Below, piece by piece: positions 1 to 64,000 of a DNA stretch of 64,000 bases; the first letter of the stretch is position 1, and each line of letters opens with the position of its first letter. The DNA lies in NCBI RefSeq assembly GCF_024679245.1, contig NC_090178.1, positions 14,707,361-14,771,360 on the forward strand, written 5' to 3'. Origin of the DNA: Pseudorasbora parva. Lineage: Eukaryota > Chordata > Actinopteri > Cypriniformes > Gobionidae. Made by a program: the position numbers and the translations under genes. The notes below the pieces were generated by a model, which saw nothing but the letters and a program-made list of their open reading frames with translations, did no database searches and was not told where the DNA came from.

Positions 1-1101
1 CGAGCAGGAAGCTCTTCTCCCTCTCCTTGATTTCAGTGGGGTTTAACCATAAATGCCTCTCCGTGGCCACCAAGGCTGCCATAGAGCGGCCAACACATCT
101 GGCCGTCTCCTTAGTGGCCCAGAGAGCGAGATCGGCTGACTGTCTCAGTTCGTTGATAATTTCACCCCCCACTTCATCACGACCGTCCAAGTCCCTGAGC
201 AGGTCGGCTTGATATGCCTGCATTATAGCCATCGTATGCAGGCACGCAGCAGCCTGACCTGCTGCCGAGTACGCTTTGCCCACCAATGCCGACGTTGTTT
301 TTAGAGGTTTAGTGGGCAAAGTCGGGGCCTTCAGGGACGATGCCGAGGAAGGCATCCTCTACAACCTTTGGCATCGCCCCATAACCGTACAGTTTCAGCC
401 CTACAATGTTACTATAGACGGATGTCTGAGGGCTGAAAACTCTATATCAAGCCAGTCTCTTCCACGATCTAGCCACCTCGGTGTGCAGATCGTGGAAGAA
501 CGGCAGGCCCCGACGTTGAGGTTCTGATGCACGAGATGGCAGGAATCTTTCATCTTGCTTGCTAGTTCTCTTTTTTCCTGCCTCAGATCTCTCGGTGGGC
601 CAGTCAATATTTAACCTGGCCACCGCTCTCGTTAGAACCTAAACTAACTCCTCGCTAGCAGGGGACTGAAGTGGCGAATCTTCAGTCGCGATGCTCTCAA
701 CGTCCACCTCTCAGGGGGAAAGAAACCGCAGCGCGTGCTTCCAAGCCCCGAGAAGAGCCGCTGGACGGTGCAGGTGAGGGCAGAGATAAGGCAGCGCCCG
801 TCTCAAACCCCTCTGCAAGGTCCAATTGTGAACCCCACGACTGAAGCCTCCGCTCTGCCTCAGCAGCAGCGGGACCTGAGCCGCGGGGAACATGAGCCGA
901 GGCACCCTCCTCGAAGAGTGCCCAGCGGGAGCGCAGCGTTCTCAGAGGAAGCTGTTCACAATGCTCACAAGCAGCCCCCTCGAGGGCTGCCTGGGCATGC
1001 TGCGCTCCCAAGCAGGCAACACAAAGAGCGTGTGTATCCCCACCCGTGATGTAGCGTGGGCAGGGATGAACACACCTCTTGAACTGCTTTTAACTCGCCA
1101 T
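1..1101 (-). pseudogene. DIRS1-like retrotransposon gag ORF, 5' part, decayed
   Basis: On the minus strand a gag-like reading frame starts at the ATG at 1101-1099 and runs off the left edge of the window. Its fourth codon is already a stop (TAA, 1092-1090). After it comes a cysteine-rich N-terminal stretch (C-x3-C followed by ..LCVACLG.. and a later CEHCEQ) that is open to about 697. Further downstream the recognisable pieces lie in different frames: a PFFHDLHTEVARSWK-like block near 505-460, a VYSNIVGLKLYGYGAMP-like block near 415-370, and the SAAGQAAA..HTMAIMQAYQADLL segment at 270-190 with its ATKETARCVGRSMAALVATERHLW continuation near 120-55. I recognise this order as the gag-like ORF1 of teleost DIRS1-type (tyrosine-recombinase) retrotransposons. 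Several frameshifts and stops make it a pseudogene. The reverse transcriptase part would lie beyond the left edge. Confidence 0.75.
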
Positions 1102-1411
1102 TTCGATCTATTTTTTCTCTTTTTTGTTAATATATAAGGAATATTTAACAAAAGGTGGAAAATTCTATCTACTGACAGACAAAAACACCAAATAGACAGA
1201 CAGGTTCACACAGATCGCTTACTGAAGGCACAGAAGCTAGTTCCTGTTTGTTTTCACGGACGCTTTATAGCTTCTGGTCGATGACGTCATCACGCCGACG
1301 ATCGATCGATCTTCCGATGGAATGGTTCTAGGTGTGCTTCACGACGCATTAACGCAGAGGCGTTCTCACAGCGTTTCGACGCAGCTCGAGTTCCCCGAAA
1401 GGGAACAGTTA
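1102..1411 (-). mobile_element. DIRS1-like leader and terminal repeat
   Basis: This stretch lies upstream of the decayed gag start and ends with a CGACGCAGCTCGAGTTCCCC motif followed by a short GAAAGGGAAC palindromic tail at about 1380-1411. Such ends are typical of DIRS-type elements in fish, which carry inverted terminal repeats rather than LTRs. The outer boundary is inferred from where the sequence changes to an AT-rich dispersed repeat. No target-site duplication is visible, as expected for tyrosine-recombinase integration. Confidence 0.55.
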
Positions 1412-1500
1412 TTTTTAATTGTAATAATATTTCACATTGTTGCTATTTTTGATCAAATAAATGCAACATTGATGAGCATCAGACTCAAAAACATTATAAA
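1412..1500 (+). repeat. Fragment of common cyprinid dispersed repeat
   Basis: The stretch contains the TTGATCAAATAAATGCA and GATGAGCAT words that also occur in the longer copy at 2840-3255. It directly abuts the DIRS terminus, so the DIRS element probably inserted into or beside this repeat. Confidence 0.5.
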
Positions 1501-2530
1501 TGATAACAGTATAATGACATTAGTATCAAATGCGATTTACATTTGTGTTAATTTAAATCAGTTTAAATCTTTAAGAACTACATAAAAGTTTTTAATGAAC
1601 TTGTCAGCACATATTCATACAGTAGTTTAATCATTTATAGGACTACCCTAACTTTTTCAATATCAAGGTGCTTTAGTTTTAGTGCTTCTACAGGAGCTTG
1701 GCTAAATTGGGTACATGGAGAGGGAGAAAAATTCATTTCCCTTTTCCTTTTCTCTTCTCTCACCGGCACTTCACTCCATCAGCTTTCCTTTTATCCCTAA
1801 GTCATTTTCCCTTTTTCTTTCTCACTCTGTGAACGTCTGCACTCTCCATATCCACCTCGCCTCCCCACCGCAGCATCAGCTCCGAAATGGTGCAACAGTT
1901 GTATTGTCACCTAAAGCTTTTTTTGTTCCCTTTTTACCTGATTTATTTTCCTGTTTTCTCTGAATGACAGAGCAGGCCTGGGATAACGCAGAGTGAAAAT
2001 CAGCGGAGAGACACTGTATGCTGAGTGATAGAGCGAACGAAGGGGGGAGAGAGAGAGAAAGTTTATAAGGCGCGGTTTTGGAGAAATGTAAGAAAGAAGC
2101 GAGGGAATCTGTGGTGACCAGCTGCAAGAGAGGAGATAGCAGAGAGAGGCTTTTAATTCCCAATCCCTACAGAGCCTTTGAAAATTACCAATCTTCTTAT
2201 CACAGACGCAGGGCTGCTTATGCAAATTGTTGTGGAGTGGAACGTTTAAACGGAAAATTACTCGACAGCAGTTTTTTTTTTTTTTGCCTCCTTCCCTCCC
2301 TCCCTCCCCCCACATGCACACTTCCACATAGAAAGCCTGTTTCCAGTCTCAGATAAGAAGATGAATTGCTCTTCGCGCTTTGAAGCACGTCAGGATTTAA
2401 AGAATCCAGCCTAGCTGTGGTCTACAACTGGTGCTCTTTCTGGCTTTGTCAAAAAAAAAAAAAGGGAAAGTATTTCAAAACAACATAGAATCCGCGCTCC
2501 AAAACGTCGGAGCCGCCTGCGGTGTCGAAG
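1501..2530. other. Single-copy stretch without recognisable gene
   Basis: I see no gene here. The stretch holds a pyrimidine-rich tract at 1735-1850, a GA-rich tract near 2045-2065, an octamer-like ATGCAAAT at 2219-2226, a T15 run at about 2271-2285 followed by (CCTC)n, and an A13 run at 2450-2463. The region at 2100-2250 lacks internal repeats and could be regulatory, but nothing in the sequence proves it. Confidence 0.4.
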
Positions 2531-2556
2531 AAAAAAAAAAAAAAAAAAAAAAAAAA
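2531..2556 (+). repeat. Poly(A) tract, 26 bp
   Basis: Uninterrupted A26. No retrotransposon body with a recognisable 3' end precedes it, so it is treated as a mononucleotide repeat. Confidence 0.9.
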
Positions 2557-2674
2557 CATTTATTTAAACCGCACTCAGCAAGCAAATTCTATTCACTGTT
2601 GTTTATTTTTCCCTCACTTGTTGGTTGCAGTGGTTCTGAACTGGATCTTAGCATGGACATGCAGAGTTCTTCAG

Positions 2675-2825
<151 letters not shown>

Positions 2826-2839
2826 GTTTGGATACTATG

Positions 2840-3255
2840 TTTTTGCAATAAATCTCTTATGATCATCAAGCCTGCATTTATTTAATCAAAAATACAGAAA
2901 AAAAGAGTAGTAGCCTAATATTGTGATATATTATTACATGATGTTCTTTTTAACTTTTTAATATTCAAAAAATCTTGAAAAGAGTATCATAGCAGGTTTA
3001 ACATAACACTCAACTGTTTCCAACATGGACATTAAATCATAATTTTAGAATGATTTCTGAAGGATCATGTGACACTGAAGACTGACGTAATGATGATAAA
3101 TCCAGCTTTGATCACAGGAATAAATTATATTTTAAAGTATATTAAAATAGAAAACCATTATTTTAATAATATTTGACAATATTGCTGTTTTGATCAAATA
3201 AACGCAGGCTCAATGAGCATAAGAGGCTTCTTTCATAATGCTGCAAAATTATAAA
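2840..3255 (+). repeat. Common cyprinid dispersed repeat, long copy
   Basis: The copy carries the hallmark words AAGCCTGCATTTATTT, GAATGATTTCTGAAGGATCA, TGTGACACTGAAGACTG and TTTTGATCAAATAAACGCA. I know this combination as one of the most abundant interspersed sequences in cyprinid genomes. Other copies or fragments in this window lie at 1412-1500, 14290-14520, 22560-23210, 27080-27270, 36690-36960 and 56000-56240. It has no coding capacity. I do not assign it to a superfamily. Confidence 0.75.
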
Positions 3256-4902
3256 AAAATGCTAATATAATAAAGTCCTTTCACATCACCATTTCGCCAG
3301 ACTACACTTCACATAATAAAACTTTGATAGTTTCGTCAAATAGTAAACAGTGTATCTATATACATTAATACAAGTAACACTTCTTACCATTAATGCGACT
3401 TTTGGTGCTGCATGGTTTTGTGCAGTTCTTTTTTGTTTGCCAGTTAACATCCTGTCAGCGATGCAGTTTGATTTATACAATTTTCAACCGATTTGTTTTA
3501 ACTTGTTTTGCCAGATCACGATTGGTTGATGTAACGTTATTATACCTGACAAACGGGCATTTATAAATTGTGTAAAATTTTAAAATATATAATAGAGATT
3601 TTTAATAAAATCGACACATTAGCTTTGATTATTGATGAAAAAAATGTTTGGTTTATTTTTTTTCCGTAAAGCTATTACAGACGCTCTCTGAAAGAACCAT
3701 ATGGCTTGAGAGTCGTGTCCGCTTAGACTGTGGAAAATCAGCCTATAAAACGCACGCAACCAATAGCAACGCGTCATGGCAACCGACTGATAAGAAAAAA
3801 TAAACAGACATTTTCCGACTTTTGAGCCGTTCGTTGCTGTTGTACACATTGTCATGTTATTATAAATCAAATTTGTTTAGTTTTATTGACCACACATATT
3901 ATCATTCATATTTGTCTGAGAGGGGCACTTTTGAGCTATTTTGAAAAAGGGCAGGGGCTCGAGCACCCAAAGCTCCCCCCTCTGCACGTTCCTGAATCTT
4001 AGACATGACAAAGCAATAGATGCATGGGGGGTTCAAGTCTCAGACACTGAAAGTCCAAATGACACTTTCGGCAATTTTCCAAAATTCTTTTGAAAACAGA
4101 GCTGGGCCTCCTCCCGCCGTGCCGTCTTATCAGAGCCGAAGAGCATCAGAGAGCCAGATGGGTTTTGCTAACGCCGTTCAGCCAGAACTCGAGCACGGTG
4201 GAGAATGCGGCTCTCTTATGCTTGTCCAACAGCTCTTGACTCTAGGCCACAATTCAATTCTGTCTTTGAGAAATCATTTTCAAAGCATGTCTCTGTATTG
4301 AGGAGAGAGCCTATAGAGGTCAATTGATGGCAGCGCCTTCATTTCATATTGTGGTATTACATCGGTGGCGAGAACCTGTTTGGAAAATTATGGTGTAATT
4401 TTGTTCTTTTATTCCATGCGGGTCCTTTTGTACCTGACGGGCCATTCGTACTGGGTAATGACTGTTGATTTATTGATTTTAAGAGTGGTGCGCAACCGAG
4501 AAAAAATGTTTTCTATGGAATTTTTTTTTTTTTTTTTTTTTTTTTGTGCAAATCTATGTGATATTACTCATAAGTTTTGCTATTGTTATTAGTCCATTAA
4601 GAGTAGCTGGATGGTATCTGAATAGCCTGACGTTCGTCAATTCTAGTCAGAATATGAGTTTAATACTGCTCCATTGGGCTGTAATTATGGAGCGTGTTTC
4701 AACTGAACAAGGAAAGACATCAATCCAGACCAAACTGCCCGAGCTCAAATGTTGTGGGCGGGGCTGAGTTCGGCTGGCATCCAGGCTAGTATCTGGATTC
4801 ACAAACTTTCACTGTTGTTAGTTTCACTCAAACAATCCTTGTTCACATTACTTAAAACTCATGTAACTACATATTACATTTAACTAAATTAAATTTTGTT
4901 AT
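3256..4902. other. No recognisable gene
   Basis: AT-rich sequence without a convincing ORF, splice pair or known repeat, apart from a T25 run at 4521-4545. A slightly GC-richer part at 3690-3800 (CAACCAATAGCAACGCG) could be an old transposon promoter, but I cannot identify it. Confidence 0.4.
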
Positions 4903-4961
4903 ACACTCAAAAAAAATAATTGTTGGAATTACTTTTTTTCAACAAAACAAAAAAGCCTAGT

Positions 4962-5287
4962 TAGCCTGGCTCCGCCTTCCAACGTACTTCTGCTCAATTT
5001 CAATTTTCCTTCAGTTTGTCGTCTGGGTTTGCGGTATATTCTCTGGTTTTCTCTGGGCAAATTTTAACCAGTCTAATCAGCAAACAGAGGGAGTGGCTGA
5101 GAACGTTGATGTTGTGCACTAATTTGCACATGACATATGTCATGTCCAAATGTTAGCGATTGGTTATGGCAGATCCAGAGGGATTCTGGTCAGTACCTGC
5201 CTTCAAGGAAGTTAACGCTTGTCAAAGGAGAATAGCCAGACTCTCTGTACAAATGAAATGTACAAGAGTCTGGTAGGACCAGGCTGG
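4962..5287. mobile_element. hAT-like MITE (TAGCCTGG ends)
   Basis: The element begins TAGCCTGGCTCC and ends GGTAGGACCAGGCTGG, giving imperfect inverted ends of the TAGCCTGG type seen in fish hAT MITEs. A subterminal inverted pair, AGACTCTCTGTAC and GTACAAGAGTCT, lies near 5240-5275. No clean 8-bp target duplication is visible, so the class is inferred from the ends only. Confidence 0.45.
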
Positions 5288-5369
5288 TGTCAAGTGGGTT
5301 CCAAACAACTATATTGAGTAATTTTTACAAATAATAATTCACTTGTATAAACAAAATAAATTCAACTCT

Positions 5370-5832
5370 CTGCATAATGGTAACCACAAAATAAAAAAAA
5401 ATAAAAATATATATATTTTTTTTACATATTCCTCTAACTGTCCAACGTAACTGAACATTAAACATTAACAAACTAATCTTTTCCACATAAAATAACACTT
5501 AATCCCTAAATTTACTCTCCTAATGCAGTCCCTTGCAAAGGGAACTATGGATCCATTGCCCAGTTAGTTATGTTAACATTAACATGTGTGTTTTACTCAG
5601 CAGTGTTAAGTTGACTGAACAAACACTTAAGTAAAGCTGACAATAGTCATTTCAGCATGCTTTTCAAGGGACTGCATTGGGAGAGTAAATATAGGGATTA
5701 AAGTGTTATTTGATGTGTTTTTCGATAAAGAGAAAGCTGTTGTTAGTTTATGTTAGTGTTTAATGTTCAGTTATGTTAAAATTTAGAGGAGTTCCTGTAA
5801 TGTTTTTGAATTTTGTGGTTACCATTATGCAG
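5370..5832. repeat. Foldback element with ~165-bp inverted arms
   Basis: The left arm, 5370-5537 (starting CTGCATAATGGTAACCACAA), returns in inverted order as the right arm, 5664-5832 (ending GGTTACCATTATGCAG). Inner matching words include CAGTCCCTTG and CAAGGGACTG. About 125 bp separate the arms. There is no ORF. Such palindromic structure is typical of foldback MITEs. Confidence 0.65.
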
Positions 5833-6151
5833 AAGTGTGTTGCCTGCATGTTTAGGCTGTAAGCACTCATATATGCATGTTTTTGTATTTTTTTTTTTTA
5901 GAATTCCTGCTCTCAATTAAATTTACCTGTAGTTTGTTCAATTATTTGAGTGCATTTTGTAGAGCAAATAGTTAATTTAATAAAGTAAATTAAGTCAATA
6001 AATGTATACACCTCACATAATGAGCTTTTACAAATGTAACGTAACAATAAGTAAACTGCACACATAAATATTATATAACAGTGACAAATTCAAATGTATT
6101 GTGTGTTTAGTCAATGGGATTTTGTCAGTTTTACTTGAATTTCTTTTCTTC

Positions 6152-6229
<78 letters not shown>
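6152..6229 (+). repeat. (ATCA)n microsatellite with dispersed-repeat tail
   Basis: About 19 tandem ATCA units. They are followed by a TTATTTATATAGCACTTTTACAATGACG-like tail (6230-6260), a word that follows such arrays in many teleost copies, so array and tail probably moved together. Confidence 0.9.
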
Positions 6230-6619
6230 GTTATTTATATAGCACTTTTACAATGACGATTGTTTCAAAGCAGCTTGTGTACAGTGTTAAACAGGACAAT
6301 ATTGCGACAACACAAAAATACATCTAAATTGTTATTTGTACAAATTACTCGATATAGTTGCATGGAACCTACGTGACTGCGTTTCTAAGTAATTCCAACC
6401 AATAATTTGTGTGACTAATTTAACTAGTATTTTCTGTATTTTGAGAGTACACAAAAGAAATTTGGTGTAGAAACAAGTTTTACTAAGGAATTTTACAAAA
6501 AAGGGCAACGGCAGCTAAAAAAATGAATTAAACAGAAAATGTTGATGTAGAAAAACTGTATTTTCTAGTAAAACATAGTCCATTAATCTTTTTTCTTTTC
6601 TTTTTTCACACAGTGTAGC

Positions 6620-7118
6620 TCATTGTTATTGTTCATTCAATATTGCAATAATTTACTCGTGTTGTTTCAAACCTGTGCCTTTCTTTCTTCTGTTGAACAC
6701 AATATAACAGAACACCGACACAGCATTATGCTGTAATGAAAGTCAGCGGTGAAAAAAATAATAACAACAAATATTACACACAAATGCTATGCTAATCTAC
6801 ATCTTAGCTTTGCATCTCCACCAACTCTACGAATGTGAATATATGCATATTCAAGAAATAAGACTGCAAAGGAGCAACAGTAACAGGAACGATTTTTAAA
6901 CAATATATGCATGGCTTCAGAAGACCTAGAATTTAATGCATGTTGTTGTGTTAAATACCTTTTTATAGTGCTTTTTTAGAGCATGAAAGCCTTTTTAGAG
7001 CATTCACATTGTGGAAAATTTCCTGCCAAACAACTTTTGTGTTAAACGGCAAGTTAAACAGATAATGAGTAAATTATGACTCATTTTATTTTTGAGTGAA
7101 CTATCTTTAATTGTACAA
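6620..7118. repeat. Diverged copy of TTAA-type MITE (GTTCACCC family)
   Basis: The stretch shows the order AATTTACTCGTGTTGTTTCAAACCTG, then TTCTTTCTTCTGTTGAACAC, then GAGTAAATTATGACTCATTT and a terminal GAGTGAACTATCTTTAA. This is the layout of a very common cyprinid inverted-repeat MITE whose ends read TTAAAGGGATAGTTCACCC. Other copies lie at 11820-11898, 26613-26660, 39936-41442 (interrupted) and 53818-54105. Confidence 0.55.
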
Positions 7119-7161
7119 TAACATCTCAAACCCTTTTCTTCTTACATTCTGTCTTCCACAG

Positions 7162-7271
7162 AGGCAGCTAAGGAGGAGGAAGTGTTATCTGCTAATCGCT
7201 GGAGTCCTGCTTCTTACTCTGCTTATCATCATTATTGCAGTCTCAGCCAGAAAATGAAAGCAAGGCCCCAG
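7162..7271 (+). CDS. Candidate terminal coding exon encoding a tail-anchor-like membrane segment
   Basis: A pyrimidine-rich acceptor (TTCTTCTTACATTCTGTCTTCCACAG is its layout; AG at 7160-7161) and a consensus donor (CAG then GTGAGC at 7272) bound 110 nt. Read from 7162 the exon gives 31 residues then TGA at 7255-7257. It has a strongly basic start (R, Q, L, R, R, R, K), about 20 hydrophobic residues, and the short tail S-A-R-K. Basic residues before a C-terminal membrane segment are what a tail-anchored protein shows, and Qa-SNARE/syntaxin C-termini look like this, but I cannot name the protein. A second frame (starting GCA GCT AAG) is also open through to the donor, so the exon could instead be internal. 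No partner exon is recognised with confidence. Confidence 0.35.
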
Positions 7272-7289
7272 GTGAGCAATGTCTGTTGT

Positions 7290-8412
7290 GCCCAGCCTGT
7301 AATATAAGTCGCGAGTGGATTATATATGGACAACATAAATCTAAAAAAATTAACAACAAAAAATGATATAATTACGCTATGATCACCAATGATTTTCGTT
7401 ACAGCTGCAAAAACATCATAACCAATAAGTAATAAGGTATTTTCTACACTGGTTTTGAGGCTCTCTCCTGAACGCTCGGTTTTGATGGGTGTGCTGCACT
7501 GAAGACTTAGAAGTAAACGCCCACGACTAGGATTGGATAAGATGTGCATATTTAATGAGCTTCAGCTCCCCTGTCAGTTCAGTTCACATGAGGGAGAGAT
7601 CATGGGGCTCGTAAACATCTTTATCAATCAAACACAATGATTTATTTCTCATCCACCTGCGATTGATTGGACTATTATTTTCATATTACACATAGCCCGC
7701 ACAATAGGTTGATAAAAGCGTGAACCGCCCTTCAAATGCCAAGTCGAGAGAGACAACAGGACAGATCATGAACGGAATATTATAAGCTTCATCGGCCTGC
7801 CAGGCTTTGTGAGCCCTGGCTCATACTAAAGGTATGTTCTCTTAGACACGTACACATAAGAAAAACGATCTATAACCATGCAGTACTACTACATATTTTA
7901 CTGACATAAGTGTGTTGCACCATTCCTACTGTCGGATCCAAATCCAGCATCGACCGGAGATTTCTTTACAAACGATTCCGCAGTGAATTGAAGTGAACAC
8001 ACATACGGGTCTTCCCCACATGAGCTGGAACTTCATTAAAAATAAAGTTGAACCACACATTCCTAATATTATGATCTGAAGGAAGCTTATGCTGCAACTG
8101 TGTTCTTCCACAACCAGGAATAGCCTTAAATCTTCCTCTGTATGTTTATTGTTGTTGACCAGCATGAGCCGATCACCTCCATGAGTCGGTGGGTTGGGCT
8201 ACTGAAAGACATGCTGTAGAGGCGTGTTTCGTACCGCAATGACGTAACAATGAAGCACAAGATCGCTTTCTGGGCCTGGTGTCTATAAAAGCTTTTCTTG
8301 TACCAACAAGGAAGTTTTCAGCTCTGAAACCTACAGGATGTTCTTATATTACCATGACCTTTTATATATCAAAAGCTCAAGGGAAAGTTGATTTCTCAAT
8401 TCATCACCGCTT
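7290..8412. mobile_element. TTAA-type DNA element, non-autonomous
   Basis: The right end (ACCTTTTATATATCAAAAGC.. to TCATCACCGCTTTAA at about 8398-8414) matches the end type of a widespread fish family with TTAA target sites and AGGGGTCATGA-like termini. The same type of end closes the element at 12522. The left boundary is not resolved. The interior is GC-richer than its surroundings, with TATA-like and GACGTAAC motifs near 8240-8290. No transposase-like ORF is visible. Confidence 0.4.
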
Positions 8413-9027
8413 TAAAGGTCCCATTCTTCGCGTGTTTTCGAAGCTTTGATTATGTTTACATTGTGCAATATAACATGAGTTCATGTTTCGCGTGTATAAA
8501 AAAAAAGAGTATTTTTCACACAATTTACTTATCTGTACAGCACTGTTTTCTCTGTCCTAAAAACGGCCTGATGATTTCCTTGTTCTATGAAGTCCCTCCT
8601 TCAGAAATACGTAACGAGTTCTGATTGGGCCAGCGCTTCCCGTGTTGTGATTGGACAGCAGCTAGCGCACTTTGCCCTGAAAGTTCCCGCCTCTTATCAT
8701 AATGGGGAGATGCAAGCATTGAATGTGCGCTCTTCTCCACGTGGGAGAGCAAAAAGACCACGCCCCCTATTTTGTGTGTTCTTGTGGGCGGAGGGTTAGT
8801 CAACAAACGGTTCTAGTGATGTCATTACATCCCTGCACTTCCTGCTGTAGTCCAAACCGGCCGTTCGCTGTAGGCTTTGAAAAGGAACTTCTGTTAAATA
8901 AAATATCTTGCTTGGCATTGAACTTTGAGCTTTATAATTTTACAGGTATTATTTAGGCCTATGCTCTAACAGCAACATTACACACTAACTAAATTTTGAA
9001 AGATGGAATCGCGAAGAACGGGACCTT
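8413..9027. mobile_element. MITE with AAGGTCCC ends and 20-bp TIRs
   Basis: The left end AAGGTCCCATTCTTCGCG (8415-) and right end CGCGAAGAACGGGACCTT (-9027) are inverted repeats with one mismatch. The flanks TTTAAA and TTCAAA may be a one-mismatch target duplication. The interior has GC-rich promoter-like sequence (GGGCGGAG, CACGCCCCC) but no intact ORF. It lies directly against the end of the preceding TTAA-type element. Confidence 0.6.
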
Positions 9028-10711
9028 CAAATACTTTAAATATAAAGGAAAACAAAGCACTCAACCTGGTTAAGTTATTTATCTGACTTTAAAATTATTT
9101 GTCAGAAAAGACAAACTACTACCGCATATGTCACTTAATAAAATATGTATTTTAATCCTAAACAAAACATTTGAAATAGTATATAGACATCAGTTGAAGA
9201 GTTGAGCAGAGCAGAGTTGAAGCATGTGCAGTATTTATTCAATCCTAATGTGAACAGATACAAAGGAAAAATATACTTGGTTTGACTTGACTTGACTTGA
9301 CTTGACTTGACTTGATCCATGAACATCAACATGTACATCAACATGGATATGAACACGAACATGAACATAAAACTCACCATCAGTGGTTGCAGGAAACAAA
9401 CCAAGCTAGACAATGAAACAATAGTAACATGAGGGATACATAAAGACTAATGACTAAACGAGAACCCCAATGAACACATTGAACCAATCAAAACTTGACA
9501 CATAAAACAAGGAACCAATCAAAACATGACACATTAAGCAAAAGGGACACATGACAGGAATACATGGTGGGGATAACGGATTTGATAAAAAGGAACATGA
9601 CTATGAGGATTGTACAAAATAAAAGACAGGAAAACATAATCTACAAAACCACAAAACAGAGGTGACAGTAGTATTTTATTAGCCTAAAGTATCAATACAA
9701 GAAAATACTTGCCTCCTCATTTCATGAACTAACACCACAGTTAATCAAAGTAGCTAACCGCTGCATTTATCCCCAAAATACAGTGCAGAATGTCAACAAT
9801 TCATTTTGACTGAAGAAGGACATTTAAAAATTCATCACTGAATACTTTTAAAGTATCCAATGCCTGCAGTTGCTTGTTTAAAACTTTTAAAGATGAGGTG
9901 TCAAAATAATCTTGCTTACCTAATTGTTTCTTGACATTTGTGTAACTTAAACCGATGCTATTTTTCACCACGAAAAGCCAATGCGTGAAAGCGCTTCAGA
10001 CTAATATTTCACCCATGGGCAGCCTCTCTGAGGGGACTGGGATTTTATCAGTTAGATGGATTACCTCCTCATTCATCTCTGAAAGGCCAACTGACAATTA
10101 CACTCTTCTGTTATTCATTTATCCTCACAATCTACTTTTATTCGTTCATTGACTCATTCATTAGTTCATTGGTTTTTCTCATTCATCTATCTGTGAGGAG
10201 GAAGAGTGTTGGAAACTGGGTGAGGACTGACTCCATTTCCATGAGATGTTTATCTATGTGTTCGATCTCTCACGGCCTCCCTCGGGGAGACGAGGCTGAG
10301 TGACAGCCTGGACTCCCTCTCGTATCGATCCGTACCCTCTCCGCTCTCCCGCTTTTTCTCTGGCAATACACACACACCTCCTTTTATGTGGTGTGTGTGA
10401 AACTGAAAGTAGATAGCATCTTTAATTAAGTAGCTCTTAACTCGCATTTGTGAAATGGAGTGAAACACGGAGCATAAGTTGTTTGAACTTTGGTGCTAAG
10501 ATCTCATCTTTTACCAAGCGCTTGAGCAAATAAGAACAGTTGAGAGATTTTGTCAGTAAAAAAATAAAAAAATCACTCAACTCAAATGCAGTTCATAAAT
10601 GGAGAACTCTTAAGTACTAATTGATTTTAGCATTCCAGCACTTTGTTGTTTTGACCTCTAACTCATTTATGCTTTTATGTATTGTATAATTTAAATACAT
10701 AAAAAAATTGT
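9028..10711. other. Mostly single-copy; (TTGAC)n and old repeat debris
   Basis: A short (TTGAC)n array lies at 9282-9315. The stretch 9320-9660 contains two imperfect copies of an AACCAATCAAAAC-TGACACAT unit (about 9483 and 9516) and other purine-rich words. It looks like remnant retroelement DNA I cannot classify. From 9700 to 10711 I see no gene and no recognised repeat. Confidence 0.35.
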
Positions 10712-10795
10712 GTGTTATGTTGTGGGGTTGCTATGGTGTTCTGGGTGTTTTTTAATTAAATTTTTTAGATTGCTAGGTGGTTGATGATTGGCTCA
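10712..10795 (+). repeat. Short degenerate minisatellite (TTGCTATGGTGTTCTGGGTG type)
   Basis: Two to three degenerate units of the GTTGCTATGGTGTTCTGGGTG / TTGCTAGGTGGTTG type, a common fish minisatellite, here interrupted by an AT-rich insertion. Confidence 0.5.
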
Positions 10796-11128
10796 ACTCA
10801 GAAGTGTACCCTCCTCAATATTAATATCTGTATGGCTCAGGTCACATTTTTGAATAAGAATAGGGAAGGTCACACCACAATTATAACGATAATGACACAA
10901 AGGAACAATATATATGTATATTTTTTCAGCTCATGAACAATTAACAACATATGTATTTGCAACATTTGGAATTAGAATCCATCCTGCTTGAAAGAACATT
11001 TAAAATGGCAGGCAACAAAACTGCAGCAAATGCTTATAATAAACAGAACATTATCATCTGTTAATGTAGATGCTAATATCATTATAATTATAGTTATCTT
11101 TAGTTCCCATTGTTGGTGTGACCAGGCT

Positions 11129-11230
<102 letters not shown>

Positions 11231-11334
11231 AAGGTGAAGATGTAAAAAAAAATACTCTTTTGACCACTACTGTACAACTTCATGAAAAATGTATTTTAAT
11301 CAGTTTTAAACAAAATATTTTGAATAGTACATCG

Positions 11335-11525
11335 CAGAGGTCTTCAACCCTGCTCCTGGGGACACTGTCCTGCAGAGTTTAGATGCAACCCTAACTAAAG
11401 ACAGGTGAAGTTAATCAAGATCTTCAGGATCACTTGTTGAAAATACACAGGCAGGTGTGCTGAAGCAGGTTGAAAATAAACTTTGCAGGACAGTGGGTCC
11501 CCAGGAGCAGGGTTGAAGACCTCTG
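11335..11525. mobile_element. MITE with perfect 29-bp terminal inverted repeats
   Basis: The first 29 bp (11335-11363, starting CAGAGGTCTTCAACCCTGCT) are repeated exactly in inverted order at 11497-11525. The 191-bp element has no ORF. It belongs to a family I recognise as abundant in cyprinids (words CTGTCCTGCAGAGTTTAG and AATCAAGATCTTCAGGAT). No clear target duplication is seen. Confidence 0.75.
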
Positions 11526-11545
11526 GGATAGATGTTAATCTAGTT

Positions 11546-11898
<353 letters not shown>

Positions 11899-11989
11899 AT
11901 AATTAGCCGCATAATTTAGCCACATTCATGGAGAACCGTGTACATGTTTCAAACGTTACACTCACTTCTTCTAGAGGAGCAGCAGGAAC

Positions 11990-12522
11990 ACAAATAGTAG
12001 GTACCAATCTTTTTTTTTCAGGAGCAGCTTCTTAGCAAAACCTGCTTTACTGACCCTCATTTATAAAATGATTCGCGCGGCGCAAACATGAAAGCATTGA
12101 CGTTGATCGAGGGAATATTCCCTTTGAGAACAAAACTCTGCATCTGCGTGAAAACTCTTTAGCGGTTTGGATTTAGGAACATCAACATGACTGCTGTGTT
12201 CGTTATTACACCCAAGAACAGAACACCACAATCGTTTAGACGCCATTCTGCTCCAGCGTATCCACAAGGGCGGACTGTGATGAGCTCGCTCAGGGCGGGT
12301 CTGAGATGAACCGCTCCTGTCAATCAACAATCCCGGGAGGGGTGTCCGACCGTGTGATGTCACACAGTCAAATGGTTTGAATTGAGATGGGAAAACATGT
12401 AAGATAAAAAAAAAACTGGATGGATTTTTATCATTATAGGATGGTTGTGTACAGGCACTGCCAACACACATTTCTATACAATCAACTTGTAAAAGTGCAT
12501 GTACCATTATATGACCCCTTTA
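11990..12522 (-). mobile_element. TTAA-type DNA element carrying a small ORF
   Basis: The right end (ACCATTATATGACCCCTTTAA, ending at 12522) matches the TTAAAGGGGTCAT end type. The minus strand holds a short zinc-finger-like ORF (12061-12246). The left end is not resolved, so this may be a 5'-terminal remnant of an autonomous element whose transposase body is missing. Confidence 0.45.
12061..12246 (-). pseudogene. Transposon-derived ORF with CSVLGC zinc-finger-like N-terminus
   Basis: The ATG at 12246-12244 opens a 61-codon frame beginning M-A-S-K-R and then C-S-V-L-G-C within the first 15 residues, followed by a V-P-K-S-x-P-L-K block. A C-x4-C pair at the very N-terminus followed by a P-x-P-L-K-like motif is the pattern of THAP-like DNA-binding domains found in fish DNA-transposon proteins. 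The later Cys/His ligands expected in a full domain are not in register, and the frame ends at 12061. I treat it as a truncated transposon protein. Confidence 0.4.
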
Positions 12523-14105
12523 ATAGAGGAGCCATTTAGTTTATCTATCCCTCCTACTTACACATGTTCATACCCATGCTGATCACTTTTTGCTCACCTC
12601 TCATATCTTTTATTCCTCAAGATGACTTATGGGTAGCATGAAGCAATGTGTATCAAATCATATTTGCAGACCCTATGTTCTTTAGAGAAAGGCTGGGAAG
12701 GGGGTGGGGTGTGTGTGTGTGTGTGTGTGTGTGTGGGGGGGGGGGGGGGTTCACCCTAAGCCGCACTGTTTGGTTCAGCGCCATAACAGCTCAGGAGAGC
12801 TTGCCAGCTTCTGTGCTGGGATCCGGCTCCAAAAAGCTGCATAGATTTATTGAGAATTAACAGCTCTGAATCTATGTAAACACAGGCCATTTGGTTCTGG
12901 TGACACTCGTGTTTTTCATGCACTGCACAGTTTATGATGATCTCTTTACGTTTTCTACATTTAAAGGTGCAGTTTATACGTTTTTCACTTTACTAAAGCA
13001 GAAAAATACCTTAATATGCTTGCAAACATGTAGGAAACATGCTAAATTCACCTACTCGTTTCTCAAAAAAACAATGCTCCAACCTGTCAGACTACTTCTT
13101 AAGACAGTTTTAACAAAACTGATGTTAATACCAGGTGTACACGTGGCCTTAGAAAAAGTTGGAGGTGACAAATCGGAGAGGTTAATGGTGAAATCCAAGG
13201 AATAAAAGGGAGCAAAGTATTATTGGAAATGTGTTGGACTGATGTTGTTGGAAACAGACAGGGTGGCAGAGGGAAGAGCATAGTGCATAATATATCAGTT
13301 TAATGATTCAGCAATGACAGAAATAACCAGAGAGCTGCTTTGCCTCTCAAATCAATAGCCCTGCACTTTATGATGCTCTAAATAACACAATAACTGCTCC
13401 TTGACACTTATTCCTGCGAGTTGTGTTGCCAGTGCTGCCCTCACATCTTGTTTACAGACTCATTTGGGTGAAAGGGATCCTTTAATATGCATGTCAGCAG
13501 CATGAACTAACTACAGCCGTGTTCCGTCTACACCGAGCTGTTGAAATTGAGGGCAATTTGAGAGCGGCCCCGACTCATTGAGTCACCAACTGCTTAAAAT
13601 GAACCCTCCACAGCATGACAACAGGCTATTGCCGTGTTTTAATGTGGTGTCCATTATATATTATCTAGTAGTAGAACCATTTAAATCCCCATCTGTCATT
13701 CAGCTTGACAAGAGCTTTGATCATCTCTGAGCATGTTTAGACCCCAGTGGTGTCTGGACCCCTGAAGAACATCACCTCTTATCTCATGTCAGCAAATGTC
13801 TAGATAGAATGTGATTTTTGGATGGTGAAATTTCAATTTTGTTTAGTGAGATGACACTATTATTGTTGCACTGGTGGTGGAGAAACATGTTTTTCAAATG
13901 TACCTATTTTATTTTGTTTACTAGAAAAAAGTAGTAGCTTTCAGTTTTTTTAGATATTAAAGATCTGTTTATTCATCATGCCACAATTTGTGATTTAATG
14001 GTTGTCCAATTCACTAACACATAAATCCAGGTAATTGATATCTTACTCCATTGGTTAAAAAGTTTCATCAAGGTTGCAATAAATTTGTCAAAAGACTATT
14101 CATTA
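12523..14105. other. Mostly single-copy DNA
   Basis: I see no gene. A (GT)13-G15 compound repeat lies at 12709-12749. The AAAGGTGCAGTTTATACG at 12965 resembles the start of a fish MITE but no partner end follows. The stretch 13440-13640 (TTTAATATGCATGTCAGCAGC, GACTCATTGAGTCACC) is repeat-free and contains a near-palindromic AP-1-like site, so it is a reasonable conserved non-coding candidate. Confidence 0.35.
12709..12749 (+). repeat. (GT)13-G15 compound repeat
   Basis: A 26-bp GT array is followed by a run of 15 G. Such a G-run is prone to slippage and sequencing error. Confidence 0.9.
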
Positions 14106-14211
<106 letters not shown>

Positions 14212-14289
14212 AAAACTGTTCTTTTGAACATTGTATTTTTCACACACAAACAAAAATCTACAAAAATTATAAACAATGCATTTTTATGC

Positions 14290-14520
14290 ACTTTCATGAT
14301 AATGGGAAAGTTTCTTGAGCATCATATTAGAATGATTTCTGAAGGATCGCTGAAGACTGGAGTGAGGGTGCTGAAAATTCAGCTTTGTCATCACATAAAT
14401 ATTACATCTTTAAAATATATTAAAATAGAATTTTAAATTGTAAGAATATTTCACAATATTATTGTATTGCTGTATTGTTGGTAAAATGCTGTAGCCTTGG
14501 TGAGCATATAAGATACTTTT
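14290..14520 (+). repeat. Copy of the common cyprinid dispersed repeat
   Basis: Contains AGAATGATTTCTGAAGGATC, GCTGAAGACTGGAGT and the TATTAAAATAGAA and GGTGAGCAT words shared with 2840-3255, in the same orientation. Confidence 0.65.
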
Positions 14521-14544
14521 TTTAAAACATAAAAAAAAAATGCT

Positions 14545-14890
14545 CCAAAGACCCTTTTATGCTAAAAGGGTTCTATAATGACAAGAAAGAACCCTTTTGG
14601 CGCTTAAAAAGGGTTCTATATAGAACACTGCACAAAAAAAAAATGCATTTCTTATCTTAGCAAAAACTCTCTTAATTTTGAGTTATTTTTCCCCAAAATA
14701 AGACAATTACTTTTGCTTGTCTAGTAAATACTTCTTGTTTTAAGAATGTTCAGATGTTTGTACTAGAAACAAGACAAAAATACTAAGTAAGAAAAGCATT
14801 TTTTGCAGTGAACCTTTTAGGGGTGTTACAACTACGTAGCGCCGATAGAACCTTTTAGGGTTCTATATAGAACCTTTTCTTCTAAGAGTG
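14545..14890. mobile_element. MITE with GGTTCTATATAGAACC ends, interrupted
   Basis: Inverted AAAGGGTTCTATA / TATAGAACCTTTT words occur on both sides of 14626-14810. The right end reads CTTCTAAGAGTG (14890), the usual CACTCTTAGAAG terminus of this family. The left terminus is eroded. A second element, 14626-14810, lies inside. Confidence 0.55.
14626..14810. mobile_element. Nested 185-bp hAT-like MITE (CACTGCAAAAAATGC ends)
   Basis: The left end CACTGCACAAAAAAAAAATGC and right end GCATTTTTTGCAGTG form inverted repeats. Inner matching words are CTTATCTTAG / CTAAGTAAG and TGTCTAGTA / TACTAGAAACAAGACA. The element splits the surrounding GGTTCTATATAGAACC MITE, so it is the younger one. Confidence 0.6.
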
Positions 14891-16755
14891 TAGTGAATAG
14901 TAGCTTAAATAAGTGTATAGGGGACGATTTGGAATGCAGTCGTAGACCTTATTTTACAGATAAACCGCACCACCACCACCATCACCACCAAGTTTAAACA
15001 AGTACAACATATCTTCTTTTCTTTTTTGTGTTTTAGGACTACAATCTGACCAGCTATAGTTTGTCCATTTCTGAAGCTGTTGTAGGTTTTTCAAAGGGTT
15101 TTCTATCTTTGTGGGCACATTTGGCAAAGCAAACTTTTCCAACATATGACTAGACTAGAATAAGCAGGATCTCAATCCCATTGTGTTGCTTAGTTTTGTA
15201 TTGGCTTCCTTGTATTCATATTAATAACAACAGTCTGTACATTGTAATATCAACTTATGGCACCTTTGGAGGTCTTTTATGATGATTTCTGATCACATCA
15301 TATCGTTATTTATGGTTTTGTGAATGTGCAAGTATGGAAAACATGTAAATATTCATTCTGCTATACAAATATGACTAGTTAAGTTTGTACACTTAAATAC
15401 AATTCTCTTTTTTAAGATACAAGTCTTTTGGCCATGCAGTTGTAAAGACTTTGTGACACACTCGCAAATCACCCAATGTTGTGTAAAACAGAACCTAAAC
15501 TGAATTTGCCAGGTTCAATCCGTACACAAAAGGGCATCCCCCAAGCTCTTCGCTGACTTGTTCACAGCCCTTGTTATTTGAACTTCTAGGAAAAGTGTTG
15601 CCAGATTCACTGAAGAGAATTAATATCTGTAAGATGTTCATTGCTGCCATAGAAACAGAGCACTTAGTTTATGATGCATATTAATTGCAGACAAAATAAG
15701 GGAGCTTTTTCTAATACTTTTTTCATAGTATAAAAAGCACTCCAGTTCTATAACATTCATTCATTCATTTCAGTATGATCCATTTTTTTGCATGCTCGTG
15801 TTTTTCGAATGTTTACACAGCCCACATAAAAACCTCAGTCTGTTTCTAAACCTCACGTGGTCTGCCTCTTTTTGAACGTGACAGAAGGGCGCAAAGCCAG
15901 CACACTTCCCTGGTTCTCCCCGGCACAGAACTGCACGGCCGGGCCAAGTCTCTGTTTGACCCTTATCATGTCTGAGACTGACCGCTGAGAGCAGGATTAG
16001 TGGGCAGGCCAGCACCTGTGTGGGCAGACACCACACCCTCCACTGAAGCAGCAGCGTGGGCTGCAGTCAAACCGTGCAGCCAGACACCGTCACAGAAAGA
16101 AGGGACATAACAGACCCAACCCACCCACCACAGGCATGCTGGGAAGGGCAGGGGGAGGAGGGCAGAATTTACCTCTGCTTATCCTTAGAAGCCTTTAATG
16201 TCTCTCTCCCATCACTGCTGCTCCTGGCTTAGTGTGTTGCCTTTGAAAATGTTGACTGTTTCAAAGGAAGAAGGTATTATGGAAGGTAGTGGTGAAAGCT
16301 TTACTTAATGTATATATAATGCCTGATCGGTATGTATATATATTCCATCAGAGAATTATGAAATTTCAGACTCTTTTGGAAGAGTTCTCTCTCTCTGCGC
16401 AGAGGATGAAGACATAACAGGCTGTGGTTGAGGCCTGCTGGCGCCCATGGGGCCCGGTGGGGTCCCCACGCACATCAATCTTTCTGAGGGAAAGTTTTAC
16501 GATCCTTTGTCTTAAGCAGATTGTTTGCATATGTAACTGGGTTGGTTGCTGATGAAGAAACTATTATAAATTCCTGTGATACTACTATGTTACACAGGTT
16601 TCAACATATACACAATCTTTTCAGTACAACTCTGTAGACACCAAACAAGGTAGCTGAGGTGACATTAACTGCGGGTTCTATCATAAAACATACATCAAAA
16701 ATTAAAATAAAAAATACCACATGAGAGACACTACACAAGACAGTAATAATCATTA
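14891..16755. other. Single-copy stretch without gene
   Basis: I see no convincing ORF. There is a short CAC-repeat at 14971-14991 and a CATT repeat at 15755-15772. The stretch 15830-16240 is GC-richer and repeat-free (CTGGTTCTCCCCGGCACAGA). An 88-codon minus-strand ORF at 15770-16036 has no recognisable domain, so I do not call it a gene. Confidence 0.35.
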
Positions 16756-16850
16756 GGATTGGGTACCATTCACTATAATGGGTATTGGTACCGGTACCAG
16801 AAATTCGGTTTTGGTACCCACGGTACCTTTTTTCGGTGCTTTAGGGGCTA
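16756..16850 (+). mobile_element. Terminal fragment of a hAT-like element
   Basis: TTAGGATTGGGTACCATTCA followed by GGTACCGGTACC-rich sequence is the typical start of a fish hAT family (TAGGRTTGGGTAYC end). No partner end is found. Confidence 0.5.
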
Positions 16851-17050
16851 TTTACATCAGTTACTGTAAAGAAACTGTAAGTCATTTATAAAAGTGTTAT
16901 TGACTTTATGCCAGAGCTGCTTTGATCTTTGTCTGCCATTATCTGTGATGTTTGTTTATAATATTTACCAGTAAATTATAAGCTACTAGCTACATAGTTA
17001 ATTGAATTCATAAAAACAACCATATATACATAACCATATACAACCACTAA

Positions 17051-17961
17051 GGGCATTTTCACACCTGAAAGTCCACACTAAGGTCCAAACCAAAGTTTGT
17101 GTTTTGATACATTGTATCCATTTGGTCATTTTTGGTTTGCTTTCACATTGCAGTTATGCAAGCGCACTTAAGAACTTTACATGAGGCACTTGCGTCCTGT
17201 CATCATCATCTATCTGGGCTGCATCTTAACATTGATTGGTTTGTTAGCGGTCGTGGGTCTGACGTCAGTGTGTTGTCAATTCAGCGGGTAACTTTGACAA
17301 GAATGAATAAACAGAAGACACATATCGTTGACAATACTGTTAATATTATGGCATTACTATGGCATATTCACCAAATGAACGTCCTCATTGTGCAAACATT
17401 TTATCGGCGCCAACAGGAAAGTAGGAGAAGACTATTAGGCTACTTTAGCCATTAAACAATGTATTTTCTTAGTTATGTTTAAATATTATAATGTTATTAT
17501 TAAATTTCATCTAGGCTATATTGATTATGAAAAGTGCACCCGGTGTGTATGTCAAAGACATTGGGACATATATATATATATATATAAAGCTTGAAAATAA
17601 ATAGTCAAACAAAGCACACTGTTCACGCGAGCTAACTACACAAGCGGTTCTGTTTTAAATCCTGCGCCCTCCATCACTGCATGTGCTGTGAGTTTAACCT
17701 GTTTTTTCACAAATCCTGTCACCAGAACTTTCTGTAAATGGTCTGAAAGTCCGAACTATACAGAAAATTATTTCACACAAGAAATGAACCAAACCCTTGT
17801 TCAGTTTGGTCCGGACCGAGACTACCTCTTTTTGTCTGAACAAAATTTGTCTGTTTGGTCTGGACTATGGTCCGGGGGAGGTTTCACAACTTTAATTTTG
17901 ATTCGGACCAAACTGAAAAGTCGGAAAATCTGGACCAAACAAGGTAGGTGTGAAAACGCCC
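17051..17961. mobile_element. PIF/Harbinger-type MITE with TAA target duplication
   Basis: The element begins GGGCATTTTCACACCTG and ends AGGTGTGAAAACGCCC. It is flanked on both sides by TAA (17048-17050 and 17962-17964), the TWA target duplication of PIF/Harbinger elements. It is 911 bp. The internal words TTTGGTCCGGACCGAGAC and GGTTTGCTTTCACATTGCAG recur in inverted orientation in the second copy at 50059-52816. A 107-codon plus-strand ORF (17132-17455) is only partly shared with the other copy and has no recognisable transposase motif. Confidence 0.8.
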
Positions 17962-17964
17962 TAA

Positions 17965-18553
17965 ATCGCCCTCGCCCTCACTCTATACCCTCTTGGGACT
18001 CGTCTCTGGTGCTAGATGCAACTGCAGAGAGCGCCTCTTTGCAGCCAGCAGAGTTAAAAATCCTATATTGGAAGACAGTACTCCTGACTGCATTAGCCTC
18101 CATTAGACTGCATTGGCCTCCTGACTGCACTGACCTGCAGGCATTTTCACTCGACGTTTTTCACTCGGCATTTTCACTCGACATTTTCACTCGACCTGCA
18201 GGCATTTTCACTCGACGACATTTTCACCTTCACGCAGGCACTCGACGAATCATGCCTGGATTTCGAGGCGGGTAACTTTCATGTAATCCTGAGATCCCAG
18301 CCCGAATATGTGCCCAATGTTCCCACCACTCCCTTCCGGGACCAGGTGGTGAACCTGCAAGCGCTGCCTTCGGAGGAGGCAGACCCTGCCCTAGCTTTTC
18401 TCTGCCCCGTTCGTGCCCTGTGGACTTACATGGACAGAACGCAAAGCTTCAAGACCTCAGAGCAGCTCTTTGTCTGTTACGGAGGCCAGCAGAAGGGAAG
18501 GGCTGTCTCCAATCTGAGGATGGCCCACTGGATAGTGGATACCACTATGTGAA
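17965..18553 (+). pseudogene. DIRS1-like tyrosine recombinase, broken fragment
   Basis: The sequence encodes, in two frames, the characteristic recombinase order of fish DIRS1 elements. First comes an AELKILYWKTVLLTALAS-like helix block (about 18045-18100), then DLQAFSLD (18133-18155). After a shift come YVPNVPTTPFRDQVVNLQ (18307-18360), DPALAFLCPVRALWTYM and EQLFVCYGG (to about 18485), ending VSNLRMAHWIVDTTM and TGA at 18550. The box I arginine neighbourhood is disrupted (SIRLHWPPD instead of the usual R-x-G-D-L) and the C-terminal half with the HxxR and tyrosine is missing. A 91-bp internal expansion (18150-18240) shifts the frame. The fragment starts right at the target duplication of the upstream Harbinger MITE. 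Confidence 0.75.
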
Positions 18554-19085
18554 ATCCAAGACTGAAGTGAACTGAAGTGTCCATTCTTGTGTTGGCTTGC
18601 TGTGCCATTTCCCTCCTCCTGAACTGGATACGTAATCTTATACGCACTAGTTGAGTTCCCCAGCACGGCGAACCCTGTTGAGTCCTCTGCAACCTGTGGC
18701 AGTCAGACGTGGCGAAGCACATTGGTCACTCATATGCATTGGTGGAACTTGTGTTAGGGTGGGTTCCATATGTTGTGACCCCCATGGCGGTCTCAGATGT
18801 GTATTCTCTAGTTGCTGTACCATCACTGCGCGGCCGAATCACTAGTTTGGCTCCTCAGTGAAAAACAAATGTGCATTGCATCTGTTTCCGGATTTATACC
18901 CACGTTGCGGGGCGGAGCGCAAGATACAAATCTCGCACGCCAATAGCCATTGGCCCATTCTCTATCTTCCCTATCTTGAAGCTGATAGGGGCTCCCAGTA
19001 GTGATCTCAATGCATCTGCGACATCCCGAGACGTTATTTTAGTTAACAAACCTTTCTGGTTCTGAGAAAGTGTTGAGTTTTGCAG
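18554..19085 (+). mobile_element. Probable 3' region of the DIRS-like fragment
   Basis: This stretch is GC-richer than its surroundings. It contains GAGTTCCCCAGCACGGCGAACC and GATCTCAATGCATCTGCGAC words, which resemble the 3' untranslated and terminal sequences of such elements (compare the GAGTTCCCCGAAAGGGAAC end at 1390-1411). The right boundary is set where AT-rich unique sequence begins and is approximate. Confidence 0.4.
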
Positions 19086-20076
19086 ATCCATCTGCAACAT
19101 TATAGTGGAAAATCATTCAGTGTGTAGTTCAACCTTAAAGTTACCTATGCTTTCACTTCTTGTTCAGTATTTTTAATTTTTTTAATATCTGGCATTGAAC
19201 AAGTTGCTCTCAGCTGTTATCTTTTTTACCCTTCTTGATTATGTTTTTCTTCTTCTTTGTATTTGTATACGTTCTATGTTTTCAGGAGAGTTTGAATTTC
19301 TTTTTTTAATAATACCATAACATTTTCATGCTACACACATCCAACAGTTTGAGTTTTTAGGATCAACTGAGGCATCGAAGCTTATGTGCAGCTTGTCATT
19401 CTCTCTGAACTGCTAGCGAGGCTGAAGCAGAGTTTCAAGCACCTTTTTTCGCTGATAAATATTAAAGAATTAATGCTCAGGAAACATTTTTATATTTAGC
19501 CGCTAAAGCTGATTTAGCCTCAGTGAAACAGAGCAGACAGGTTCCTGCAGAAAGAGGCTTATTCAAATGAAAAAGCTAAGTTGACAACACTGAGCTGGTA
19601 TTCACCATGATGAGACATTGCAAAGATGAAAAGAAAGAAATCCAAGAGAGGCACGGAGAGAGTGAGAGAATATTTAAGGGTGCCTAGAGTACTAAACATC
19701 AGACCCTCTAACAGTGAACATCTGACATAACATAGTTCTATACATGTTGTTCTGTCATGAAATTGTATACACTGTTCACTAATACATTTAATATTAGTTA
19801 TAATATAGTATTAAATGCATTCAATATATTTTATCAGAAGCTAAATAGATTACTATGACTCCTGTCAAATTCTTATCTAAAAAAAGAATTAAAACTGACA
19901 TGCAAGGTTGACAATGTTTTGCTGTTTTGCAATGTTAACTGATTTGCAGAATTGCTTTAATAAATTAATTCATGCAAGTAAATGGCACTATTATTTTATT
20001 TATTATGAGTCATGTTTTAATACCAGATAAAGTGTTAGTAATGTTGATGCATATGTTTTGTTTTGCCTGTTATTTT
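19086..20076. other. Single-copy stretch without gene
   Basis: No ORF, splice pair or repeat is recognised. The part at 19380-19640 is repeat-free with moderately complex sequence and is a possible conserved non-coding element. Confidence 0.3.
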
Positions 20077-20240
20077 ACAATACGTGCACTTACAGTGCAC
20101 TTTCCTATGAAAGTACTGGGTAATATAAGCAAACTGCCTTGGTTAAGATAAGGTTAAGGTGTAGATCTGGGTTATTACACAGTTATTGCAATTGCTATAA
20201 TAAGTAGTATGTACATGGGGAACAGGACTCTGTAAAATGA
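20077..20240. repeat. Fragment of dispersed MITE (phase partner of 11546 type)
   Basis: The GGTTAAGGTGTAG, TTATTACACAGTTATTGCAATT and GTATGTACATGGGGAACAGG words are those of the interior of the family that begins GGTCCCACTTTATATTAGG (see 11546). Only an internal part remains. Confidence 0.4.
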
Positions 20241-20489
20241 AATTCTACCATTTTTGTTACAATAACAATATTTTTGTTGTTTATTTTGTCCAAAGCAACC
20301 TAGTACACTTGTTGAAGTTCTTCAGAGTTCTTCAGTTTTTCTTTAGCCGAGTACAAAAAGTTTCTCAGTCGCCCAAACAAGTATCGCTGCTTGCAGAAAG
20401 TGCGGGAATTCTGGTTTTGACAAATGAAAGTAGGCTATTTTGATTGATGATAGTCTTGTGTTGCCACTTGCAGCAGTTGCTCAAAAGGG

Positions 20490-20745
20490 AAAGTTATAAA
20501 GTCAGAATCGCAAAGTTGCAATTGTGTTTTAAAGTAAGAATTGCATGACACAAACTCACAGTTGTGATATAAAGTCAGAATTGTAAGTTATAAACTCAGT
20601 ATTACATAATATAAACTCGAAATTGTGTTATAAAGTCAGAATTGCATAATATAAACATACAATTCTTAATTTTTAAAGTTTATATCTCACAATTCTGACT
20701 TTATAACTTTCAATTGTGAGAAGATAAAAAGTTGTAATTAACTTT
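20490..20745. repeat. Degenerate minisatellite (ATAAAGTCAGAATTG type)
   Basis: At least five degenerate units of TATAAAGTCAGAATTG-ATATAAACTCA lie in direct orientation. They are followed at about 20680 by the inverted form CACAATTCTGACTTTATAA, so the array folds back on itself. Confidence 0.7.
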
Positions 20746-22488
20746 TCTTTTCTTTTAATTCTGTGGCAGAAACAAGCTTCCACAGTGATAATGTATGATT
20801 AAGAGCTCATATAAAAAATTAAAAAAAAATCTATTTAAGTCATGGCAATAAAGTGTACGCCTTTTAAAGACTTATCATGTCGTAGTAAAATTGAAAATGT
20901 CCTGGAAAATGGCCCCCAAAAAAGACTGGGAACACTCCCTGGGGTTAAACGCTTTTCTCAAGGGTAAAATGCCAATAGAGAACACAGCAACTTGATTAGC
21001 CCATAGGGATAACTTTACCTACAGTTATAAAATAGGGTTCTCTACACTTAAGGGGTTTGTTGCAATCTTTAGCCGCCCCACAACCACATTAGTGAAGGTC
21101 ATTTTCTATACTAGCCAGTAGCAGCCGTCAGAAATGAAAGACAGCTGGTGCACCCGCATTTGGAGTTAGCATAGGGCACTAGTCCTAGTATATTTAATCC
21201 ACGTCCATGAACAAGTGTGACAATAAGCCCTCTGTATGGACTAAAATCCTCTTAGGCAAAGCTTTGTGGGTAAACTTGCCTGATGCAAATTCTAAACCCC
21301 ATTAGCTTTGAGGAACTAGTCAGCTGCATTGAGATTAATGGCAGGGCGACTACTTGATTTAATAGGGTTATTTCACTGCTTCCGGCCAAGAATAAACAAC
21401 AAACTTAATGCAAGACATTACTCACTTTCTCCACTGACTGATAGAAGTTTCTGAGCTCACTTATGACTGAGGTTTGTTGTCGTTTTGTTTGGTTTAATAT
21501 GCTATACTTCTACCTTTTGTCCCCTCTCTTTCTAGAATCAGCAAGACATCTGTGAGTGACAGTCATTTTCCAGGGGGGAAAAAAGCAATCTGATAGAACA
21601 TGTTATGTAAAGTGTATTTAAAATGTTTTTATATTGATTTCACCAGCATGAATTGTAAGGGGGAAACAAGAGTAAGAAAAAGGTTTAACAAACTGTGTTT
21701 CCTACCTGCAAAAAATGCTCTTTTCTCTACACTGAAGTGATTTTGTGAAATTAGGGGATATGGATTTGCAGCTGCTATTAGGATAAATGCTGAGTGAGAA
21801 ATGTTATGTGCAATTTTCCATTACAGGGTGAAAAATGAAAATCCTTATTTATCTATTTTTTAGTGCTGTCAGCTCACTCTGAACTTTACTCATGGGGATT
21901 ACCGACAAACTCTCCGGGTGAGAGACAGGCGCCGAAGCTCCCATGTGAGAAACAGATGTGCGGCGGAGGTATTATAAGTTTGCAGAGTCCCAAACCTAAA
22001 TGTTAGTAGCTTATAGAAGGAAACAGAGAGATAGAGAGGACATCTCTCTGAAATGGAAGATGACAGAAACCACACTTGTCTTATTTTGGGGATATGCTTC
22101 TCCAGGTGTCACAATGAGACAGCCCCCTCCCGGCTTCAGCTGCTGGCTGGTGTCTCCAGGAAGAGCTGAGATTACCGAAAGCTGATTGGTCACCTTAATG
22201 TGCTAGACACCACATTAAAACGACTTAAAAGTGCCATTATAGCTGAATGAGCAGCACAGAATCACCGAATCCATGCCGCTGGGGGGACTGCATGCAGAGA
22301 ACGATTTGAAAATAATGTAATAGTGTTGTCAATCCCTAGAAAATATAACTAAGATGCTCGCTCCCTTTAGAACAATGTTGAAACTGTAACATTTACATTT
22401 GAGTGTAGCATGCAATGCAAATATGCATATGAATGTAACATGCGCGATAACATGACAATGATGTGATGCACAATACAAAATATTATTA

Positions 22489-22490
<2 letters not shown>
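20746..22490. other. Single-copy stretch with splice-like signals
   Basis: No clear gene. A strong polypyrimidine acceptor at 21505-21535 is followed 16 nt later by GTGAGT (21552). A second acceptor-like TTTATCTATTTTTTAG at about 21847-21862 precedes CTCCGGGTGAGAG. The 21020-21420 and 22060-22300 parts are repeat-free and may be conserved non-coding DNA. Evidence for exons is weak. Confidence 0.3.

Positions 22491-22551
<61 letters not shown>
22491..22551 (+). repeat. (AT)30 microsatellite
   Basis: About 61 bp of perfect AT. Confidence 0.97.
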
Positions 22552-22556
<5 letters not shown>

Positions 22557-22559
22557 TTG

Positions 22560-23210
22560 AAGATTGGAATAATTGATTAAGAATATAAAATAATGCTTTT
22601 GAAAAGTGTCACTTATTTTCATCAAGCCTGTATTTATTTGAGCAAAAAACAATATATTATAAACTAAATATTTGTATATATCATACATATTTTGATATAT
22701 TAAAAATGTGATTTATTCCTCTGATTGGCCAAACCAGTATTCAGTGTCACATGATCCTTCCGAAATCATTCTGATTTGCTGCTCAATTACAATCAATTAT
22801 TATTGGTGTTAAAATAATGTTTTTATTATGGTTCTTATTAGTCACGTTATCCATCAAAAAGCATTAAGGGTGATACAGACCATTCAAACATTTAGGGAAA
22901 GTATGAAAAATCAATACTTTTATTCACAGAGGACAGAATAAATAGATCAAAAATGACTGCAAGCGCATTTAGAATCTTACAAAAGATTTCTAGTATTTCA
23001 AATAAATGCTTTTGACCATTCTTTTCATCGAAGAATTCTGAAAAATATCCAGTTTCCCCAAAAAATATTAAGCAGCAAACCTACTTTCAACATTGATAAT
23101 AATAAGAAATGTTTCTTGAGTGTTTGATTAGATTGCGTGATACTGAAGACTGAAGCTTTGTGCAGCTTTTGTGCGTAGTTGAGACTACACAAAGAAAACC
23201 TCACATTCTG
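22560..23210. repeat. Rearranged copies of the common dispersed repeat
   Basis: AAGCCTGTATTTATTTGAGC (22625), the reverse-oriented TCACATGATCCTTCCGAAATC (22747), TTTCAAATAAATGCTTTTGA (22996) and GATACTGAAGACTGAAGC (23140) all come from the family at 2840-3255. They lie in mixed order, indicating two or more overlapping insertions. Confidence 0.6.
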
Positions 23211-23884
23211 CATCCGCTTTTAAGGATTTTTCAATAGGGCAAGAGGGCAGGTTGACAGGAACATGGTTGACTGACTCTCAGATAGCTTGTCTGTTCACTG
23301 TTGGAGGTGTAAAAGCTTATGCACTTAGTAAGTAGACTTGGTGTGTCCAAAAGTGTGTTTGCCTTGTATGTGGGCAACTGGACTAGAATGTGTAGTTTCA
23401 AACAGATTTCTGCCTTCAACTCATACAGAGCACTCGCTCTGCTTCTGTGAAGGTGCTGAGGTAACATTTAATTCCCTCTCTGACAATCAATACTTTGGCT
23501 GTGAAGAGTGCTTGGCTTTGATTGATATGTGCTATCGGGAGAAAGCATCTGGATGTGGACTGGAAATGGGGCGAGACGGACGCTTTCAGAGTGCAGGGGC
23601 CCATCTGTCCACATTGATTTGCCCTGAATAGCGTCTGACTACTAAATCTTAGAACTCTAGGATTGGGGAAAATAGAGCAGAAAACCCTTCTTATCCAGAT
23701 CTGGAGTTTAATTTGTCATTTGAAGGTTTTGACATTCCCAACAGCTGTTTGCATCTGTTTTTCAGCAATTTCTTTTATCAAATGTGAACATGTTGGAGCA
23801 GCAGACTTGTGGTTAGTGTTCTGATACACGCAGCTGTCGTGTTCACACAGACATTTCCTTATATACTTCCACATCTTTTCTAAT
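23211..23884. other. Single-copy stretch without assured gene
   Basis: A 97-codon plus ORF (23338-23631) is the longest frame, but it lacks splice context and recognised motifs. The sequence is repeat-free. Confidence 0.3.
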
Positions 23885-24665
23885 GGTGATCTATTATGGA
23901 CCTTTTTTCAAGATGTAATATAAGTCTCAAGTGTCCCACGAATGTGCCTGTGAAGTTTCAGCTCATATACCATGTTGTAAATGAATTTTTTTGAGTGGAA
24001 GTAAAAATATGCTGTTTTCGTGCATGCATCTTTAAATGCAAATTAGCTACTGCTCCTCACCCTGCTTTCTAGAAGTGGGCGAAGCCTTATCAGTTCGTGC
24101 CCCATTTTGATTATCATCTCTATGGCACTCAGGCTCATCTGACATTGCAGTTCTTCATCAACATGAAAGTTTATTATCTGCATGCGTTTTAAAGGAATTT
24201 AAAAAAAAAAATCTGTCTAAACTTGTGATATATATATATAAGTTCCAGAACATACATATTTAGGACAATGTTTTTTTTCAATGTTTTTTAAAGGAACTGG
24301 ATGTAAAAAATGTATTTCAATTAATCATAAAATGGCCCTGCTATAGACATTAAGAAATCATGTTAATGTCAAATACTTATATCACTGACAACAGTAGTCA
24401 GGTCAGGATATTGTCATTTAAAAGTTGTTGTTGCAGCCCTCAACTGATGTTGATGTTGACATGATGTTGAGTTTTGGCCTGAAGCTCCACCCTCCACCTA
24501 TTGACCAATCACGAAGTCGGCATCCGGGTTGCCAGCTCTGCTCTAGTTACCACAGCTGCAGCTACAAACATTTCTGCTGGATCCTGCAGCTGATCTGGCA
24601 ACCTCGATTCAGGGAGGAGTGGAAGAGGGGATACACCTGCAGTACCAGTTTTGGCCACAATCTTA
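23885..24665. mobile_element. Old DNA element (GATCTATTATGGACCTTTTTTC type)
   Basis: CTATTATGGACCTTTTTTCAAGATG, ATATAAGTCTCAAGTGTCCC and GTTTCAGCTCATATACCA follow one another as in a common fish DNA-transposon family, with TTTAAATGCAAATTAGCTACTGCTCC further in. The 24470-24660 part (CTCCACCCTCCACC, CATCCGGGTTGCCAG) is GC-richer and may belong to it. Ends are not defined and there is no transposase. Confidence 0.4.
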
Positions 24666-24906
24666 CATAAACTTCCTTTAAGGATGTCACAGCTTTTAGA
24701 TACTCTCAATGCAATAGTTGCACGCGTTTATGGCTCTTTAGTTCCACCCACATGACACTCGTCCATCTGCTCCTCCAGACTTTCTGGATATATGAAGGAT
24801 GCAGTACTACTCTAGTTACTCAAGATTGACATGAGATTGACAGAAACTGCGTGTGATACGCCTCCTTTAATCATTGTTATATAGCTCAACACAGTTAGTG
24901 TACTCT

Positions 24907-25166
24907 ACACCCTTAAAATAAAGGTGCCAGGAAGAACTAAAAATGGGTTTTCACAGTGATGCCATAGATTAACCATTTTTGGTTCCCCAAAGAACCATTC
25001 ATCTTTGAAGAACCATTTTTTTTCTAACCATTTAAAGTCTAAAGAACTTTTTGCACTACAAAGAACCTTTTGTACAATGAAAAGGTTCTTTGTATATGGA
25101 AGGTGGTTCTTCATAGAACCATACACCCTGGCAGAGAACCAGTTAAGAACCTTTTTTTTTTTTTTA
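24907..25166. mobile_element. MITE with ACACCCTTAAAATAAAGG end
   Basis: The left end ACACCCTTAAAATAAAGGTG and the internal order GATGCCATAG, AACCATTTTTGGTTCCCCAA, AGAACCATT and repeated AAGAACC/GGTTCTT inverted words identify a very common cyprinid hAT-like MITE. The right terminus is eroded into a T-run. Confidence 0.6.
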
Positions 25167-26232
25167 AAGATTTTTCTAAAAATTGTTTAGATCTGTTTTC
25201 TTGATTGACCATGTTTTATCATGTTTTATCATGCCTAATATCGATCTAGCTTACTGCAGTGTGCAAAACGTGTCACATAGTTGCTGCAGAGGGAATGCAC
25301 AGAGTAGTATAATAACATAACTTTCAAATAATGTATTAATAATCTAATATGATAAAACATACCCCAACAAACACGACCGGTAGAAACGGAAGCGGTCATC
25401 TGCGCCATCATAGAAGCTCATCAATCTACGACTTTGTTTTGAATAATGGACATCTAGCGGCGAAACATTACATATTGGCTTTAAATATTTAGTTTTGAAC
25501 TATATATATATATTTTTTAAATGTATGCAACATTTTAAAATGATGGTGCTCAAATGTCCTCAAATTCAGTCTTTACTCATTGCCCATGATGACCTCATGG
25601 ATTAGGGCAGTTTTGCAGTGCATAGCGATAGACAGACCCCTGGGATCTTTGGCCTCATATACCCTAGTCTTTAGCTATTGCTTTTTTGCCAGTTTATGTG
25701 CTTATGTTTAGAAGATTCCTCATCACTTCAGTTCTGTCTCATAAGCCTGCGAGTTGGTTTAGAGGCTCTCTAGCTCCCCTCTCATGTCATTTTCACTCAG
25801 AGTATGATGCTGGTATAATGGGTATAGTGGCACAGTTGGCACAGAGGAAGAGCGATTTTTGTGAGCTCGGTGGCTGGGGGAGATCCTCCCTGCGGTGGCT
25901 GTGAAGCTGCCTTTGATGTGGACGTACCCAGCAGAGCGAGCTTCTTGGCCAGAGAGACAGCCTGGGTGGAGGTTGCCCTCTGATCTCTGTCACTTCAAAG
26001 CAGGTGTTCCTTCTTTTTCAGTTCTCCTTCCTTTCATCCTTTTACCCCTTTACCATTCCCCTCACTTACTGGCTTGTTCGCTCCCGCTCTGTCTCTCATC
26101 ATCTCAGCCAAGATTCCCACACAGTGGCGACAATGACATCAGAACTGATGGATGTTTCTGAGACCTTTTTGTTAGACGTTCACATAATGCTCATCTGTCA
26201 TTTCTCTCACCTTCATGTTATTTTTTTCCCTG
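25167..26232. other. Single-copy stretch without assured gene
   Basis: No repeat is recognised. The 25800-26000 part has higher GC content and three overlapping short ORFs, none with a recognisable domain. Possible conserved or regulatory DNA. Confidence 0.3.
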
Positions 26233-26238
26233 ACACAC

Positions 26239-26329
<91 letters not shown>
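26233..26329 (+). repeat. (AC)48 microsatellite
   Basis: 97 bp of AC with a single G substitution at 26243. Confidence 0.97.
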
Positions 26330-26330
<1 letters not shown>

Positions 26331-26612
26331 TAAAAACCTCCCTCCTCTCTTTGGCAGAATCATCATTTGATATTTATTTTGTTGTTGTTCTCAATATTAC
26401 TGGAATTCATACGAGATGCTTAGTCACACATATCTGACTGTTTTAAAAACAACATATCAAATCACAAAATATGGCAGTAACAATTATGAGTGCACAAACA
26501 TTTATGTGCCATTCAAATAGTCCAGATATTGTGAAGGGAATTGAACTGATTAGGAAAGTCTCTCATGGTGAAATGCATATCCATCTCACAAATTCTCTCA
26601 CCTCATCCCAAC

Positions 26613-26660
26613 TTAAAGGTATAGCTCACCCAAAACTGATCTGCTCACCCTTATTACACT
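26613..26660 (+). repeat. 5' terminal fragment of GTTCACCC-type MITE
   Basis: TTAAAGGTATAGCTCACCCAAAACTGA followed by CTGCTCACCC matches the start of the TTAA-type family. The rest of the element is missing. Confidence 0.5.
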
Positions 26661-26756
26661 GTTGTTGTTGTTTTTGTTTTTAAACATATTGTTAAGGTTG
26701 TAATAACTTTGTGTTGGTAACCGGCTGAAAATCGCATTTGAAATGTGTGCATTTAC

Positions 26757-27079
26757 AACACGGTCTCATGGTCATGCGTATAAATAGTACGAGTTTGCAA
26801 TCTCGTGGAATGTATATGCCAAAATGAGTTTTGGCATGCGTATGGTACGCGGTTTTTCGCGTGCATATGATACGCACTTTATGGCGTGCATATGACACGC
26901 TCTTGGGTAGGTTTAGGGTGGTGGGGTGGGGGGTTCGCATGTATAATACGGCATAAAGTGCGTATCATATGCACGCGAAAAACCGCGTACCATAAGCACG
27001 GCAAAACTCATTTTGACGTATACATTCCACGAGATTGCACACTCGAACTATTTATACGCATTTTAATGAGATCCGTCTC
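26757..27079. mobile_element. Foldback (MULE-like) element, 323 bp
   Basis: Almost the whole element is an inverted repeat. ACGGTCTCATGGTCATGCG-TATAAATAGTACGAG at the left returns at the right as CTCGAACTATTTATACGCAT-TTTAATGAGATCCGT. Inner arms match through GCACTTTATG-CGTGCATATG words. The centre holds GGGTAGGTTTAGGG (26905-26918). The flanks GCATTTAC (26749-26756) and GCATTTAT (27080-27087) look like an 8-9-bp target duplication with one mismatch. The ends and core are shared with the elements at 30385, 39459 and 42705. Confidence 0.7.
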
Positions 27080-27270
27080 GCATTTATCCATGCAAGATCT
27101 TAATTGTTTGCACATGCAACGTTGTCAGCAAATTTTTAGTTTAAAGAATGTTATATTTTTATTCAGCAAGGGTGCATGTAAATTATTTCAAAAAAGGTTT
27201 TCTATATTCTTCAAATAAACTTGAAAAACAAATATTGAAAAAACATGACAAATAAGTAGCACAACTATAT
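27080..27270 (+). repeat. Fragment of the common dispersed repeat
   Basis: TTTTATTCAGCAAGGGTGCATG followed by AAATTATTTCAAAAAAGG is the 3' tail word set of the dispersed repeat family. Confidence 0.45.
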
Positions 27271-27397
27271 TCAAGAAAATAAAATTCAGTTTTCTCTGCT
27301 AAAAATGTAATTGTGCCATTACATACATACAATTTGAACTAAATTTGAATTGTTCATCAAATAATAATACAAATTAAATTGTGTTGTTCATCAAATA

Positions 27398-27960
27398 AAT
27401 TGCAAATGAGAACTGCTAATTGAAATCCATATTTCTTTAGAAAACATTTGCATATATGAAAGCAATTATAAATGCTTCAATGCAGAACACAACATGCATT
27501 TAGTGTACAAGTTTAACAACAAAAGAACTTAAGATGTAGAATGTGTTGAACCGACGGGAGTGTCATGGGCGGCCAAGGCTCACTGATGCACGTGGGGAGC
27601 GAAAGCTGGACCGTGTGGTCAAATCAAACAGATGAGCTAATGTAGCTCAAACTGCTCAAGAAGTTAATGATGGTTCTGATAGAACAGAATAGAGGTGTCA
27701 GAATACACACTGCATTAGTTGCAAATGTGATTTGCAAATTAAAATTTGTCTTTAGAAAACGTTAGCATACAGGAATGAAAGCAAACATAAATGCTTCAAT
27801 GCAGAATACAACAACATGTATTTAATTTACAAATTTAGTTTAAAAAAAGGGTGTAGAATGGGTCACGTCCTGCATTGAAGAATTCATGTTTTGCTTTCAT
27901 TTAGGTATGGAGACTTTTTCTAAAAAAAAATGGTTTAAATTTCCAATTGTAAATCACATT
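27398..27960. mobile_element. Tc1-like relic flanked by triplicated segments
   Basis: A ~145-bp segment (TTTAGAAAACATTTGCATA .. AAATGCTTCAATGCAGAA) at 27398-27545 is repeated directly at 27719-27863 and in inverted orientation at 27870-27960. Between the first two lies a Tc1-like transposase remnant. The repeated segments may be its eroded terminal inverted repeats plus a later duplication. Confidence 0.5.
27567..27725 (+). pseudogene. Tc1-like transposase remnant (second HTH region)
   Basis: In one plus frame the sequence reads P-R-L-T-D-A-R-G-E-R-K-L-D-R-V-V, then a K-S-N-R block, a stop, and A-N-V-A-Q-T-A-Q-E-V-N-D-G-S-D-R. This is the order of the second helix-turn-helix part of a teleost Tc1-like transposase (ERRLxRxVxxNRRAT.. 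block). A stop codon and a frameshift near the end make it dead. No catalytic DDE part remains. Confidence 0.6.
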
Positions 27961-28640
27961 GTTTTGTTACATGCCACTTCTTGTGAAAATGCCTTAATTA
28001 TTTGCCTCTTTTTTCTCTTGTAACGGCTTTTTTTTCTTGATCTCTTCTTGCGACAGTCCTTGTAGATTTTCTTTTGTTCTGTCGTTATCTGCATTTTTGT
28101 GTGTGTGTGTATGTGTGTGCGTGCATGGATTAGAAGCCACATGGGTGGAGAGGTTAAAGCAGGTAAAGAAGCACATCAAAAGGCTGCAGTGCACTTCACT
28201 CTTATTTTATTAGCCCGTTCTGAGTCCTCCATGTGTCAGCGCTGGCCTCAGATCAGCCCTGCAGAACCAGACGGGCAGAGACAGGTCATTTGAGATCAGA
28301 CTTACTGTTCAGACCCTGGTGACGTGACCTGGAAGCCTTAGGCACAGTAGGTGAATTGAGTCTGAGAGAGAAGAAAGACACAGATGAAGGCCGGGGAAAT
28401 AGAAAGAACTGTAAAAGATGTGGGGTGAACATACAGGTAATTGTGCAGACAGTGATTCCTTCATTGTGGTCAGTTTCATACGGAATTGTTCACATTCTAC
28501 AGCATGGATGGATGGACTGCAAATGCTGATTAGCGTTTGTGTAAATAAATCTGCATTGTTTATCCTTTTGATCCTTCATAAAAATAAATCACAAAATTAT
28601 AACCTTTCATTGAAGTAAAAACTGGAAGTGTGTGTGTGTG
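27961..28640. other. Single-copy stretch without gene; short GT arrays
   Basis: Short (GT)n tracts lie at 28099-28120 and 28628-28645. The 28170-28330 part is repeat-free and GC-moderate. No gene is seen. Confidence 0.3.
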
Positions 28641-28645
28641 TGTGT

Positions 28646-29520
28646 TAGGGGTGACCCCGAATAGTCGAAGATTCGATGCATCGATATGCGGAGCCTGATT
28701 CGACCACCGATCTCACGGTCGAATCTTTGCGGGTATTATGAAACGAGGATCATACCATTTTGGCAATATGGGGGTGCTCAATATTTTAAAGACGTGTCGC
28801 GGCGCTGAGCTGATCATCGGTGTGCGACCCCTTTTGGGTTGCTGAGCTTCGCACCGAACACGTTCAATGAGTGTACACGCATTAGAACACGTTCAATGAG
28901 TGTACACACACCGGCAGCAGCATTCAGCGCCTGTCCGCGGCCACTCAGGAAGTTGTTTAAAATCCTGCTGCACGACAGAGCGCTTTCGTGCAGCTCATCT
29001 GTCAGTCAATTCAAAATTGAGCACGTGTGTATATAATGTGCGCGCCAGGTGGCGGTGTGAGTGAGATCCTGAAGGGGGTCGCACACCGGACGCGGAGCTC
29101 GGCGGCGCTCGGCGGCGCGCCACGTCTTTAAAATTCGAACACATTGTTTTCAATGAGTGTACGCACACCGGTGGCGGCATTCGGCGCCTGTCCGCGGCGA
29201 CTCAGGAAGTTGTTCTAAATCCTGCCGCGCCACAGAGCGCCATTTCAAGGCTTTATATTAAAAGTATATTATCGTTAAGGTATACTGATTTCAACCTTTG
29301 CTACAAGACACATTTGTTTTACATTCTGAGTTCAACAGCTTGAATAAAGTCTAAACATATTTTGGGGAAATGTATAATAAACGTAGCCTTTTAAAATGTG
29401 CGCGTCTGGTGTGCAATATCTGAGACGCTGCGTGGCGCGCCGCCGAGCTCCGCGTCCGGTGTGCGACACCCTTGAGGCGCGCGGGGCTGAGCTTCGCGTG
29501 CGTCTTCACCCGCTTTAGGC
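28646..29520. mobile_element. CpG-rich cluster of related TIR fragments
   Basis: TAGGGGTGACCCCGAATAGTC at 28647 is the start of a hAT-like element. Its right part is replaced by pieces of a GC-rich family. An inverted end reads to GTGTGCGACCCCTTTT (28838). Two direct copies of CAATGAGTGTAC-CACACCGG-GCGCCTGTCCGCGG follow (28880-28940 and 29153-29205). The complete element at 29072-29473 closes the cluster. CpG density is far above the surrounding DNA. Confidence 0.5.
29072..29473. mobile_element. Short GC-rich MITE with ~45-bp TIRs
   Basis: The left end AAGGGGGTCGCACACCGGAC and right end GTCCGGTGTGCGACACCCTT are inverted repeats with one mismatch, and they continue into GCGGAGCTCGGCGGCG / CGCCGCCGAGCTCCGC. 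The left arm has an extra tandem GCTCGGCGGC. The centre is AT-rich (29250-29390). There is no ORF. Flanks CCTGA and TGAGG do not give a clear target duplication. Confidence 0.65.
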
Positions 29521-30036
29521 ACAATCGGCTTCAGAACGTGCATATCTTATTATAAAATAAATGTTTTCTCTAGTTTACACTGGCAACAATTATTGGCACC
29601 CATATATTGCAATATCATTTTTCCAAGATAACAACTTTGAGTCTTCTTCTATAATGCCTGATGAGTTTTGAGAAACCTGACAAGAGATCAGAGACCATTC
29701 TTTCATACAGAATCTATCCAGATCCCTAATATACCCAGCTCCATGTTGTTGGTGCTTCTCTTCAGTTCAGCCCACTCATTTTCTTTTCTTTTCTTTTTTT
29801 TGTTCAATCATTGTCCTGATGGAAGATCCAGCCATGGCCCGTGTAGCAGTAAGGGGGTAAAATCAGTCTTTTATTTGTTTATCTTTTGGTATTTGTTAGA
29901 ATCCATGATACCGTGTATCTGAACAAGCATCCAGCAAAAAAATAGGTCCACAATAAAGAAAGATTTTCATTAAAGATCCATCAGTATTGTACAGTGGGCA
30001 TGGGGTACTTTTTATCCTTGTTAAGGCCTAACCCAT

Positions 30037-31793
30037 CTGGGGTGCGTTTCCCAAAAGTATCGTTAGCCGTCGCAAGTTCCATTGTTATCAACATAGTTCA
30101 ACCAGTCGGTGTTTCCCCAAAACCATCGTTCCAACGAACATTCGCAAACAGCGTCGCAAAGCGTGGTTGCACAGCTCTTGACCAGTGGTTAGAAGCATAG
30201 TTTCTTGTTTGCATGACATGTGGACTTAATAAATACTTATCTTGAGCAAAATAAACAAGGTGACATTTAGCACAATCTATATCTTTTAGTTCGATTACAT
30301 AAAAATGTAATTTATGTCTTTTAAATTTGTCAATAGATTTAAAGCGCCATTACTGAAGAGTGCACATGTGTGGACGTGCTCTACAACCCATTCTCACTCC
30401 CAAGGCGTCGAAATCCGAAGCATGGTCAAGTGCCTTCTACAATGAAGACGCTAAAGGTGCCCCTTGGCGTCATTTTTCGACGCGCTGGGTGCTCCATTCA
30501 TTTCAATAAGAAACCTTTGGCGTCATACACAGACGCACTGGGTATGGGAATATTATTGTCATGGTGAAATTAATTATTTATTTATTACAATTATTTATTG
30601 GTTTATAATTTTGCCATTATGACATGTTGGAGTGTGCTTCTCAACTAAATCAGCAAGTATAATTTCATTTACATTTATTTTATTTACGCTATTTAGACGT
30701 TTTAACATGTAACCCAACCCCACCCCATCCTTAAACCTACCCATTTGTGTGAACATGATATAAAACTCAGGATATAACATACGACTGCATCCACAAATTA
30801 TTCAAAAACAAATTCTGAGGGCAAACGATTGATTTGCATGAAGAAATCCCCAAAAGCGATCAGCATCTCCATCCACCGAAGATCATGAACACATCAAATT
30901 TCAAATATTGCTGCCCGTTACGTGAGTTTTCATAGTGGAATTGCATTGGCTCTCGTATGTCTTGTGACCAATTGCGTCATGCTCAGGAGTCTTTTGAATT
31001 ATTTGAAAGAGATATGAATGAGTTCGTTCATGGGGCAGCGGGATCATCATTTCAGCGATTAAAACATCAAGATCAATGAAGACATCGTATGACTTCAGAA
31101 GACTTGGAATGCAACATGAGTTTTATACTGTAATACTTTTATACTGTTTTGGTCAGTTTTTTGCAATAAATACTTGTGACTGTACATTAATTTGCCTGTT
31201 ATGTGTTTTATATTGTTAAGATGTGGGTAGGTTTAAAGTAGGAGTTGGGTTAGTTGCTCCAAAATATAAAAGTAGCCTTTAAATATTAATTAAATCATGT
31301 CTGCTTTTACAAACGCAAATAATTAAATGCGTCTGTGTATGACGCCAAAGGTTTCTTATTGAAATGAATGGAGCACCCAGCGCGTTGAAAAATGACGCCA
31401 TGGGGCACCTTTAACGTCTTCATTGTGACACAGAAGGCACTTGACCATGCTTTGGATTTTGACGCCTTGGGAGTGAGAATGGGTTGTGCTCTACTATGGA
31501 AGAACGAGCCTCTCATTTAAAATAAGTGAGAAAAATAAGAATCAGTCCTCAGGTGCCATGTCCATCATTTATAGCAAAAAATCTTGCATGAATTCGATCT
31601 CAAAATAATGAATTAAAAGCAGTTATTAGTCCACCACCTGTGTGACATAATTAACCAACATGGCTGAACGACAGATTTGCGACAATTTGTCTTCGGTAAA
31701 CAGTCGTGACTAGCTAGTTGATTTCTTCAACGATGCATCGTACTATGGTAGTTAAGCGTTGAGTAACGCGGTTGTACGGGAAACGCACACCAG
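30037..31793. mobile_element. DNA element with GGGTGCGTTTCCC ends, inserted in the Tc1 copy
   Basis: The left end CTGGGGTGCGTTTCCC and right end GGGAAACGCACACCAG are inverted repeats with one mismatch. Subterminal sequences also pair loosely (ATCGTTAGC / GATGCATCG, GTTATC / AACG words). The Tc1 sequence resumes directly afterwards (GATTTGCTGCCAAAAAGC). The superfamily is not clear: no target duplication longer than 2-3 bp is visible. Removing the inner element 30385-31485 leaves about 650 bp. Confidence 0.6.
30385..31485. mobile_element. MULE-like element with ~155-bp TIRs and 9-bp target duplication
   Basis: The left end AACCCATTCTCACTCCCAAG and right end CTTGGGAGTGAGAATGGGTT start inverted repeats of about 155 bp (30385-30540 and 31326-31485). 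The flanking GTGCTCTAC at 30376-30384 and 31486-31494 is an exact 9-bp target duplication, the signature length of Mutator-type elements. The interior (about 30880-31260) is homologous, in inverted orientation, to the interior of the element at 42705-43671. It has no transposase ORF and lies inside the element 30037-31793. Confidence 0.75.
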
Positions 31794-31813
31794 GTAGATT
31801 TGCTGCCAAAAAG

Positions 31814-32216
31814 CTATTTTTTTTGTTTTATCCGTCCGCAGAACCAGTTCCAGTTGTGTCTGACAACTGAATATCCTGGAGCTTGTTTTTGGATGAGTAA
31901 GGAGGATATTTTTGTTGTGATGTAGATACTGTTTGCAAAAATTTGTTTAGGTTTCTGACCGCAAGACTCTAATTTCTGCAATTCTCCATCTGTGATTCTT
32001 GGCGAGTCTTTGGCCACTCAAACTTGATATAGACACGCGTCTTCTTCCAGGCAGATTTATAACATCTTTAGTTGATTGGAACGTCTTCATTATTGCCCTG
32101 ATGGTGGAAATGGTGATTTTCAATGCTTTGGTTATTTTGGTACATACACTTTCTGTTTTGTGAAGGTCGACAATCTTTTGCTGCACATCAGAATTATATT
32201 CTTTTGTTTTACTCAT
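31814..32216 (-). pseudogene. Tc1-like transposase N-terminal fragment
   Basis: The ATG at 32216-32214 starts M-S-K-T-K-E-Y and continues with an HTH of the Tc1 type (QQKIVDLHKTES..TKITKALKITISTIRAIM), then an N-L-P-G-R-R-R linker like the GRPR hook of Tc1 proteins. Near 32005 the frame shifts. The next frame gives A-K-D-S-P-R-I-T-D-G-E-L-Q-K before degenerating. The DDE catalytic part is lost to the insertion and to decay. Confidence 0.7.
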
Positions 32217-32427
32217 TGTGATGAATGATGGGGTGCTGATAATTGTGGCAAACATGTTTGGGAGAATGTATTTCTTATTTCGTAATGTGAATTTGCCACT
32301 ACTTTCAATTGTTTCGCTTTAATGAAAGGTTAGAATTTAGTGAATAGGGATAAACAATGCAGATTTAGTTTCACAGCCGCTTATATTTGCTTATATTTAC
32401 CAAAGGTGCCAATATTTTCAGCAAGAA

Positions 32428-35369
32428 AAAAATAATGATAAAGAAAAGGGTTTTTGTAGCTTTTTGTTGTGTAGCTCCTATACAAGTTGAAAGCTTAAGT
32501 TTGATGTTGGATAACAAGAATAAAATACTAACCCACATTTAGTGACAGGGAGTAATGCCTCCATAACTCTCATTTACTTAAAGGTTTCTTGTTTGCAATT
32601 TGAATAAAGAATATTTCAGATGAAAGTGATGCGCTGTGGCCTTTTATGGATTGCCTAGTTGGGTGATTAATGAACCACTTCTGTTCCAAACTTAGCTTGC
32701 ACTTAATTAAAACTTAAGGTCTGACCACTAATCATAATTTACATCCCCAAACCTCAGGACAATTTAATAATAAAATGTGCAATTTGCTTCTACACTGGCC
32801 GGAGATATCATGCTGGGGCTGAAGCAGGTTGCCACTGCATCCACTGGTTTTTGTCCTAAATTCTGATCTTCATATTGGTTTTGACCTGCTTTGTGACCTT
32901 TGACCTTTTCTGTTATTCTTTCAGAGATCTGTGTTTCCACTCCAGTTTCCTGGCAAAACAGGAGTCTGTACGTAGTCCACCTGCACTCGCTTCCTCTCCT
33001 CTTATTTACAGCTATATTTCTGTCGGATTGTGTGCTGTTTCTGTGTATGCATGTATGGAAATGTGAGTGTGTGTGAATGTTCATTAAAAGAGTCTATTTT
33101 TTATGATTTTTAACCAGAGCTATGTACTTTAATGTGCAAAGAATTGCTCCTTACCTCTTCAAAGTGGACTCGAATCAAAGAACAAAATCCAAATTGACTA
33201 AATGTTGCTGTGGGCTACAATGCCAATGTTAAAATATCTGTTCTGTCATTTATCTCTGACTCTTGAGAACTGAGACAAAACTATCTGTGTTTTTACTTGA
33301 CTGAAATTCAATTTGGGTAAACACCATATATATGTGAAATATGTCATAACAAATGGACAAATCTGACAAATTAACAAAATGATGCTACAAGATATGTAGT
33401 TGTACAATTTTTATCAACTATATTTATTATTGTTTTATTATTATTATTTCATTTTGTTGTGGTGTTGCTACTAATATGACTTAAATGCAGGAAATAATTT
33501 AACTGCTTAAACTCCGGGACCAATTTTTTTGTGTATAAATTCATTTTTGAAAGTGTGTAACTCAGGCCCTGTGTGCTCTAGGACCCTGCAGACAGTTTAG
33601 GCTGTTTCCACTAAATTACAGAAAATCGTGGAAAAAAAGAAGTTTGTCTGTGTCATGTTGTATGCAAGATTTATTCAAATGGGTCTGAAGGGATGATGAA
33701 AAATATATAAGCACAATAATGAAATGGTACAATTGTGGTAAAAGCATTAATTTCATGGTCCAAATGTTGATTTTTTTTTTTTTCATGTTTTGTCCTATGT
33801 CTCAAGAATCAGTGTTATGCTAGTTCCCATATCAGCTCATGTAGATCTTTTGCTACACTGTTCAAAATACATGTGTATATTTATTTTTCTAGGGCACACA
33901 TAGAATAGAGTGTGAAAAAAATGTAATCTGACATTCTTTTTATGAGCCTTCTTTATAAGGCAATTTATTTGTTATCAAGACACGTAATTGGTGTACATTT
34001 CTCTTTTAATATTGTAACCTGCTGTCTGTGTTTACCAAAAACTGGTATTATAAACTGACATTTGAATGCAGGAAGCCTGCTGTTTTAGAACACCTGTTGA
34101 GAGACAACTGAGTTATTGTTATCATTTGCATAACCATAAAATCATAAATAGGCTTTCTTTTTAAAATGAATATTTAAAAGGTTCAGTATCGTCTTGTATT
34201 GCAGTGCTCTTATTTAAGTTGATTTTTATTTGCTGGCTTTGATTAAACAGTAAAAAAAAAAAAAAAAAAAATCTCTGCATTTATTTCGCTGTCTCCTTTT
34301 AGCACACGCACTTAAAGCTCATAAAACTTCAGCAGATTTTGAGAGAAAGAGAACTGACATACAAATCATAGAAATAATAGGTTTGTACTGCTCAGTCATT
34401 CACCTGCTAATCAATATGAGACAGGAACTTCATGGCACACTATTCATTCAGAGACAGCAACAAGCTTCTCTCGATTATCTTCACTGTCGGATGATCTCTG
34501 TAGTGAGCAGAGAAAGTCAACGTACAATTTGAATGCTGTATAGTTATAGCTTTTTCTGTCATTGCAATTTCGACTGGTACGCCAATGATGGCTGCCACAG
34601 AATGAAGAAGCTGTTTAAGCGTATGCGTTGATAAATGTGAAGTACATGAGAAGGGTTTGCTGTCATTTAAGCATCCAGCTTCCTTTTGTTCTTACCATTT
34701 ATTCCCTGCTAGTAGATGTTGTATACACAATCTGGCTGGGAATAGAATCTTTCTCCATTGATGACCACTCAAAAGATGACAGATTTCATACATTCAGCTG
34801 AGCAACTTCCATTAATAGGAATGGGAATCCTCACAGTTATATATTAAGGCCTTGTCAGATTAGTTATAACTAACATTTGCTACTGCTAAATTAGAAGAAT
34901 GAAGAAAGAGAGTCTAAACTGATTTTAAGCCATAATTTGTAAGATATTTGTAAAGCTTGGATGATAGCTATGCATATTTACATAGCTTAATGTAGCTTCC
35001 TTAAAAGGGTTTCTTGTTAGCTAAATATGAACGTAACAAATACAACTTACCAAAAGTTGTAAAAAAAAAAAAAAAAAAACGATTTTATTGCAGTGACATG
35101 AAATGTTTTAGCCTGATGTGATGGTCATACTTAACTCTAGTCAGATTTTGAGTCTATTAGTGGGGTGTGTTTAAACCAAACCAGGAAAGAAAATGCCTCT
35201 GCACGGATCAAGTCCAGACCAAACTTCCCGATCTTAAATGTTGTTGGCAGGGCTAGAAATGTTGCTAAACAGAGCAGCTTTAGAACTTTTTTTCTGTCAC
35301 CATGCAAACTCAAAAGGTGCATATATATAGTAATTTAGAGAGAAAGATTTTAAATATATGACTGTGCTA
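32428..35369. other. Mostly single-copy DNA; weak exon-like signal at 32925
   Basis: The acceptor-like CCTTTTCTGTTATTCTTTCAG at 32904-32924 is followed by a frame open to TGA at 33064-33066 (about 46 residues) and an ATTAAA at 33082. This is a weak terminal-exon candidate. From 33100 to 35350 I see no gene. There are A-runs at 34252-34271 and 35061-35079. The 34300-34860 part is repeat-free and of moderate complexity. Confidence 0.3.
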
Positions 35370-35897
35370 CTAGCCTGACAAGCCAGACCCACATCAAGAT
35401 GTTTGGTCTGGAAACTCACCATAGACACGGCTCACTCCGAGAGGCGGGATAAACGGTTGTCTTTTAAACTCCCTCTGCACGCGATAGGATAGCGCTACAA
35501 CCAACCAGAGCAACGAAGGTGAAACGGAGTTTGTTGATAGATTAAACATTCGCCGTATCTGGTCGGCAAAACTCTGAACAAATCTTCCCTTTTTAAGAAT
35601 GACTTCAGTGCTGTTCTTTGTCCTTTTCTCAGAGAAAAGCTTAACTCCAAGTCTTCCAGAGTCGTGGTCAAAGCTGATTCGAAAGACGGCCGTTCGCCAG
35701 TTTCTGTGTTTACTAGAAGCACGCAAACGCAACTCGGCCATTGTCATTATGGCTCCGCCCATCGACTCTATACACGATGTGATTGGCCCAGCAAGAGTTA
35801 GGCGAATACAGCTCAGAAGGGTATTGAGAGTTGCTAGACGACACTCACGGGCAGATTAAATTTGCTGCCGCTAGGGTGCGTCTAGATTTCTAGGCTA
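35370..35897. mobile_element. hAT MITE, copy 1 (CTAGCCTGACAAGCC)
   Basis: The 528-bp element starts CTAGCCTGACAAGCCAGACC and ends CTAGATTTCTAGGCTA. It is flanked by CTGTGCTA (35362-35369) and CTGTGTTA (35898-35905), an 8-bp target duplication with one mismatch, as made by hAT transposases. It is the same family and orientation as 62031-62554. The minus-strand ORF across it (35394-35762) is partly shared with the other copy but carries no transposase motif. Confidence 0.85.
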
Positions 35898-36485
<588 letters not shown>

Positions 36486-36689
36486 CTAGGAATGTGTACA
36501 AGTTTACAAGTTTTTTATTTAAGTTAAGTTTAAGGTTTTTCAAGTCTTTTAAGTAAAATAAAGAAAGAGTATTACAATAAAAACATTTTCTCCTTAACCT
36601 CTTTCTGTTCCTGTCACCTAAGAATAGAATATCAAAAAAAACGAATTGAACCGAAAACCTTTTCCTGCCTGTTTCCTTTAATACATTAC

Positions 36690-36960
36690 AATTTCCCATA
36701 AAAAATACAAATAAAAAATAAAAAGTATTATACTTTAAAATGTTATACATTCCAGTGAATTTTCAGCATCATTACTCCAGTCTTCAGTATCACATGATCC
36801 TTCAGAAATCATTCTGCCAATTTTGAAACTGGAAACCCCATTTTTTTTATGATTATTTGATGAATAGAAAGTTCAAAAGAACAACATTTATTACAAATGT
36901 ACAGTCTTTACTGTCACGTATTGAATGTTTGGTCCACCAGAGATATGCAACTAATCAGGT
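36690..36960 (-). repeat. Copy of the common dispersed repeat
   Basis: TTTTCAGCATCATTACTCCAG, TCTTCAGTATCACATGATCC, TTCAGAAATCATTCTG and GATGAATAGAAAGTTCAAAAG follow each other in the opposite orientation to the copy at 2840-3255. Confidence 0.7.
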
Positions 36961-38838
36961 CTTCGTCTTCTCTTTAGGGAGAAAAAGGAGTCTTCTCTTT
37001 TTTTTTTTTTTTTTTTTGTCCCTCATGTACAAAAATCCCTTGGGTCAAGTTAGTAGAAATACAGATGCTAACATGCTTACTATTCTTCCTAAATCCATCT
37101 TTGTTTGGGTGGTAAAATGTTAGCTAACTGGCAGCAACTGTACATCATCAGCTTCTCTTGGCTGTCCCATTTGCAACTCTGTTAGCAGGGGATAAATCTC
37201 TGAGTTATTGCTCCTCTAGGCCTCATGAATCAGGGAGCCCTCTGTAGTGAGAATTAAAGTCCTTCTAATGGGCCAGGCTACTGCAACATATTGCTGTGCT
37301 TGCCATCACAATAGCTACAAAGGCTTGAATAAATTTAGCAAAACAAGTCTCAGGCAATTTGCTACTTCAGGAACCATGCTAAAAAAAAAAAAAAATCTTA
37401 AACCAGTGGTCTAAAAATACTCTATGTTACATTTCCTTCTGCTAGATGTCACCTATTTACAACAAAGGCGTAGTTTGATGACACCAAGTTTGAGCTCAGA
37501 ATCTTGGGACCTGGTCTTCACCTCACAGCCGGTGGAAAATAATCGGGATAGGACTCGGCAGAAACCATGTTCATGAATGTGATTATTAATGTTACCGTAG
37601 TATGAAGCAGAGCAGGGCTGAGTGTTGAAGGAGCTGAGTAAGGCCGCTGGAGCGATTGTTGCGCAACACACGGCTCGGGAGCAGTGGGAGTTTTATTAGG
37701 AAGGGACGTTGCCGGTTTCCGCTTTTCCAGTCATGAAAATGAGGTAATGCAGCTCTGTTTATCATATTAGATATATTTGAGTGTGTTTAAAATTATGATG
37801 TTACTCTGTGCGTTCGCTCAGCGGCTGCTGTGACACTTGTTCACACTGCTAAGAGTAAAGCATTTCTGCAGAATAAAACCGGAAACTGAGAGTTACGCAG
37901 ATATGACGCAATTGACAGGCGACAATTAAAATAAGCAATTTTCTCACAATTTACAAATAGTTGGAAACATGTGGGATATTGTATGAACTCAAATGAACAA
38001 AATCTATAACAAAGGGCTGGTGATTTTTGGATATACTGCAAAAATGCTATATAGCTGGTTTCCCAGACTAATATAACCCCAGCAGAATCCCATTGAAAAT
38101 ATAATGATTGCGCAATCTCAAACGGTCACATTTATCTTTCCAAAGTGTGCATTTAATAGCTACAGCTGCATAAAAAGACATTTAGTAAACATGTCAATGG
38201 GAAACATTTGTCACAGCCCTGCACTTCTATTAAAGCTTCCATCATGATGGCAGTCACTTGCACACACATAAATGCAGACAGCGTGGTCAATAACGCAACA
38301 CCGTCTTCACAGCTTAGGCAATGGGAAAATTTGCTCTTGACAGATACAGGATGGAGTAAGAAAGAGAACGGAGGTGTGTTTGTTATCGATGATTTCTAAA
38401 ATGCCTCTGGCTGGCATTGATCGCACAAAAGAACTGTCCGCGTGCAGCCAGAGAGTGTTTACGCATTGGGTGGTGCAGTTTAGCATCAAGGCTTTGACAG
38501 GTTGCCTCTTATCACTGACATATGGATAAATGCCTTCCGCCACTTCATAACTTCTCTCTGACCAGGCTGCTCACTCACTGCAGCTTTTTAAAGAGCAGCA
38601 AAATGTCAGGAATCCCAGTCCATGAGCACGGATATGGGCAAGAAGATGTCATGCCATACAGATTGATTCGGAGTGCATGTTTGTAATTTCTCTTGTAGCT
38701 TTGATGCTGATTGATTTTGCTCATCTGCATGTTTGAGCCGGTTCACACAGAACACATTTTTGCTATTAAAAACGCAAGACCCATGTCAGTGAAGTGGGAA
38801 AAAAAGGGCAAGATCTTACAGTTTTTCTCCATTGGTTT
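36961..38838. other. Mostly single-copy DNA
   Basis: T- and A-runs lie at 37001-37017 and 37381-37395. The 37130-37370 part is repeat-free and contains CATGAATCAGGGAGCC and CTTCTAATGGGCC words that look non-random, so it is a conserved non-coding candidate. The 37490-37740 part is GC-richer (CGATTGTTGCGCAACA palindrome at about 37653) and may be a transposon promoter. No gene is seen. Confidence 0.3.
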
Positions 38839-39230
38839 GGCTCATTTCTTCAAACAGAAATGACATTCTCAAAATTCTAAGATCATTTGGCAAAACAGTT
38901 CAGCACAAGACTAGCTCACTTGCAAAAGCTAATATCTCTCCCAAATCTGTTAACTCGTGCTTCAAAACTAAATTCCTTTCCCATATAAACAGACAGTGCC
39001 ACACAAATGGCAAAGATCCTTCTGAATGGCTTTGGCTCATTTCTTGAAACAGACCGGACGTTCTCAACACTCTTGGTGCTTTTGCCAAAATAAAGTGGAT
39101 GGTTCGGCACAACAACATGGTTCACTTGCAAAGCTCATACCTCTCTCCCAAAACAGTTCACTCCTGTGTCAAAACTATTTCCTTCTCATTTAAACAGTCA
39201 GTTCCCCCAAAATGCTTTTTCCTTTTGGCA
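38839..39230 (+). repeat. Two tandem ~195-bp units
   Basis: GGCTCATTTCTT at 38839 and 39034 starts two diverged units that share GGCACAA/CAGCACAA, CACTTGCAAA, CTCTCCCAAA and CCCATATAAACAGACAGT/CATTTAAACAGTCAGT words in order. The period is about 195 bp. It resembles a known fish transposon end that has been duplicated. Confidence 0.6.
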
Positions 39231-39458
39231 TTGTGTAAGCAATGTCAGAATGTTTAGTTGTTTTGTCATTATGGCATAGGTCCATTGAAATATCCATCAT
39301 GTCCAACCTTTCAGTCTTAGCCCATTATATCATTAACAATGGTTACTGTGCTGTTTTTTTGCCTAGCTAACAGAATACAATTATGTTTAAAACTGAAAAA
39401 AATAATAATTTGATTTTAGGGTAAGACTGTCGTCCAAGGTTTTACATCACACATTTGA

Positions 39459-39741
39459 GCCCGTTCTCACAAAAATGTGTATAAATAGTAAAAGTGTGCA
39501 ATCTCGTGGAATGTATACGCCAAAATGGGTTTTCCGTGTGCATATGATAAGCACTTTATCTATTATACACATGCCACCACCCTAGTCCTACCCAAGAGCG
39601 TGTCATATGCACACTATAAAGTGCGTATCATATGCACCCGAAAAATTGCGTAGCATTTGCACGCCAAAACTCATTTTGGCGTATCCATTCTACGAGATTT
39701 CACACTCGTACTATAAATACGCATTACCATGAGATTGTGTT
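39459..39741. mobile_element. Foldback (MULE-like) element, related to 26757
   Basis: CCCGTTCTCAC then GTGTATAAATAGTA and GCAATCTCGTGGAATGTATACG at the left return as CGTATCCATTCTACGAGATT and TACTATAAATACGCATTACC then ATGAGATTGTGTTG at the right. The central part contains the inverted CCTAGTCCTACCCAAGAGC. It shares the arm sequence CACGCCAAAACTCATTTTG with 26757-27079. No clear target duplication is visible. Confidence 0.65.
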
Positions 39742-40002
39742 GTGCACTCATACTACCAAGGAAATTGTAACTATTATCATTCACACACATAAAGTAACTT
39801 CCAAACGTCCATAGAGTAAAAAGAAAATGTATATAGTCATGTCACATGTGGACTACTTTGATGATGTTTTTATTCCCTTCCTGGACATGAACTGTGTGTA
39901 CACTTGGATACGCTCTCGGACTAAATATAAAATATCTTAAACTGTGTTCTGAAGATTAACGGAGGTCTTACGGGTGTGGAACGACATTAGGGTGAGTCAT
40001 TA

Positions 40003-41417
<1,415 letters not shown>

Positions 41418-41445
41418 ATTTTTGGGTGAACTAACCCTTTAATGT

Positions 41446-41982
41446 TCTTACTCATAAAATATACCTGCTTTCATTAAGCTGTCATTAAAACGCTATGAAA
41501 TAACAATGCCATATCAAACGGCCACGTAGTTTGGGCACTATCGGTATGCATGTGGAGGACAAATGCATTCTGGCACTTATACAAAATCATATGTGGTCAA
41601 CTGAAAGAAACTTTTCATAGACAATTAAAGAAAAACTGCAAACATGTTATTTGATAACTTTGAAAGTAGGTATCTCAGGGAAAGAGGTGTTTATAATCAC
41701 ATCTTGAGGATGTCAGCAGAAATGCAAGTATTATGCAGTTGGACAACTAGCAATCGAGAGTTCATGGTGTATCATTATGTTCACATGAGATGACATCTTC
41801 GACATCGCACGGAAATATCTCTGTCAAAATTAAATGCAATCTGTCATTTCAGTCTTGTTATTTAATTTTTTTTTTTTTTTTCTGACAGAGAGTAACCTAG
41901 CGCTTGTTGTCTGTGTACTAAATCCTGATTGTATTTGTGACATTAAAAAACTAAATATGTTTGGTCTCAATCAGCTATAAAA
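41446..41982. other. Single-copy stretch without gene
   Basis: AT-rich with a T-run at 41868-41881. Nothing else is recognised. Confidence 0.35.
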
Positions 41983-42125
41983 CCGTAATATTGTGTTATA
42001 AAAGTATAAAATAAATAGACTAATGGAAAATAAAACAGTTGTGCAGAGATTTTTTTTTTCTCTGCACAACTGTTTTATTTTCCATTAGTCTATTTATTTT
42101 ATACTTTTATAACACAATATTACGG
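41983..42125. repeat. Perfect palindrome: 67-bp arms around T9
   Basis: The left arm, 41983-42049 (starting CCGTAATATTGTGTTATA, ending GTTGTGCAGAGA), is repeated without any mismatch in inverted order as the right arm, 42059-42125. A 9-nt T spacer separates them. The flanks diverge immediately on both sides. No known transposon end is seen at the arm boundaries. Confidence 0.97.
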
Positions 42126-42589
42126 ATAAAAGACAACAACTCCCAGAAATCGTGAAAGTACTTGCTTCTCTGCCCTATGAGGACACTCCCAAAGCCTCCA
42201 CTACTACATTACTGATCACTTTCCCACTGCATTCATTTTCATAAAATCAGTTCAGTTAGAGGTCAGACACTACAATTAAAAACTGAATGTGTCTGTTCAA
42301 TATAATGAGTGAGTGAGCCGATCGAGGGTCATGGCACAAACGCAGCAGGAGTCAGGTTGCATTTATCACCAGAGCTGAGGTAAGCACGACCGCGGGATAC
42401 ATTCGCAGCGCGTGTTCAGTCTGGCGCGTTTTCACTTCATGCCTTTGGAGGCTTAACTTTTATAGGAATTAATTTGAAAAGTTTAAACACTCTTTTTTTT
42501 ACTTTGCTCCGCACCACTCCGTTTACATGAATCCCTGTGGCTGCCCGAGCTGACTTCTGTGAGTGTGATCCCACTCCCCATGCAAAAGG
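42126..42589. other. Single-copy stretch without gene
   Basis: A 463-bp stretch, somewhat GC-richer after 42330. I see no ORF with a domain and no repeat. Confidence 0.3.
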
Positions 42590-43807
42590 CAGGCTCATTG
42601 GAAATACGTGACTCTGCCTACATTTTTGCAACACCCAAAATATGTACCTCCAGGTACGTTTACCTGCACTTTTTGGGTGAGCCGTCCACCGGAGGCGCTC
42701 CGCCAACCTGATCTCAGAGAATTAATATTTATAACCCAATTTTATATTTTGGAGCAACTAACTCCACTCCTACCCTAAACCTACCAACTCTCAACAATAT
42801 AAAACACGTAACAGGCAAATAAATGTATAGTCACGTGTATTTATTGCAAAAACTGACCAAAAAACAGAATAAAAGTATTAACTCATGTTGCATTCCAAGT
42901 CTTCTGAAGTCATACGATATCTTCATGTGAAGAACAGAGATGATCTTAATGTTTTAGTCGTTGAAATGATGATCGCGCTCCTTTGCGAACAGAACACACA
43001 CACACACGCACTCGTTGATACACTGATATGATACATACGGTCGGAAAGTGATGTGATCGGTCACGAGACACACGAGAGCCAATGGCATTTTACAATCAAA
43101 GCTGATATAATGACGCAATTGGTCACGAGACACACGACAGCCAATGCTGTCAAAGCTGACGTGACGTTTCTTCCGGCGGCAATATTTGGAATTTATTATT
43201 AATATTCGGCGAATGGATTCGACGTTACTGATCACTTTCTGAGATTTTCTTCACACAAATCAATCACCTCGGAACACTTGGGATATTTGTATTTTCTGAA
43301 TAAATTGTGCCTCCAGTTTTTTTATAATACACAAATGGGTAGGTTAAGGGGAGCGTTGGAGTTACGCGTTCAAAATGTGTCTGAATATGTGTCCACAAGG
43401 TAAATGGATTTATAAACATACTAATTTTTTTTTTAAATTTTTTATTTTTTTTTGTTGAAAATGTAAAAATGCAGAATGTGATGGGGAGGTTTAGGGGCTG
43501 TGTGTGCACGTGTGTGTGTGATGGGTAGGTTTAGGGGTAGAGGCAGTGTAGGGGGATAGAATGTAATGGCGTTGATAAACACACTAAAAAGCGATTATGC
43601 GTCTTGATAGCACGCCAAAATGGTATACGAATTGGCGTGTCATACGTACGCCATTTCATGAGATCAGTCTGTGAATGGAGAAAAAATATTACCACTTAGC
43701 GCCTCCGGTGAACGCTTCACCCAAAAAGTGCAGGTAAACGTACCTGGAGGTACAAATTTCGGGTGTTGCAAAAATGTAGTCAGAGTCACGTATTTCCAAT
43801 GAGCCTG
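42590..43807. mobile_element. Long-TIR element containing a MULE-like insertion
   Basis: CAGGCTCATTGGAAATACGT (42590) and its inverse ACGTATTTCCAATGAGCCTG (to 43807) open inverted repeats of about 110 bp that run through GTACCTCCAGGTACGTTTAC and GCACTTTTTGGGTGA to GGAGGCGCT. The DNA between about 42705 and 43671 is a separate foldback-family element. No matching target duplication flanks the outer element. Confidence 0.6.
42705..43671. mobile_element. MULE-like element sharing its core with 30385-31485
   Basis: The ends AACCTGATCTCA and TGAGATCAGTCT are of the same type as the other foldback elements here. The interior 42840-43200 (GCATTCCAAGTCTTCTGAAG, GACGCAATTGGTCACGAGAC, ACGAGAGCCAATG) matches the interior of 30385-31485 in inverted orientation. 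The 43455-43565 part (AAAAATGCAGAATGTGATGG, GGTTTAGGGG, AGTGTAGGGGGATAGAATG) matches the GT-flanked elements at 55.2 and 57.0 kb. It therefore links three repeat groups. Confidence 0.55.
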
Positions 43808-43855
43808 GGTTGGATTTCCCATTGTATTACTGTTATAATATTTAAATTACTGTTA

Positions 43856-43858
<3 letters not shown>

Positions 43859-43892
<34 letters not shown>
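43859..43892 (+). repeat. T34 homopolymer
   Basis: A run of 34 T. No retroposon body is recognised on the minus strand next to it. Confidence 0.95.
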
Positions 43893-43895
<3 letters not shown>

Positions 43896-43959
43896 GTTAA
43901 GGCTGTCTGGGTGGAATAGGATGAGAGACAGAAGAGCGATCTTGTTAGGGCAGGGGTAC

Positions 43960-44295
43960 TCTATAAACAGTTACCTGAAAAATATTTTTTAACCGTAATC
44001 TCTAGATCCTTTAGATCTGCTCTGATGGATAGATCTGTATCGCTTTGGTGGTTCCAGGAAGATTTGTCTGCAATGGTTCTGTTTAAATGCACGGTTACCT
44101 GCATGTCAAATATGTTTAAAGTTAGCCCTGAAGTTAGGCCAGGAAGATATGTCTGCAAGGGTACTGTTTAAAGTTACCTGACACATACTTTTAAACCGCA
44201 ATCCCTCCGATATGAAGACAAGACGCTTAGATCTGCTCTGATGGATAGACATGTATAGCCCTGGTGGTTCCAGGAAGGTTTGTCTGCAAAGGTAT
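43960..44295 (+). repeat. Degenerate tandem repeat
   Basis: AGATCTGCTCTGATGGATAGA occurs at about 44012 and 44230. GGTTCCAGGAAG-TTTGTCTGCAA occurs at about 44049 and 44268, with a shorter copy at 44139. GTTACCTG occurs three times. Units of about 90 to 215 bp are arranged in tandem. It is followed by the GGAT array. Confidence 0.65.
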
Positions 44296-44324
44296 ACCAT
44301 GAATACCATTACACCCCTAGTAAA

Positions 44325-44393
44325 GATGGATGGATGGATGGATGGATGGATGGATGGATGGATGGATGGATGGATGGATGGATGGATGGATGG
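44325..44393 (+). repeat. (GGAT)17 microsatellite
   Basis: 69 bp of perfect GATG/GGAT units. Confidence 0.97.
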
Positions 44394-45387
44394 GAATGTT
44401 TTATAGCATTATGAAGAAGTGGATTTAAACTCTACATGAAAACACAAATCATCAGACAAATGTCAATTTAGGCAAGACAATGCACGGTTAGGCATGTTTG
44501 TTGTCAGGTGAGGCTGTTCTAGGTCAATCTTCTAAAGGGGCCAGACAGTAAAGAGGAGGGCAGGCAGTATACAGGCCTATCATGCATAATGCATCTCTCC
44601 GTGCATGTTCCGAAAAAGAAAACTGTCAGACCCAGTTAGACCTGGCTGGAAGAAGATTGCACCCACGTCCCACTAGACATATGCTTCTGTCTGGCCTGTG
44701 CATTATCATGTCTGTTTTGATCTTTTAGCCTCATTTGCAGACACTAGCAACATTTTTCACACCTAAGGAACACAGTGTTTAGTAATCTACAATGCCTTTC
44801 TTGGCTGAGACTAGTACAGTAAAGTACAAATAAAGACTTTTGTTCTTGAAATTAAGAAAATCCCTATGAGTCAGACGTAAGGGGAAAAAAATCACATTGA
44901 TAAAATGGGTTTCAAGTTATATGCATATCCGTGCAAATCCACAACAGGCAACTTTAGAGTGTAACCGCAAGTATTATTTAAGTGACTAAAGTGTTCTGTG
45001 TTAGAAGCAATGAAGTTAACAATATGTCTGCTCTATAAGATCCATACTATTTCAAACAGACCTTTCAAAAGATCCTTGTATATGCTTTCAGTTACAGAGT
45101 TTTAATGTAGTTCCATCAAGATGCGACAACTAAAATGCAGGTAACTGATTTGATATTGTTTATAGCTGGTTGAAGTTGAACATTTATGGTTTAAGTTTAC
45201 AGCTTTTAGGTTAGTGCTGTTTTATCACTGCAAATATTTTCTGTTGATTTGTACATGCATTTATTTTCGTGATGGATTTGCATTGTTATTGCACATTCTG
45301 GTCACTAAAAGGATGTTCTTTAGTTGGCAGTTTGGTTGGCAAAATGTTTTGGATGCTATCATTTAAAGTCAAATTAATTCAAGTTAC
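44394..45387. other. Single-copy stretch without gene
   Basis: Repeat-free. The 44470-44760 part (ATGCATAATGCATCTCTCC, CTGGCTGGAAGAAG) is of moderate complexity and could be conserved non-coding DNA. No exon is recognised. Confidence 0.3.
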
Positions 45388-45392
45388 ATTAT

Positions 45393-47093
45393 TGTTACGA
45401 TCCACGCCTGTCCCGGACTCCATTTCCCAGAATCCTCCCTGTCTCACACCTGAACTCAATTCCTCATCATCTTTCGCTCTCCCCGGATTCTCTGCACCTG
45501 GTCTTCATCGTTTGCACTCCCTTTATATGGAACTCACTTCCCTCCACACCTCAGAAAGCAGGTTATGTGACATACCTGGGTATGTTTAAGAGTAAGTTAT
45601 CGGATAACCTCAACTTTTGGTTCCAAAAATGGAGGTAACTTCCAGGGTATGCTAGTAACCATGGCCACTCACTCTCTAAACATAACCTGCTCCGGAGGTA
45701 TTTAGCTTAAGAGGTATTTAGGTGTTAATATAGTTATGTGTGTTAATATATGTAATTAATATAGTTGTTAATATAACCAAATTAGTTTAAGTTATATAAT
45801 ATACAATATATATTCATTCTAAAGAATTTTAATAAAAAATAAGTTTAAATGTTAATGCAATTCAAATATTTTTATCTCACAAGTAGCATCAAGCAAAATA
45901 TAATTCTTAATCTCAATGAATAAAGATAACTTATTAAAAGAAAACATTGGACAACACAACAGGTGCTGATGTGCATTAAATATGTAATGTAAATCACCAT
46001 TAAACAAAAGAAGAAGAGGATAGAATGGCACGCTCTCTTATGCTACCTTCACACAGAGCGCGAATAGAGCGTCAAAATGATGTCTATGCCGTGTCTAGTT
46101 TGACGCGTGAACATTTTTAATCCATTCGCACGTCCGCAGTGAATTGGACGTGCGAGTATTTGAAGCGAAATAGACGCGTGTTCAAGGCGTGCCATGAGAA
46201 TGGCAGAGTGGTGTTTTATGACCTTTTTCATTTTCGTTAAAAAATATATATATTAAGCATTAACAGGCACACAAATGTGGTTCAACACTTTAACGCTACC
46301 TGGATTACCTGGATCTGCATGTATATTTTTATATTCTTAAAAAATGTAAAATTATGAATCTTCACTTTGGCCTCATTCAAAATGATTTGGTAGGCAACAA
46401 TAGATTAATTAGACCACAGATCGCCCATTAGATGTACACAAGACGATTATATCGGATGTTTAAATACTACAGAGACATGCGAATCAGCGGCAAACACCAG
46501 AAGGACTGGCCAAGAAAAGGCTGCTCTCGCCGGGGTTAAGTGCTGATCGAGCACCCGGTGATCGCCTGGATCTCAGAATTGCAAAAACGCAAGATAATTT
46601 TTTTAATATAAACCACATATTTTAGCTTTAAACAACTACATTATCAACTGAAAAGCATTAAACAGCGTATCATATGCCTACCAAAATGAGTTTTGCCGTA
46701 TACATTCCACAACATTGCACACTCTATTCGCGTTCAGTCTTAACTTACCTTTCCGCGTCTGTTTCCACGGTGAATCATCGTCTTGTGTGTTAACTGGGAA
46801 CATACTCCGAGTTGTCTGAACTTACTCTGTGACTCGTTTTTGGAACCAGCATACCTCGAGTAAGCAAGGTTTGGGTTAATCAACCGAGAGTTCAAGGTAT
46901 ATGTGACGGTAAGTTACCTTGAATTCTGGAAAACGGCACTAGTCCGTTCTTAATCTCATGCTCCCTGATGTTATTATATTCCTTTTGGTTGGTTTTGCGT
47001 GCTATGTTTCTGTTTATTCTCCTCCTTTAAATGAACCCATCTATTTTTGGAAGTCTGCTTCAGACTCTTCCCTGCTGCATGACACCTGTAACA
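45393..47093 (+). mobile_element. Solo LTR split by a later DNA element
   Basis: The LTR starts TGTTACGATCCACGCCTG and ends GACACCTGTAACA. It is flanked by an exact 5-bp target duplication ATTAT (45388-45392 and 47094-47098). It has a CTTTATATGG TATA-like box at about 45522 and a CCTTTAAATGAACCC poly(A)-signal-like region near 47022. Left half 45393-45557 and right half 46925-47093 together make an LTR of about 335 bp. The middle is a foreign element. No internal retrotransposon coding sequence is present. Confidence 0.8.
45558..46924. mobile_element. DNA element inserted in the solo LTR, itself composite
   Basis: The left part (GTGACATACCTGGGTATG, GGTTCCAAAAATGGAGG) and the right part (TTTTTGGAACCAGCATACC, CAAGGTATATGTGAC) are inverted relatives. 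Inside, TTCACACAGAGCGCGAATAGAG (46048) and CTCTATTCGCGTTCAGTC (46722) bracket another element. At 46663-46728 a fragment of the foldback family (GCGTATCATATGCCTACCAAA, ATGAGTTTTGCCGTATACAT) is present. Confidence 0.5.
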
Positions 47094-47301
47094 ATTATAT
47101 TTTGGAGCTAAGTGATGAAAAAAAAAGTTTGTTCTCTCGCAAAAAAACTAAACAAAAAAACAAATGCATTCCACTGAGAAGCTCTTTCAAACTCAGTACT
47201 CTCTCTCTTGCAAAGTTTTTTTGGGAAATGCAAATGTTTGCAAGGGAACCATTTTGAAATCTATAATATTTTTTTAAAATATAAAAATGCATTGTTAATT
47301 T

Positions 47302-48802
47302 AAAGCTGTAGTCCATAACTTTTTTTTTCAGGAATTTGAAAAATGTTTGATCATACAGCTGAATGTACATATTTCACAGAAATTGTGTAAAAATTATTTG
47401 AGGAAGTACATAACTAGCCAGTGTTCATTAGCCCAATTCACAATATAAGTTTGTAATAATGTTATAATTAGAGTGGTATGTTGGATTTGCGCAGGAAATT
47501 TGAATATTTAAGCTTATCATTTTTGATAGTGATTTGTCCAGAAAGGTCCAAACGACAATCAGTGATAACTGGAGATTCACCCCGTAGTTAAAAGGGACCG
47601 CTAATACACACCAAATACACATAGTCACACAATGCTGATGTTGTTAACTAGCGATGTCCCGAGGAGGTTTTTTTGCCCTAGAGTCCGAGTCCTAGTCATT
47701 GGATTTTGAGTATCTGTATTTGAGTCCTGATCCGATACTTCTATAATACATAAAAAAAAGAATAAATTAATTGTTCCACAGATGCGGAACAATTAATTAT
47801 GTTGGTGTGAAATAAACAGTTATGGAAATGTAGAAATTAAAGCTAAAGCTCCAATCTGCTCCCAAAAATCCCCAAAAAAGTCTGTTAGTGCCTCATTGAC
47901 AACTTCACTCAGAGAAAACGTCGATCTCAGCTGTCATTGATGACGTCACACCCCTTGTTTTTATAGAATCAAATAACAAACTAAAACTAAACTCAATTAA
48001 AAAACGAACACTTGAAATGAAATCATCGTGGTGATAACTGACATAAACTAACTTTGGGGGAAAAATTTGAAGTGTGATTTGATTGTTTAGTTTGCTTCGC
48101 GTCCATTCGAAAACACAGAGGTGCAACTGTACTGGGACCGGCCACCTGGGGGCGATCGAGGCGTGGAGGCTTCAGTTTCTAAGAGGGCTGCTACAGGCTT
48201 GCTTTAAACCAGTAGTGTACAACAAAAAGTGACGTTATGCCACACGCGTTGCTGTTTCTGAGTGGAGTTAAAAGGGTCTAACTCTGTGTCACCGCATAAA
48301 TATCGATGTGTTAAAAAAACAATTATGACAATATACATATATATATCTGAGTCCTGATCGGGAGGTAACGTCAGATTCCGATCGAGTCTGAAATCACGTG
48401 ATCGGGCCCGATTTCCGATCGCGTGATCAGATCGGGACATCCCTATTGTGAACATTAACAATTTGAGAACAAAGTATAAGAATAATAATCATTACCATAT
48501 GGTTTTATGTGATATGAGCAAAGCAAACGTTAGATTTAATCATCATTGGTAGCGCTATTTATTGTAATGCTTTTTTCTCAGTTGATCAGAAAAAAATACT
48601 TGGTCAGATGAAATTTTGCAGGCAAAATTCTTATTTTGGTCATACTACCAAGACTCTGTGAACTCCTCAAACCATTAGGTTCATCCGTGCTGAGGATCTG
48701 TGCCATCAACCCATATAAAGACAATAATTCTGCAAATAGCTGCAATTGCAGGTTTCAAACTGAGATGGCAACAAAGAGGCGAAACTTACGAACTGCAGCT
48801 TT
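47302..48802. mobile_element. TTAA-type element (AAAGCTGTAGTCC ends) split by a hAT element
   Basis: The left end TTTAAAGCTGTAGTCCATAAC and right end TTACGAACTGCAGCTTTAAA are inverted repeats with few mismatches. TTAA abuts AGCTG at both ends, as in piggyBac/Kolobok-type insertion. Without the hAT at 47649-48445 it is about 700 bp and has no ORF. Confidence 0.6.
47649..48445. mobile_element. hAT element, non-autonomous (TAGGGATGTCCCGATC)
   Basis: It starts TAGCGATGTCCCGAGGAGG and ends CAGATCGGGACATCCCTA. It is flanked by TTGTTAAC (47641-47648) and TTGTGAAC (48446-48453), an 8-bp target duplication with one mismatch. Subterminal GAGTCCTGATC and its relatives occur on both sides. A small inner palindrome (AATTAATTGTTCC, 47765-47798) is present. 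It has no transposase ORF and lies inside the TTAA-type element. Confidence 0.8.
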
Positions 48803-50055
48803 AAAAACGTGTCTTTTTGCGGTTGAGCCAGTGAAAATATTTCCAGAGAAAAATCATTTGGACAGCAGGCGGAAAAAATACTTGCTGTTGAGTTCTGGAC
48901 TGGTTGAGGACCTTGGCTAAGCTATAGTAAATCCATCTTGACCACCATTTCACCACCTAGATTCTTTCATCAGGGTTTATGTACCCTTTCAGCCCCTTGG
49001 TTTTCCTTTGCATCAAAATAAGGGCCCTCACTCAAACTCACAATGCTTTTATGTAGTACACATTCAATTAGATAAGATGGAGCATGTCAATCAATTCCCT
49101 TTTTCCTATTTACGTTTATTTAGAACATCCTTCGGTGTGGCGCAAGTTGAAAAGAGGAAGAGAAGAATGTACCGCTCTCACCCTGGAATTTGCAAACATT
49201 AAAATGACATTCTGTCAGTGTTTGGCGCGGGCAGAGATGCCAAGAGAGACAGGCTGAAGACTAGGCTGTCACTGTATGCAGTCAAGCGCTTATTCATGAA
49301 ATGGAATTACTTTCTGACAATAGCCAGGCATACTTCTGAAGCTTTCTGCTATTGCTGCGCTTTAAATCTCTCAGTTGGCAGGCAGCCTCTTTTTCCTCAG
49401 TGGTCTCGACCATTCTAGTTACTTTGAGAGTTTGTATGATTGTAAAGAGCATTTCATGTGTGATCATTTTCAAAAAAGGAAAAACTGGACAGGGAATTAT
49501 TGACAGGGTGAGCACTGATGTTGTGATGGAGGTTGCTATTACTCTTGTGCATAACTGTTGTCATTAAACATGGGAGACATCTGAAATGTTATTTTAGCAG
49601 TCATTTAATTAATTAGCAATAAATATTTGGCAACTCCTGATTTTGCAAAGTTTGTTGTGTTCCTGGGTCAACAACATTCCTGTGTTTAATATTCAATTAC
49701 ACTGGAACTAATAGAACAATTTAAATTACAATGGGTTACCATTTTGGAGAAGAGTGTAGCATTTGCTTAGGGTGTGGATTGATACATGTCAAAACTGCTT
49801 ATAATGCTTCACTTTTATGATGCTAATTTGTTATTGCTAGCTTAAAGTTTAACTATAGCTAGCGCAGCATTATTATTCAGTTGTGTAACATTAAAATATA
49901 TGAAACTGAAGTGGATGAAAGAATATATTATATTGAATGCCTGAATCATGTCAGAGAGCCATGTAAAACTCAATTTGAAACTACTTAATTGGATAACTTC
50001 ATATGTATTCATAGCGTTATGTTGAAGTTACATGTACAAATTATGTTTGTTTAAC
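48803..50055. other. Single-copy stretch, conserved-element candidate
   Basis: No repeat is recognised. The 49080-49420 part (GTGTTTGGCGCGGGCAGAG, CAAGCGCTTATTCATGAAAT) is complex and repeat-free and is one of the better conserved non-coding candidates in the window. Short ORFs on both strands lack motifs. Confidence 0.35.
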
Positions 50056-50427
50056 TTAGGGTGCTTTCACACCTACCTTGTTTGGTTCGGATTTTCGGAC
50101 TTTTCAGTTTGGTACGACCAAAATTACAGGTGTGAAACCTCCCTCGGACCAAACAGACGAAATTTGGTCAGACGAAAAGAGGTAGTCTCGGTCTGGACCA
50201 AATAGAACAAAGGTTCAGTTCGTTTCTTGTGTGAAAGCATTTTCTGTATAGTTCGGACTTTCAGACCATTTACAGTAAGTTCTGGTGTAGGATTAGTGAA
50301 AAAACACAGATTAAACTCACAGCACATGCAGTGATGGAGCCACAGCATTTTAAACAGAACCGCTTGTGTAGTCATGTCAGCTCGCGTGAACAGCGTGCTC
50401 TGCTTAACTATATAGCCTATATATATA

Positions 50428-50640
50428 CAGTCTTGTTCAAAATAATAGCAGTACAATGTGACTAACCAGAATAATCAAGGTTTTTAGTATATTTTTTATT
50501 GCTACGTGGCAAACAAGTTACCAGTAGGTTCAGTAGATTGTCAGAAAACAAACAAGACCGAGCATTCATGATATGCACGCTCTTAAGGCTGTGCAATTGG
50601 GCAATTAGTTGAAAGGGGTGTGTTCAAAAAAATAGCAGTG
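50428..50640. repeat. Left IR/DR of the Tc1-like element
   Basis: A 213-bp terminal inverted repeat carries two direct repeats, presumed transposase binding sites. The outer one is TGTTCAAAATAATAGCAGTA at 50434-50453 and the inner one TGTTCAAAAAAATAGCAGTG at 50621-50640. They differ at two positions, as in IR/DR elements of the Sleeping Beauty type. Confidence 0.9.
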
Positions 50641-50725
50641 TCTACCTTTGACTGTACAAACTCAAAACTATTTTGTACAAACATTTTTTTTTTCCTGGGA
50701 TTTAGCAATCCTGTGAATCACTAAA

Positions 50726-51720
50726 CTAATATTTAGTTGTATGACCACAGTTTTTTAAAACTGCTTGACATCTGTGTGGCATGGAGTCAACCAACTTGTG
50801 GCACCTCTCAGCTGTTATTCCACTCCATGATTCTTTAACAACATTCCACAATTCATTCATATTTCTTGGTTTTGCTTCAGAAACAGCATTTTTGATATCA
50901 CCCCACAAGTTCTCAATTGGATTAAGGTCTGGAGATTGGGCTGGCCACTCCATAACATTAATTTTGTTGGTTTGGAACCAAGACTTTGCCCGTTTACTAG
51001 TGTGTTTTGGGTCATTGTCTTGTTGAAACAACCGTTTCAAGGGCATGTCCTCTTCAGCATAGGGCAACGTGACCTCTTCAAGTATTTTAACATATGCAAA
51101 CTGATCCATGATCCCTGGTATGCGATAAATAGGCCCAACACCATAGTGGGAGAAACATGCCCATATCATGATGCTTACACCTCCATGCTTCACTGTCTTC
51201 ACTGTGTACTGTGGCTTGAATTCAGAGTTTGGGGGTCGTCTCACAAACTGCCCGTGGCCCTTGGACCCAAAAAGAACAATTTTACTCTCATCAGTCCACA
51301 AAATGTTCCTCCATTTCTCTTTAGGCCAGTTGATGTGTTCTTTGGCAAATTGTAACCTCTTCTGCACATGCCTTTTTTTAACAGAGGGACTTTGCGAGGG
51401 ATTCTTGAAAATAGATTAGCTTCACACAGACGTCTTCTAACTGTCACAGTACTTGCAGGTAACTCCAGACTGTCTTTGATCATCCTGGAGGTGATCATTG
51501 GCTGAGCCTTTGCCATTCTGGTTATTCTTCTATCCATTTTGATGGTTGTCTTCCGTTTTCTTCCACGTCTCTCTGGTTTTGCTCTCCATTTTAAGGCATT
51601 GGAGATCATTTTAGCTGAACAGCCTATCATTTTTTGCACCTCTTTATAGGTTTTCCCCTCTCTAATCAACTTTTTAATCAAAGTACGCTGTTCTTCTGAA
51701 CAATGTCTTGAACGACCCAT
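50726..51720 (-). pseudogene. Tc1-like transposase, single frameshift
   Basis: The ATG at 51720-51718 opens M-G-R-S-R-H with the paired HTH region (residues about 10-110: KKLIREGKTYKEVQKMIG.. then a G-R-K-R-K hook at about 53-58 and a second HTH). At the T7 run 51373-51379 (A7 on the coding strand) the frame breaks. One base is missing relative to the continuation, which is then open to the stop at 50726. The second frame holds the catalytic triad: D of WTDESK (codon near 51292), D of QQDNDPKH (51019) and E of NPIENLW (50914), with exactly 34 residues between the last two (DD34E). With the missing base the total length would be about 331 residues, normal for the family. No other stop or gap is seen. 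Confidence 0.92.
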
Positions 51721-51834
51721 TTTCCTCAGCTTTCAAATGCATGTTCAACAAGTGTTGGCTTCATCCTTAAATAGGGGCCACCTGATTCACACCTGTTTCT
51801 TCACAAAATTGATGACCTCAGTGATTGAATGCCA

Positions 51835-52047
51835 CACTGCTATTTTTTTGAACACACCCCTTTCAACTAATTGCCCAATTGCACAGCCTTAAGAGCGTGC
51901 ATATCATGAATGCTGGGTCTCATTTGTTTTCTGAGAATCTACTGAACCTACTGGTAACTTGTTTGCCACGTAGCAATAAAAAATATACTAAAAACCTTGA
52001 TTATTCTGGTTAGTCACATTGTACTGCTATTATTTTGAACAAGACTG
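51835..52047. repeat. Right IR/DR of the Tc1-like element
   Basis: Mirror image of the left repeat. The inner direct repeat is at 51835-51854 and the outer at 52022-52041. The transposase ATG (51720) lies about 115 bp inside, so this end should hold the promoter. Confidence 0.9.
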
Positions 52048-52854
52048 TATATATATTTCTAATGTCTGTGAGAAGTAGCCTGTATGCTGAGTTTCAGTTT
52101 ATTTATGAGACCGCTCCAGTTCATGTGCAACGCAAATGATCACTCCGTCACGGAATGTCAGCTACATTATTTATTTAAGCTTATTTATTAAATTCAGGCA
52201 AATTATGAAACATTTATTAAAATTAAGATACAAAATACAAAGCTTTCTACAAAACAAATCTTAATGAAGTGGTCAAAATCATTTCTGACTCGATGTCTTT
52301 GACATATATTGCACATCTGTGCACGTTTCATAATCAATATAGCCTAGATGAAATTTAAAAATAACATTATATTATTTAAACATAACTATAAAATAAAATC
52401 CATTGTTTGGCTAAAAAGCCTATCTTCTAGGAGCTCCTCCTTTCCCATCGGTGCCGATAAAATGTTTGCACAACGAGGACGTTCATTTGGTGAATTTGCC
52501 TCGAGTATAGTTGGCGCTGCAGATAGTAATCCCATAATATTAAGAGTATTGGCAACGATGCATTTGTTCATTCATTCTTGTTAAAGTTACCCGCTGAATT
52601 GACAACACACTGACTTCAGACGCACATCCGCTAACAAACCAATCAATGTTAAGATGCAGCCCACATAGATAATAACGACAGGACGCCAGTGCGTCATGTA
52701 AAGTTCTTTGGTGCGCTGACATAACTGCAATGTGAAAGCAAACCAAAAAGAACCAAATGTCCAAACACAAACTTTGGTTCGGACCTTGGTGCGGACTTTC
52801 AGGTGTGAAAACACCCTTAATTGATTCATGTGGAACCACATTTAAGTTAGCCTA

Positions 52855-53292
52855 CATTATATTGGTAAAAGTTTTTGGACATATGATTTTACAACTCTTC
52901 TGGGAAAGCTTTCCACAAGGTTTAGGATATTTTTTGACCATTCTTCTAGAAGCACATTTGTGAGGTCAGGCACTGATGTTGGACGAGAAGGCCTGGCTCG
53001 CAGACTCCGCTCTAATTCATCTCCAAGGTTTTCTATCAGGTTGAGGTCAGGACTCCGTGCAGGTCAGACAAGTTCCTCCACACCAAACACACTCATTCAT
53101 GTCTTTATGGACCTTATTTTGTGCACTGGTGCGCAGTCATGTTGGAACAGGAAGGGGCCATCCCTAAACTGTTCCCGCAAAGTTGGGAGCATGAAATTTT
53201 CTGAAATGTATTGGTATGCTGAAGCATTAAGAGTTCCTTTCACTGGAACTATGGAGCCAAGCCTATCCCCTGAAAAACAACCCCACACCATA
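52855..53292 (-). pseudogene. Tc1-like relic, left end plus C-terminal transposase piece
   Basis: Following TA (52853-52854), CATTATATTGGTAAAAGTTTTTGG is the eroded terminal repeat of the same subfamily as 58428-59541. The minus strand encodes a C-terminal transposase piece (M-V-W-G-C-F-S-G-D.., N-A-S-A-Y-Q, F-Q-H-D-C-A-P-V-H-K with the second catalytic D) over 53291-53097. Downstream frames are broken, and the N-terminal half and right end are absent. Confidence 0.7.
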
Positions 53293-53471
53293 AGCTATTC
53301 CATTTGGGCCAGTTTGTGTTAAATAAATGATGACACAGTGTAATATGTCATGTGTTATTGTTTACCTGCGGTAGCATTTACCTAATTTTAAGGACAAGAT
53401 GATTTCCAATTATGTTCTGATACATAAAACCACAGAATTCAATAGGGTGTCTTTTCTTTTTCACATGACTG
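53293..53471 (-). mobile_element. Terminal fragment of a different Tc1-like element
   Basis: The stretch ends TTTTTCACATGACTG directly before TA (53472-53473). It contains CAATAGGGTGTCTTTTC and GGTTTTATG-like words in inverted form, the end sequence of a fish Tc1-like family that starts CAGTCATGTGAAAAA. Only this one end is present and it is joined directly to the preceding Tc1 relic. Confidence 0.6.
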
Positions 53472-53817
53472 TATATTATCACATTATTTTACTGTTCTTG
53501 TGCCATTTAAATAGTCGTATTAATTATAAACTCGGACAAAACAAGTGACACTTATTCCCTTTACTATTTCTTTCCAAACCAGAGCCATTTCCAGACTGTC
53601 ATTGACATTAACTCAAAGAGTTAATTTACTAGGAACATTTAAACAATGAAACATTACTCGCTTCCCAAAGACTGACACTCTTATGTCTGAATGTGAATTT
53701 CATTATGAGTACTGTACAATAGGGGAAATTATAAAACAAGCGAAAGTCATGAAAGAGTATTAAGAACTGCATATTTTGGGAGGTTTTCAGTTTTAATACT
53801 AAAGCAGATGTGGTCAG
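53472..53817. other. Single-copy AT-rich stretch
   Basis: No gene or repeat is recognised. Confidence 0.35.
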
Positions 53818-54105
<288 letters not shown>

Positions 54106-54987
54106 AATTGGATCTTTGCTTCTTCTTTTTTTCTCCTTTGGTGCTACAATAACTGAAATGAGTGATGACCTCACATATAGACACTCACTAGTGGTGTATT
54201 CATTAGAGTGCTTAACAAGACAACATGAATAGGGCTCATCTCTGAAAGCATCCCTCTCTGTAAAAGACTGAGAAATAAAAGCTTTTTGCAGTGTGTGCTT
54301 TGAAAAATGATCAAAGAACTAAAGCTGAGCTAGAGGCTGGAGACAGATGTAGAACCAAACATCAATTTGTGTCTGATAACGTCCAATTCTCAAGAGGTCA
54401 GAAGTTGTCCCCTTTTAGCTTCTGAGCCAAGACTAACGAAGACAGTGCCAGTATTAGCAAACGCTTTCCAGCAGGCATGAAATGAGAGTTCAGTTATCGT
54501 GATCCTTGGCCCTCATTAAGCAATTAAAAGTCAGACGCTGACAGAGATACAACTTATTAGAGTCTGTTCACCGTATATAGATATATACAGTATATGAATA
54601 GAATTACAATGCATCTCCAATCCGTACCTACTTACAAGGCAGGGATGTTTCTTTCGGGCATAACTAGAAGGGCTGTTTTTTTGATCATCTTCCATTTGTT
54701 TTGTCTTCAAATGTCCGTCATTCTTTTGAATAAGACTGAAAAACCACAATAATCACATTAGTAATCGTAGCTATTTAAAGTGCGATTTTAAAAAAACATA
54801 CAGTACATTTGCATATGTTAATTTGCATAGACACTGAAGACATACTGGCAGCATCTAAAATATAAGCATTTTATATATGAACAACTTTAGAAATATACAA
54901 ATCCTTTTAGGGTCATATAATATTGTTTTGAATTAATAGGTGATTTTAGTTGTGTTAAATGCCCCCTCATGTGCAGGAAATTAGAAC

Positions 54988-54988
<1 letters not shown>
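54106..54988. other. Single-copy stretch without gene
   Basis: No repeat is recognised. The 54230-54520 part is of moderate complexity. No exon signal. Confidence 0.3.
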
Positions 54989-55076
<88 letters not shown>

Positions 55077-55401
55077 TGACATATGAGGACACAAATGTGT
55101 ATAATGACATGGGTATGACACAGTTATTACAAGGAGAGTGTGAAATATGAGGACATTGACCATGTCCCCACTTTTCAAAATGCTTATAAATCATACAGGA
55201 TGAGGTTTTTTTAGAAAGTAAAAATGCAGAATGTTTCCTGTGATGGGTAGGTTTAGGGGCAGGGGCAGTGTAAGGGGATAGAAAATACGGTTATACAGTA
55301 TATAAAAACCATTACGCCTATGGAATGTCCCCATATGTCACAAAAACAAACGTGTGTGTGTGTGCGTGTGCGTGCGTGTGTGTGTGTGTGTGTGTGTGTG
55401 T
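54989..55401 (+). mobile_element. GT-flanked element, copy 1
   Basis: A (TG)42 array (54989-55073) precedes and a (GT)25 array (55352-55401) follows a 278-bp body. The body contains CATGTCCCCAC, AAAAATGCAGAATGTTTCCT, GTGATGGGTAGGTTTAGGGG and CCATTACGCCTATGGAATGT. The copy at 56771-57204 has the same body, orientation and flanking GT arrays. Confidence 0.75.
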
Positions 55402-55999
55402 CATCTATCCACTGTAGAATGCTACAGCACGTTTTTAGTTGATCAGCGCACTTCATTGCTGTTAGCTGACGGTAGTCCCGGGCTGACCACTCAATTATAA
55501 GCTCTTTCTCTTGTGACTCCCGCACACGGTCTTCATCAATGCAAGCTATTACCTGGCCTAATTACCAGTCAGCCAGGCATAAGTCAACATCCCCCGGGAA
55601 TAACCGAGCCTGTCCTGCAAAACAGAGTGACCCTCGCATCCCTGAAAATATTGCCATCTATTTTAATAGAGCTTTACATCAATTCAGCCAGCAGACGCGC
55701 GCAGGCTCGCTGAAGACTAATACCTTAAGCCATTACCATAAAGCACCTAATGTAGTCTACAGATAAGATGCTATAATTTCTTTGAATACCCACAGCCTCC
55801 TTGTAGAAATGGGATATGCAGGCTTTGCCAACCCAACAGAAATGAGTCATTTAAAGGTTGTAGTATTTAACAAACAGAGACAAACACATATAAAACTCTC
55901 ACTCACACTACTGTACTACTATATATCACACACACTACTATATTTCTCGGTCAAAGATGTTGTGTCGGTGTCATGTTTCTGAGAGGAGTCTTATGCTCA
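55402..55999. other. Single-copy stretch, conserved-element candidate
   Basis: The 55430-55760 part is repeat-free and contains CCTAATTACCAG (a homeodomain-like core), CCCGGGAATAACCGAGCC and AACTATTTTAATAG-like words. The sequence character differs from neighbouring repeats. No ORF with a domain is seen. Confidence 0.35.
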
Positions 56000-56240
56000 T
56001 CCAGGCTGATTTTATTTGATCAAAAAACAAGAATATTTTGAAAATAATTTTCTATTTCAATATATTTTATGATGTAATTTATTCCTGTGCTGCAAAGCCA
56101 TATTTTCTGCATCTTAACATAATCACATAATCCTTCAGAAATCATTCTGATATGCTGATTTAGGAAACATTTCTTATTAGTATCATCAATATTGAAAATT
56201 AATTTTGCTGTTTTTTTGTGGAACCATGATACTTTTCAAA
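56000..56240 (-). repeat. Copy of the common dispersed repeat
   Basis: TTTGATCAAAAAACAAGAA, TTCTATTTCAATATATTTTA, TAATCCTTCAGAAATCATTC and GATATGCTGATTTAGGAAAC occur in family order, opposite in orientation to 2840-3255. Confidence 0.7.
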
Positions 56241-57204
<964 letters not shown>

Positions 57205-57205
<1 letters not shown>

Positions 57206-58427
57206 TTTCTCTAAATGAGTGAAGTTGTTTCATTTAGATGAGTTACATTACAAAAACCAAAACAGCTGCTGCAGAGGATCTGACCAATTCATTATTCGTG
57301 TGTTATTTAATTACAAAACAAAGGCAGTGTCTCTGCATTCTCATCATAACAAATTACCTCCAAACAAATAATTAGTCCTGGGAATAAATCTCTTGTCGTA
57401 TTTCATTATGATACAACACGCCAGGATTGTGCTCAGAAATACCAAGAGCTCTCCTCAATTTGTCCTGTGTGTGTGAGCATGTGTACCTTGGCTACTTGAG
57501 TTTTCACTAGCTCTTTAGATTCAGGCCTGCAGACTTTACCATCCTGCAAGTTTTGCTCTTGACTGTTCAAAAAAAAATCCATTGAGTCAAAGAATGCTAC
57601 TATCAAGGACAGGTGCTCCCCCGTGAAGACGGAGAACTTTGGCAGTTACCCTAAAACTTATCTTAAGCTCCTAGCTCGCTGAACCTTTGGATTGAAAATC
57701 AAGCGACATTCTCTTGACTGGGTTTCTAAAGCCTTATTTGAAAACAAGGCTTAAATCAATAGAATAAAATATAATAGACACTATTTTGGGAGTGCTGGAC
57801 ACAAATTCAGAACACATAATCCTATTATGAAGACAAAAGGTTAAGTGTTTAAAATTCTGGACCGAACTGTGGACATCCACACTGAGCAGAGACAAAAGTC
57901 TGAGCGTCCTTGCATGTATGAATTTGAAGCCTCATTGGATTCATGATATGTGGAGATTATGTGTAAACTTTAATCACATTCCACCCTCTTATTAAGCGAA
58001 GCCCTATCAGATCATTTGCTGTATATGTTCCTGCAGGGTGATGGGTGATCATTTCCATACAAATGAGCAGCCGGATTATTTTCTCTCTAATTACGCTGCA
58101 ACACCGACCTTATTTCCAATCTAGAGGCCCGGTTTATTAAAACAGTCTGTTATACAACTGCACATAATTAACAAAAAAAAATTAGGCTTTTAAAAAGTGA
58201 AAGCACCATATGAACAATTAATGTTCTAATCAACCCTTTTGAAACACAGTACTTAGTTCATTTCGGAATAGCCCTTCTGTTTGCATAATGAACACATCTC
58301 AAATGGAGGGGGAAAAGAAGTCAGACAACAAAGAATAAACTAATGAAGATCGTGCAGAACTCAGGATTCACACGGCCCACTTTATAGACCAAAACGGAGT
58401 AGAAAATGCTTGTTGAATATTAATATA
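57205..58427. other. Single-copy stretch, TAATTA-rich conserved-element candidate
   Basis: Repeat-free over more than 1.1 kb. TAATTA/TAATTR cores occur near 57310, 57345, 57368, 58088 and 58165. CATTTCCATACAAATGAGCAG at 58050 looks octamer-like. No ORF or exon is seen. It is the longest non-repetitive stretch in this half of the window. Confidence 0.35.
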
Positions 58428-59541
58428 CAATATATTGTCAAAAGTTTTTGGACACCTGCCTTTACATGCACATGAACTTTAATGACATCCCATTCTTAAT
58501 CCATAGGGTTTAATATGGATTTGGCCCACCCTTTGCAGCTATAACAACTCTTCTCAGATAGCTTTCCTCAAGTTTAGGAGTGTGTTTATGGGTTTTAGGC
58601 ACTGATGTGGATGAGAAGGCCTGGCTCGCAGACTCTGCTCTAATTCATCTCCAAGGTGTTCTATCAGGTTGAGGTCAGGACTCCGTGCAGGTCAGTCAAG
58701 TTCCTCCACACCAAACACACTCATCCACATCTTTATGCACCTTACTTTGTGCACTGGTGTGCAGTCATGTTGGAACAGGAAGAGGTCATCCCCAAACTGT
58801 TCCCACAAAGTTGTGAACATGAAATTGTCCAACATGTCTTGGTATGCTGAAGCATTAAGAGTTCCCTTTACTGGAACTAAGGGGGCAAGCCCAACCCCTA
58901 AAAAACAACTTGAAAACAAACTTTACACTTTGCAGGCACAATGCAGTCAGGCAAGATTCTCCTGTCAACCGCAAAACTCACACACGTCAATCGGACTGCC
59001 AGATTCATCACTCCAGAGAACACGTCTCCACTGCTCTAGAGTCCAGTAGTGTACTTTACACCACTGAATCCAATGCTTTGCAGTGCACTTGGTGATGTAA
59101 GGCATGGATGCAGCTGACTGGCCATGGAAACCCATTAAATGAAGCTCTCTTCACACTGTTCTCGAGCTAATCTTAAGGCCACTCGAAATTTGGAGGTCTG
59201 TAGCTATTGACTCTGCAGGAAGTTGGTGATTTCTCTCCACTGTGTGCCTCAGCATGCACTGACCCTGCTCTGTTTTTACGTGGCCAGTTGCAGTTGTTCC
59301 CAATTGCTTCCACTTTATTATAATACCACTAACAGTTGGCCATGGAATATTTAGTAGTGAGGACATTTTATTAATGGACTTACTGCACAGGTGGCAAATC
59401 ATGGTTCCACGTTTGAATTCACTGAGTTCCTGAGAGCGACCCATTCTTTCACAGATTTCTGCCTGCCTATGTGCTTGATGTTATACACCTGTGACCATGG
59501 ACGTGATTCGGAGGGGTGTCCCAATACTTGTGGCAATAGTG
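58428..59541 (-). mobile_element. Tc1-like element, degraded, 1114 bp
   Basis: The element runs from CAATATATTGTCAAAAGTTT (after TA 58426-58427) to CAATACTTGTGGCAATAGTG (before TA 59542-59543). It is shorter than a full Tc1-like element, with a deletion between the two transposase pieces. Confidence 0.8.
58692..59444 (-). pseudogene. Tc1-like transposase, internally deleted
   Basis: The ATG at 59444 gives M-G-R-S-Q-E-L-S-E-F-K-R-G followed by a Tc1-type HTH (..SKSINKMSSLLNIPWPTVSGII.., open to 59151). The C-terminal piece lies at 58919-58692 (V-P-V-K-G-T-L-N-A-S-A-Y-Q and F-Q-H-D-C-T-P-V-H-K with the second catalytic D). The piece in between, which should carry the first catalytic D, is degenerate and shortened. 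It is inactive. Confidence 0.75.
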
Positions 59542-61189
59542 TAAATGTATGTCATTATAGTCAGTGTGAGATGTTACTGTTAAAATGTTGTATTTTTTAT
59601 TTTGTTTTTTAATGGTCATTTTGCAATTTGTCCACTTAATTGCAGCATTGCACATGCTTTGGCACAAACTGGCATACTTCATAAGGTGATACCACTGCAA
59701 TATACCACTGAGTATAACATGATCCTAGATGACCATCTTTGTTGACCCTGGAACAACATTCCATCAACCAATCAGATTTGAGGGAAAAGTTTACATCATT
59801 TTCTCCATCATTGAATCATCATTTTTTGAACAGTTACTGCAGTTGAACAGTTTATCCCTTAATATTATTTGCATATAAATTCTGACCTTTTTAATGTCTC
59901 GAAACAAGTAATGCCTCGACATAGTAAGAAAACAAGCTCACAGAGAGATTATGAAACAGCTACACGCACTTATTATGATTACCTAAGGACTGATGGGTTT
60001 ATAATGAACTAAGAAGCAAACATGCAAATCCTAATATTTTAGAGTGAGCATATGATAACACTAAAAGCTCCACTATATTAGTTAACACCCTAATTACTAT
60101 TGATTCACGATTCTTGGCTTTATAATTTAGATTGAACCCAATACACCGCACATAATCATTGTTGCCATTCGTCCTTTTGAGGACAAAAACATCATTTCTA
60201 ATTTATTAAAATTCACTCTTATAAATCTATGCCCTGAGGATTAATTTGATTTCTATTGAATGTACTTGTTTCAGATCCTATAGAGAAACTATAGAATTAA
60301 TGTGGTAGTCAGGCGTATAATTTGGAGTTGTAGGACAAAGGCTGCAGAAGTTATTTGCTTTATTTGAGGCAGGATGATTTGAAATTCCATTGCATTGCCT
60401 CAGGTTTGTAAAGGCAGTGTGGAGCAAAGTAAAATGTCTTTTGAGCTTCAGAGTTGATACAAATATACAGATACTGATCTAAATACTGGTGTTTTCTTGT
60501 AAAGGTAGTGTGTGTCCCCATTTGCTATAATGACAGCAGCACTCGGGATGCATTAACTTCACAAGTTTATGTACAACCTGCGATGACTTTCTCTAGCATG
60601 ATTTGCAACAATACAAAGAGCATCTTGTACTTCAGTGAAAACAATAACATACTGCCTGTGCATATGGAGATCATATGGTCAATGTCTGGAAACATACAGT
60701 TAATGCATAGCCATATAAAAGGGGGTGTCTGCCCTATGAAGATTGACATCTTCACCCTTTATTAAAATATGAGTTAAAATATTGTATAAGCACATAGTGT
60801 TTTTTTTTGTTGTTGTTGTTTTTCTTTTATTTTTATTATTTTTATTATTGGTAATGCAGTGATGCCAAACTGCGCAGACATAATCTTAAGCCAAGTTGTC
60901 ATACAAAAAAACAAAAAAAAATGAACACATGCAAAAAGGAGAGAGCTAATGAAATATATACCCCCCCCCCAAAAAAAAAAAAAAAAAAAATTCCAATAAA
61001 TGAATAACATGTAATATCAAACATTTAGCTTTAGTGTATACCTTTTTCACATATAGTTTTGTCAGATCAACAACTTAACCAAGTTAAATGTTCTGTCACT
61101 TTTAAGTCAAAATCATTAGGATAAAGATCATGCTCCATGAAGATAATATATATATAACATGTATTATTAGTAGTACTATGCAGTGCTAA
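59542..61189. other. Mostly single-copy DNA
   Basis: No gene is recognised. There is a (TTG)n at about 60808-60822 and a C10-A20 pair at 60961-60990. ATTCCATCAACCAATCAGAT at 59758 is a word seen in a common fish repeat, but too little of it is left to call. Confidence 0.3.
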
Positions 61190-61386
61190 GGAATTAATTT
61201 GCACACTTTAAAGGGGATTTTTTATTTTTTTTTGCACACCCAGGTTCCAGATATTCAAATAGATGTATCTCAGCCAATTATTGTCTTATCCTAACAAATC
61301 ATACATCAGTGGAAAGTTGATTTATTTATAATAAAAAAAAAAAATAATAATAATAAAAAAAAAAAACTTATGACCAGTCAGACATT
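61190..61386. repeat. Fragment of common repeat (TATCTCAGCCAATTATTGTC type)
   Basis: ATGTATCTCAGCCAATTATTG, TCTTATCCTAACAAATCATA and CATCAGTGGAAAGTTGATTT occur in the order of a frequent teleost repeat, followed by an A/T-rich degenerate array and CTTATGACCAGTCAG. Confidence 0.6.
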
Positions 61387-62022
61387 TTGAATGATTATAT
61401 TCAACTTGTAAGGTCCTTAAAAACATATATCCCCTCTGGACATCTTGTTTGGCCACTACTAAATGTCTTATTAATATTATAACATCATTTATTTTAGTTT
61501 AAAAACTTTTTTATTTTAAAACTTTTTTCAATGTAATCTTATACTTTTGAACCCAACGAAAATGCAGAAATAGCATATCTAATACTAGACACCTTTATCA
61601 CTGATGATGCACAAAACTGAAAATAATCACTGACATTTATTATAGATCAGTGGAAGTAGTGTACATTATCAAAGCTTGTATGCTGCCATTATAAAATACT
61701 ATGTGAACACTGTGCATATGTAAGTCACTTTGGATAAAAGCATCAGCAAATTAATAAATGTAAATGTGAACTCCAAATGGCCTAGTGAAGTTCCTTCTAA
61801 AGTGTATAAGGTCATGATGTCATGACTGTTTGCTGAGGAAGAGTGGGAAGATGACGCAGAGATTATAAGGATCATCAATCTTACTTCGCAGTCTAATTAG
61901 AATAAATGTCTTGCTAATTTTCCATTTACAGATTCAGGCTGAACTATAATTTCAATTACCAGTGAGGTTAAAATATTTTAAAATATTCAGTGAAAAACAA
62001 CTTTTAGTCTGTTCCACATACA
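61387..62022. other. Single-copy DNA with one short repeat tail
   Basis: GTCACTTTGGATAAAAGCAT at 61722-61767, followed by AAATTAATAAATGTAAATG, is the familiar tail of a common fish repeat. The remainder shows nothing recognisable. Confidence 0.4.
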
Positions 62023-62030
62023 ATACATTG

Positions 62031-62554
62031 CTAGCCTGACAAGCCAGACCCACATCAAGATGTTTGGTCTGGAAACTCACCATTGACAGGGCTCAATCCG
62101 AGGGGCGGGATAAACGGTTGTCTTTCAAACTCCCTCTGCACGGCGTGCACGCAATTGGATATCGCTACAACAAACCAGAGCAACTAAGGTGAAGCAGAGC
62201 TAGTTAAACTTTTTACTCTATCCGGTCGGCAAAACACATCTTCCCTTCTTAAGAATGACTTCAGTGCCGTTTTTTGTTCTTTTCTCAGAGAAAAGCTTAA
62301 CTCCAACTGTTCCAGATTCGCGGTCAAATGCAAGCTGATTCGAAAGTCCGCCGTTCGCCAGTTTCTGTGTTTACTAGAAGCACGCAAGCGCAACTCAGCC
62401 GTCATTATGTTAAGCCCCGCCCATCAACTCTATACACGATGTGATTGGCCTGACCAGAGTTTGGGGTTTACAGCTCAGAAGTGTATTGAGAGTTGCTAGA
62501 CGATACTCGCAGCAGATTAGATTAGCTGCCGCTAGGGTGCATCTTTCTAGGCTA
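62031..62554. mobile_element. hAT MITE, copy 2 (CTAGCCTGACAAGCC)
   Basis: 524 bp, same family and orientation as 35370-35897. The flanking ATACATTG is an exact 8-bp target duplication (62023-62030 and 62555-62562). It starts CTAGCCTGACAAGCCAGACC and ends ATCTTTCTAGGCTA. There is no transposase. Confidence 0.9.
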
Positions 62555-62740
62555 ATACATTGCATATGACTTGAAATATAGTGCACAAATAAGACCCAAT
62601 TTTATTTTGCTTTTTGGGTGAATTTTTTATTTATCTATTTTGTCTTGGATATTTAAGCAGTTATAACACCACGATGCAGCTGCTAGGAATATCAAACTCA
62701 AGAATAATAAATTAATCAAGGGTCTCATTCGAACACCCCC

Positions 62741-62850
62741 AGTTAGGGTTAGGCGATGTCTCCTAAATGGCAGTTGACTATGTAAAACATTGCGATGGAC
62801 GATGATATCGTTGTTTGTTTTCATTTTTATAAAAATATATAATTTACTGT
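62741..62850 (+). mobile_element. Terminal fragment of a hAT-like element
   Basis: CAGTTAGGGTTAGGCGATGTC followed by GCGATGGACGATGATATCG is the typical start of a fish hAT-like family (TAGGGYTRGGCGATAT). The solo LTR at 62851 interrupts it. Confidence 0.5.
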
Positions 62851-63162
62851 TGTGGCAAGCAGCGGGGCGAGGGACCGCGAGAGCGGGCCGGTGACGAATA
62901 GTAATGAGCACCAGCTGTGCGGCACACCGGTCTCGTCTCACGGCCAAGTGACGGGAGCATTAAAGGAGGAGCGAAGGCAGCAGAAGACGAGAGAGGACCA
63001 GGCCTGGATTTTACGTTGAGTTTTGAAATGTGTGTGCGGGCAGTCGTCCGTGAGGGGCTGCCCACGGTTTACTTTTGTTTTGTTTATTTATTTGAAATGA
63101 AAAAGTTTGTTGAACGTTCACCGGTTCCCGCCTCCTTCCCTCTATCCACGAACCCCGTTACA
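62851..63162 (+). mobile_element. Solo LTR, Gypsy-like
   Basis: 312 bp starting TGTGGCAAGCAGCGGGGCGA and ending CCACGAACCCCGTTACA, with CACCGGTTCCCGCCTCC near the 3' end. This is a combination I know from fish Gypsy-type LTRs. The flanking ACTGT (62846-62850) and ACTAT (63163-63167) form a 5-bp target duplication with one mismatch. There is no internal region. Confidence 0.7.
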
Positions 63163-64000
63163 ACTATACTCTGTATTTTATCTCTTTACATAAATACTAT
63201 TTTCTACTTAAAAACTATAATTTCATTATTTAAGTAACCCAAATAAGGACTAGGTTGCACTAGGTTGCACATGATGGGAGGGAAAGTAGCTTCCTTCCAC
63301 TTAAGAAGAGTTGTGCACTTTTTATTTTAATTTATCTCTTTGCATACATAGTACTATTTTCTACTTAAAGCTATATTTTCATTATTAACTCAGTGTTTTG
63401 TATGTGGATGCTGTTTTACGTGAATATTACCACAGGAGTAAAGCACAAAGCTTTGTTTACAAAGGAAATCAATTTGCCAATCGAACATTGAAGCCCTGGA
63501 TGAGAGAGGTGGGCTGAGCCCAATTTAAGGTTTGCCAGCTTTTAATTCTGTTTTGCGATCTGGTCACCCGATTTTCCGATTTCCGTGAATTTTAACAATA
63601 GACCTAACGTTAGTCCATTTTAGCCCACTGGACATCTAGTTTCTTTTCTCAAATCTTCACTCTTTTTTACAGGAAATTATAAATGTTTCTTCCTTTCGTT
63701 TGCTTATGTCTATTATACCCATTCACACCTATGGTAAAGACTAGGACAAATACATTTTGACATATTTTATTTTATTAAATTTTATGTTTGTGCTTTTTGG
63801 ACTTGAGGCACGTCAAGTTTATTTGAATAGCGCATTTCACACTCTGAGATTTTCATTTTCTCTGGCAGTGCATAATCAAACGTAGCCTAAATGTCTTGAC
63901 CCCGTGGAAGATAAAATTAGCTCTTCAGCCCTTTTACAACAAGTGTTGCTTTGCAACATCAGGAGAAAACATGAAGACAAAGATATTCGAAAAGGTGTCT
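63163..64000. other. Single-copy DNA with a diverged duplication
   Basis: ATTTTATCTCTTTACATAAAT..CTACTTAAAAACTATAATTTCATTATT (63176-63232) recurs at 63331-63390. ACTAGGTTGC is doubled at 63250-63270. CAAGTTTATTTGAATAGCGC at 63817 is a common fish repeat word. No gene is seen. Confidence 0.4.

What the first reader, a model, noticed from the sequence alone, without database searches (positions are those of the whole stretch)
50428..52047. Almost intact Tc1-like transposon with one missing A
The two 213-bp ends differ at about four positions, and both have outer and inner 20-nt direct repeats. The transposase is open over its whole length except for one missing base in an A-run (51373-51379 on the plus strand). 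All three DD34E residues are present. This suggests very recent activity, or that the frameshift is a sequencing error in a homopolymer and the copy is intact.
Basis: partly seen in the sequence, partly recalled or inferred. Interest (0 to 1): 0.75.

Follow-up and report, generated by a model that had tools for sequence, protein, structure and literature searches.

The report
Broken copy of young fish transposon
This is one mildly damaged copy of a common, very young "jumping gene" family of the Tc1 kind in a fish genome that also holds many undamaged copies; its one-base frameshift is most likely an ordinary slip in a run of As.

Summary
Window 50428-52047 is a 1620-bp Tc1/DD34E element with TA target-site duplication, 214-bp inverted ends (4 mismatches), inner and outer repeats, and a transposase frame broken only by an A7 run (51373-51379). 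The family is very young: the window's own genome has 2,361 exact matches to the flanks of this run, and 118 of 121 scored protein matches are open over all 331 residues, 19 of them at 100% identity. But this copy is not "intact apart from a sequencing error": it carries five missense changes found in no other of 70 copies examined. The A7 state occurs in 182 of the 2,361 sites, next to 1,952 with A8 and 146 with A9, a near-symmetric slippage ladder. In a (non-random) sample of 40 A7 and 30 A8 copies, A7 is scattered at random on the tree. A7 is best read as recurrent homopolymer slippage; an assembly error at this one locus cannot be excluded. Three of the four end mismatches are inherited family variants, so they do not date the copy. 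An ordinary new member of a known kind; ribosomal frameshifting at the A7 has no positive support.

The parts
50428..52047 (-). Tc1/DD34E element, 1620 bp, transposase on the minus strand
50426..50427 (.). TA target-site duplication, left copy (in an AT repeat)
52048..52049 (.). TA target-site duplication, right copy
50428..50641 (+). left terminal inverted repeat, 214 bp
51834..52047 (-). right terminal inverted repeat, 214 bp, 4 mismatches to the left one
50434..50452 (+). outer direct repeat, left end
50621..50639 (+). inner direct repeat, left end
51836..51854 (-). inner direct repeat, right end
52023..52041 (-). outer direct repeat, right end
51373..51720 (-). 5' part of the transposase frame (DNA-binding part, linker) up to and including the run; read on unshifted it gives a 159-aa product, stop at 51241
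51373..51379 (-). A7 run on the coding strand where the frame breaks; 1,952 of 2,361 sites in the genome have A8
50726..51373 (-). 3' part of the transposase frame (DDE domain) to the stop codon
51290..51292 (-). catalytic D (residue 144 of relative P0001)
51017..51019 (-). catalytic D (residue 235)
50912..50914 (-). catalytic E (residue 270)
51032..51034 (-). codon 230: R here and at 1,812 places of this genome (W at 518); W in 88 of 93 relatives
51251..51253 (-). codon 157: G here only, other 69 of 70 copies keep the usual base; R in 74 of 93 relatives
51068..51070 (-). codon 218: T here only, other 69 of 70 copies keep the usual base; M in 89 of 93 relatives, T in none
17048..17964 (-). paralogous copy (81-84%) of the older repeat into which the element inserted; AT repeat uninterrupted here: paralogous empty site

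Best explanation
A recently inserted, now defective copy of a young, high-copy Tc1/DD34E family. Shown: it sits in an AT repeat inside an older interspersed repeat with a TA duplication; the same genome holds 2,361 matches to the site and many copies with an open 331-aa transposase frame. Inferred: transposase from intact copies binds the inner and outer repeats of the 214-bp ends and moves copies by cut and paste, and this copy was inserted that way. After insertion (or just before) its coding A8 run slipped to A7, and it collected further private missense changes. It can at most be moved in trans by the protein of intact copies.
For: Structure. Genome copies: 40 scored of 458 candidates, window included, all spanning query positions 1-3 to 1620; TA directly on both sides in 35 of 40 and 26 of 30 copies, counted by eye. 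Protein P0001 against the genome: 63,036 first-look candidates, 121 scored, 118 without stop, 19 at 100%. Run lengths over 2,361 sites: A8 1,952; A7 182; A9 146; other 81. A7 does not cluster: 23 changes on the tree against a shuffled mean of 22.7, one clade rejected (p_AU 4.8e-10); A7-A7 divergence 0.82%, A7-A8 0.78%. Length variation in other runs of the element: 0 of 70 in each of two coding A6 runs, 1 and 4 of 70 in two 7-base runs of the ends, large in the 10-base run. Private missense V89A, R157G, A182V, M218T, V288M. Paralogous empty site.
Against: Reads are not available, so A7 at this locus could be an assembly error. The 70-copy sample is not random: 40 were taken by similarity to the window (all A7), 30 by similarity to intact protein P0001 (all A8). 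The tree has mostly low branch support, and the ends look shuffled between copies, so a single A7 origin spread by gene conversion is not strictly excluded. Two 6-base runs in the ends vary too (27 of 70 and 3 of 70 copies have 7), so variation is not a clean function of run length. No transposition event was observed.
Confidence: 0.88

Rival explanations
1. The A7 at this locus is a consensus or assembly error; the real copy has the family's usual run and an open frame.
For: Homopolymers are the usual place for such errors (recalled); A7 and A9 are of similar frequency (182 and 146), as errors could also give.
Against: The same frameshift appears in predicted proteins from other sources: P0122, 7 members, and a carp entry P0123 that shares P0122's N-terminal differences. 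Even then this copy keeps five missense changes unique among 70 copies.
Confidence: 0.12
2. A7 marks a non-autonomous sublineage that spread as such, moved in trans by intact copies.
For: The 40 copies most similar to the window are all A7, and the first comparison showed a seemingly linked site at codon 230.
Against: Both follow from how the samples were drawn. Genome-wide, codon 230 R is the common state (1,812 against 518 places), and A7 places have the W pattern at about the background rate (5 of 32, background 22%, p 0.52). A7 is randomly placed on the tree and one clade is rejected. Codon 230 (CGG/TGG) is a CpG site, so it is a noisy marker.
Confidence: 0.07
3. The A7 run is a functional -1 frameshift site (A AAA AAA in frame), so A7 copies still make some full-length transposase.
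For: In the zero frame the codons are TTA AAA AAA GGC, so the last A of TTA with the two AAA codons fits the classical -1 slippery heptamer (recalled); a -1 slip would give the residues of the intact relatives at the junction.
Against: That coincidence follows from losing one base in an A run. No unusual downstream structure (z = 0.68). 1,952 of 2,361 sites have A8 and need no shift. Private substitutions in 40 A7 copies are spread over the three codon positions (5' part 9/18/11, 3' part 21/12/18).
Confidence: 0.03

Closest known systems
ZB (Tc1-8B_DR) of zebrafish and the ZB-like clade
   Same: DD34E Tc1, single open frame, long ends around 200 bp, TA target, insertion into AT repeats, young with intact copies (PMC7913693: abstract and first results section read; PMC9777934: abstract and part 1 of 2 of Results read)
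   Different: ZB is 1597 bp with 201-bp ends and 341 aa; this family is 1620 bp, 214-bp ends, 331 aa. Clade placement not tested: no ZB sequence was at hand
Sleeping Beauty (SB100X, PDB 5cr4)
   Same: DD34E, linker 'PLL', TA target; catalytic part aligns over residues 108-331; inner and outer repeats in long ends (recalled for SB)
   Different: 47% identity over 223 aligned residues
Tc1-like proteins of carp, Mola mola and Monopterus albus
   Same: DNA-binding part 99% (carp P0146, 100 residues), 93-95% (Mola P0124, P0125), 95% (Monopterus P0128, P0129) identical to P0001 (names)
   Different: Those database entries are shorter than 331 aa with unrelated tails; no DNA was compared
Thm3, Tc1-like transposase of silver carp (PMC4683633; listing and start of abstract seen only)
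   Same: Tc1-like element of a cyprinid reported to mediate transposition in another cyprinid
   Different: Not compared: no sequence was at hand

Membership tests
Tc1/mariner, DD34E/Tc1 group | DDE triad with 34 residues between second D and E | tested here: met
Tc1/mariner, DD34E/Tc1 group | Tc1-type helix-turn-helix plus DDE_3 domain | tested here: met
   both above Pfam cut-off
Tc1/mariner, DD34E/Tc1 group | TA target-site duplication | tested here: met
   window copy; 35 of 40 (window included) and 26 of 30 copies by eye
IR/DR type ends (as in SB, ZB) | about 200-bp inverted repeats, each with an outer and an inner direct repeat | tested here: met
Sleeping Beauty family | high transposase identity (PMC9777934 gives above 80% within each clade, for CDS DNA; 58-61% between SB and ZB groups for DDE protein) | tested here: not met
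   47% amino-acid identity in the linker and catalytic part; note that the paper's 80% is a DNA figure
ZB / ZB-like clade | placement inside the ZB or ZB-like branch of the transposase tree | not tested
   no reference sequence of ZB was retrieved
autonomous element (this copy) | uninterrupted transposase frame | tested here: not met
autonomous family (in this genome) | copies with an uninterrupted transposase frame and both ends | tested here: met
   118 of 121 scored matches open; 29 of 30 fetched loci reach both ends within a base (L068 lacks 52 bp of one end)
currently active family | observed excision or new insertion | not testable with these tools
   only one genome assembly; no reads, no population data

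The most novel reading that the evidence does not exclude
Copies with a slipped run (A7, about 8% of sites) could still make a 159-aa product that keeps most or all of the DNA-binding part without the catalytic part. Such products could compete for the ends and act as a built-in brake on a family that is still jumping, so that slippage in one coding homopolymer tunes the family's activity.
Probability: 0.06. Interest if true: 0.55.

Novelty: new member of a known kind. Interest (0 to 1): 0.25.

Why it matters
The window copy itself is ordinary, and a fish genome with 100 or more open copies of a Tc1 family of this sort is not unique: PMC9777934 reports more than 100 intact ZB-like copies in 26 species. 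What the case offers is a clear view of how a young family decays: a single coding A8 run has lost or gained one base at about 14% of sites (A7 plus A9, 328 of 2,361). The practical lesson is that copies ranked by similarity to a defective query all share its defect, which looks like a defective lineage until the genome is counted without that bias.

Tried and rejected
A7 as a family-wide frameshift: the 40 best DNA matches are all A7, which first suggested that the whole family is broken. The protein search and the run counts showed this to be ascertainment. Codon 230 W to R as a mark of a defective A7 lineage: rejected by genome-wide counts. Programmed frameshifting: no unusual downstream structure, and in one search listing of 15 of 16 papers I noticed none on frameshifting in a eukaryotic Tc1 transposase (listing only). 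Naming the family by its terminal sequence in papers: 0 papers. A search for non-autonomous Tc1 elements with frameshifts in teleosts gave 6 papers, listing only, none followed. Rfam (gathering threshold) and tRNA scans of the window: nothing. A search for the phrase 'transposon ZB' found nothing; a broader one listed the ZB papers.

Full report
WHAT IS THERE. Window 50428-52047 is a complete Tc1-like element of 1620 bp on the minus strand, bounded by CAGT...ACTG and a TA duplication. Its ends are 214-bp inverted repeats with four mismatches, each with an outer and an inner 19-nt direct repeat 187 bp apart. The transposase is read from ATG at 51720 to a stop at 50726 and is broken only at a coding-strand A7 run, 51373-51379. 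The two halves match Pfam HTH_Tnp_Tc3_2 and DDE_3 above their cut-offs. The DDE triad is complete with 34 residues between the last two. The catalytic part of the close relative P0001 aligns to Sleeping Beauty SB100X over residues 108-331 at 47% identity (105 of 223).

WHERE IT SITS. The element lies in an AT repeat inside an older interspersed repeat. A paralogous copy of that repeat at 17048-17964, opposite strand, 81-84% identical, has no insertion and an unbroken AT repeat. This is a paralogous empty site, as cut-and-paste insertion at TA predicts.

THE FAMILY IN THE SAME GENOME. The window lies in G000:C7 of a 1.23-Gb assembly with 79 contigs. DNA search with the element gave 458 candidates; the 40 scored, the window copy included, all span query positions 1-3 to 1620 at 98-100%. 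I fetched the 39 others. Mean pairwise divergence among the 40 is 0.83%, copies lie 0.12-0.62% from the column majority, and none has an indel inside the coding region relative to the window copy (the ranking favours such copies). The site around the run occurs 2,361 times in the genome with exact flanks, so the family is probably larger than that.

THE FRAMESHIFT. In all 40 of these copies the run is A7. This looked like a family-wide defect, but it is an effect of ranking by similarity to an A7 query. With the closest relative found in the protein database, P0001 (331 aa, 97% to the 3' half), the same genome gave 63,036 first-look candidates, of which 121 were scored, all aligned over residues 1-331, 118 without a stop and 19 at 100%. 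Thirty of these loci were fetched and all 30 have A8; 29 of 30 reach both ends within a base, one (L068) lacks 52 bp of one end. Exact counts over the 2,361 sites: A8 1,952 (82.7%), A7 182 (7.7%), A9 146 (6.2%), other 81 (3.4%). In the first 100 listed places the split is 80 A8, 6 A7, 10 A9, 1 A10 and 3 with a C. The near-symmetric -1/+1 ladder is what replication slippage gives. Other runs in the 70 copies: two coding A6 runs vary in 0 of 70 each; two 7-base runs in the ends vary in length in 1 and 4 of 70; the 10-base run outside the coding region is highly variable (commonest length 9, in 32 of 70). Against a simple length rule, a 6-base run in one end is 7 long in 27 of 70 copies and its mirror in the other end in 3 of 70; the first is probably an inherited variant.

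IS A7 A LINEAGE? On a quick tree of 40 A7 and 30 A8 copies, built without the run and codon 230, the state changes 23 times against a shuffled mean of 22.7 (range 16-29; 188 of 300 shuffles at or below), and holding A7 together is rejected with p_AU 4.8e-10. A7 copies are no closer to each other (0.82%) than to A8 copies (0.78%). The only other site with a frequency difference above 0.3 between the samples was codon 230 (R state in 34 of 40 A7, W state in 29 of 30 A8), and this too was ascertainment: genome-wide the R pattern has 1,812 places and the W pattern 518; on C1, 6 of 9 A7 and 49 of 80 A8 places have the R pattern at the expected distance (Fisher p 1.0); and 5 of 32 A7 places on C1-C3 and the first 30 Mb of C4 have the W pattern against a background of 22% (p 0.52). 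Caveats: weak branch support, a CpG at codon 230, and ends that look exchanged between copies, so gene conversion could scatter a single origin. The same frameshift in proteins with other N-terminal differences (P0122 with 7 members; carp P0123) also speaks for recurrence. P0121 has a frameshift at the same place with a different codon after the run.

IS THIS COPY INTACT APART FROM THE RUN? No. At eight sites it has a state found in at most 2 of 70 copies, seven of them unique. Five unique ones change the protein: V89A, R157G, A182V, M218T, V288M; Y192H is shared with one other copy. In 93 full-length relatives position 157 is R in 74 (G is not among the six commonest residues, which cover 88 of 93) and 218 is M in 89, L in 3 and A in 1; positions 89, 182 and 288 are variable. 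So even if the A7 were an assembly error, the copy would not be a pristine one.

AGE. Three of the four mismatches between its ends (positions 113, 126, 127) are variants that segregate in the family on both arms; only position 133 is private. End-to-end mismatch is therefore not a clock here. Seven unique substitutions in 1620 bp (0.43%) are a better measure of time since this copy arose; among A8 copies the closest pair differs by 0.12%. With fish substitution rates of a few per 10^9 per year (recalled) this means on the order of a million years for this copy and less for the youngest.

HOW IT WORKS. By analogy with SB and ZB (PMC7913693, abstract and first results section; PMC9777934, abstract and part 1 of 2 of Results), transposase from intact copies should bind the inner and outer repeats, pair the ends and move the element to TA sites by cut and paste. 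That step is inferred; no activity was measured. Private substitutions in the 40 A7 copies are spread over all codon positions (5' part 9/18/11; 3' part 21/12/18) and 4 of 40 have further premature stops (L016, L035, L039, L043), as expected for copies that decay freely after insertion.

FRAMESHIFTING. The zero frame at the run, TTA AAA AAA GGC, contains a -1 slippery heptamer (recalled rule), and a -1 slip would give the residues found in intact relatives. This follows automatically from losing one base of an A run. No unusual downstream structure was found (z 0.68), and 1,952 of 2,361 sites do not need a shift. I hold this unlikely.

PLACE AMONG KNOWN FAMILIES. Tc1/DD34E with IR/DR ends: the defining features tested are met. 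It is not SB by identity. Whether it belongs to ZB or ZB-like was not tested. The DNA-binding part is 93-95% identical in Mola mola and Monopterus albus database entries, which are distant fishes from carp; horizontal transfer, already described for ZB and SB (PMC9777934), is a likely reason but was not tested at the DNA level.

Noticed in passing
window 51032-51034 and genome-wide: Codon 230, next to the second catalytic D, is W in 88 of 93 relatives and R in none, but the R pattern has 1,812 places in this genome against 518 for W. Either tolerated, or most copies depend on W copies for movement. Part of the W state may come from CpG deamination.
   Followed up: partly
window 50428-50641 and 51834-52047: End variants at positions 113, 126 and 127 segregate on both arms (right arm C/T/G in 59/58/60 of 70 copies, left arm G/C/A in 47/48/46 of 70), as if the two ends were exchanged or converted between copies.
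   Followed up: partly
window 26755-26924 and 39574-39743: 170-nt inverted arms, 88% complementary, 12.65 kb apart, with 25-bp tandem repeats at both ends: possibly a large DNA transposon of about 13 kb.
   Followed up: no
window 30383-30537 and 31328-31487: Inverted arms 94-97% alike with about 0.8 kb between them: probably another short element.
   Followed up: no
window 52968-53281 and 58597-58909; 35370-35897 and 62031-62554: Two further repeat pairs, 90% and 84% alike.
   Followed up: no
window 31947-32318, minus strand: An open frame that looks, by eye, like the helix-turn-helix part of a different Tc1-like transposase (not searched).
   Followed up: no
proteins P0124, P0125, P0128, P0129: Mola mola and Monopterus albus entries 93-95% identical to this family in the DNA-binding part: a candidate for horizontal transfer between distant fishes.
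   Followed up: partly
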